Below the pieces are notes generated by a model. That model saw only the letters and a program-made list of their open reading frames with translations. It was not told where the DNA came from and made no database searches. Below, in pieces: positions 1 to 39,067 of a DNA stretch of 39,067 nucleotides. The translations under genes and the position numbers were made by a program. This DNA comes from Anaeromicrobium sp. (lineage in GTDB: Bacteria > Bacillota > Clostridia > Peptostreptococcales > Thermotaleaceae), in the NCBI RefSeq assembly GCF_025210435.1, contig NZ_JAOART010000038.1:1-39067 (forward strand), in the 5' to 3' direction. The number at the start of each line of letters is the position of its first letter. Positions within the stretch are counted from its first letter, which is position 1.

Positions 1-36
1 AGGCAAGAAAAAATAACCCCTTTAGGGGTAGCCTGA
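1..36 (+). CDS. C-terminal end of a TnpB-like protein (partial)
   Basis: The window opens inside a reading frame that gives RQEKITPLGVA followed by a TGA stop at 34-36. This short tail resembles the C-terminal ends of TnpB proteins (RNA-guided nucleases of IS200/IS605-type elements), and the DNA after it is a structured right-end-like sequence, as expected if the guide RNA overlaps the end of tnpB. Only 11 codons are visible, so identity rests on tail likeness plus context. Another frame (GKKK then stop at 14-16) is also open but has no support. Confidence 0.4.
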   Translation, partial: RQEKITPLGVA

Positions 37-140
37 GAAGGAAAGCGGTTGGCAGACCTTTCAATGTGTCTTAAGACACGGCGAGCAACATGCCCTTCTA
101 GGGCTAAAGCAAACCACCCGTTCGACGGGTGGTCATGATT
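30..140 (+). ncRNA. Candidate omega RNA / right end of an IS200/IS605-type element
   Basis: This stretch is non-coding and full of short stems. There is a GTGTCTTAAGACAC-type palindrome around 66-79, a CCCTTCTAGGG hairpin near 93-103, and a perfect 8-bp hairpin 113-120/126-133 (ACCACCCG, loop TTCGA, CGGGTGGT) near the probable element end. TnpB guide RNAs come from the tnpB 3' end plus the element's right end and finish in such a hairpin. The exact right boundary is not visible. It could instead be an unrelated structured RNA or terminator, although no strong T-run follows the hairpin directly. Confidence 0.38.
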
Positions 141-336
141 ATACTTTTTTATCTATATTTTCTCTATTCTATGAATAAAATGGGATGAAAAGGTTTTTTT
201 CTTGGAATTTCAACAAAATTCCCCTTATTTCTTACAAAAAACAAAAAAAGTCTGGTATAAAATGTGGTTATTGTGGTAAAATATCTTAGGTTATTTAAAA
301 AAGCTATTATTATGATAGTTATATGGGTATAAATAA

Positions 337-363
337 AATACAGTTTTTTAAACTGTATTTTTT
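337..363 (+). terminator. Intrinsic terminator-like hairpin
   Basis: A perfect 10-bp stem, AATACAGTTT (337-346) with AAACTGTATT (350-359), is followed by T residues. It sits about 40 bases before the lytic transglycosylase start. It could end transcription coming from the left, or attenuate the gene on its right. The rest of 140-336 holds only AT-rich DNA with weak promoter-like boxes. Confidence 0.5.
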
Positions 364-404
364 ACTTGGAATTATTTATACATTTATAAAAAAGGAGAAT
401 AATT

Positions 405-1097
405 ATGATAGTTAAAAATAATAAGTTAATAATTACCCTACTAATCTTGTGCCTAATGTCTATGGGGACTGTCTATGCAGAAGAGGGAAATGATGAAGAG
501 GTAGTAGAATTATTAGACGAAAAAATATTGAATCTAGAGGAACTTATAAAAGAGATAGAAAAAAAGCAAAGGGTACTTAACAAAATAAGCAGAATTCAAG
601 AATATGTTAAAATGGATTTATCAAGCAACATAGATAAAGTATTGGAAATAGAAAAAAATACTAAATTGGATATGGAGGCTGCTGCTGTGGTGGTGGCTTA
701 TTCAGAAAAATTCAATATAAATCCATCCTTAATATTGGCTGTAATAAAACAGGAGAGTAATTTTAATAAGTATGAAGTAGGAGCCGATGAGGATAGGGGA
801 TATATGCAGGTGATTCCTAGTACGGAAAAGTGGCTAGCCAATAAATTTGGAAAAACAATAGGAATAAAATATGATCCAAGTAAAATATACAATCCAGAAT
901 ATAATATTGGATTAGGAACCATATATTTAAGTATACTTAAGAAGAATTATGGAGAGAACTACAATAAGATATTGTCTGAATATAACAGAGGACCTTATAA
1001 CCTAAAGGCCTATTACAATAAACATAAAACTTATACAACTTCCTATTCAAGGGGAGTCCTAACAAAGGAAAAGAAATATTTAAAGTTTAATAGGTAA
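405..1097 (+). CDS. Secreted lytic transglycosylase (SLT domain)
   Basis: This 230-residue protein probably cleaves the glycan strands of peptidoglycan outside the membrane. Residues 1-25 form a signal peptide (basic start, hydrophobic core, cleavage near VYA-EE). Residues 30-65 are charged and helical, probably coiled coil. The SLT (goose lysozyme-like) domain covers about 95-215. It shows the catalytic Glu in VIKQESNF, then the GYMQV and YNRGP motifs typical of the family. An AAGGAG ribosome site lies 8 bases before the ATG. The gene stands alone between two hairpin terminators. The domain call is firm; the biological role (turnover, sporulation or secretion) is not shown. Confidence 0.9.
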   Translation: MIVKNNKLIITLLILCLMSMGTVYAEEGNDEEVVELLDEKILNLEELIKEIEKKQRVLNKISRIQEYVKMDLSSNIDKVLEIEKNTKLDMEAAAVVVAYSEKFNINPSLILAVIKQESNFNKYEVGADEDRGYMQVIPSTEKWLANKFGKTIGIKYDPSKIYNPEYNIGLGTIYLSILKKNYGENYNKILSEYNRGPYNLKAYYNKHKTYTTSYSRGVLTKEKKYLKFNR

Positions 1098-1101
1098 TTT
1101 A

Positions 1102-1139
1102 AAAGATAAAGAATTGGGGATACCCAATTCTTTATCTTT
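1102..1139. terminator. Strong, probably bidirectional hairpin terminator
   Basis: A near-perfect 17-bp inverted repeat (1102-1118 with 1123-1139, loop GATA) lies just after the lytic transglycosylase stop. The arms are A-rich on the left and T-rich on the right, so the hairpin could work on either strand. Confidence 0.7.
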
Positions 1140-1191
1140 AATTATTAGTAATTAGTAAGTCTCTTTGTATGTTAAAATATTATTTGAGTGC

Positions 1192-1433
1192 ATATAGATT
1201 TCGTGTTCATAAACTTGCTTTATGTGAGCCTACTTCAGGAAAATATATTGAAATTTTTTTCCACCCGAGTCCTTGTCACAAGCGAAAGTGTAAATCTTCG
1301 TAGATAGGTTCATGAGTCATGTTGGAGTAGTATAGGACGTTGTGACGTTCCAGGGTTCCAAAAATTTTCAATATATTTGCCCTTGTAGGCAAGTTACTGA
1401 ATAAAGAAAGCTTACTATTACGAAATCTATATA
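1192..1433. repeat. Palindromic intergenic repeat, long copy with nested inverted repeat
   Basis: The ends are perfect 13-base inverted repeats (ATATAGATTTCGT at 1192-1204, its complement at 1421-1433). The flanks match a shorter copy at 29422-29517, including the inner arms AAACTTGCTT and GGCAAGTTACT. In this copy the small loop is replaced by about 150 bases (about 1234-1385). Those bases carry their own long inverted repeat: 1241-1258 pairs with 1360-1378. No ORF is present. This looks like a MITE or structured repeat with a second one nested inside. It fills most of the gap before rarA. Confidence 0.7.
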
Positions 1434-1492
1434 CACAATAGGTAAAATAAATTGTTTTTCTTAGATTAAATTAACAGGAAAAAGGTGATAAC

Positions 1493-2755
1493 ATGAGACC
1501 ATTGGCCGACTTGATAAGGCCTGAAACCATAGAAGATGTGGTAGGACAAAAGCATATATTAGGAGAAGGTAAACTCTTAAGGCGCCTTGCAGAAAATGGA
1601 CATATACCAAATATGATATTTTATGGACCACCGGGAACAGGTAAAACCACAGTGGCAAATATAATAGCAAATAAAACAGATAAAAGGTTATATAAGCTAA
1701 ATGCCACCAATGCATCCATAAGTGATATAAAAGATATAATAAAGGATTTAGGTAGTATGTTTACGGCTGGTGGAGTATTACTTTATTTAGATGAGATCCA
1801 AAATTTCAATAAAAAACAACAACAATCATTACTCAAATTCATAGAAAATGGCGAAATTACCCTCATATCTAGTACTACGGAAAATCCCTATTTTACCATA
1901 TTTGGGGCCATATTAAGTCGTTCTAGTATATTTGAGTTTAAAAGATTAGAAGAAGAAGATATATTAATTGGGCTTGAAAGAGGTATTAACATATTAAAAG
2001 AATATACAAAAAAAGAAATAACCTATGATAATGATGCACTCCTTTACATGGCTAGGGTAGCTAATGGGGATTTAAGAAGGGGTCTTAATAATTTGGAATT
2101 GGCAGTTTATTCAGGTCCCCATAAGGAAGTTATAATAGATATGGATCTGGCCAAGGAATGTACTCAGACTAGTGGCTTTAAGTATGATAAATTTGGTGAT
2201 AATCACTATGATACCCTAAGTGCTTTTCAAAAGTCCATAAGGGGTAGTGATCCAGATGGGGCTATACATTATTTAGCACGACTAATAAAATCGGGAGACC
2301 TACTTAGCATATGTAGAAGACTATTAGTAATAGCATCAGAGGATATAGGTCTTGCTTATCCAAATGGAATAACTATAGTAAATAATTGTGTGGAAGCTGC
2401 AATGAAATTAGGATTTCCAGAGGCCAAGATTCCATTAGCTCAAGCAGTTATACTACTTGCTAGTTCACCTAAATCTAATTCAGCAATGAATGCCATAAAT
2501 AAGGCACTAAATGAGATAGATACTATGGATATAGGTGATATACCTGTCCATTTAAAAGATGCCCATTACAAAGGTGCATCTAAACTTGGGAGAGGAATAG
2601 AATATAAGTATCCCCATGATTATCCTAATCATTATGTTAAGCAAGAATATTTACCACAAAAACTTAAGAATAATATATATTATGAACCTTCAAATAATAA
2701 GATAGAAAATAGATTTAAAGAACATTTAGGAAATCTACGGGGGAAAAATAAATAG
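1493..2755 (+). CDS. rarA: Replication-associated recombination protein A (AAA+ ATPase)
   Basis: RarA/MgsA is a cytosolic clamp-loader-like ATPase that acts at stalled replication forks. The 420 residues show Walker A GPPGTGKTT (45-53), Walker B LLYLDE (96-101) and sensor 1 STTEN (127-131). The C-terminal part is the usual tetramerisation region, with the family sequence ASEDIGLAYP. Length is typical. The start ATG follows an AAAGGTG ribosome site. The gene stands alone on the plus strand after the palindromic repeat and before trmL, with a gap of about 70 bases. This is a housekeeping gene with nothing odd seen. Confidence 0.96.
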   Translation: MRPLADLIRPETIEDVVGQKHILGEGKLLRRLAENGHIPNMIFYGPPGTGKTTVANIIANKTDKRLYKLNATNASISDIKDIIKDLGSMFTAGGVLLYLDEIQNFNKKQQQSLLKFIENGEITLISSTTENPYFTIFGAILSRSSIFEFKRLEEEDILIGLERGINILKEYTKKEITYDNDALLYMARVANGDLRRGLNNLELAVYSGPHKEVIIDMDLAKECTQTSGFKYDKFGDNHYDTLSAFQKSIRGSDPDGAIHYLARLIKSGDLLSICRRLLVIASEDIGLAYPNGITIVNNCVEAAMKLGFPEAKIPLAQAVILLASSPKSNSAMNAINKALNEIDTMDIGDIPVHLKDAHYKGASKLGRGIEYKYPHDYPNHYVKQEYLPQKLKNNIYYEPSNNKIENRFKEHLGNLRGKNK

Positions 2756-2826
2756 ATTTATTTACCCTATATGGTATAATCAATAGGGTGAAAAATCATA
2801 ATAAAATAAGAAGGGTGTGAAAAAAT

Positions 2827-3297
2827 ATGCCTGTTAATGTAGTGTTATATCAACCAGAAATACCACCAAATACAGGAACTATAGCTAGAACTTGTGCTGC
2901 AACGGGAACAAGTCTACATCTTATAAAACCTTTAGGATTCTCCATAGAGGATAAGCATTTAAAGAGGGCAGGTCTAGATTATTGGTATTTACTAGATTTA
3001 CATATTTATGAAAATGTAGAAGAATTTTTTGAAAAAAACAAGGGTAAAAGGATTTATTTTGGAACTACAAAGGCAAAGTCCTATTATACGGATATGAATT
3101 ATGAAGAAGATTGTTTTATTATGTTTGGTAAAGAAACAGCTGGAATACCAATGGACATACTAAATAAACATATGGATACTTGTATTAAAATACCTATGGT
3201 AAAGAATGAAAAGGCCAGATCCCTTAATCTATCTAATTCTGTAAATATTGTTTTGTACGAAGTTTTAAGACAAATTGGATTTAGAGATTTGATTTAG
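2827..3297 (+). CDS. trmL: tRNA (cytidine(34)-2'-O)-methyltransferase TrmL
   Basis: TrmL methylates the ribose of the wobble base (C34 or cmnm5U34) of certain leucine tRNAs, using SAM. The 156-residue length is right for a minimal SPOUT enzyme. Visible motifs are the N-terminal PEIPPNTGTIAR (10-21), FGKETAGIP (100-108) and the trefoil-knot segment SLNLSNSVNIVLYE (132-145). A TATAAT-like box lies in the preceding gap, near 2774. A GAAGGGTGTG ribosome site precedes the ATG. The call is confident. Confidence 0.95.
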   Translation: MPVNVVLYQPEIPPNTGTIARTCAATGTSLHLIKPLGFSIEDKHLKRAGLDYWYLLDLHIYENVEEFFEKNKGKRIYFGTTKAKSYYTDMNYEEDCFIMFGKETAGIPMDILNKHMDTCIKIPMVKNEKARSLNLSNSVNIVLYEVLRQIGFRDLI

Positions 3298-3367
3298 TTG
3301 TAAAATATTTACAAAATAACAGGAACTACTACAATTTACAAGGGAATTTTACAATAAATTAATAATT

Positions 3368-3404
3368 TTGACATTGTGTTAGTAAATTTAACATTCTCTT
3401 AACA
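3368..3404 (+). promoter_or_regulatory. Candidate PhoP box upstream of Na/Pi symporter
   Basis: Four TTAACA-like hexamers lie in a row: TTGACA 3368-3373, TTAGTA 3379-3384, TTAACA 3388-3393, TTAACA 3399-3404. Their starts are 11, 9 and 11 bases apart. Firmicute PhoP binds TT(A/T/C)ACA repeats spaced about 11 bases apart. More TTTACA hexamers occur at 3308, 3335 and 3348. A TATTAT-type -10 region follows near 3420-3430. The downstream gene is a phosphate transporter, which supports the reading. No phoP/phoR genes are in the window. Confidence 0.5.
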
Positions 3405-3471
3405 AAAGAAGAAGTTAAATATTATATTATATATTTGGATAAACGATAGAATATTGTTAGGAGGTTAACAC

Positions 3472-5097
3472 ATGAAAATTCTCTTTGGAGTATTAGGAGG
3501 ATTAGGTTTATTTCTTTATGGAATGAGCATTATGGGAGATGGTTTACAAAAGTCTGCCGGAGATAGAATGAAAAGAATTATAGAAATCCTCACTAGTAAT
3601 AGAATTATGGGCGTGTTTGTTGGTGCCATAGTAACAGCAGTAGTCCAAAGTTCAAGTGCTACAACAGTAATGGTTGTAGGTTTTGTAAATGCTGGAATAA
3701 TGAACTTAACTCAAGCAACTGGAGTTATTATGGGAGCTAATATTGGTACAACCATAACGGCTCAAATAGCTTCACTAAAGTTAAGTGAGTTAGCTCCTAT
3801 TGTTGTGGCAATAGGTGTAGGTGTTTGGTTATTTGCAAATGATAAAAAGGTTAAAAACATGGCAGAAATATTAATTGGTTTTGGTATATTATTCATAGGA
3901 ATGGATTTAATGAAGGATTCCGTAAAACCATTGAGAGAGTATAGTGGATTTAAAGATATGCTTCTTTCCTTTGGGAATCACACATTTGTAGATTCTTTAA
4001 TGGCCATATTTACAGGATTTTTTGTAACAGCAGTAGTTCAAAGTTCTAGTGCCACAACAGGGATATTAATAGCCCTTGCCAGTGAAGGTTTATTACCTAT
4101 AGAAGCAGCACTTCCAATTTTATTTGGTACAAACATAGGAACTTGTGTAACAGCCATGTTATCAAGTATAGGTGCTAATAAAACTGCTAAAAGAGCCGCA
4201 ATTATACATTTAATGTTTAATGTAACAGGAACAGTTCTATTTATGATAGCATTTAAGAGTATCACAATAAAAATTGTTACTGACTTAACTACACTTCCAG
4301 AGAGACAGCTTGCAAATGCCCATACTATATTTAATATAGTTAATACATTAATACTATTACCTTTTGCACCATTATTAGTTAAATTAGCAAATAAGGCAAT
4401 ACCAATAGATGATATAGAACAATCAGATCAAAAGGGCATAAAATACCTAGATGATAGAATGTTAGAAACTCCATCAATAGCCATGGTTCAGGTTAACAAA
4501 GAAATATTAAACATGGCAAATCTAGTATTAGAAAGTTATGAGTTATCTGTAAAGGCCTTCTTTGAGGGTAGTGAAAAGATTGCTCAAGAGGCATTTAAAC
4601 TTGAAAAAATTATAAACAATATGGAAAGATCTATAGGGGAGTACCTGGTTAAATTATCAAATACGTCCCTATCAGCTAGACAACATGAAATTGTAGATGG
4701 AATGTTTAATACTATAAACGACATTGAAAGAGTTGGAGATCATGCTGATAATATTGCAGAGTTAGCCATATATAAGAAAGACAATAAACTAATATTTAGT
4801 GAAAAGGGTATTAAGGAACTAGGAGAGATGCACGAGAGAGTTCTCAAGTCTTATAAGGAATCTATTTTAGCTCTAGAAACAGGTGATTTAAATATAGCAA
4901 GAAAAATATTAGAGCGAGAAGGCGAAATAGATCATATGGAAAAATCATTAAGAGCTAGCCATATAGGCAGACTTAATAGACAAGAATGTAATACGTCTTC
5001 AGGAGTAATATTCCTAGATATTATAAGTAATTTAGAAAGAATGGGAGATCATACAGCTAAGATTGCCTTTGCCGTGTTAGATTTTCCTGATAGATAA
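3472..5097 (+). CDS. Na+/phosphate symporter with C-terminal PhoU-like domain
   Basis: This 541-residue membrane protein of the NptA/PNaS family probably imports phosphate with sodium. The membrane half (about 1-310) contains the two inverted repeats typical of the family, each with a QSSSATT motif (Gln59 and Gln190), plus the GANIGTT and GTNIGTC sequences. Residues about 340-535 form a cytosolic helical PhoU-like domain, with the two repeated patterns ERVGDHADNIAE and ERMGDHTAKIA. An AGGAGG ribosome site lies 8 bases before the ATG. The gene is monocistronic: a Pho-box-like array lies upstream and a strong terminator downstream. Confidence 0.93.
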   Translation: MKILFGVLGGLGLFLYGMSIMGDGLQKSAGDRMKRIIEILTSNRIMGVFVGAIVTAVVQSSSATTVMVVGFVNAGIMNLTQATGVIMGANIGTTITAQIASLKLSELAPIVVAIGVGVWLFANDKKVKNMAEILIGFGILFIGMDLMKDSVKPLREYSGFKDMLLSFGNHTFVDSLMAIFTGFFVTAVVQSSSATTGILIALASEGLLPIEAALPILFGTNIGTCVTAMLSSIGANKTAKRAAIIHLMFNVTGTVLFMIAFKSITIKIVTDLTTLPERQLANAHTIFNIVNTLILLPFAPLLVKLANKAIPIDDIEQSDQKGIKYLDDRMLETPSIAMVQVNKEILNMANLVLESYELSVKAFFEGSEKIAQEAFKLEKIINNMERSIGEYLVKLSNTSLSARQHEIVDGMFNTINDIERVGDHADNIAELAIYKKDNKLIFSEKGIKELGEMHERVLKSYKESILALETGDLNIARKILEREGEIDHMEKSLRASHIGRLNRQECNTSSGVIFLDIISNLERMGDHTAKIAFAVLDFPDR

Positions 5098-5146
5098 GAA
5101 AAAAAGGTGTAATAAGGGTGGATACCCTTAACTACACCTTTTTTCT
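5097..5146 (+). terminator. Intrinsic terminator after Na/Pi symporter
   Basis: A long stem starts with AAAAAAGGTGTA and continues through AAGGGT. It closes on a GGAT-type loop and ends with ACACCTTTTTT, giving a T-run on the plus strand. Confidence 0.85.
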
Positions 5147-5245
5147 TATAGTGTTCAAAATTTAATATGATAAATATGTTGTAAAAGATAAGTCTTAATA
5201 ATAAACTTATTTATAGGTAAGTATAAAATGAAAGGAGCATATTTC

Positions 5246-6085
5246 ATGAATATAAAAATAATAACAGACAGTTTGTCAGACATTCCTAAGGAATCAATTA
5301 AAAAATATGATATATGTGTCTTACCTCTTAAAGTGAGATTTAAAGAAGTTGAATATGAGGACCAAGTTACAATAACTACGGATGAATTTTTTGAAAAATT
5401 GGAAAAAAGTGAAGAACTTCCCAAAACAGCTCAGGTCATACCCAGTGAATATATTGAAAAAATTGAAAAATATTTAAAAGAAGGTTATGAAATTATAATT
5501 ATAAATGGATCTTCAAAGGTAAGTGGAACCCATCAATCAGCCCTAATAGCAAAAGAGGAAACGGATCCAGAAAAGGTCCATGTGATAGACACCCTATCCC
5601 TTTCCTATGGATGTGGTATTATTGCCGTAGAAGCTGCCAAAATGGCAAAGGAAGGAAAAGGAAGAGAAGAAATAATCCAAAAGGTCAATGAGATGATAGA
5701 TAGGGTGGAAGTATTATTTTCTGTAGAAACTTTAGACTATCTAAAGAAAGGAGGAAGATTAAGTTCTGCTAAAGCTCTCATAGGAAATCTATTAAATGTA
5801 AAGCCCATATTACATATTAGGGATGGAGAAGTGGAAGTTATTGAGAAAGTAAGGGGAAGCAAAAAAATAGTTAAGAAAATGATTGACTTATCTAAAAGCA
5901 TGTCATTAGAAAAAAATATGAAATCAATCACCATTTTACATGGGCAAAATGAAAAAAGTTTCCAAAAATTGAAGGATGAAGTTAAAAAAGAATTAAAACC
6001 AAAGGAAATTCTTGAAAGTCGCATAGGGCCTACAATAGGCACCTATACAGGACCGAGCCTAATCGCCATTGTATTTATGAAGTAA
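5246..6085 (+). CDS. DegV family fatty-acid-binding protein
   Basis: DegV/FakB-type proteins hold a fatty acid for a partner kinase (FakA). Visible features are the N-terminal KIITDSLSDIP, the ligand-loop NGSSKVSGT and the later KKGGRLS motif. With the ATG at 5246 the length is 279 residues, which is normal. That start follows AAAGGAG by 8 bases. An in-frame ATG at 5228 lies before the ribosome site and is less likely. No fakA gene is nearby. The family is certain; the lipid and partner are not shown. Confidence 0.92.
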   Translation: MNIKIITDSLSDIPKESIKKYDICVLPLKVRFKEVEYEDQVTITTDEFFEKLEKSEELPKTAQVIPSEYIEKIEKYLKEGYEIIIINGSSKVSGTHQSALIAKEETDPEKVHVIDTLSLSYGCGIIAVEAAKMAKEGKGREEIIQKVNEMIDRVEVLFSVETLDYLKKGGRLSSAKALIGNLLNVKPILHIRDGEVEVIEKVRGSKKIVKKMIDLSKSMSLEKNMKSITILHGQNEKSFQKLKDEVKKELKPKEILESRIGPTIGTYTGPSLIAIVFMK

Positions 6086-6116
6086 AAAAAAACTTATAGA
6101 CTTGCATAAAAATATA

Positions 6117-6145
6117 TTGATAAATTTTAAACTTTGTTCTATAAT
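6117..6145 (+). promoter_or_regulatory. Sigma-A-type promoter of the glycine reductase operon
   Basis: TTGATA (6117-6122), a 17-base spacer and TATAAT (6140-6145) form a near-consensus promoter. It begins 32 bases after the degV stop and lies just upstream of the glycine riboswitch, so the leader RNA should begin near 6152. Confidence 0.75.
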
Positions 6146-6189
6146 AAAGTTGTAAAAAGAAAAGTGAGAAAATTGTATTAAAAAATCGA

Positions 6190-6384
6190 ATTCTGATTGA
6201 CGAGTGTGGGAGAGAACTAAAATTAGTCGCCGAAGGGACAAGCAAACTATGTTATTGCCAACTGGTTTGTGAATTTCTCAGGCAAAAGGACCGTGCTTTG
6301 ACAGAACTCTGGAAAGCTTTTCAAATAAAAGCACCGACGGAGCAATCCTTAAGGGGAGAATCTCTCAGGTTTACGACAGAGAAA
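6190..6384 (+). promoter_or_regulatory. Tandem glycine riboswitch (gcvT type)
   Basis: Two glycine aptamers follow one another. The first has GGGAGAG, GCCGAAGGGACAAGC, TTCTCAGGCAAAAGGACCG and GACAGAACTCTGG. The second has GCACCGACGGAGCAATCC, GGGGAGAATCTCTCAGG and ACGACAGAG. These are the hallmark segments of gcvT riboswitches, including the short linker between aptamers. A terminator hairpin follows at once and grdX begins 90 bases later. I infer that bound glycine prevents termination and turns on the glycine reductase genes. Family identity is clear by eye; the ON direction is inference from the enzyme's function. Confidence 0.93.
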
Positions 6385-6411
6385 CATGGCATCTTATTTG
6401 CCATGTTTTTA
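6382..6411 (+). terminator. Riboswitch-controlled intrinsic terminator
   Basis: AAACATGGCA (6382-6391) pairs perfectly with TGCCATGTTT (6399-6408), and a T-rich tail follows. It lies directly after the second glycine aptamer and before grdX. It is therefore the likely expression platform of the riboswitch. Confidence 0.85.
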
Positions 6412-6473
6412 TTTTACATGAAAGTGTCATAAAATAAATATGATTGTGACTTTTTAAAAAGTTGGAGGATGAG

Positions 6474-6842
6474 ATGAAAAGAATATTAGTGACGAATAAC
6501 CCAAAGGTGAATGATGAATTTTCCATGGTAGTGGATACTATCTACATAAAGGAAAAGGATTTCATTAAAGTCTTAGAATTGGCTAGAGATAAGATTCATG
6601 AGGGACATAAGTTACTTACCCATCCACTATCATCTAGTATTAAGCCAAATGAAACTCCTTATAAGTCTGTATTGATTTCAAAAGAAGTGGCTAAACTACA
6701 TATGGAATCCTTAATGATTATAGAGAATTCATTGCTAAGTGCTAAAAAATTAATAAATGATAGAAAGACTCCTAATTGGACAGAAAGTATATTAGAAGAT
6801 TTTCAAATCATTGATTTGTCAATAATAAAGAGTGCTATGTAG
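6474..6842 (+). CDS. grdX: GrdX family protein
   Basis: This small cytosolic protein (122 residues) is found at the head of glycine reductase operons; its role is unknown. It has the typical start KRILVTNNPKV and the middle segment THPLSSSIKPNETPYKSV. I chose the ATG at 6474 because GGAGG (6464-6468) lies 5 bases before it; the open frame itself runs back to a TTG at 6462, before the ribosome site. It is the first gene after the glycine riboswitch, 31 bases from trxB. Confidence 0.88.
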   Translation: MKRILVTNNPKVNDEFSMVVDTIYIKEKDFIKVLELARDKIHEGHKLLTHPLSSSIKPNETPYKSVLISKEVAKLHMESLMIIENSLLSAKKLINDRKTPNWTESILEDFQIIDLSIIKSAM

Positions 6843-6873
6843 TTATAAAAAGTAAATTTTAAGGAGGACTAAA

Positions 6874-7818
6874 ATGCAAAAGGTATATGATGTGGTAATA
6901 ATTGGAGCAGGACCTGCAGGATTAGCTGCTGGACTTTATGCATCAAGAGCAAAGCTAAAAACACTAATTCTTGAAAAGGGAAAAGTTGGAGGACAGATAG
7001 TTACGACAAATGAAGTAGCTAACTACCCAGGATCAATTGCAGATGCAACAGGACCTAGCTTAATCGCAAGAATGGTAGAACAAGCGGAAGAATTTGGAGC
7101 AGAAAAGAAAATTGATTCAATTGTGGATGTGGATTTCACTGGAAAAATTAAAGTAGTAAAAGGTGAAAAGGAAGAGTACCATGCAAAGTCAGTAATTATT
7201 GCAACTGGAGCACAACCGAGAAAAATTGGATGCTCAGGTGAAGTAGAATTAACTGGTAAGGGAGTTTCTTACTGTGCAACTTGTGATGCTGACTTCTTTA
7301 CAGATTTAGAAGTATTCGTAATCGGTGGAGGAGACTCTGCAGTAGAAGAAGCAATGTACTTAACTAAGTTTGCCAGAAAAGTAACTATTGTACATAGAAG
7401 AGATGAATTAAGAGCTGCTAAGTCAATTCAAGAAAAAGCATTTAAAAATGATAAAATGGAATTTATGTGGGATACTACTATAGAAGAAATCAAAGGTGAT
7501 GGAATTATTGAGTCTGTAGTATTCAAAAATACTAAGACTGGTGAATTAATTGAGTATGAAGCACATGAAGATGATGGTACATTTGGAATATTCCCATTCA
7601 TTGGATTCTTACCAATTAGTGAAATCTTTGATGGAAAGATTAAACTAGAAAATGGATACATTCCTACTGATGACAACATGAACACAGACGTTGATGGTGT
7701 ATTTGCAGCAGGAGATATTAGAGTAAAATCATTAAGACAGGTAATCACTGCGGCAGCAGATGGTGCAATTGCAGCTGTAACTGCAGAAAAATATATTGAA
7801 CACAATTTTGGTGAATAA
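6874..7818 (+). CDS. trxB: Thioredoxin reductase (NADPH)
   Basis: This flavoenzyme reduces thioredoxin using NADPH and so supplies electrons to glycine reductase. The 314 residues contain the FAD-binding GAGPAG (11-16), the redox pair CATC (Cys134, Cys137), the second nucleotide fold GGGDSA (151-156) and HRR (174-176), which normally contacts the NADPH phosphate. It ends with the FAD-binding motif GVFAAGDIR. An AAGGAGG ribosome site precedes the ATG. It sits in the grd operon just before trxA, as in other glycine-fermenting clostridia. Confidence 0.97.
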
Positions 7819-7834
7819 AAAAGGAGGTAACAAA

Positions 7835-8155
7835 ATGTTAGCTGTTGATAAGAATACTTTTCAAGAAGAGGTTTTAGAAGCAGATGGTTTCGTTTTAGTA
7901 GATTATTGGAGTGATGGTTGTGAGCCATGCAAGGCTTTAATGCCAGACATAGAAGCTTTAGCTGAGCAATTTGATGGTAAAGTAAAATTCACAAAATTAA
8001 ACACTACTAAAGCTAGAAGATTAGCGATAGGACAAAGAGTTTTAGGACTTCCTACAATCGCTCTTTACAAAGGTGGAGAAAAGATTGCAGAAGTAACTAA
8101 AGATGATGCAAACAAAGCCAATATTGAGGCTATGTTAACTAATAACATTGGTTAA
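7835..8155 (+). CDS. trxA: Thioredoxin with a CEPC active site
   Basis: This 106-residue cytosolic thioredoxin carries electrons from TrxB to the Grd proteins. The active site is G-C29-E-P-C32 instead of the common W-C-G-P-C: both the Trp before the first Cys and the Gly between the cysteines are replaced. Variant sites of this G-C-x-P-C kind are known from glycine-reductase-linked thioredoxins. The cis-Pro loop is LGLPTIALY. The ATG at 7835 follows AAGGAGG by 7 bases; the frame's upstream extension overlaps the trxB end and is not needed. The trxB stop is 16 bases before this start. Confidence 0.95.
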
Positions 8156-8215
8156 TAACTTATTATAAGGGGGAATCCCATTTATATAAGTTACAATAAA
8201 AGGGAGGTGGGCTTT

Positions 8216-9502
8216 GTGCGATTAGAATTAGGTAAAATTAAAATCTCTGATATACAATTCGGAGAAACTACTAAGGTAGAAAGCGGAGTCTTATTCGTAA
8301 ACAAAGACGAAATTGTTAACTTGGTTTTAGAAGACGAGCATATTAAATCAGTAGAGGTTGATATTGCAAAACCAGGTGAGGAAACAAGAATAACTCCGGT
8401 TAAAGATGTTATTGAACCTAGGGTAAAGGTCGAAGGTAATGGGGAAATTTTCCCAGGAGTAATCAGCAAAGTCGATACTGTAGGTTCAGGTCGCACACAT
8501 GTCCTAGAAGGGGCTGCTATTGTTACTTGTGGTAAGATTGTTGGTTTTCAGGAAGGGATTATCGACATGTCTGGCATAGGTGCTGAGTATACACCATTTT
8601 CAAAGTTGAACAACTTATGTTTAGTAATTGAGCCAGCTGATGGTTTAAAACAACATGAGTATGAGCATGCTGCAAGAATGGCAGGACTTAAAGTAGCTAC
8701 TTTCATAGGAAAAACTGGTAAGGATGTAACACCAAATGAGGTTGAGGTTTATGAAACTAAGCCAATAATGGAAGCTGTAAATGAATATCCAGATCTTCCA
8801 AAGGTGGGTTATGTGTACATGCTTCAGACTCAAGGTCTTCTTCATGATACATATGTATATGGAGTAGATGCTAAGAAAATTGTTCCAACTATTTTATATC
8901 CAACAGAGATTATGGATGGAGCAATATTAAGTGGTAACTGTGTATCTGCTTGTGATAAGAATACTACTTATCATCACTTGAACAACCCAATCATTAAAGA
9001 TCTATATGCTAAGCATGGTAAAGAGTTCAATTTTGTTGGAATCATTGCTACTAACGAAAATGTATACCTAGCAGATAAGGAAAGATCATCTAACTGGACT
9101 GCTAAGTTATGTAAGTACTTAGGTTTAGATGGAGTTATCGTATCTCAAGAAGGTTTTGGTAATCCAGATACTGACTTAATAATGAACTGTAAAAAGATTG
9201 AAACAGAAGGTATTAAAACTGTAATCGTTACTGACGAATATGCTGGTAGAAATGGTGCATCTCAATCATTAGCAGATGCTGATCCAAAGGCTGACGCAGT
9301 TGTTACAGGTGGAAATGCCAATGAAGTAATCACTTTACCACCTATGAAAAAGATTATTGGTATGTTAGATTATACGGATAAGATTGCTGGTGGATTTGAT
9401 GGAAGTTTAAGTGAAGATGGAAGCATTACTGCTGAAATCCAAGTTATTACGGGTGCTACTAATGAATTAGGATTTAATAAATTATCTGCAACAGAATATT
9501 AA
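8216..9502 (+). CDS. grdE: Glycine reductase complex component B, alpha/beta proprotein GrdE
   Basis: GrdE is the precursor of two subunits of the substrate-binding protein B. Cleavage at an internal Cys gives a fragment with a carbonyl (pyruvoyl-like) group that binds glycine. The protein starts with the family sequence RLELGKIKI. The conserved cleavage region GNCVSACDKNTTYHH has Cys at residue 242 when translation begins at the GTG at 8216. That GTG follows AGGGAGG by 8 bases; an in-frame GTG at 8207 overlaps the ribosome site itself. Length is 428 residues, as usual. A weak hairpin lies in the 60-base gap after trxA. Confidence 0.95.
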   Translation: MRLELGKIKISDIQFGETTKVESGVLFVNKDEIVNLVLEDEHIKSVEVDIAKPGEETRITPVKDVIEPRVKVEGNGEIFPGVISKVDTVGSGRTHVLEGAAIVTCGKIVGFQEGIIDMSGIGAEYTPFSKLNNLCLVIEPADGLKQHEYEHAARMAGLKVATFIGKTGKDVTPNEVEVYETKPIMEAVNEYPDLPKVGYVYMLQTQGLLHDTYVYGVDAKKIVPTILYPTEIMDGAILSGNCVSACDKNTTYHHLNNPIIKDLYAKHGKEFNFVGIIATNENVYLADKERSSNWTAKLCKYLGLDGVIVSQEGFGNPDTDLIMNCKKIETEGIKTVIVTDEYAGRNGASQSLADADPKADAVVTGGNANEVITLPPMKKIIGMLDYTDKIAGGFDGSLSEDGSITAEIQVITGATNELGFNKLSATEY

Positions 9503-9526
9503 TAATTAGTAGAGAGGATGATAACA

Positions 9527-9997
9527 ATGAGTTTATTTGATGGTAAAAAAGTCATCATCATTGGTGACAGAGATGGAATACCAGGACCAGCTATGGAAGA
9601 ATGTGTTAAGACTACAAATGCAGAGGTTGTATTCTCGTCCACAGAGTGTTTTGTCTGAACGGCTGCAGGAGCAATGGATTTAGAAAATCAAAATAGAGTT
9701 AAGTCAATGACTGATCAATATGGCGCAGAAAACATGTTAGTACTTTTAGGAGCAGCAGAAGCTGAGTCTGCAGGACTTGCTGCTGAAACTGTAACTGCTG
9801 GAGACCCAACATTTGCTGGTTGTCTTGCAGGAGTTGCATTAGGATTAAAAGTATACCACGTAGTTGAAGAAGAGGCTAAATCTCAATTTGATGCTGACGT
9901 ATACGAAGACCAAGTTGGTATGATGGAAATGGTTTTAGATGTAGATGAAATTGCATCTGAAATGTCTTCTATCAGAGACCAATTCTGCAAGTACTAA
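9527..9997 (+). CDS. grdA: Glycine reductase selenoprotein A (UGA = selenocysteine 44)
   Basis: GrdA carries the carboxymethyl group from protein B to protein C as a selenoether. The true gene begins with ATG at 9527 (GAGAGG ribosome site) and reads through TGA at 9656-9658 as selenocysteine 44, in the family motif [14 protein letters not shown]. The product has 156 residues. Reading only the part after the TGA would lose the first third and the active site. The gene lies 24 bases after grdE. No clear long SECIS stem is visible after this UGA, only a short TGC-AGGA-GCA hairpin. Identity is certain from the motif and operon. Confidence 0.97.
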
Positions 9998-10242
9998 AAA
10001 GCCATATTTAGTACAAGCATTTAATTTTTTAAATAATTTTTTAAAAAAAATTATTAACTCTAAATTTTGATTATAAAAAAATCCATTGAACGGATCTCGT
10101 TGAGATTCAAAATATTAAGATTCATTAGAAGTGAATTATACGTGAAATTTTAAATAAATATCTCATGAAGATTTATCTACGTGGGAGCAAATCTCTAAAT
10201 TACAATTAAGTTGACAATAAAAGTTAGAGAGGGGGGGGAAAT

Positions 10243-11553
10243 ATGAGCAAGCTTAGAGTTGTTCATTATATAAATCAATTCTTCGCAGGTATAGGTGGAG
10301 AAGAAAAAGCTGATTACAAACCAGAAGTTAGAGAAGGTTTTGTTGGGCCAGGTATGGCTATCAACAATTTAATGAAGGAAGAAGCTGAGGTTGTCACTAC
10401 AATTATTTGTGGTGACTCATATTTCAATGAAAATGTAGAAGAGGCTAAGGCGGAAGTTATAAAGATGGTTAAGGATGCAAAACCTGATCTATTTGTAGCG
10501 GGACCAGCATTTAACGCAGGTAGATATGGTGTTGCGTGTGGTACTATTGCTAAAGCTGTACAAGAGGAATTAAACATTCCTGTAGTTACGGCAATGTACC
10601 CAGAAAACCCAGGTGCTGATATGTATAAGAAGGATTTATACATCTTAGAAACTGGAAACTCTGCTGCCGCAATGAGAACTGCAGCACCTGCTTTAGCAAA
10701 ACTTGCACTTAAATTAGGTAAGGGAGAAGAAATTGGATCTCCTGAAGCTGAAGGATATATTAAAAGAGGTGTAAGAAGAAATATCTTTAGAGAAGAAAGA
10801 GGAGCTACAAGAGCAGTAAATATGCTTGTTAAAAAGTTAAAGGGTGAGGAATTTGAAACTGAATACCCAATGCCTACTTTTGATAATGTAGATCCAGGAA
10901 AGGCAATTGAAGATTTATCTAAAGCAAAGATCGCTTTAGTAACATCTGGTGGTATCGTTCCTAAAAACAACCCAGATAGAATCGAATCTTCAAGTGCATC
11001 TAAGTATGGAAAATACGATATTGATGGAGTAATGGACTTAACAGAAGCTACTTACGAGACAGCTCACGGTGGATTTGACCCTGTATACTGTAACGAAGAC
11101 TCTGATAGAGTATTACCAGTAGACGTATTACGTGACTTAGAAAAAGAAGGAGCTATCGGTGAATTATACAGATACTTCTATACTACAACTGGAAATGGTA
11201 CTTCAGTTGGTAACTCTAAACAATTTGCTGCTGAATTTGCACAAGAGTTAGTAGCAGATGGCGTAGATGCTGTTATTTTAACTTCTACGTGAGGTACTTG
11301 TACTCGTTGCGGTGCAACGATGGTTAAAGAGATTGAAAGAACTGGTATTCCAGTAGTTCATATCTGTACAGTAGTACCTATTTCCTTAACGGTTGGAGCT
11401 AACAGAATAGTTCCTGCTATAGCTATCCCTCATCCATTAGGAAACCCAGCATTAGAAGCTGCTGATGAGAAGAAGCTAAGAAGAGAAATTGTTGAAAAAT
11501 CTTTACATGCATTAACTGTCGAAGTGACAGGTCAAACTGTATTTGAAGATTAA
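10243..11553 (+). CDS. grdB: Glycine reductase component B gamma subunit, selenoprotein GrdB (Sec350)
   Basis: GrdB is the catalytic selenoprotein of substrate-binding protein B. It attacks the glycine Schiff base formed on the GrdE product. The frame starts at ATG 10243 and reads through TGA at 11290-11292 as selenocysteine 350, in the motif STUGTCTRC (U-x-x-C-x-x-C). It ends at 11553, giving 436 residues, the normal size. A SECIS-like hairpin follows the UGA. The ribosome site is an unusual run, GAGAGGGGGGGG, 4 bases before the ATG. A 245-base gap, long for this operon, separates it from grdA. Confidence 0.97.
11290..11325 (+). promoter_or_regulatory. Bacterial SECIS-like hairpin after the grdB UGA
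   Basis: CGTTGC (11305-11310) pairs perfectly with GCAACG (11314-11319) around the loop GGT, 18 bases after the UGA codon. In bacteria the selenocysteine element lies just after UGA and shows G and U in a small apical loop, bound by SelB. Position and loop fit. The selA, selB and selC genes are not in this window. Confidence 0.65.
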
Positions 11554-11590
11554 CATATGTCAGCTGCTTTGCAGCTGGCAGATGGAGACT

Positions 11591-11622
11591 AAAAGGGTGG
11601 TATAGTATCACCCTTTTATTTT
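11591..11622 (+). terminator. Terminator-like hairpin inside the grd operon
   Basis: AAAAGGGTG (11591-11599) pairs with CACCCTTTT, followed by ATTTT. It lies between grdB and grdC, after another hairpin built on CAGCTG near 11560-11578 and before an AGCTGC/GCAGCT stem near 11642-11660. It may partly end transcription, so that grdB and grdC are made in different amounts. Confidence 0.6.
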
Positions 11623-11686
11623 AAAAAAGTCTATAACTGCGAGCTGCAAAGAGAGGCAGCTTATAAAAAAACCGGAGGTGGAAATT

Positions 11687-13225
11687 ATGAGCTTTCCAGT
11701 AATTAAGGGAGCTGGATATGCACTAGTGCATACACCAGATATGATAATGCACAATGGAACTACTCAAACTACTGAAAAAATAACTAATCCAGATTCAGAA
11801 TATTTAAAAAAGGCACCAGAGCATATAAGACCATATGAAGAAGTATTAAACTATGCTCCAAACCAAGTTTACATAGGAAACATGACTCCAGCAGAATTAG
11901 GTGAAATGCCAATGCCTTGGTTTGATAAAGATGCAAAATCTAAGGACCGTTATGGTAAGTTTGGGGAAATAATGCCTCAAGATGAATTTATTGCTTTAAT
12001 GAAGTTTAGTGATGCCTTTGACTTAGTGAAGTTAAGCAAAGAATTTACTGCACAAGTTAAAGCTAAAATAGAAGCACACCCTCTTTTCAAAGATGAAGTT
12101 GGAAAACTTAAAGAAGGAGAAGAGTTTGAAGAAATAGAAAAGCTTGTAAATGAGCAACATTCAGAAGCACTATACCATGATGGAAAATTAGTTGGATGCG
12201 TAAAAAGAGCTCATGATGTGGATGTTAACTTAACTTCTCACATTATATTTGAAAACTTAGTAGTTAAGGCTTCAGGAGTACTAGCATTCAAACATTTAGT
12301 AGATAAAAATAACATTAACGTATCTGATATTGATTATGTTATTGAGTGTTCAGAAGAAGCTTGTGGAGATATGAACCAAAGAGGTGGAGGAAACTTTGCT
12401 AAGGCTATCGCAGAAATGTGTGGAGCTGAAAATGCAACAGGTTCTGATACTAGAGGATTCTGTGCTGCACCTACACATGCATTAATTGAAGCTGCTGCTT
12501 TAGTTAAGTCTGGAGTATATGATAACGTTGCTATTGTAGCTGGTGGAGCTACTGCAAAATTAGGTATGAATGGTAAAGACCATGTTAAGAAGGAAATGCC
12601 AATACTAGAAGACGTATTAGGAGCATTTGCTGTATTAATTAGTAAAAATGATGGAGTAAACCCAGTGCTTAGAACTGACTTAGTTGGTAAGCATACAGTT
12701 GGAACTGGATCTTCACCTCAGGCAGTTATTACTGCACTTATTACTGCTCCTCTTGATAAGGGTGGACTTAAGATTACTGATGTAGATAAGTACTCAGTAG
12801 AAATGCAAAACCCAGACATCACTAAGCCTGCTGGAGCTGGAGATGTACCGGAAGCTAACTACAAGATGATAGGAGCTTTAGGTGTTAAGAGAAAAGAATT
12901 AGAAAGAAAAGAGTTACTTAACTTTGTTAAAGGTCATGGTATGCCTGGTTGGGCTCCAACTCAAGGACATATTCCATCAGGAGTTCCATATTTAGGATTT
13001 GCTATGGATGATTTATCAAATGGTAATGTTAATAGAGCTATGGTCGTTGGTAAGGGAAGTTTATTCTTAGGAAGAATGACTAACTTATTCGATGGAGTAT
13101 CTATAGTTATAGAAAGAAATAGTGGTGTTGTTGAAGATAATAAGCCAGGAGTATCAGAAGATGCAATAAGAAGCATGATAGCTGAGTCTATGAAAGATTT
13201 CGCATCACATCTTTTAGGAGAATAG
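11687..13225 (+). CDS. grdC: Glycine reductase complex component C, beta subunit GrdC
   Basis: GrdC with GrdD forms protein C, which releases acetyl phosphate from the carboxymethylated selenoprotein A through an acetyl-thioester. The 512-residue protein resembles ketoacyl synthase/thiolase-fold enzymes. Visible segments are the start SFPVIKGAGYALVHTPDMI, a Cys-containing core SEEACGDMNQRGGG, then GFCAAPTHALIEAA, and the glycine-rich GHGMPGWAPTQGHIPSG. I chose the ATG at 11687 because GGAGG (11674-11678) lies 8 bases before it; an in-frame GTG at 11678 overlaps that site. The stop is 11 bases before the chosen grdD start. Confidence 0.95.
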   Translation: MSFPVIKGAGYALVHTPDMIMHNGTTQTTEKITNPDSEYLKKAPEHIRPYEEVLNYAPNQVYIGNMTPAELGEMPMPWFDKDAKSKDRYGKFGEIMPQDEFIALMKFSDAFDLVKLSKEFTAQVKAKIEAHPLFKDEVGKLKEGEEFEEIEKLVNEQHSEALYHDGKLVGCVKRAHDVDVNLTSHIIFENLVVKASGVLAFKHLVDKNNINVSDIDYVIECSEEACGDMNQRGGGNFAKAIAEMCGAENATGSDTRGFCAAPTHALIEAAALVKSGVYDNVAIVAGGATAKLGMNGKDHVKKEMPILEDVLGAFAVLISKNDGVNPVLRTDLVGKHTVGTGSSPQAVITALITAPLDKGGLKITDVDKYSVEMQNPDITKPAGAGDVPEANYKMIGALGVKRKELERKELLNFVKGHGMPGWAPTQGHIPSGVPYLGFAMDDLSNGNVNRAMVVGKGSLFLGRMTNLFDGVSIVIERNSGVVEDNKPGVSEDAIRSMIAESMKDFASHLLGE

Positions 13226-13236
13226 GAGTGATGACA

Positions 13237-14418
13237 ATGGAGAACATGGAAATCAAAAAACTTATTGGTAAGACCTTTTTAGATATATCAGAAGCTATTC
13301 AAAGTGGTCACTTTGGTAAAAAAGTTAAGGTAGGTTTAACTACCCTTGGAAGTGAGCATGGAGTAGATAACTTAGTTAAGGGTGCAGAACTTGCAGCTAA
13401 GGATGCTTCAGACTTTGAAATAGTTTTAATAGGACCAAAGGTTGATACAGAACTTGAAATTGTAGAAGTAAATTCAGAAGATGAAATGCATAAAAAAATG
13501 GAAGAGTTACTTGATTCTAAGTACATTGATTCTTGTGTAACTATGCATTACAATTTCCCTATAGGAGTGTCTACTGTAGGTAGAGTTATAACTCCAGCTA
13601 GAGGAAAAGAAATGTTTTTAGCTACAACTACAGGAACTGCTTCAGCTCATAGAACAGAAGCAATGGTTAAAAATGCACTATATGGAATTATAACTGCAAA
13701 GGCAATGGGAAATCCAAACCCTACTGTAGGTATACTTAACTTAGATGGTGCAAGACAAGTTGAAAGAGCTTTAAGAGAATTGGATTCAAATGGTTACAAA
13801 GTTAACTTTGCTGAATCAATGAGAAGTGATGGCGGAGCTGTAATGAGAGGTAATGACTTACTTGCAGGTACTGCTGATGTTATGGTAACAGATACTTTAA
13901 CAGGTAATATCATGATGAAAGTATTCTCTTCTTATACTACAGGTGGAAGCTATGAAGCAATGGGATATGGATATGGACCTGGAATAGGTATTGACTATGA
14001 AAGAGCTATCCTTATTTTATCAAGAGCTTCAGGATCTCCAGTAGTTGCTAATGCAATCAAGTATGCTGCAAAGTTAGCGATGGGTAACGTGATAGAAGTA
14101 TCTAAGAGAGAAGTAAAGGCTGCTCGTGATGCTAAATTAGATGAAATCTTAGCTAGTTTCACTAAGGAAACTAAGAAAGAATCATCTGATGAAGAAGTTA
14201 AAATGCCAGAGAAAGAAGTTGTAACAGGATCAATATCTGGTATAGATATTATGGACTTAGAAGATGCAGTACAAGCCCTTTGGAAAGCAGGAATCTATGC
14301 TGAAAGTGGAATGGGTTGTACAGGTCCAATTGTACTTGTAAATGAAGGTAAAATGGTTGAAGCAACTGAAGCTTTAGCTAAAGCTGGATTTATCGCAGGT
14401 AGTGGATCTCCATGCTAA
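13237..14418 (+). CDS. grdD: Glycine reductase complex component C, alpha subunit GrdD
   Basis: GrdD is related to PlsX/phosphate acyltransferases and completes protein C, where acetyl is passed to phosphate. The 393 residues include GSEHGVDNLVKGAELA near the start, TTGTASAHRTEAM in the middle and the conserved Cys of GMGCTGPIVL near the C-terminus. Start choice: AGGAG (13224-13228) is 8 bases before the ATG at 13237. ATGs at 13231 and 13243 are also in frame, but the first is too close to the ribosome site. It is the last gene of the operon, followed by a terminator. Confidence 0.94.
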   Translation: MENMEIKKLIGKTFLDISEAIQSGHFGKKVKVGLTTLGSEHGVDNLVKGAELAAKDASDFEIVLIGPKVDTELEIVEVNSEDEMHKKMEELLDSKYIDSCVTMHYNFPIGVSTVGRVITPARGKEMFLATTTGTASAHRTEAMVKNALYGIITAKAMGNPNPTVGILNLDGARQVERALRELDSNGYKVNFAESMRSDGGAVMRGNDLLAGTADVMVTDTLTGNIMMKVFSSYTTGGSYEAMGYGYGPGIGIDYERAILILSRASGSPVVANAIKYAAKLAMGNVIEVSKREVKAARDAKLDEILASFTKETKKESSDEEVKMPEKEVVTGSISGIDIMDLEDAVQALWKAGIYAESGMGCTGPIVLVNEGKMVEATEALAKAGFIAGSGSPC

Positions 14419-14427
14419 TATAAAATT

Positions 14428-14465
14428 AAAGACTTAGGTGACTAATGGCACCTAAGTCTTTTCTA
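14428..14465 (+). terminator. Terminator of the glycine reductase operon
   Basis: A 13-bp stem (AAAGACTTAGGTG with CACCTAAGTCTTT) with an 8-base loop is followed by TCTAATTTT. It lies 9 bases after the grdD stop. Confidence 0.85.
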
Positions 14466-14532
14466 ATTTTATTAAAAACTATTTTTTGAAAATTAGAAAT
14501 AGTGACACTTTGGCATAATTGGGCAAAAAAAC

Positions 14533-14561
14533 TTACTATTTTCAATATAAAGTGTTATAAT
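14533..14561 (+). promoter_or_regulatory. Probable promoter of the nucleoside transporter operon
   Basis: TTACTA (14533-14538), 17 bases, then TATAAT (14556-14561). The 5' leader of about 100 bases up to the lipoprotein ATG is AT-rich. I see no riboswitch in it. Confidence 0.5.
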
Positions 14562-14672
14562 AATAATGTACAAAATTACACTAAATTTATTTTTTTTGGT
14601 ATTTCAGAAAAAAATGAATATTTTTTTTATGCTATGCCAAAACTGAAAGAGAAAGCGAGGAGGAAGTAAACT

Positions 14673-15707
14673 ATGGCAAGAAAGATAATGTCTTTACTAT
14701 TAGTAGGATTACTATTAGTAGGATTATTAGCAGGTTGTGGTGCTAAAGAAGAAGAACCAAAGGCTGAAGAACCAGCTAAGGAAGAAGCATTAAAGATAGC
14801 AATGGTTACTGACGTTGGTGGAGTAAATGACAAATCATTTAACCAATCTGCTTGGGAAGGTTTACAAAAAGCAGAAAATGAATTAGGAATTAAGCCTGGA
14901 TATCAAGAGTCTAAGCAAGAAGCTGATTACAGTTCTAACTTAGAACTTTTAACGGATGCTGGAAATGACTTAGTATGGGGTATTGGATTCTTAATGGGAT
15001 CTCAAGTTGAAGAAGCTGCTAAAGATTACCCAGAGCAAAAGTTCGCTATAATAGACAACTACTATGAAAATCCATCTGAAAATCTATTAGGAATTACTTT
15101 TAAAGAGCAAGAAGCATCTTTCCTAGTTGGATATATAGCTGGAAAAATGACTAAGACTAACAAAGTTGGATTCATTGGTGGTATGGATTTCTCTGTAATA
15201 CATAGATTTGATTATGGATTTAAGGCTGGAGTTAAGCATGCTAATCCAGAGGCTGAAATATTATCTCAATATGCAGGAGCATTTGATAAGCCTGCAATTG
15301 GTAGAAGTATAGCTGAATCTATGTATGCGAAAGATGCAGACATTATATTCCATGCAGCTGGAGATACTGGAAACGGTATGATCGAAGTTGCTAAGGAAAA
15401 GGGTAAGTATGCAATCGGTGTTGATAAGGATCAAAATCCTGACGCTCCTGAAAACGTAATCACTTCTGCAGTTAAGAGAGTTGACAATGCAATTTACAAT
15501 GTTGCTAAAGACTTAAAAGAAGGAAACTTCAAAGGTGGTACTAATATCACTTACGGATTAGCTGAAGGCGGAGTTGATATTGCTCCATCATCTGATAAGT
15601 TAGTTCCAAAGGAAATATTAGATGAAGTTGCTAAATTAAAAGAGCAAATCATTGCTGGAGAAATTAAAGTTCCTGCTTCTAAGGAAGAATTTGAGGCAAT
15701 GAAGTAA
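14673..15707 (+). CDS. BMP family (PnrA-like) nucleoside-binding lipoprotein
   Basis: This extracytoplasmic substrate-binding protein serves the ABC transporter encoded just downstream. Residues 1-21 form a lipoprotein signal with lipobox LAGC; Cys22 should be lipidated. The mature part begins with an acidic, Lys/Glu-rich linker, then KIAMVTDVGGVNDKSFNQSAWEGL, a typical BMP/PnrA domain start (aromatic and Asp/Asn residues contact the nucleoside in this family). Length is 344 residues, as usual. A GAGGAGG ribosome site precedes the ATG. It is equivalent to B. subtilis NupN (YufN). The ligand is inferred to be purine nucleosides from the family and transporter type. Confidence 0.9.
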   Translation: MARKIMSLLLVGLLLVGLLAGCGAKEEEPKAEEPAKEEALKIAMVTDVGGVNDKSFNQSAWEGLQKAENELGIKPGYQESKQEADYSSNLELLTDAGNDLVWGIGFLMGSQVEEAAKDYPEQKFAIIDNYYENPSENLLGITFKEQEASFLVGYIAGKMTKTNKVGFIGGMDFSVIHRFDYGFKAGVKHANPEAEILSQYAGAFDKPAIGRSIAESMYAKDADIIFHAAGDTGNGMIEVAKEKGKYAIGVDKDQNPDAPENVITSAVKRVDNAIYNVAKDLKEGNFKGGTNITYGLAEGGVDIAPSSDKLVPKEILDEVAKLKEQIIAGEIKVPASKEEFEAMK

Positions 15708-15749
15708 TTAGCAAATCTGCATAAAAATTTACGTTAAAAAACATACAAA

Positions 15750-15781
15750 ATTAAACCCAGAACTGTAGTTCTGGGTTTAAT
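15750..15781 (+). terminator. Hairpin between lipoprotein and ATPase genes
   Basis: A perfect 14-bp stem (ATTAAACCCAGAAC with its complement, loop TGTA) has no T-run after it. Such hairpins after a binding-protein gene often stabilise the upstream mRNA or partly terminate, so that the binding protein is made in excess over the ATPase and permeases. Confidence 0.65.
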
Positions 15782-15850
15782 GTTCCTAATAAATCCATGT
15801 TAAATTATGAGAATAAAGTTAAAAATATGAATAAAGAAGGAGGTATAAAA

Positions 15851-17392
15851 GTGAGTGGCAGTAAAAAATTTGACGAAGTAGTAGTAGAGATGAAACAAAT
15901 TGTGAAAAAATTTGGTAACTTCGTAGCAAATGATCATATAGACCTGACAGTTCATAAAGGTGAAGTACATGCTCTACTTGGTGAAAATGGTGCAGGAAAA
16001 TCTACTTTGATGAATATCCTTTATGGATTATACACTCCTACCAGTGGGGAAGTCCACATAAATGGAAAGTACGTAGATATAAAAAACCCGAATATAGCTA
16101 TAGAAAATGGAATAGGAATGGTTCATCAGCACTTTATGCTAGTAAAGCCCTTTACAGTAGCAGAAAATATCGTATTAGGGATGGAACCTACTGGCTTTGC
16201 TAATAAAATAAATATGGACAAGGCCATAGAAGATGTTGCGGCCATATCTGAAAAATATGGACTACATGTGGATCCTAATGCAAAAATAGAGGACATATCA
16301 GTTGGAATGCAACAAAGGGTAGAAATATTAAAGGCTTTATATAGAGGTGCTGAAATACTAATATTTGACGAACCAACAGCCGTATTAACACCTCAAGAGA
16401 TTAAAGAATTCATTCAAATAATAAGAAACCTAACTAAAGAAGGTAAATCAATCATACTAATAACTCATAAACTTAAAGAAATTAAAGAAACTTCAGATTT
16501 CTGTACTATCATAAGACGTGGTAAAGGAATAGGCACAGTAAATGTGGAGGAATCTACTGAAGATGATTTAGCATCAATGATGGTAGGTAGAGAAGTAAAC
16601 TTTAAGGTTGATAAGGAAGAAAGAGAAACTAAAGGGGAGGTACTAAAGATAGACAATCTTGTAGTACAAGACCATAGAGGTATAAATGTAGTTGATGGAT
16701 TAAACCTTTCAGTAAGAGCTGGAGAAATACTAGGTATTGCCGGAGTAGATGGAAACGGTCAAAGTGAATTAATTGAAGCAATTACAGGCCTTAGATCATT
16801 AAAATCAGGAAAAGTTTTAATAAATGGAAAAGATGTTACAAATAAAACACCTAGGGAAGTATTTGAGTCAGGTATATGTAATATTCCTGAAGATAGACAA
16901 AAACATGGACTTGTACTAGATTTTACCGTTGAAGAAAATATGGTTTTAGAAAATTATAAAAAGGCTCCTTTCTCAAAGGGGATTAGGATAATGGAAGATG
17001 ACGTTAATTCTTTCGCTAAAGAGTTAATGGAGAAGTTTGATGTAAGACCTAGAGATGAGAAAAATAAAGCTAGGGCCCTATCAGGAGGTAATCAGCAAAA
17101 GGTTATCATTGCAAGAGAAGTAACTAATGATCCAGACCTGCTAATTGCTACTCAGCCTACAAGAGGTTTAGATGTGGGGGCTATAGAGTTTGTTCATAAA
17201 TCACTAGTAGAACAAAGGGATAAGGATAAGGCAGTACTTTTAGTATCCTTTGAATTAGACGAAATTATGAGTGTATCAGATAGAATTGCCGTTATCTATG
17301 AAGGAAAAATAGTTGATATAGTAAATGCTAAAGAAACTAATGAAAACGAATTAGGACTTATGATGGCAGGAGGTGGCAAAGTTGAAGAATAA
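15851..17392 (+). CDS. Nucleoside ABC transporter, double ATP-binding protein (NupO-like)
   Basis: This 513-residue cytosolic protein has two ABC domains. The first has Walker A GENGAGKST, a modified signature ISVGMQQRVEIL and Walker B IFDEPTAVL. The second has a degenerate Walker A (GVDGNGQSE), signature LSGGNQQKV and LIATQPTRGLDVGA. The degenerate second site is normal for this sugar/nucleoside subfamily. I start it at GTG 15851, which follows AAGGAGG by 7 bases; the open frame reaches back to 15797 without a ribosome site. It overlaps the start of the next permease gene, showing translational coupling. It matches B. subtilis NupO (YufO). Confidence 0.92.
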   Translation: MSGSKKFDEVVVEMKQIVKKFGNFVANDHIDLTVHKGEVHALLGENGAGKSTLMNILYGLYTPTSGEVHINGKYVDIKNPNIAIENGIGMVHQHFMLVKPFTVAENIVLGMEPTGFANKINMDKAIEDVAAISEKYGLHVDPNAKIEDISVGMQQRVEILKALYRGAEILIFDEPTAVLTPQEIKEFIQIIRNLTKEGKSIILITHKLKEIKETSDFCTIIRRGKGIGTVNVEESTEDDLASMMVGREVNFKVDKEERETKGEVLKIDNLVVQDHRGINVVDGLNLSVRAGEILGIAGVDGNGQSELIEAITGLRSLKSGKVLINGKDVTNKTPREVFESGICNIPEDRQKHGLVLDFTVEENMVLENYKKAPFSKGIRIMEDDVNSFAKELMEKFDVRPRDEKNKARALSGGNQQKVIIAREVTNDPDLLIATQPTRGLDVGAIEFVHKSLVEQRDKDKAVLLVSFELDEIMSVSDRIAVIYEGKIVDIVNAKETNENELGLMMAGGGKVEE

Positions 17393-18470
17393 GGAAAATA
17401 AATTTATGAATGCAATTAAAAGTGACACATTTATGTATACCATGTTAGCCATCATAATGGGACTTTTTGTTGGAGCTGTCATAATTACCATATCAGGATA
17501 TAATCCTGTAGAAGCCTATAGCACCATGCTAAAGGGGATTTTTTCAAAACCTAAGTATATGGCTAGAACTATTATTCGTTCAACGCCTCTTATATTAACA
17601 GGTTTATCTGTGGCATTTGCCTTTAGAACGGGACTATTTAACATTGGAGTTGAAGGTCAATTTATTATAGGTGCCCTAGTAGCTTCCCTACTCGGATACT
17701 TCATACATTTACCAGCAATTATTCATATACCTATAGTTTTTCTAGGTGCCACATTAGCAGCTGCCCTATGGGGAGCCATCGCTGGATATTTAAAGGCACG
17801 ATTTGGAGTTCATGAGGTTATTGCGACTATTATGTTAAACTGGATAGCCCTTTATACTTCAAACTATGTAATAACAATGAAAGGTGTAAAAAAGCCAGGA
17901 ACAGAATCTACATATGACATAGTAGAATCGGCTAGAATTACAATAACTGGTTTTAGACATGTGGTAGGACCGGCTAAAATACATTGGGGAACTTTAATCG
18001 CTATTGTTATAGCTGTAATCGTTTCTTATATATTATTTAAAACTACTATTGGTTACGAATTACGTGCAGTTGGATACAACAAAGATGCTGCTAAATATGG
18101 TGGAATAAATGTTAACAAAAATATGATCCTAGCCATGGCTATTGCTGGTGCTTTAGGTGGAGCTGCTGGAGCTTTAAACATTATGGGTGAAGCATATCAC
18201 GTATCCGTACTTGCAGCCACAGAAGGTTATGGATTTAATGGAATTGCAGTAGCATTGATAGGAAACAACAGTCCTCTAGGAGTAGTATTATCTGCGTTTT
18301 TATTCGGAGGTATAACATTTGGTGGTATGAGAATGCAACAACTGGGAATACCAACAGAAGTTATAAATATCGTTATAGGTTCTATAGTATTCTTTATAGC
18401 AACTTATAGAATATTCGAATATACAAAGAAATACTTTAAGAAGAAAAAACTCCAAAAGGAGGTTAAGTAA
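17382..18470 (+). CDS. Nucleoside ABC transporter permease (NupP-like)
   Basis: This 362-residue integral membrane protein of the BPD_transp_2 family has about 9-10 hydrophobic segments. It shows the family sequence FRTGLFNIGVEGQFIIGAL (about 80-98) and a later AAGALNIMGEAY segment. The likely start is the TTG at 17382, 8 bases after GGAGG (17369-17373), inside the end of the ATPase gene. The overlap of 11 bases implies coupled translation. The C-terminus is Lys-rich. It pairs with the next gene as the two-permease channel of the importer. Confidence 0.9.
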   Translation: MKNKENKFMNAIKSDTFMYTMLAIIMGLFVGAVIITISGYNPVEAYSTMLKGIFSKPKYMARTIIRSTPLILTGLSVAFAFRTGLFNIGVEGQFIIGALVASLLGYFIHLPAIIHIPIVFLGATLAAALWGAIAGYLKARFGVHEVIATIMLNWIALYTSNYVITMKGVKKPGTESTYDIVESARITITGFRHVVGPAKIHWGTLIAIVIAVIVSYILFKTTIGYELRAVGYNKDAAKYGGINVNKNMILAMAIAGALGGAAGALNIMGEAYHVSVLAATEGYGFNGIAVALIGNNSPLGVVLSAFLFGGITFGGMRMQQLGIPTEVINIVIGSIVFFIATYRIFEYTKKYFKKKKLQKEVK

Positions 18471-18472
18471 TT

Positions 18473-19435
18473 ATGGAATTAAGAGATTTAGCAATTATAC
18501 TTGGAACTACCCTTATGTATTGTACTCCTCTTATATATGGAGCATTAGCAGGTGTATTTTCAGAAAACAGTGGTGTTGTAAATATTGGTATTGAAGGTAT
18601 GATGACTATAGGAGCCTTTGCAGGAACAGCATCAGCATTTTTACTACAAGAATCATTCGGTAACGTTTGGTGGGTACCTGTATTAGGTTTCATAATAGCT
18701 GGTATTGCCGGTGGACTATTTGGACTTATGCATGCTGTAGCATCCATAAACTTTAAGGCAGATCAAGTTATATCAGGTATTGCAATTAACTTTTTAGGTG
18801 GAGGTGTGGGCATATTCTTAGCTCGTAGATTATTTGGATCTACAACTACTCCTGCATTACCCCTTGAGTCTAAAATATCAAGACCACTTCATGGCTTATT
18901 AAAGGATAGTCCAATGCTTGCATCTGTATTTGACCAATTTTCAACTGTATACTTTGCATTTTTCTTAGTAGCTCTATCTTGGTATGTATTGTATAGAACT
19001 AAATTAGGTCTTAGAATAAGAGCTGTAGGTGAGCATCCAAAGGCAGCAGATACATTAGGTATTAATGTATATAAAATCAGATATTTTTCAGTTATATTAT
19101 CTGGTGTATTAGCAGGATTTGGTGGAGCATCATTGAGTATGGCCATTGTTGCAAACTTTAGACCGACATTAATATCTGGTCAAGGGTTCATAGCCCTAGC
19201 AGCCATGATATTTGGTAAGTGGAAGCCACAAGGAGCATTAGTAGCATGTTTACTATTTGGTGCAACTACTGCAATACAAATTTACTTAGGTGGAACAGAA
19301 GCGGGAGCAGGAATTTCAACACATCTGTTATCCATGATTCCATATGTAGTAACCATATTTGTATTAATCGGATTTGGGGGAAAGACATCTGCACCAGCTG
19401 CTAATGGCGCCCCATATGAAAAGGATAAGAGATAA
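18473..19435 (+). CDS. Nucleoside ABC transporter permease (NupQ-like)
   Basis: The second permease has 320 residues and about 8-9 membrane segments. Family features are GVFSENSGVVNIGIEGMM (about 25-42) and the GINVYKIRYFSVILSG segment after the ERxxGE-like loop AVGEHPKAADTLG. The ATG lies 2 bases after the preceding stop, with AGGAGG overlapping the end of the upstream gene, so the two are translationally coupled. A terminator follows. Together with the lipoprotein and ATPase it makes a complete purine-nucleoside-type importer. Confidence 0.92.
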   Translation: MELRDLAIILGTTLMYCTPLIYGALAGVFSENSGVVNIGIEGMMTIGAFAGTASAFLLQESFGNVWWVPVLGFIIAGIAGGLFGLMHAVASINFKADQVISGIAINFLGGGVGIFLARRLFGSTTTPALPLESKISRPLHGLLKDSPMLASVFDQFSTVYFAFFLVALSWYVLYRTKLGLRIRAVGEHPKAADTLGINVYKIRYFSVILSGVLAGFGGASLSMAIVANFRPTLISGQGFIALAAMIFGKWKPQGALVACLLFGATTAIQIYLGGTEAGAGISTHLLSMIPYVVTIFVLIGFGGKTSAPAANGAPYEKDKR

Positions 19436-19445
19436 AGAGAAAGAT

Positions 19446-19476
19446 AAAGATAGGTTTTTAAACCTATCTTTTTTTT
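19446..19476 (+). terminator. Terminator of the nucleoside transporter operon
   Basis: AAAGATAGGTTT pairs with AAACCTATCTTT and a run of T residues follows (to 19476). It begins 11 bases after the last permease stop. Confidence 0.9.
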
Positions 19477-19585
19477 GTCCATTTTTCTAACCACCTTTAA
19501 TAAAGATAGGTTTAGTGCTATAATTATAATGTGGCAAAAAAGATTATGAAAGAAATGAAGGGACAGAAGAGGACGGTGATTAAAG

Positions 19586-20992
19586 GTGCATTTAGGTATT
19601 AGTTTGAATGTGGAACAAATTCAAAAGCTAGTTATGACACCGGAGTTGAAGCAATCTATACAAATCCTTCAATTCAATTATCAAGAGTTAAATAATTTTA
19701 TTAATGAAGAAATAATGACTAATCCTGTTATAGATGTGCCTAATGTGCAAGAAAATATACAAGATAAAAGTGTTGAATTAGGAAAACAAAAGGAAGAAAA
19801 ACAGGAGAAGAAGGATATAGATTGGAAAGAATACTTTAAAGAATATGATGATATAAGTTATAAAAGTACTTACAATAAGTCAAAGGATGAAGAAGTTTCT
19901 TTTGAACAATTTGTATCTTCAGAGACATCTTTAACAGATCATTTGTTATTTCAATTACAATTTTCCATGTTAAATGAAGAAGAAATGGAAATAGGAAAAT
20001 ATTTAATCGAATCTTTAAATAATAATGGATACTTAAATATAGGTATAGAAGAAATTAGTAAAAGCATTTTGAAGGATGAAGGCATAATAGGAAATGTTTT
20101 GTCTTTAATACAAACCTTTGATCCAGTAGGGGTTGGTGCTAGAAGTTTAAAAGAATGTCTTTTAATACAAGTGGAGCAAATGGGTATTGAAGATGACACT
20201 ATAAAAAAGGTAATAGAAGGTCATTTAAATCATATTGCTGACAATAAACTTGCTAATATAGGAAAAGATCTAAATATAGATATTAAAAAAATACAAGAAA
20301 TCTCAGATTTTATAAAGACTTTAGAGCCTAAACCAGGACGATTATTCGCATCGAAAAAAGATATAAAATATATAACACCAGATGTGAATGTAGAAAAAAT
20401 TGACGATGAATATGTGGTACTTGTTAACGATTCTACAGCACCAAGACTTTCTGTAAGTCCATATTATAAAAGGATATTGTTAAATTCAGAAAAGAGTTCA
20501 AATACGTCTAAATTTTTAAATGAAAAATTAAACTCGGCCATGTGGTTAATAAAAAGTATAGAACAAAGAAGGCAGACCATATTTAATGTGGTAAGTGCCA
20601 TAGTTGAATATCAAAAGGATTTTTTTGATTATGGAAGGAAGTACCTAAAGCCCCTTACGTTGAAGAAAATAGCCAATGAAGTGGGAGTTCACGAATCTAC
20701 AGTGAGTAGAGCTGTAAATGGAAAGTATATGCAGACTCCAAGGGGGGTTTTTGAAATAAAATTTTTCTTTTCAAGTGGCGTATCTAATCAGATGGGAGAA
20801 GGTGTTTCATCACAAAGTATAAAGACCATAATAAAAGATTTAATAGATAATGAGAATCAGAAAAAACCCCTTAGCGATCAGGCCATATCGGACATATTAA
20901 AGAAAAAGGGTATAAATATATCTAGGAGAACTGTTGCTAAATATAGGGATGAGATGAAGATACAATCTTCATCAAAAAGAAAGCGATTTTAA
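19586..20992 (+). CDS. rpoN: RNA polymerase sigma-54 factor
   Basis: Sigma-54 directs RNA polymerase to -24/-12 promoters and needs an AAA+ activator. The 468-residue protein has region I (QKLVMTPELKQSIQILQF, about 12-29) with its Gln/Leu-rich pattern, an acidic linker, the core-binding region, an HTH (VHESTVSRAVNGKYMQTPRG) and the RpoN box close to SRRTVAKYRDEMKIQSS near the C-terminus. The start is GTG at 19586, with GGTG 7 bases before it. A TATAAT box lies at 19519-19524. No sigma-54 activator gene or clear -24/-12 site was found in the window. It stands upstream of the cggR operon. Confidence 0.97.
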   Translation: MHLGISLNVEQIQKLVMTPELKQSIQILQFNYQELNNFINEEIMTNPVIDVPNVQENIQDKSVELGKQKEEKQEKKDIDWKEYFKEYDDISYKSTYNKSKDEEVSFEQFVSSETSLTDHLLFQLQFSMLNEEEMEIGKYLIESLNNNGYLNIGIEEISKSILKDEGIIGNVLSLIQTFDPVGVGARSLKECLLIQVEQMGIEDDTIKKVIEGHLNHIADNKLANIGKDLNIDIKKIQEISDFIKTLEPKPGRLFASKKDIKYITPDVNVEKIDDEYVVLVNDSTAPRLSVSPYYKRILLNSEKSSNTSKFLNEKLNSAMWLIKSIEQRRQTIFNVVSAIVEYQKDFFDYGRKYLKPLTLKKIANEVGVHESTVSRAVNGKYMQTPRGVFEIKFFFSSGVSNQMGEGVSSQSIKTIIKDLIDNENQKKPLSDQAISDILKKKGINISRRTVAKYRDEMKIQSSSKRKRF

Positions 20993-21000
20993 CTAAAACA

Positions 21001-21044
21001 AAAGGGTATGATAAAGATAAGTGTCTTTATTATACTCTTTTTTA
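21001..21044 (+). terminator. Terminator after rpoN
   Basis: A 16-bp stem with one or two G-U pairs (AAGGGTATGATAAAGA with TCTTTATTATACTCTTTT) closes on loop TAAGTG and runs into T residues. Confidence 0.8.
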
Positions 21045-21050
21045 TTTGGA

Positions 21051-21079
21051 CCTATTTCAGGAAAATATATTGAAAATTT
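21051..21079. repeat. Solo copy of a repeat end also found at 1229-1256
   Basis: The sequence CCTATTTCAGG followed by AAAATATATTGAAAATTT matches the left arm of the insert in the long palindromic repeat at 1229-1256 almost base for base. Its partner arm is not seen in the following 200 bases, so this looks like a remnant. Confidence 0.55.
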
Positions 21080-21119
21080 CATATAAAGGAATAATAATTA
21101 ATTATTTACTAAAACTAAT

Positions 21120-21264
21120 TTATAGATTAGGTAAAAGAAGGAAAAACTGTTACCTTATGGTGTAACAGGCATACGGAAATATTACCTTTGAAAAGGCAGA
21201 ATAAAGGCACCTTAAAATTAAAATTTCCGTATTGCCATTTATATCTATTTATGATAATCTATAA
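21120..21264. repeat. Structured palindromic element upstream of cggR
   Basis: Outer perfect 10-base inverted repeat TTATAGATTA (21120-21129) with TAATCTATAA (21255-21264). Inside are a CTGTTAC/GTAACAG hairpin (21147-21168) and a 10-base inverted repeat ATACGGAAAT (21171-21180) with ATTTCCGTAT (21223-21232). The layout is that of a MITE-like or folded-RNA element. Its right arm supplies the -10 box of the cggR promoter. No second copy occurs in this window. Confidence 0.6.
21232..21260 (+). promoter_or_regulatory. Promoter of the cggR-gapA glycolytic operon
   Basis: TTGCCA (21232-21237), a 17-base spacer and TAATCT (21255-21260). It lies just upstream of the CggR operator, so transcription should start around 21266-21268, at the operator's edge. 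Confidence 0.65.
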
Positions 21265-21269
21265 GCAGG

Positions 21270-21305
21270 CGGGACAGCAAATGACTATACGGGCTGAAAT
21301 GGTCC
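21270..21305 (+). promoter_or_regulatory. CggR operator
   Basis: The sequence reads CGGGAC-N6-TGAC-N4-CGGGCT-N6-GTCC. The B. subtilis CggR operator is CGGGAC-N6-TGTC-N4-CGGGAC-N6-TGTC, so half-sites and all spacings agree, with a few base changes. It lies between the promoter and the cggR start, where repressor would block elongation. This supports autoregulation of the operon, relieved by fructose-1,6-bisphosphate. Confidence 0.8.
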
Positions 21306-21335
21306 CGACACAATTGTTAGAAATGAGGAATAAGA

Positions 21336-22391
21336 TTGCTAAAATATGAAAATAGCAATGGATATATGGAAGAAATTATTCAGATAGGTAAAAAGTTAGC
21401 ACCGGAGCTGAATGAAATCTTTCCTAGAAGATATGAGATACTAAGGCAAATTGAGAAAAATCAACCCATAGGAAGAAGAAGTCTTTCTCAGATTTTGGAA
21501 ATTGGAGAAAGGATAGTAAGATCAGAAGTAAACATCCTAAAGGAACAAGGCTTTATAGAAATACATTCTAGTGGAATGAATACTACTGAATTTGGGAAAA
21601 ATAGTCTAGGAGTGCTAAAAGATTTCGTTTACGATAGGAGAAAGCTACATGACCTTGAAGATACTCTAAAGGATAAATTAAATGTAAGAAAAGTTTTAAT
21701 TGTAATGGATTCTTATGATGAAGATGAATCTGTTATAAAAGAAGTTGGAAAGACAGCTGCTAATTATTTGAAAAGCATACTAACTAAGGAAATGATAATA
21801 GGAATAACTGGAGGAAAGACCATGCAAATGGTTGCTGAAGGTGTAAGTTCTGAAAATAACAAAAATAAGAATGTGGTAGTAGTTCCAGGTCGTGGAGGCC
21901 TTGGTAGAAGTGTTGAAAAGCAATCTAATACCATAGCAGCTACCTTGGCAGAAAAATTAAAAGCAAGTTATAGATTACTACATGTATCTGATAATATATC
22001 AAAGGAACTAATAGATAAGTTAATTAAAGATCCATATATTAAAGAAGTGGTAGAGTACATAAAGAAGATTGAAACCCTAATATTTGGAATAGGTAGGGCC
22101 GATAAGATGGCTAACAATAGGGGTACTGAAGTGGAAAAGATAGAAAATATTATTAAAAAGGGTGCAGTGGCAGAGGCCTTCGGATACTATTTTGATAAAA
22201 ATGGAGAAATAGTAGAAGAGGTAAACACCATAGGTGTGAGCCTAAATCACTATAAGGAGTTAGAACATCCCATAGGAGCTGCATGTGGAAATCAAAAGGC
22301 AGAGGCAATAATTGCAATTAGCAAATTAAATAAAAACCTGGTCTTGGTCATAGACGAGGGATTAGCAAAAGAAATTTTTAAAAAAATTTAA
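21336..22391 (+). CDS. cggR: Central glycolytic genes regulator CggR (SorC family)
   Basis: CggR represses the operon coding for the lower half of glycolysis; fructose-1,6-bisphosphate is the known effector in B. subtilis. The 351 residues have an N-terminal winged-helix region (about 25-75) and a SorC-type sugar-binding domain (about 95-345), with GITGGKTM and VVPGRGGLGRSVEKQSN, the phosphosugar-binding segments. The start is TTG at 21336, 7 bases after GAGG (21325-21328). It is the first gene of the operon, 27 bases before gapA. Confidence 0.94.
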   Translation: MLKYENSNGYMEEIIQIGKKLAPELNEIFPRRYEILRQIEKNQPIGRRSLSQILEIGERIVRSEVNILKEQGFIEIHSSGMNTTEFGKNSLGVLKDFVYDRRKLHDLEDTLKDKLNVRKVLIVMDSYDEDESVIKEVGKTAANYLKSILTKEMIIGITGGKTMQMVAEGVSSENNKNKNVVVVPGRGGLGRSVEKQSNTIAATLAEKLKASYRLLHVSDNISKELIDKLIKDPYIKEVVEYIKKIETLIFGIGRADKMANNRGTEVEKIENIIKKGAVAEAFGYYFDKNGEIVEEVNTIGVSLNHYKELEHPIGAACGNQKAEAIIAISKLNKNLVLVIDEGLAKEIFKKI

Positions 22392-22418
22392 GTTTTATAA
22401 GAGTTAAGGAGGATTAAC

Positions 22419-23432
22419 ATGACTGTAAAAGTTGCTATTAACGGTTTTGGAAGAATTGGAAGAAATGCATTTAAAATTGCTATGGAGAGAGCAGACAAGA
22501 AATTTGAGGTAGTTGCTATAAACGATTTAACTGATGCTAAGACATTAGCTCACTTATTAAAGTATGACAGTTGTTTTGGAAAGTTTGATTTAAGTGTAGA
22601 AGTTAAAGAAGGAGCTATGGTAGTAGATGGTAAAGAAATTAAGATCTTCGCTGAAAGGGATCCTGAAAACTTACCTTGGGGAGAACTAGGAATAGATGTA
22701 GTTGTTGAATCTACTGGGTTCTTTAGAGAAAAGTCTAAAGCTGAAAAGCACATTAAAGCTGGGGCTAAGAAAGTAATCATTTCTGCACCTGCTAAGAATG
22801 AAGATGTTACTGTAGTATTAGGAGTTAACGAAGGAGACTACAATCCTGAGACAGATCACGTAATCTCAAATGCATCTTGTACTACTAACTGTTTAGCACC
22901 ATTTGCTAAAATAATAGACGAAAACTTTGGAATTAAAACTGGATTGATGACTACAGTTCATGCTTATACTAATGATCAAAATACATTAGATGCACCGCAT
23001 GCGGACTTAAGAAGAGCAAGAGCTGCTGCTGAGTCTATTATCCCAACAACTACTGGAGCTGCTGCTGCAGTTGCATTAGTATTGCCTCAATTAAAGGGAA
23101 AATTAAACGGAATGGCTATGAGAGTTCCAACTCCTACAGTTTCTGTTGTAGATTTAGTTGTTGAACTTGAAAAAGAAACTACTGCTGAAGAAATTAACTC
23201 TAAGTTAAAAGCAGCGGCTGAAGGTCAATTAAAGGGAATCTTAGGATTCAGTGATGAGCCTTTAGTATCTATTGACTATAGAAAAGATTCAAGATCTTCA
23301 ATCGTAGATGGATTATCAACTATGGTTATGGAAGGAAAACTTGCTAAAATCGTATCTTGGTATGATAATGAGTGGGGATACTCTACAAGAGTAGTAGACT
23401 TAATAAGCTACCTTATCGAAAGAGGTCTTTAA
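22419..23432 (+). CDS. gapA: Glyceraldehyde-3-phosphate dehydrogenase
   Basis: This cytosolic glycolytic enzyme oxidises glyceraldehyde 3-phosphate to 1,3-bisphosphoglycerate with NAD. The 337 residues have the Rossmann start INGFGRIGR (8-16) and the catalytic Cys154 in SNASCTTNC. The adenine-ribose contact region is INDLTD (35-40); Asp36 favours NAD over [13 protein letters not shown] carries the catalytic His. An AAGGAGG ribosome site precedes the ATG. The gene is second in the operon. A strong hairpin lies after its stop. Confidence 0.98.
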
Positions 23433-23436
23433 AAAA

Positions 23437-23484
23437 TATAAAGAGTCCAATTCATAGGTTGAATTGGACTCTTTATAATAGTTT
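23437..23484 (+). terminator. Strong hairpin between gapA and pgk
   Basis: A perfect 18-bp stem (23437-23454 with 23460-23477, loop TAGGT) is followed by AATAGTTTT. The T-run is weak, so it is more likely to attenuate or to protect the cggR-gapA message than to stop all transcription. It would let gapA be more abundant than pgk, tpiA and eno. Confidence 0.75.
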
Positions 23485-23511
23485 TAAATATACTATATAG
23501 AGGTGAACGAA

Positions 23512-24699
23512 TTGGTGAAGAAAACTATAGAAGATATTCAAGTAAGTGGTAAAAAAGTTTTAGTAAGATGTGACTTTAATGTACCTATGGACGAAAATAA
23601 GAATATTACTGATGACATCAGAATTAAAGGTGCATTGCCAACTATTAAATACTTAGTTGAAAATAAGGCTAAGGTTATTTTAATGTCTCATTTAGGAAGA
23701 CCAAAGGGAGAGCCTAAAAAGGAATTTAGTCTTGAACCAGTGGCTGTTAGATTAGCTCAATTACTAGGTCAAGAAGTAACTTTTGCTGCTGATGATGTGG
23801 TAGTTGGAGAAAGTGCTAAGAAGGCAACTTCTGAAATGAAAGAAGGGGACGTTGTATTACTTGAAAATGTTCGTTTCAGAAAGGACACTAAGAATGACCC
23901 TGAGTATGCTAAAGAATTAGCATCTCTAGCTGACGTGTTTGTAAATGATGCATTCGGAACTGCACATAGAGCTCACGCATCTACTGCGGGAGTAGCTGAC
24001 TATTTACCAGCTGTGGCAGGATACTTAATAGAAAAAGAAGTGAAAATTATGGGAGATGCCCTATCTACTCCACAAAGACCTTTCGTTTCAATTTTAGGTG
24101 GTGCTAAGGTAAGTGATAAGATAGGAGTAATCCAAAACTTAATTGAAAAGGTAGATGCACTAATTATTGGTGGAGGAATGGCATTTACTTTCTTAAAGGC
24201 TAAAGGATATGAAGTAGGAACATCACTACTTGAATCTGATAAAATAGATTTAGCTAAAGAATTAATGGCTAAGGCTGAGGAAAAGGGAGTAGATATGTTG
24301 CTACCTGTAGATGTAGTTGTAGCTAAAGAATTCAAAGCTGATGCTGAGAATAAGACTGTTCATGGAGACAATATGCCTACAGACATGATGGGACTAGACG
24401 TAGGGCCAAAGTCTGTAGAACTTTTCTCTGATGCAATTAAGAATGCTAAGACTGTTGTATGGAACGGACCAATGGGAGTATTTGAAATGCCTGCATTTGC
24501 AGTTGGAACTAAAGATGTGGCAAAGGCTGTTGCAGAATGTGCGGGAACTACTATAATAGGTGGTGGAGATAGTGCTGCTGCAGTTGAGCAATTAGGATAC
24601 GCTCATAAGATGACTCATATATCAACAGGTGGTGGAGCATCTTTAGAATTCTTAGAAGGAAAAGAACTTCCAGGAATTGCAGCACTTGAAGATAAATAA
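23512..24699 (+). CDS. pgk: Phosphoglycerate kinase
   Basis: This enzyme makes ATP from 1,3-bisphosphoglycerate. Visible motifs are [11 protein letters not shown] near the start, [22 protein letters not shown] and the C-terminal nucleotide region [11 protein letters not shown] with [17 protein letters not shown]. The family usually starts MVKKTIED, which points to the TTG at 23512 (then GTG = Val). AGAGG (23499-23503) lies 8 bases before it, while a GTG at 23503 overlaps the ribosome site. Length is 395 residues, normal. It is in the operon with gapA, after the intergenic hairpin. Confidence 0.97.
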
Positions 24700-24729
24700 G
24701 ACTACATAAGTTTGCAGGAGGGGAAAATG

Positions 24730-25476
24730 ATGAGAAAACCAATAATAGCTGGAAACTGGAAAATGCATAAGACTATTGGTGAAGCAGTAGATTTTGTAAA
24801 TGGTATTAAGGACCAAGTTAAAGATCCCACAGTAGATGTGGTAATTTGTGCACCAGCTCTTTTATTACCAGCATTGAAGGAAGTTACAAAGGGAACTAAT
24901 GTTAATGTGGCTGCTCAAAACATGCACTGGGAAGAGAAGGGTGCATTCACTGGTGAAATATCTCCAATAATGTTAAAGGACTTAGGAGTTGAGTACTGTG
25001 TACTTGGCCACTCTGAAAGAAGACAATACTTTAATGAAACAGATGAAACTGTAAACAAGAAAGTATTATCTGCCTTATCCCATGGAATTTTACCAATCAT
25101 GTGTATTGGAGAAACTCTAGAGCAAAGAGAAGAAGGAAAAACTAATGATGTGGTTAATGGACAAGTAATTGCAGGATTAGAAACTGTATCTGCTGATCAT
25201 ATTGAGAAGGTAGTATTAGCTTACGAGCCTATTTGGGCCATTGGAACAGGTAAAACTGCAACTCCAGAACAAGCTAATGAAGTTATTGCTGAAATTAGAA
25301 ACACAGTAGTTAAATTATATGGACAAGAAAAGGCAGACAAAGTGAGAATTCAGTATGGTGGAAGCGTTAAGCCTGCCAATGTATCTGAGATCATGTCTCA
25401 ATCAGACATTGATGGTGCATTAGTAGGAGGAGCAAGCTTAAAGACTGATGATTTTGTAGCTTTAGTAAAATATTAA
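24730..25476 (+). CDS. tpiA: Triosephosphate isomerase
   Basis: TpiA interconverts dihydroxyacetone phosphate and glyceraldehyde 3-phosphate. The 248-residue protein starts [14 protein letters not shown] (Asn and Lys at the active site), has the catalytic His in [12 protein letters not shown], the catalytic Glu in [13 protein letters not shown] and the phosphate loop YGGSVKPAN. Two adjacent ATGs, 24727 and 24730, are possible; the second is 7-8 bases from AGGAGGG and gives the usual N-terminus. It lies 30 bases after pgk. Confidence 0.97.
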
Positions 25477-25482
25477 TATTAA

Positions 25483-26802
<1,320 letters not shown>

Positions 26803-26833
26803 TTAGTATAACTTTTACAAATTCTAGTAATAA

Positions 26834-26868
26834 TAAAAGGGTGATGGAAATTACCCTTTTATTTTTTT
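26834..26868 (+). terminator. Terminator of the glycolytic operon
   Basis: TAAAAGGGT pairs with ACCCTTTTA, followed by a run of T residues, about 30 bases after the eno stop. Confidence 0.85.
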
Positions 26869-26944
26869 AGAAAAAATATTTATATATTTCTGGAAACAGG
26901 AAGGAATACAGAAAAACAAAGGACTCTGTAAACATAGAATAATG

Positions 26945-26973
26945 TTGATTTTACTAAGTTCCTGTGTTAAAAT
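26945..26973 (+). promoter_or_regulatory. Promoter of secG
   Basis: TTGATT (26945-26950), a 17-base spacer and TAAAAT (26968-26973). The secG ATG follows 35 bases later. Confidence 0.65.
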
Positions 26974-27007
26974 AGGTATGTTGATGATGCGAGGGGGTGT
27001 AATACTA

Positions 27008-27241
27008 ATGAAGACTTTCTTTATGGTTATCCAGGTATTAGCAAGCTTAGTACTTATAGCTAGTATCTTATTACAATCTGGAAAAAGCGCAGGTTTATCA
27101 GGTTCTATAACTGGTGGAGCTGAGCAATTAATGGGAAAGAAAAGAGGACGAGGACTAGAAGATACTTTAAGTAAAATTACTTCTATCGGTGCTGGTGCTT
27201 TTATAATTACATCTATAGTATTAGTTTACTTGCAAAAGTAG
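27008..27241 (+). CDS. secG: Preprotein translocase subunit SecG
   Basis: SecG is a small membrane partner of the SecYEG protein export channel. The 77 residues have two hydrophobic segments (about 3-21 and 54-74). Between them is the family loop QSGKSAGLSGSITGGAEQL, followed by a basic stretch KKRGRG. The ATG at 27008 follows GAGGGGGTG; the frame continues upstream to 26942, but that part overlaps the promoter and is not expected to be translated. In many Firmicutes secG follows eno and precedes rnr; here hppA intervenes. Confidence 0.92.
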   Translation: MKTFFMVIQVLASLVLIASILLQSGKSAGLSGSITGGAEQLMGKKRGRGLEDTLSKITSIGAGAFIITSIVLVYLQK

Positions 27242-27280
27242 ATCAAACAATTGACGTATATTAAGGGAGGTAAATAACAA

Positions 27281-29266
27281 ATGAATATGGTTTTACTTGC
27301 ACCAGTAGTTGGTGTAGTTGCGTTAATTTTTGCGTTCATGCTAACGTCAAGAATTAATAGCGTTGATGTAGGGACAGATAGAATGAAAGAAATCTCTACA
27401 TACATACAAGAAGGTTCTATGGCTTTCTTAACAAGAGAGTACAAGACATTGGTAATTTTTGCTGGAATTTTAGCTGTAGTATTAGGTGTTGGAATTGGAC
27501 CTTTAACAGCAGTATGTTTCGTAATTGGAGCAGTATTCTCAGCATTAGCAGGATTTGCAGGAATGAAGGTTGCTACTAAGGCAAACGTAAGAACTGCAAA
27601 TGCAGCAAGAGAAAGTGGTATGAACAAGGCATTATCTGTAGCATTTAGTGGTGGTGCTGTAATGGGTATGTCTGTTGTTGGTTTAGGATTACTAGGAATA
27701 GGACTTCTATACCACACAATTGGAGATCCTAAAATAATCACTGGATTTGGACTAGGAGCTTCTTCTATCGCATTATTTGCACGTGTTGGGGGAGGTATCT
27801 ACACTAAGGCTGCAGACGTGGGAGCTGACTTAGTTGGTAAGGTAGAAGCAGGAATCCCAGAAGATGATCCAAGAAACCCTGCAGTTATCGCTGATAACGT
27901 TGGAGACAATGTTGGAGACGTGGCTGGTATGGGAGCTGACTTATTTGAGTCATATGTAGGTTCTATCATATCTGCAATCACATTAGGTTTAGTTGCAGTA
28001 GGACCAGAAGGAGCAGTTTTCCCGTTAGCATTAGCAGCATTAGGAATTATAGCATCTATTATAGGTACTACATTTGTTAAAGGTGGAGACGGAAAAACTA
28101 ACCCAGCTCACGCACTTGAAAGAGGAACTTACGTAAGTGGTGCCCTTGTAGTGGCTGGAACATTCTTCTTAAGTAACTCTTTAATTGGAGACTTAAGAGC
28201 ATTTGCAGCAGTAGTTGCAGGATTAATTGCTGGTATGATAATTGGTAAGATTACAGAAGTTTATACTTCTGGAGACTATAAATCAGTTAAGAAGATTGCT
28301 GAGCAATCTGAAACAGGATCAGCTACAACTATTATTAGTGGTTTAGCAGTAGGTATGTACTCAACTGCATGGCCAGTATTAGTTATCTCAGTTGGTATTT
28401 TAGTAGCATATAAATTCTTTGGATTATACGGTATTGCATTATCAGCAGTAGGTATGTTATCAACAGCTGGTATTACAGTTGCAGTTGATGCTTATGGACC
28501 TATCGCTGATAACGCTGGTGGTATTGCAGAAATGTCAGAACTTCCAGGTGAAGTAAGAGAAATTACTGATAAGCTAGATGCAGTAGGAAATACTACAGCT
28601 GCTATGGGTAAAGGATTCGCTATCGGATCTGCTGCTTTAACTGCCCTTGCATTATTTGCATCTTACTCACAAGCTGTTAACTTAGAAATGATCGATATAT
28701 TAAAGCCAACAGTTGTTGTTGGATTATTAATTGGTGGTATGTTACCGTTCTTATTCTCTGCTATGACTATGGAATCTGTTGGTAAAGCAGCATTCGAAAT
28801 GATCGAAGAGGTAAGAAGACAATTTAGAGAAATCCCAGGAGTTATGGAAGGTAAAGCTACTCCAGATTATGCTAGATGCGTAGACATCAGTACTGGATCT
28901 GCTTTAAAAGAAATGATGGTTCCAGGAGTTATGGCAGTACTTGCACCAATAGCTACTGGTATCGTATTGGGAACAGAGGCATTAGGTGGATTATTAGCTG
29001 GAGCCCTAGCATCAGGAGTATTAATGGCTATCATGATGGCAAACGCTGGTGGAGCTTGGGATAACGCTAAGAAGTACATTGAAGAAGGACACCATGGTGG
29101 AAAAGGAAGCGACGCTCACAAGGCTGCTGTAGTTGGAGATACTGTTGGAGATCCATTCAAAGATACTTCAGGACCATCTATCAACATCTTAATCAAGCTT
29201 ATGACTATCGTATCATTAGTATTCGCACCATTATTCTTAAAGTTTGGTGGAATGATTAAGTTTTAA
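27281..29266 (+). CDS. hppA: Membrane-bound ion-translocating pyrophosphatase
   Basis: This 661-residue integral membrane enzyme with about 16 membrane segments hydrolyses pyrophosphate and pumps H+ or Na+ outward. The substrate site is visible in [19 protein letters not shown], with [12 protein letters not shown] just after (about residues 177-215). A second catalytic region is near the C-terminus, with [17 protein letters not shown]. The segment [21 protein letters not shown] has Ala where K+-independent enzymes have Lys, so it should be K+-dependent. Whether it pumps Na+ or H+ cannot be told by eye. A GGGAGG ribosome site precedes the ATG. It lies 39 bases after secG and is followed by a terminator. 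Confidence 0.95.
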
Positions 29267-29277
29267 TTAAACTATTA

Positions 29278-29308
29278 GGAGAGTGTATTTTATACACTCT
29301 CTTTTTTA
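29278..29308 (+). terminator. Terminator after hppA
   Basis: GAGAGTGTAT pairs with ATACACTCTC around a short TTT loop, and six T residues follow. Confidence 0.9.
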
Positions 29309-29421
29309 ATACACAGATTCATTTCCTGGGAAACACTAAATTAGTAATATAAGGTAGAATTTACAATAAATTATGTATAACACAATATTCTTTAAAGGGA
29401 AGTATGATATAATACTAATGT

Positions 29422-29517
29422 TATAGATTTCGTATTCATAAACTTGCTTCATGTGGGCCTATTTTCCCTCATAGGCAAGTTACTATATGAAGAAATCTTA
29501 GTGTTACGAAATCTATA
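29422..29517. repeat. Palindromic intergenic repeat, short copy
   Basis: Perfect 12-base terminal inverted repeats (TATAGATTTCGT at 29422-29433, complement at 29506-29517). Inside, AACTTG and GCCTAT pair with ATAGGCAAGTT around the loop TTTCCCTC. It matches both flanks of the long copy at 1192-1433, so the same element occurs at least twice within 28 kb. No coding potential is seen. It lies in the gap between hppA and the DUF1294 gene; a TATAAT-like box occurs just before it. Confidence 0.75.
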
Positions 29518-29570
29518 TAAAAAAATAGGAAGAAGAAATTATAATTTTATATACTATAAAGGTGGATTAT

Positions 29571-29852
29571 ATGGAATTTCATACAAAAAATGTAATAATT
29601 TTATATTTATTGTCTATAAACATTTTGGCATTTTCAATAATGGGTATAGATAAGTATAAGGCGAAGAAAAATAAGTGGAGAATAGAGGAGAAGACCTTAT
29701 TTATATATAGTCTAATTGGAGGCGTATATGGTATCTATATGGGTATGAAAATTTTTCGCCATAAAACTAGAAAGAAAAAATTTAGTATAGGAATTCCTTT
29801 AATTTTAATACTTAATGTTCTTTGCATAATTTACCTTATTAAGATTTCGTAG
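29571..29852 (+). CDS. DUF1294 family small membrane protein
   Basis: This 93-residue protein of unknown function has three hydrophobic segments (about 6-22, 43-58 and 73-90). Between the first two lies the family sequence MGIDKYKAKKNKWRI; after the second comes MGMKIFRHKTRKKKF. This Asp-Lys / Phe-Arg-His-Lys pattern is typical of DUF1294. The ATG at 29571 follows AAAGGTGG by 5 bases; the frame extends to GTG 29562, which overlaps that site. It lies just upstream of rnr with a 74-base gap. Confidence 0.85.
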   Translation: MEFHTKNVIILYLLSINILAFSIMGIDKYKAKKNKWRIEEKTLFIYSLIGGVYGIYMGMKIFRHKTRKKKFSIGIPLILILNVLCIIYLIKIS

Positions 29853-29926
29853 ACTATACTTAAAAAGAAGGATAACTGGAAAAAATAAAATACATATACT
29901 ATTATTACATAGTTGCAGGAAATGGA

Positions 29927-32062
29927 GTGAATAGATTGATTACAAAATCAGACATTATAGAAAAAATGAGAGAAGATGAGTATTCAGCAAAATCGGAACA
30001 TGAGTTAGTAGAAATCTTTAATATACAAAATGAAGATGTGGGACAATTCTTTACTATCCTTGATGAAATGAAGTCAAAGGGTCAAATAATCAAAGTTAAA
30101 AAGAATAAGTATACTATTCCAGAAAAGAAAAATTTATTAGTTGGAAGAATTCAAATGGGAAACCGTGGCTATGGATTTTTAGTACTAGAAAATAGGGATG
30201 ATGCATTCATATCTGCTGATGACATGAATGGAGCTATGAATAATGACCTGGTACTATGTAGACCTACTAAGAAGAAAAAGGAAGGTAAGAGGGAAGAGGC
30301 AGAAGTTTTAGAAATATTAGAAAGATCTAATACGGAAATCGTAGGTGTATTTGAAAGTAGTAGAAACTTTGGTTTTGTAGTTCCAGATGATAAAAGAATT
30401 AGGAAGGATATATACATTCCAAAGGGTCTTACTAAAAATGCTAAGGATGGACATAAGGTAGTTGTAGAAATTACTAGATGGCCAGGAGAAAGAAGAAACC
30501 CAGAAGGAAGGATAACGGAAATACTAGGTCATAAGGATGATGTGGGAACGGATATAGTATCTGTTATAAGACAGTTTAAACTACCAGAAGAATTTCCAAA
30601 GAAGGTATTAGATGAAGCAGATAAAATTCCTCAAGAGGTAATTAAGGAACATATTAAGGGAAGACGTGACTTAAGAGATGAAAGAATAATAACTATAGAT
30701 GGAGCCGATGCAAAGGATTTAGATGATGCCGTATGTGTAAAGAAATTAGATAATGGAAACTATTTACTTGGAGTTCATATAGCAGATGTTACCCATTATG
30801 TGACAGAACACACAAAGATGAATAAGGAGGCCTTAAAAAGAGGTACAAGTGTATACCTAGTAGACAGGGTTATACCTATGCTACCAAAGCGATTATCTAA
30901 TGGAATATGTAGTTTAAATCCAAAGGTAGATAGATTAACCCTATCTGTTAATATGGAAATAAACAAAGAGGGTAAAGTAGTAAACCATGAAATATATGAA
31001 AGTGTAATTAAAACTTGTGAGAGAATGATTTACACAGATGTATCAGATATATTAGAACATGAAGATGAAGAACTTATGAAAAAATATGATTATCTAATAG
31101 ATGATTTTAAAAATATGAAAGAACTAGCTAAAATACTTAGACGTAGACGTGATCTTAGGGGAAGTATAGATTTTGATTTTGATGAGTCTAAAATAATACT
31201 TGATGAAGCTGGAAAACCTGTGGAAATAAGAAAAGCAGAAAGAAGAATAGCCAATAGGATAATAGAAGAATTTATGTTAATATGTAATGAGACTGTGGCT
31301 GAGAACTTCTATTGGACAGAAACACCATTTGTCTATAGAATCCATGAGGAACCAGATGTGGAGAAGATAGAAAACTTTAATAAGTTTATCCATAACTTTG
31401 GATATCACCTAAAGGGAATTACTAATGAAATCCACCCTCGATCCTTACAGGATTTACTTGGAAAGATAGAGGGAAAGAGGGAAGAGAGAATTATAAATAC
31501 TCTCATGTTAAGATCCCTTAAAAAGGCTAGATATTCCCATGGAAATAGTGGACACTTTGGACTGGCTGCTACAAACTATTGTCACTTTACATCGCCCATA
31601 AGAAGATATCCAGATTTAATGATACACAGAATCATTAAGGAATTTTTACATGGAAAACTAGATCCTAAGAGAATTAAGGAACTAAAATCCATAGTGCAAG
31701 AAGTGGCAGACATATCTTCTGAGAGGGAAAAAATTGCAGTTGAAGCAGAAAGGGAAACGGATGATTTAAAGAAAGCAGAATATATGTTACAATTTATTGG
31801 TGAGGAATTTGAAGGTATTGTAAGTAGTGTGGTATCCTTTGGAATGTTCATTGAATTAGAAAATACGGTAGAAGGCTTAATAAGAGTTGCTGAAATGGAC
31901 GATGATTATTATGTGTATGATGAAGATAATCTAACTTTCATAGGAGAGAGAACTAAAAAGACCTATAGAATAGGGGATACGGTTAAAATAAAAGTTGACA
32001 AGGTTGACATAGAAAGACGTGAAGTTGACTTTAAATTATTAAAAGAAAAAAATAATAAATAA
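29927..32062 (+). CDS. rnr: Ribonuclease R
   Basis: This 3'-5' exoribonuclease (711 residues) degrades structured RNA and takes part with SmpB-tmRNA in destroying faulty messages. Domain order: N-terminal winged helix (about 1-65), two cold-shock domains (70-230), catalytic RNB domain with the metal-binding DGADAKDLDDAV (about 255-265), and an S1 domain (625-705) with GIVSSVVSFGMFIELE. The Lys-rich tail is short. Start is unsure: GTG 29927 follows GCAGGA, while TTG 29936 is 8 bases after GGAG. The smpB and ssrA genes are close downstream, a common functional grouping. Confidence 0.96.
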   Translation: MNRLITKSDIIEKMREDEYSAKSEHELVEIFNIQNEDVGQFFTILDEMKSKGQIIKVKKNKYTIPEKKNLLVGRIQMGNRGYGFLVLENRDDAFISADDMNGAMNNDLVLCRPTKKKKEGKREEAEVLEILERSNTEIVGVFESSRNFGFVVPDDKRIRKDIYIPKGLTKNAKDGHKVVVEITRWPGERRNPEGRITEILGHKDDVGTDIVSVIRQFKLPEEFPKKVLDEADKIPQEVIKEHIKGRRDLRDERIITIDGADAKDLDDAVCVKKLDNGNYLLGVHIADVTHYVTEHTKMNKEALKRGTSVYLVDRVIPMLPKRLSNGICSLNPKVDRLTLSVNMEINKEGKVVNHEIYESVIKTCERMIYTDVSDILEHEDEELMKKYDYLIDDFKNMKELAKILRRRRDLRGSIDFDFDESKIILDEAGKPVEIRKAERRIANRIIEEFMLICNETVAENFYWTETPFVYRIHEEPDVEKIENFNKFIHNFGYHLKGITNEIHPRSLQDLLGKIEGKREERIINTLMLRSLKKARYSHGNSGHFGLAATNYCHFTSPIRRYPDLMIHRIIKEFLHGKLDPKRIKELKSIVQEVADISSEREKIAVEAERETDDLKKAEYMLQFIGEEFEGIVSSVVSFGMFIELENTVEGLIRVAEMDDDYYVYDEDNLTFIGERTKKTYRIGDTVKIKVDKVDIERREVDFKLLKEKNNK

Positions 32063-32067
32063 ACATT

Positions 32068-32094
32068 CTAGTGGGAAATTTATTTCCCACTTTA
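32068..32094 (+). terminator. Hairpin after rnr
   Basis: AGTGGGAAAT (32070-32079) pairs with ATTTCCCACT (32082-32091), followed by TT. The T-run is short, so strength is uncertain. Confidence 0.6.
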
Positions 32095-32106
32095 GGCATA
32101 TTCAAA

Positions 32107-32238
32107 AAATAAATTAGTCATTTCACTGGTTATTTGAATTATTTTATTCGTTATGGAATCGCTTACATATGTTTAATATGCTCGCTCACCATGCCTTGAA
32201 AATAATCCAAATCCCTCAGAGAACTGACTAGTTTATTT
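32107..32238. repeat. Palindromic element between rnr and HAD gene
   Basis: Outer arms AAATAAATTAGTC (32107-32119) and GACTAGTTTATTT (32226-32238) pair at 12 of 13 positions. Further inside, CTGGTTATTTGAATTATT pairs imperfectly with AATAATCCAAATCCCTCAG, so the 132-base stretch could fold into one long hairpin. No ORF lies inside. It does not share ends with the other repeats in this window. Confidence 0.5.
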
Positions 32239-32291
32239 CTTTCATATGCCTTAAATATTTCATTATAGATAAAGGAAAGAAGGAAATTATT

Positions 32292-33113
32292 ATGTACAAA
32301 CTTGTAGTAAGTGATATGGATGGAACATTATTAAATTCTAACCATGAAGTAACAAGGGAAAATAAAGAGGCACTAAGGGAAGCAATAGATAAAAATGTGC
32401 GTGTGGCCATAGCCACAGGTAGAATATATACATCAGCTAAGGTATATGGAAAAAATTTAGGTATATTAACTCCAATTATAGCTTGTAATGGAGCACTAGT
32501 TAGGGATATGGCAACGGATGAAATATTATATGAAAATCATTTAGAAAAGGAAGATGTCTTAAAGGTAATAGAAGTAGCTAGAAAATATGGTGTATACTAT
32601 CACTATTATACGGCTGATAGATTTTACACAGAAGAATTAGTATATAGTTCTCTTAAGTATTCTGAATGGAATGATGAACAAAAGGAAGAGGATAAAATAG
32701 ACATTATAGTAGTAGAAGATGGTCATGAAAATGCTAAGAATTTAGAAGAACATGTTTACAAGATTCAATTAATCAGTGAAGATAGTGCACTTATGGAAAA
32801 GGTAAGAAAAGAATTAGATAGTATGGCAACGGTAGAATGCTGTAAGTCATGGCATAATAATCTAGAAATTATGAACAGGGGTGTATCTAAGGCAAGTGCC
32901 ATTATGCACTTAGCTAGGTTATACAACCTGGATAAGGAAGAAATCATTTGTTTTGGTGATAATGAAAATGACATTACCATGCTTAGATATGTGGGAAAAG
33001 GAGTTGCCATGGATAATGCAGATGATTATGTAAAGGAACATGCAGATTATATTACAAAATCTAATGATGAAAGTGGAGTAGCCCACGGAATTCGAAAATT
33101 TGTTCTTAATTAA
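32292..33113 (+). CDS. Cof-type HAD-IIB family phosphatase
   Basis: This 273-residue cytosolic hydrolase probably dephosphorylates small sugar phosphates or similar compounds; the substrate is not predictable. HAD motif I is VVSDMDGTLLNS (nucleophile Asp8), motif II is AIATGR (Thr), and motifs III/IV are the Lys in NRGVSKASA with CFGDNENDITML. The type IIB cap lies between about 85 and 185. An AAGGAAA ribosome site precedes the ATG. The gene stands alone, with a new promoter after its stop for smpB. Confidence 0.93.
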   Translation: MYKLVVSDMDGTLLNSNHEVTRENKEALREAIDKNVRVAIATGRIYTSAKVYGKNLGILTPIIACNGALVRDMATDEILYENHLEKEDVLKVIEVARKYGVYYHYYTADRFYTEELVYSSLKYSEWNDEQKEEDKIDIIVVEDGHENAKNLEEHVYKIQLISEDSALMEKVRKELDSMATVECCKSWHNNLEIMNRGVSKASAIMHLARLYNLDKEEIICFGDNENDITMLRYVGKGVAMDNADDYVKEHADYITKSNDESGVAHGIRKFVLN

Positions 33114-33142
33114 TTGACAAGATATAGAATTTATGTTATCAT
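33114..33142 (+). promoter_or_regulatory. Consensus-like promoter of smpB
   Basis: TTGACA (33114-33119), a 17-base spacer and TATCAT (33137-33142), immediately after the HAD gene stop. Confidence 0.8.
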
Positions 33143-33176
33143 GAAATTCGTTACTAGTAGTAAAGTAGGTGTTTAA

Positions 33177-33644
33177 ATGGGATCTGGAAAATTAGTAGCA
33201 AGTAATAAAAAGGCAAGACATGAGTATTTTATAGAAGAAACCTTTGAAGCAGGCATAGTTTTAAAGGGAACGGAAGTAAAATCCATAAGACTTGGAAAAA
33301 TTAATTTAAAAGAAGCTTTCGCAAGGATAGAAAATGGTGAAGTATTCATATATGGTATGAATATAAGTCCTTATGAAAAGGGAAACATATACAATGTTGA
33401 TCCTATGAGAACAAGAAAACTACTTTTAAAGAAAAAAGAGATTACAAAACTTATTGGTTATACTGCTCAACATGGATTAACATTAGTTCCACTTAAAGCA
33501 TATATAACTTCTAAGGGTTTAATAAAAATAGAAATTGGAGTAGCTAAAGGTAAAAAGCTACATGACAAGAGACAAGACATGGCTAAGAAAGATGCACAAC
33601 GTCGAATAGAAAAAGAACTAAGAAATAGACAAAAGTCTTATTAA
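33177..33644 (+). CDS. smpB: SsrA-binding protein SmpB
   Basis: SmpB binds tmRNA and brings it to stalled ribosomes for trans-translation. The 155 residues show the family segments [20 protein letters not shown] (8-27), GTEVKSIR, the OB-fold core and the basic tail [13 protein letters not shown], which enters the ribosomal mRNA channel. An AGGTG ribosome site precedes the ATG. The gene lies only 20 bases upstream of the tmRNA gene, so partner protein and RNA are encoded together. A hairpin covers its stop codon. Confidence 0.97.
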
Positions 33645-33653
33645 AGACTTTTG
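33630..33653 (+). terminator. Hairpin over the smpB stop codon
   Basis: CAAAAGTCTT (33630-33639) pairs perfectly with AAGACTTTTG (33644-33653). It ends 11 bases before the mature tmRNA 5' end. It could weakly terminate the smpB mRNA or mark a processing site between smpB and ssrA. Confidence 0.55.
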
Positions 33654-33664
33654 TTCCCATACAT

Positions 33665-34289
33665 GGGGGCGTACAGGTTTCGACGGGGGTCTGAATTTTA
33701 TAGAAGCGAGTGGAGGTTTTTCCTTGGGGTCCGCCTTAAAAAACTGGGGAACTAAATATAAATGCAAACGATAATTACGCATTAGCAGCATAATATAAGC
33801 TGCTTGTTCACCCTAGAGACCCACGATCTAGGCTTGAACATCATTTGAGTGGGGAACTACTTTTAGGGGGTGCCTTGACCTATTAGTTGACTAATTGGGG
33901 CTGGTAGAGATAAAAGCCTGTCATTGGGCGCTTTGATCTACGAGATTTAAAACAATGACTGTACTCGGAGAAACTATTTTTGCAGGGCTTTCGGACGTGG
34001 GTTCGATTCAAAAAGAGTCGCCCTATGAAGTGATTCATAGGTGAAAATCTGGCTTTATCGGTGAAGGCTAAGGCATAAGATATGCTAAGCTAATACCGAG
34101 GGGTATGTGAAGAAATTCAACAGCTCCTTATCGACTCATAGGCTGCTAAGTCATTAGATAAGCGGTACTAGGATGGAAGATACAAACTAAACTAAGCTTC
34201 CATAACACGCCAGAGGACTTCAATGAAGTTCATGATATAGTCAGTACTATAAGGAAACTTATGGAGTATATGTCCCACCGCCTCCACCA
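33665..34289 (+). ncRNA. ssrA: tmRNA gene, split by an intron in its T-loop
   Basis: tmRNA rescues stalled ribosomes. The 5' end GGGGGCG (33665-33671) pairs with CGCCTCC (34279-34285), followed by A and encoded CCA (34286-34289). The tag reading frame is GCA at 33764 to TAA at 33791-33793, coding ANDNYALAA, a normal proteolysis tag. The T-arm starts GTGGGTTCGAT at the end of exon 1 and resumes TCCCAC only at 34273. Removing 34008-34272 restores GTGGG-TTCGATT-CCCAC and leaves 360 nt, a normal length. Exon 1 is 33665-34007 and exon 2 is 34273-34289. Confidence 0.95.
34008..34272 (+). mobile_element. Group I intron inside ssrA (no ORF)
   Basis: A 265-nt insert splits the tmRNA T-loop. It obeys group I rules: exon 1 ends in U and the intron ends in G. 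P1 can form from exon CGAU with intron GUCG (34017-34020), giving the U-G pair at the splice site, with nearby GGG/CCC. P2 is the perfect hairpin CCTATGAA/TTCATAGG. A P4-P6-like region (TCGGT with ACCGA) follows, and near the 3' end comes GATATAGTC, a usual P7-side sequence. No ORF fits inside, so it has no endonuclease of its own. Group I introns at this tmRNA site are known from some clostridia. Confidence 0.88.
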
Positions 34290-34297
34290 ATAAATAC

Positions 34298-34328
34298 AAC
34301 CGTATTGGATTATCCAATACGGTTTTTT
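34298..34328 (+). terminator. Terminator of ssrA
   Basis: AACCGTATTGGA (34298-34309) pairs with TCCAATACGGTT (34313-34324), followed by TTTT. It begins 8 bases after the tmRNA 3' CCA. Confidence 0.95.
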
Positions 34329-34346
34329 AGTGTTTAGAAATATAAT

Positions 34347-34766
34347 TTATTTGATAGATATAAACCTTTCGTAGAATTCTTCTTTTAATTTTAATGCTTC
34401 ATCCGAATATCTCCCATTTCTAGGAGTAACTGATTCATACTCATTAAGAATTAATTGTGCTCTCTTCCTTTTAGATTCAATTACTAAATAAGGTTCTATA
34501 TATTCTATAAATTTAATAGCATTTCTATACTTTACTATATAGGTATATGAGTTTTTATGTTTATTAGGATCATAATTTTTCTTACTTATTATATTACCTA
34601 CATTGGTTTTGTTTTTTATCCATTCTAATAATTCTAGGGTAGTTGAAGATATTGATACACATGGAGAAGGAAATTGATTTTTATGGAATCTAATAAGCAT
34701 GATACTTCCTTCACCGTCAATTATTCCTGCGATATATGCTTTTTCTTCTGAAGTGATATATAACAC
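34347..34766 (-). CDS. Single-motif LAGLIDADG homing endonuclease
   Basis: This small protein (about 139 residues) has the LAGLIDADG motif as YIAGIIDGEGS near its N-terminus, with the acidic residue needed for cleavage. The domain continues with SSTTLELLEWIKNKTNVG and ends KLKEEFYERF. One motif means it should act as a homodimer. The frame is open to 34841, but a GGAGG (plus-strand 34766-34770) and -10-like AT boxes upstream suggest translation begins near 34766 (GTG, overlapping GGAGG) or just inside. No good canonical start is well placed, so the N-terminus is unsure. It lies opposite and 57 bases beyond intron-split ssrA, outside the intron. Confidence 0.85.
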   Translation of the reverse strand: MLYITSEEKAYIAGIIDGEGSIMLIRFHKNQFPSPCVSISSTTLELLEWIKNKTNVGNIISKKNYDPNKHKNSYTYIVKYRNAIKFIEYIEPYLVIESKRKRAQLILNEYESVTPRNGRYSDEALKLKEEFYERFISIK

Positions 34767-34841
34767 CTCCGAATATACGTTCTTGTAGTTAGTATATGAT
34801 ACTATTATAATTATATTATGGTATAATTTGCTATTTAACAT

Positions 34842-35276
34842 ATGCTATAATTGTAGATGTGAAGTCGTGACAATTTAGAATTATATACGGTGAACCGTAT
34901 CATAAGTGATGGCGGTTTTTTTATACAATATTTTCTAAAATATGTTCCAAGGATTTGAATATTCGTAGTTACACTGTGGATATAACTCTATTCTTCTTGT
35001 TTTTCAATTAAATACTAGTTGTTTTCGGTTATGGGAGTCATTAGGGTAGAGAAAATATAGGGTGGATGGGTTGGATTATGTTAGGTGTTTAACTAATATT
35101 TGGTACTCAACCAAACTAATTAGAGTGCTCTAAAAACTACTTAATTTTTAATACTTAAGACTTTTTAAAACTCTTTGATGTCGAAATAAAGAAAACGAAA
35201 ATTGAAGGAATTTGTAACTATTTAGGGAAGTATATTAGAGTAAACTGAGAATATTATTGTACTAGTAATTTGTATA
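34842..35276. other. Non-coding gap with a terminator-like hairpin
   Basis: There is no gene in this 435-base gap. On the plus strand TATAAT (34846-34851) is followed by a terminator: AACCGTATCA (34893-34902) with TGATGGCGGTT (34907-34917), then T residues. ATACGG/CCGTAT (34885-34900) is a competing hairpin, so the two cannot form together. This could be a short RNA of about 65 nt or remnants of an older leader. The rest, 34930-35276, is plain AT-rich DNA in which I see nothing. Confidence 0.4.
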
Positions 35277-35283
35277 GATAGAA

Positions 35284-35327
35284 CTATAAAAGTGCAAAAA
35301 CACTTCAATAAATTTCCAGTTAAATAA
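35284..35327 (+). repeat. Left terminal inverted repeat of the insertion sequence
   Basis: It pairs with 36617-36660 over 44 bases; the 25 bases at 35303-35327 match perfectly. A 7-bp direct repeat GATAGAA lies immediately outside. Confidence 0.85.
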
Positions 35328-35401
35328 AATAAAAAAACATTTATGCAAAACCTTGTTATAATTAAGTTCCTACACAAAAACATAACAGGTGGTGTGCATA
35401 A

Positions 35402-36604
35402 ATGTTTCAGAACTCAATTATATCAAATCAATTATCTTTAGACAAATTTCTGAAAGAATTAAATTTTAATTTCTACCTTACTAATCCACAGATAAATCAT
35501 TTAAAAAATATTATCAACTCCATGTTTATGGATGGTTTTAACGGTAAAATTAATGATGTTTCTAAAACTATGTCATCTAGGCATAGAACTAGCATTACAA
35601 GATTTTTATCTAAGAGTTCGTGGAATGAACAATTACTATTTAATGCTTTAAAGTCTAGGGTAATAGATTTAATTTGGTCTAAATCTAAAAAAGCGAACAA
35701 ACCTATTTATGTAATTATTGATGATACCATTTCGGAAAAAACTAAGCCCTCGTCAAAGGCTATAAATCCCATAGACAAGTGTTCATTTCACAACTCTCAT
35801 CTAAAGGGAAAAACTGTTTATGGTCATCAAATCGTTACTTGCTTGCTTTCTTGCGATGGGTTGGTTTTACCTTATGATATATGCATTTATGATAAAAACG
35901 TTATGAGTAAGATAGATATAGCAGTTAATATTATTAAGTCTTTGCCTGCACCTGTATCTAAAGGATATGTTTTATGTGATAGCTGGTATAGTTGTAAAAC
36001 AATTTTCACTGCATCTTTACAAGCTGGCTTTAAATATATTGGTGCTGTAAAAACTAATAGAATAATCTTCCCCAAAGGACATGAAGATTTAGGAGCTAGA
36101 CTTAATAGCTATGCCCTTAGTTTAGATAAAAATGCCTTCGGCCTAGTCACAGTCGGAAATAAGGATTATTATATCTACAACTATGTTGGCAAATTGAAGG
36201 ATATGAAAAAAGTTTCAGTTGTATTAAGCTATCCCAAAGAACAATTTCATGTAAAAGGAGCCCTTAAAGCCTTTATTTCTCTAGATACAGATTTAACAGA
36301 TATTGAGATTCTTAATATCTACACCGATAGGTGGGTTATAGAACCATTTTTTAGAGAAAGTAAAAGATACTTAGGGTTAAATGGATATCAAGTTAGAAGT
36401 AATAAGAGTATCATTAGGTATTTATTAATAATGTTATTATCATATACTTACTCTAAATTGTATTCATCAAAGATCTTTAATTTTAACCACGGATTTAAGT
36501 GTATAAGAAATAATTTAAAAAAATCTCAAGTCGTTAGAATATATTCTGCTGCTTTAAATGGTGAACCTATTTCTAAAATTTTCGAGGCTCTAAAAATAGC
36601 ATAG
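35402..36604 (+). CDS. DDE transposase (IS4 superfamily, IS701-like)
   Basis: This 400-residue transposase moves the surrounding element by cut-and-paste. The catalytic Asp residues are in VIIDDT (107/108) and VLCDSWYSC (193). The Glu is in the IS4-type Y-x2-R-x3-E-x6-K motif: Tyr307, Arg310, Glu314, Lys321 (YTDRWVIEPFFRESK). An N-terminal segment with HRTSITRFLSKSSW is typical of IS701-like enzymes. An AGGTGGTG ribosome site lies before the ATG. The frame is intact with all catalytic residues. IS701 is the best guess for the family. Confidence 0.93.
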   Translation: MFQNSIISNQLSLDKFLKELNFNFYLTNPQINHLKNIINSMFMDGFNGKINDVSKTMSSRHRTSITRFLSKSSWNEQLLFNALKSRVIDLIWSKSKKANKPIYVIIDDTISEKTKPSSKAINPIDKCSFHNSHLKGKTVYGHQIVTCLLSCDGLVLPYDICIYDKNVMSKIDIAVNIIKSLPAPVSKGYVLCDSWYSCKTIFTASLQAGFKYIGAVKTNRIIFPKGHEDLGARLNSYALSLDKNAFGLVTVGNKDYYIYNYVGKLKDMKKVSVVLSYPKEQFHVKGALKAFISLDTDLTDIEILNIYTDRWVIEPFFRESKRYLGLNGYQVRSNKSIIRYLLIMLLSYTYSKLYSSKIFNFNHGFKCIRNNLKKSQVVRIYSAALNGEPISKIFEALKIA

Positions 36605-36616
36605 ATATCTGTTTGG

Positions 36617-36660
36617 TTATTTAACTGGAAATTTATTGAAGATAAAATGCACTATTATAG
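36617..36660 (-). repeat. Right terminal inverted repeat of the insertion sequence
   Basis: This is the complement of the left terminal repeat. The inner 25 bases (36617-36641) are identical to 35303-35327 in inverted order. GATAGAA follows at 36661-36667. Confidence 0.85.
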
Positions 36661-36769
36661 GATAGAAGTTAAAAATGTTATTATTAACCTTATCTTTTAT
36701 TCTATCTCAGATTAATACAAAAACTATTAATAGTTAAAATAAATTTAAATCATAAATGGGGGAGAGATA

Positions 36770-38224
36770 ATGCAAAAAATATTTAAGGTTAAGTTACGTA
36801 TTGCCAGACCAAATGTCGATGGAAATACACTAAATTTCAAGACGAAATATGAGGACATATTTTATGGAATTGATGAGTTTAATAATAAGTTTCAGAATTT
36901 TAAAGAACTTAAGTTAATTGAAATTGGGGATAAATATATGAGTATGTTACTGTCAATATTTGTTGAAAGTGAAGAAGTTAATGTTGATGGACGTGATTTA
37001 TCATACTTCTCTAAACGATTATATGATGATAGAGATTGGAATACCTATAGCTTGATTGATAGTCGACTCTTTAATGCAGTTGATGTTATTGATGTTACAA
37101 AAGAATATATTGATAAATTTGACTCGATGGATGTTATTCCTAACGGAGATTATTGTGAGTTGATTTTTGAAAAGAAAGATAATATTGAAGATGATGTAGA
37201 TGAAGAAGATATTACTATGGAGTATTCAATTACGAGTTACGGTGCTGATTATGACGTCGAAGGTCTTGTAAACAAGTTAAATAAAGGTAGAATTTATATT
37301 CCAAACTTTCAAAGACAATATGTATGGAAACAAGATCAAGCATCAAGACTTATAGAATCGTTACTTATGGGCCTACCTATACCAGGGATATTTTTATCAA
37401 AAGATGATGAAACATCCAAGCTTCTTATAATTGATGGTCAGCAACGATTGAGGACATTACAATATTTTTATAAAGGAATTTTCGAGCCAAATGGAAGAAA
37501 ATTTAAATTACGCAATGTTCATCCAAATTATGATGGTAAAACATATGAAGAACTATCTGAAAATGATAAGGCAAAAATAGATGAATCTATAATTCATGCT
37601 ACCATAATTAAACAAGATGAGCCAAGTGAAGATGATAGTAGTGTATTTTATATTTTTGAAAGAATAAATACTGGAGGCACTCAACTAACCCCTCAAGAGA
37701 TAAGAGTATGTATATATAATGGTGAGTTTAGTGATTTTTTACGAACTTTACAACTAAGTAAAGAGTGGAAGAATATTTATGGCAAACCGAATATTAAGTT
37801 GAAGGATCAAGAATTGATATTGAGATTCTTTGCTCTTTACTATGATTTAAATAATTATGAAAAGCCTTTAAAAGGATTCTTGAATAAATTTATGAAGAAG
37901 AATAAGAAATTTGATGTTGTTAGTAAAGAAGAACTTAATAAAGTTTTTTTTAATACAGTTAATTTTATATACAGAGCATTAGGAAAAGAAGCATTCAGAC
38001 CTGTAAAACAGATTAAGGCTTCAGTATTTGACTCTGTTATGATTGGTACTGCAAAGCGTCTTGAAGAGGGTAGTATTATAGATATAGAGAATTATGTTAG
38101 AAAGTACAATGAACTTATGGAAATACCAGAATATATTGAGAGCATTACAGCAGGAACCTCAGATAAAGATGTGGTTTCAAAAAGGTTAACTTTAGCGATT
38201 GATGCATTTTCGTCTATTGAGTAA
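36770..38224 (+). CDS. DUF262 domain protein (ParB/GmrS-like), candidate defence component
   Basis: This 484-residue protein has the DUF262 fold over about 165-320: IPNFQRQYVW (177-186), IDGQQR (221-226) and FERINTGG-TQLTPQEIR (296-312), the hallmark motifs of this ParB-like NTP-using domain. DUF262 is the N-terminal half of GmrSD- and SspE-type phage restriction enzymes. Here the C-terminal part (320-484) shows no HNH (DUF1524) motif. Residues 1-160 form an extra acidic N-terminal region that I do not recognise. A GGGGGAG ribosome site precedes the ATG. The next gene starts 14 bases after the stop with the same type of ribosome site. Function is inferred, not proved. Confidence 0.88.
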   Translation: MQKIFKVKLRIARPNVDGNTLNFKTKYEDIFYGIDEFNNKFQNFKELKLIEIGDKYMSMLLSIFVESEEVNVDGRDLSYFSKRLYDDRDWNTYSLIDSRLFNAVDVIDVTKEYIDKFDSMDVIPNGDYCELIFEKKDNIEDDVDEEDITMEYSITSYGADYDVEGLVNKLNKGRIYIPNFQRQYVWKQDQASRLIESLLMGLPIPGIFLSKDDETSKLLIIDGQQRLRTLQYFYKGIFEPNGRKFKLRNVHPNYDGKTYEELSENDKAKIDESIIHATIIKQDEPSEDDSSVFYIFERINTGGTQLTPQEIRVCIYNGEFSDFLRTLQLSKEWKNIYGKPNIKLKDQELILRFFALYYDLNNYEKPLKGFLNKFMKKNKKFDVVSKEELNKVFFNTVNFIYRALGKEAFRPVKQIKASVFDSVMIGTAKRLEEGSIIDIENYVRKYNELMEIPEYIESITAGTSDKDVVSKRLTLAIDAFSSIE

Positions 38225-38238
38225 TTGGGGGAGAAAAA

Positions 38239-38712
38239 ATGCCAAATAAAGAACTAGATAAACTATCAAAAAAGCTAGATAATAAATTTAAATTAATTGA
38301 TAAAATTGACAAAGATAATGAAATAGAACTTAAAGCAGAATATTCAAAGTATTTATGTGTTTTAGTTTCTGGGTATTTTGAAAATACAATTAAAGTCATT
38401 TTTGAAGGATATACAAAGGATAAAGGTCATCCAAATCTAAACCGATATATTACTAAGCAAATAAGGAATAAAACCAATTTTAACTCACAAAAACTTAAGA
38501 ACTTTCTAAAAGAGTTTAATGATGAGTGGGAGAATGAATACGAAGATGTGGTTGATGATGATGAAAAAGATGCTATTGGAAGTATTTATGTCAATAGAAA
38601 TAATATTGCTCACGGTAAAGATAATAATATTTCATTCGCTGCTGTAAAAAGTTACTACGAACATGTTAAAAAATTAGTTTGCAAGATAAATCAAATAGTT
38701 AATTGTTCATAA
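38239..38712 (+). CDS. HEPN-domain protein, candidate RNase partner of DUF262
   Basis: This 157-residue protein is mostly helical and charged. It contains R120-N-N-I-A-H125 followed by GKDN, the R-x4-H active-site motif of HEPN ribonucleases. The segment ASVSGYFE-like ancestor motif reads VLVSGYFENTIK (41-52), as in RiboL-PSP/MAE_28990-type HEPN families. A GGGGGAG ribosome site is 6 bases before the ATG. It is coupled to the DUF262 gene in a two-gene unit. I infer that it is an RNA-cutting effector under control of DUF262. It could instead be a structural HEPN protein. No signal peptide or membrane segment is seen. Confidence 0.8.
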   Translation: MPNKELDKLSKKLDNKFKLIDKIDKDNEIELKAEYSKYLCVLVSGYFENTIKVIFEGYTKDKGHPNLNRYITKQIRNKTNFNSQKLKNFLKEFNDEWENEYEDVVDDDEKDAIGSIYVNRNNIAHGKDNNISFAAVKSYYEHVKKLVCKINQIVNCS

Positions 38713-38773
38713 GGCATTACTTATTAAAGAAAAATATACGGTTGAGTTTTATACTTATAAAAATAAGAAAAGA

Positions 38774-38802
38774 GGATGCGACGGGATGGCTCTGTTGCAT
38801 CC
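38774..38802 (+). terminator. Possible terminator of the DUF262-HEPN unit
   Basis: GGATGCGAC (38774-38782) pairs with GTTGCATCC (38794-38802), one G-U pair included. It has no solid T-run. It lies about 60 bases after the HEPN stop. The sequence GTTGCATC recurs at about 38871, which hints at a small repeat. Confidence 0.4.
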
Positions 38803-38898
38803 TATGAATTTTGCTGAGATTCTATTTGAAGATTAATAATTTACTTTTATGATCTGAAAAAACGCCGTTGCATCATATGTAGATTGTCAAGTAAAATT

Positions 38899-39067
38899 GG
38901 GTTCTTTCCAAAGTTGGTTGAAAAGTCGATAAATTTATGACATAATATCTTTATCAATCAAATGAAAGCGTGGTTACTGTTATGGATGAACTCATTAAAT
39001 TGCTTGATAAAAATCTAGACTATGTTGAGCATGAAATAATTGATAATACTATATATGTTAAAGTCAT
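38899..39067 (+). mobile_element. Left end of an ISL3-like insertion sequence (cut by window edge)
   Basis: GGGTTCTTTCCAAAGTT at 38899 resembles ISL3-family terminal repeats, which start with GG. A transposase start follows 80 bases later. The right end is outside the window, so intactness cannot be judged. Confidence 0.6.
38982..39067 (+). CDS. ISL3 family transposase, N-terminal part (partial)
   Basis: The frame starts at ATG 38982 and reads MDELIKLLDKNLDYVEHEI and on to the window edge without a stop (28 codons). The pattern (xxIIKLLDKNLxY... DDTIYI-like) is typical of the N-terminus of ISL3 transposases. A GAAAGCGTGG sequence lies before the start; the ribosome site is weak. Only the first residues are visible, so the call depends on this likeness and the terminal-repeat-like sequence upstream. 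Confidence 0.6.
   Translation, partial: MDELIKLLDKNLDYVEHEIIDNTIYVKV

Follow-up and report, generated by a model that had tools for sequence, protein, structure and literature searches.

The ORF-less group I intron that interrupts the tmRNA gene (ssrA) in the window, which is the whole stretch of 39,067 nucleotides of Anaeromicrobium sp. DNA analysed here, has a free-standing LAGLIDADG homing endonuclease gene alongside it, and the two probably constitute a collaborative homing pair. Across the genomes compared, almost every gene of this endonuclease family that looks intact has the intron for a neighbour, a pattern suggesting that intron and endonuclease are two selfish elements spreading as partners. 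The locus is made up of the following features.

33177-33644, plus strand: open reading frame directly 5' of ssrA (ORF list), which we take to be smpB, encoding the tmRNA partner protein
33665-34289, plus strand: ssrA (tmRNA), from the sequence and Rfam RF00023 (129 bits)
33665-34007, plus strand: ssrA 5' exon, from RF00023, with the tag ANDNYALAA read by eye
33997-34007, plus strand: 5' half of the T-arm, GTGGG plus TTCGAT, from the sequence; putative left half of the endonuclease site
34008-34272, plus strand: group I intron of 265 nt in the T-loop, from RF00028, the fold z-score, and the U/G rule with T-arm restoration
34273-34289, plus strand: ssrA 3' exon (TCCCACCGCCTCCACCA), from the sequence
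34298-34324, both strands: terminator-like hairpin of 12 pairs between the convergent ssrA and endonuclease genes (pattern match only)
34347-34757, minus strand: LAGLIDADG homing endonuclease gene (homologous extent including the stop; the ORF is open to 34841), from the ORF list, Pfam and relatives
34707-34733, minus strand: LAGLIDADG motif IAGIIDGEG with the acid E intact, from alignments of relatives and to I-MsoI
34755-34757, minus strand: ATC where relatives have a start codon, from the start-region comparison
34766-34770, minus strand: GGAGG by the endonuclease gene start, from the sequence

The RF00023 match to ssrA ends at the T-loop, and a group I intron match (RF00028, 33980-34264, 54.7 bits against a cut-off of 50) spans the break. 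ARAGORN did not find ssrA in its scan of the window, a miss that is expected since the gene is split. The intron ends were set by inspection, with U before the intron and G as its last base (rules as given in the available text of PMC11915505), and these U/G boundaries together with the covariance model match identify 34008-34272 as a group I intron. Its excision would restore GTGGG-TTCGATT-CCCAC, and its fold is 4.3 standard deviations better than those of shuffled sequences (z -4.3). The ORF list of the window contains no frame of at least 70 codons within the intron, bearing out an earlier sequence-only reading that the ssrA intron is without an endonuclease.

That reading had also placed a compact single-motif LAGLIDADG gene 57 bases past ssrA on the opposite strand, and this description holds. 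The predicted protein matches Pfam LAGLIDADG_3 (25.7 bits, cut-off 22.5) and LAGLIDADG_1 (25.6 bits, cut-off 23.1), both narrowly over the gathering scores, and has IAGIIDGEG as its one motif; the genes converge, with 57 nt from the ssrA CCA to the endonuclease stop codon. A search of NCBIfam with the window protein gave no match. A profile search against the sequences of structurally solved proteins gave matches, extending through the motif, to I-MsoI, an I-DmoI/I-CreI chimera, I-PanMI and the rRNA intron-encoded endonuclease 3e54, whereas the gene here lies beside ssrA and not in the intron. A second, weak match to the endonuclease was found in the same genome (L002, E 6e-4).

The start of the gene adds a point to the earlier note, namely the absence of a normal start codon in the window copy. 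At this position 28 of 36 homologues (the window's included) have ATG, TTG or GTG, mostly a few bases past a GGAGG-like sequence, six have their ATG further upstream by one or a few codons, and the window and G427 read ATC and ATA respectively. The next in-frame ATG of the window gene, at 34841, would give a 28-residue extension. In the only other searched genome of the same genus (G001) the endonuclease is broken by stops, with ssrA and the intron kept. Given the ATC at the start and the broken G001 copy, the window copy is probably poorly expressed or starting to decay, and the homing cycle is probably ending at this locus; the homing mechanism is argued here for the endonuclease family, not for the window copy alone.

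Further along the window, a DDE transposase gene (DDE_Tnp_1, 35402-36604) lies between the ssrA locus and a pair of genes at 36770-38712, which encode a GmrSD_N protein (PADLOC NsnA E 6e-76, PD-T4-2_A E 6e-62) and, after it, a RiboL-PSP HEPN protein, and which look like a two-gene phage-defence system. A SECIS_4 element (11293-11330) and a glycine riboswitch (6197-6303) both score over their gathering thresholds.

The proposed homing cycle, in which cleavage, its target, co-conversion and protection are predicted from sequence, would run as follows. The free-standing, single-motif enzyme, probably a homodimer, would have its site within the T-arm region of an ssrA without intron; insertion of the intron would split this putative site. 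When a cell with both elements meets or receives an intronless ssrA, the enzyme would cut at or close to the point of insertion, and repair templated by the donor would copy the intron together with the endonuclease gene, which at 21 loci lies 30-99 nt away from ssrA. The intron would then splice out, leaving the tmRNA functional, and would keep the donor from cutting its own ssrA. Once fixation is reached, decay of the endonuclease gene would follow.

The T-arm contains a near-palindrome, AGGGG TTCGATT CCCCT, and the insertion point is about two bases off its centre. Compact multimerising LAGLIDADG enzymes are restricted to sites with palindromic symmetry (available text of PMC3943268), and the tRNA-like T-arm may be the palindromic type of site that a homodimeric LAGLIDADG enzyme needs. 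The 13-bp T-arm core GGGTTCGATTCCC has 1-15 exact copies in each of seven gene-bearing genomes, presumably in tRNA genes, and because it recurs in this way the enzyme would have to read flanking bases.

Matches to the endonuclease were found in 10 of 149 relatives, in 11 of 394 genomes of the order (the ten matched relatives included) and in 11 of 383 genomes of the phylum (the window's own included), and one scan of genome contigs gave 22 endonuclease loci. In Clostridiaceae, as the family of G395 (C. manihotivorum) is called here, 57 of 206 genomes contain the gene or its remains. The endonuclease family is tied to ssrA: gene and ssrA share a contig in 53 of these 57 genomes, and in all 53 the gene is downstream of ssrA and convergent with it, at less than 1 kb in 27, 1-10 kb in 15 and 10-75 kb in 11. 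In the other four, gene and ssrA are on different contigs. Occurrence at unrelated sites, which the sequence-only reading had named as a refutation, is not the pattern seen.

The gap of 30-99 nt applies to the 21 loci that have no island between ssrA and the gene. In two loci that were read through (L076 and L077), 9-10 kb with other genes separate them, and L076 has a repeat of the ssrA 3' end next to the endonuclease gene, the pattern that an integrated island would leave. That the gene is itself cargo of ssrA-integrating islands was considered and rejected, as 27 of 53 copies are within 1 kb of ssrA and the L076 stretch with the repeated 3' end sits between ssrA and the gene.

Genes were counted as motif-intact when the profile was covered without a stop and the LAGLIDADG acid was kept, and the intron and intronless counts come from the tree-test set and from reading of the sequences. 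With three samples pooled, 31 of 33 motif-intact genes are by an intron-bearing ssrA, two by an altered T-loop and none by an uninterrupted TTCGATT, whereas the 41 damaged genes divide into 13 with the intron and 28 without, eight of the latter by uninterrupted TTCGATT. Equal frequency beside intronless ssrA, which would have counted against the pairing, is not what these numbers describe.

In the order sample all five intact genes (G000, G010, G011, G012, G175) accompany the intron, and the five damaged ones include two with it (G001, G119) and three without (G035, G050, G123). The 4,329-base contig C39 of G024 (L007/L025) was left out of these counts; its gene and ssrA junction are identical to those of L026, G024 has another ssrA of intronless length, and the contig is likely misbinned. 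In Clostridiaceae the intron is present with 23 of 25 intact genes (two intronless), 10 of 32 damaged genes (22 intronless) and 14 of 133 genomes without a detected gene, where some intronless calls derive from the length of the tmRNA match; 16 of the 206 genomes were undetermined, 15 having no tmRNA match and one being cut by a contig end. New genomes of the phylum sample gave three intact genes from other families, all with the intron (G605, G822, G939), and four damaged genes, one with it (G793); G804 and G810 were dropped because they hold other genes, and G957, being the same as G536, was counted once. Fisher tests in Clostridiaceae gave p 2.9e-6 for intact versus damaged genes and p 1.4e-14 for intact genes versus all others. 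When 31 intact genes (the G024 contig included, the three of the phylum sample left out) were clustered at 85% identity, 24 of 25 clusters were all-intron and one was mixed.

These counts bear on ordinary intronless homing, in which the site would be in the 3' end or flank of ssrA and be destroyed by the gene's own insertion, the intron being a passenger by co-conversion with no protective role. The short gap at the 21 loci agrees with this reading, as does the statement, in the available part of PMC6083498, that free-standing endonucleases can cut one of two flanking genes. It nevertheless predicts intact genes by intronless standard ssrA, where there are none of the 33 and yet eight damaged ones, and we regard it as unlikely.

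To control for relatedness, a tree was built from the ssrA 5' exons of 231 genomes with a placeable ssrA, a selection from which G447 and G793 were left out and in which intron and intronless cases number 30 and 2 for intact, 12 and 28 for damaged and 24 and 135 for undetected genes. Independent pairs, differing in the intact gene and sharing no branch, were averaged over 200 random pairings: for the intact gene against the intron, 12.4 pairs agree, 0.0 oppose and 3.6 are undecided (median p 0.0005), with one opposing pair in a few of the pairings. Restricted to intact versus damaged genes, 10.5 agree, 0.0 oppose and 3.5 are undecided (p 0.002). Collaborative homing, as proposed in the sequence-only reading, came through these comparisons, and the results on position and on the contrast between intact and damaged genes favour it as a reading of the sequences. 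Joint inheritance of the two, over and above host relatedness, did not emerge clearly: over 15 loci distances between HEGs track those between introns (Mantel r 0.54, p 0.0003), but given host SmpB distances, obtained by tblastn with the window's smpB as query, the partial Mantel r is 0.26 (p 0.087).

The HEG tree mostly follows host groups, with weak support. The window's family comes together (82/76) and more distant members are basal. Two placements hint at transfer, on branches none of which is strongly supported: G175 groups with the G539 gene from Clostridiaceae (91/90), and the window's family falls among genes of Clostridiaceae. With a median dN/dS of 0.21 over the 108 of 210 pairs that have dS below 2, the intact genes show purifying selection.

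It is improbable, more so than intronless homing, that shared age alone accounts for the association, with intron and gene having arrived together long ago and both decaying without any target relation. Damaged copies are common (41 of the 74 counted in three samples) and the HEG tree roughly follows the hosts, as such a history would have it. Set against it are the purifying selection on intact copies and the asymmetry of the 190 Clostridiaceae genomes, in which the intron occurs without an intact gene in 10 + 14 and an intact gene without the intron in two, although quicker decay of the gene than of the intron after joint arrival could give a similar asymmetry. Shared age of decay could explain part of the gene-intron pattern. 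Scanning for relics in flanks that had no detected gene gave hits in 1 of 24 with the intron and 6 of 130 without it, against 0 and 2 in the shuffled control; undetected remains are therefore present, though few.

That the protein is a maturase which keeps company with the intron by aiding its splicing, a role that such enzymes may take on later according to the available text of one review (PMC3984707), is very improbable, since 24 of 47 intron-bearing Clostridiaceae genomes have no intact gene, self-splicing has reportedly been shown for the tmRNA intron of C. botulinum (available part of PMC2729099) and the catalytic acid is retained in 33 of 34 full-length genes.

The intronless cases may be considered one by one under collaborative homing. 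The two intact genes without an intron are those of G394 (C. folliculivorans) and G395, 1.1 kb from an ssrA with the T-loop TTCGACA in place of TTCGATT. In L016 an ssrA 3'-end remnant is beside the intact gene, as after island insertion, and in L015 a pentapeptide-repeat protein gene (4404-5501) lies between the intronless ssrA and the intact endonuclease gene. Altered T-loops are also common in genomes without a detected gene, so the loop alone proves little and the argument rests on the intron; the absence of intact genes by TTCGATT likewise rests on the intron, because only two intact genes are intronless and they are of one lineage.

Among the eight damaged genes beside uninterrupted TTCGATT, that of G568 is the only full-length one, and its motif reads GGIIDSKG versus AGIIDGEG in relatives. 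The motif-end acid (GEG) is present in the window and 32 other motif-intact genes; with SKG in its place, the G568 enzyme is, as judged from its sequence, one that has lost its catalytic acid. A broken copy in L030 is also by uninterrupted TTCGATT, and an intronless ssrA with the 3' end CCCGTCGCCTCCACCA occurs among the loci read. In L028 (650-1540) a new intronless ssrA 3' end is followed by the displaced T-arm, the intron and the old 3' end and then by a frameshifted gene, the intron apparently having been removed from ssrA by an integration event.

Two pairs of genomes, each pair from one genus, were compared. G011, with gene and intron, and G003, with the intron and no gene detected, are 92-97% alike in aligned stretches to just past the ssrA end. 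The flank lying past the gene in the window and in G012 sits, in G003, soon after ssrA, behind a hairpin, and no endonuclease gene was detected there; CRTAYCATAARTGAYNGCGGTTTTTT lies downstream of ssrA in the window (34896-34921, plus strand) and in G003 (L221, 857-882), with a near copy in G012. G012 and G005 are 98% alike up to the T-loop, the 3' end in G005 being uninterrupted, and about 4 kb further on G005 has a 62-nt match (90%) to the end of the gene and its flank.

Other endonuclease genes have been found in the ssrA 3' flank. L029, from an unclassified bacterium MAG and outside the counts, has an intact LAGLIDADG gene (432-854, 42% identity, motif intact) that follows, on the same strand, an intronless ssrA whose unusual T-arm lacks TTCGATT; as an intact gene by an intronless ssrA it speaks against collaborative homing, if with an odd T-arm. 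L318 (G810) has a double-motif LAGLIDADG gene (1228-2373, LAGLIDADG_1 138.7 bits) on the same strand as an intron-bearing ssrA, with an open frame of 382 codons that opens about 30 nt past ssrA; being a different gene it was dropped as a family member, as was the weak match in G804 (L315), near which no ssrA was found. Second remnants further out in several genomes (for example G010, G605, G544 and G550) could record successive invasions. rRNA loci of candidate-phyla bacteria hold six distant relatives (26-41% identity); five of these loci give a 23S match and the sixth a 5S match, and five of the six have a group I intron match, most under the gathering score. With the convergent family, its same-strand relative in L029 and the double-motif gene of L318 all in the ssrA 3' flank, we tentatively propose, at slightly less than even chances, that collaborative homing is a usual lifestyle of tmRNA introns and that this flank has been colonised more than once. 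The alternative raised in the sequence-only reading, that the arrangement is a step before an endonuclease invades the intron, gained nothing from the loci looked at, in which no family member is inside a tmRNA intron.

Close parallels exist in phages. In cyanophage S-PM2 the free-standing F-CphI gene adjoins the intron-bearing psbA gene, as here; the intron prevents cutting of its own gene, and the free-standing enzyme lets the intron potentially invade intronless genomes (PMC6083498, available text). There, cleavage has been shown and the setting is a phage, a protein-coding gene and an Endo VII-type enzyme, whereas here cleavage is predicted and the setting is a bacterial chromosome, a tmRNA gene and a convergent LAGLIDADG gene. 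The ICP1 terminase intron, with its T5orf172 gene, and T3/T7-like phages similarly have an endonuclease gene that adjoins the intron and is not inside it (available portion of PMC10448857), but these are phage genes, and the ICP1 endonuclease family differs from LAGLIDADG. Collaborative homing is also covered in the review cited above (PMC3984707, in the part available). Within tmRNA introns, an endonuclease gene is present in 36 of 883 intron-form genes; these share ssrA, the T-loop position and LAGLIDADG with the present case, but the gene is in P7.1 or after P9 (first 23) rather than outside, and the available text of that survey (PMC11915505) does not mention free-standing neighbour endonucleases. 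The sequence-only reading knew such pairings from phages and not as a described tmRNA case, and the literature searched, in its available text, likewise describes no endonuclease gene next to tmRNA; a term search found tmRNA and ssrA absent from the main text of a 2026 preprint on LAGLIDADG enzymes (PMC13405050).

Surveys restricted to intron interiors would miss partner genes that lie outside. If collaborative homing is a usual lifestyle of tmRNA introns, outside enzymes would help explain why only about 4% of those known carry one inside. If the pairing is as proposed, collaborative homing, which the cited papers describe from phages, would enter cellular chromosomes and a non-coding RNA gene, and the loci of this family would provide natural replicates by the dozen, some still invading and others decaying to various degrees. 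tmRNA introns are widespread and mostly without an endonuclease, and a partner gene outside the intron would be an answer to how they spread.
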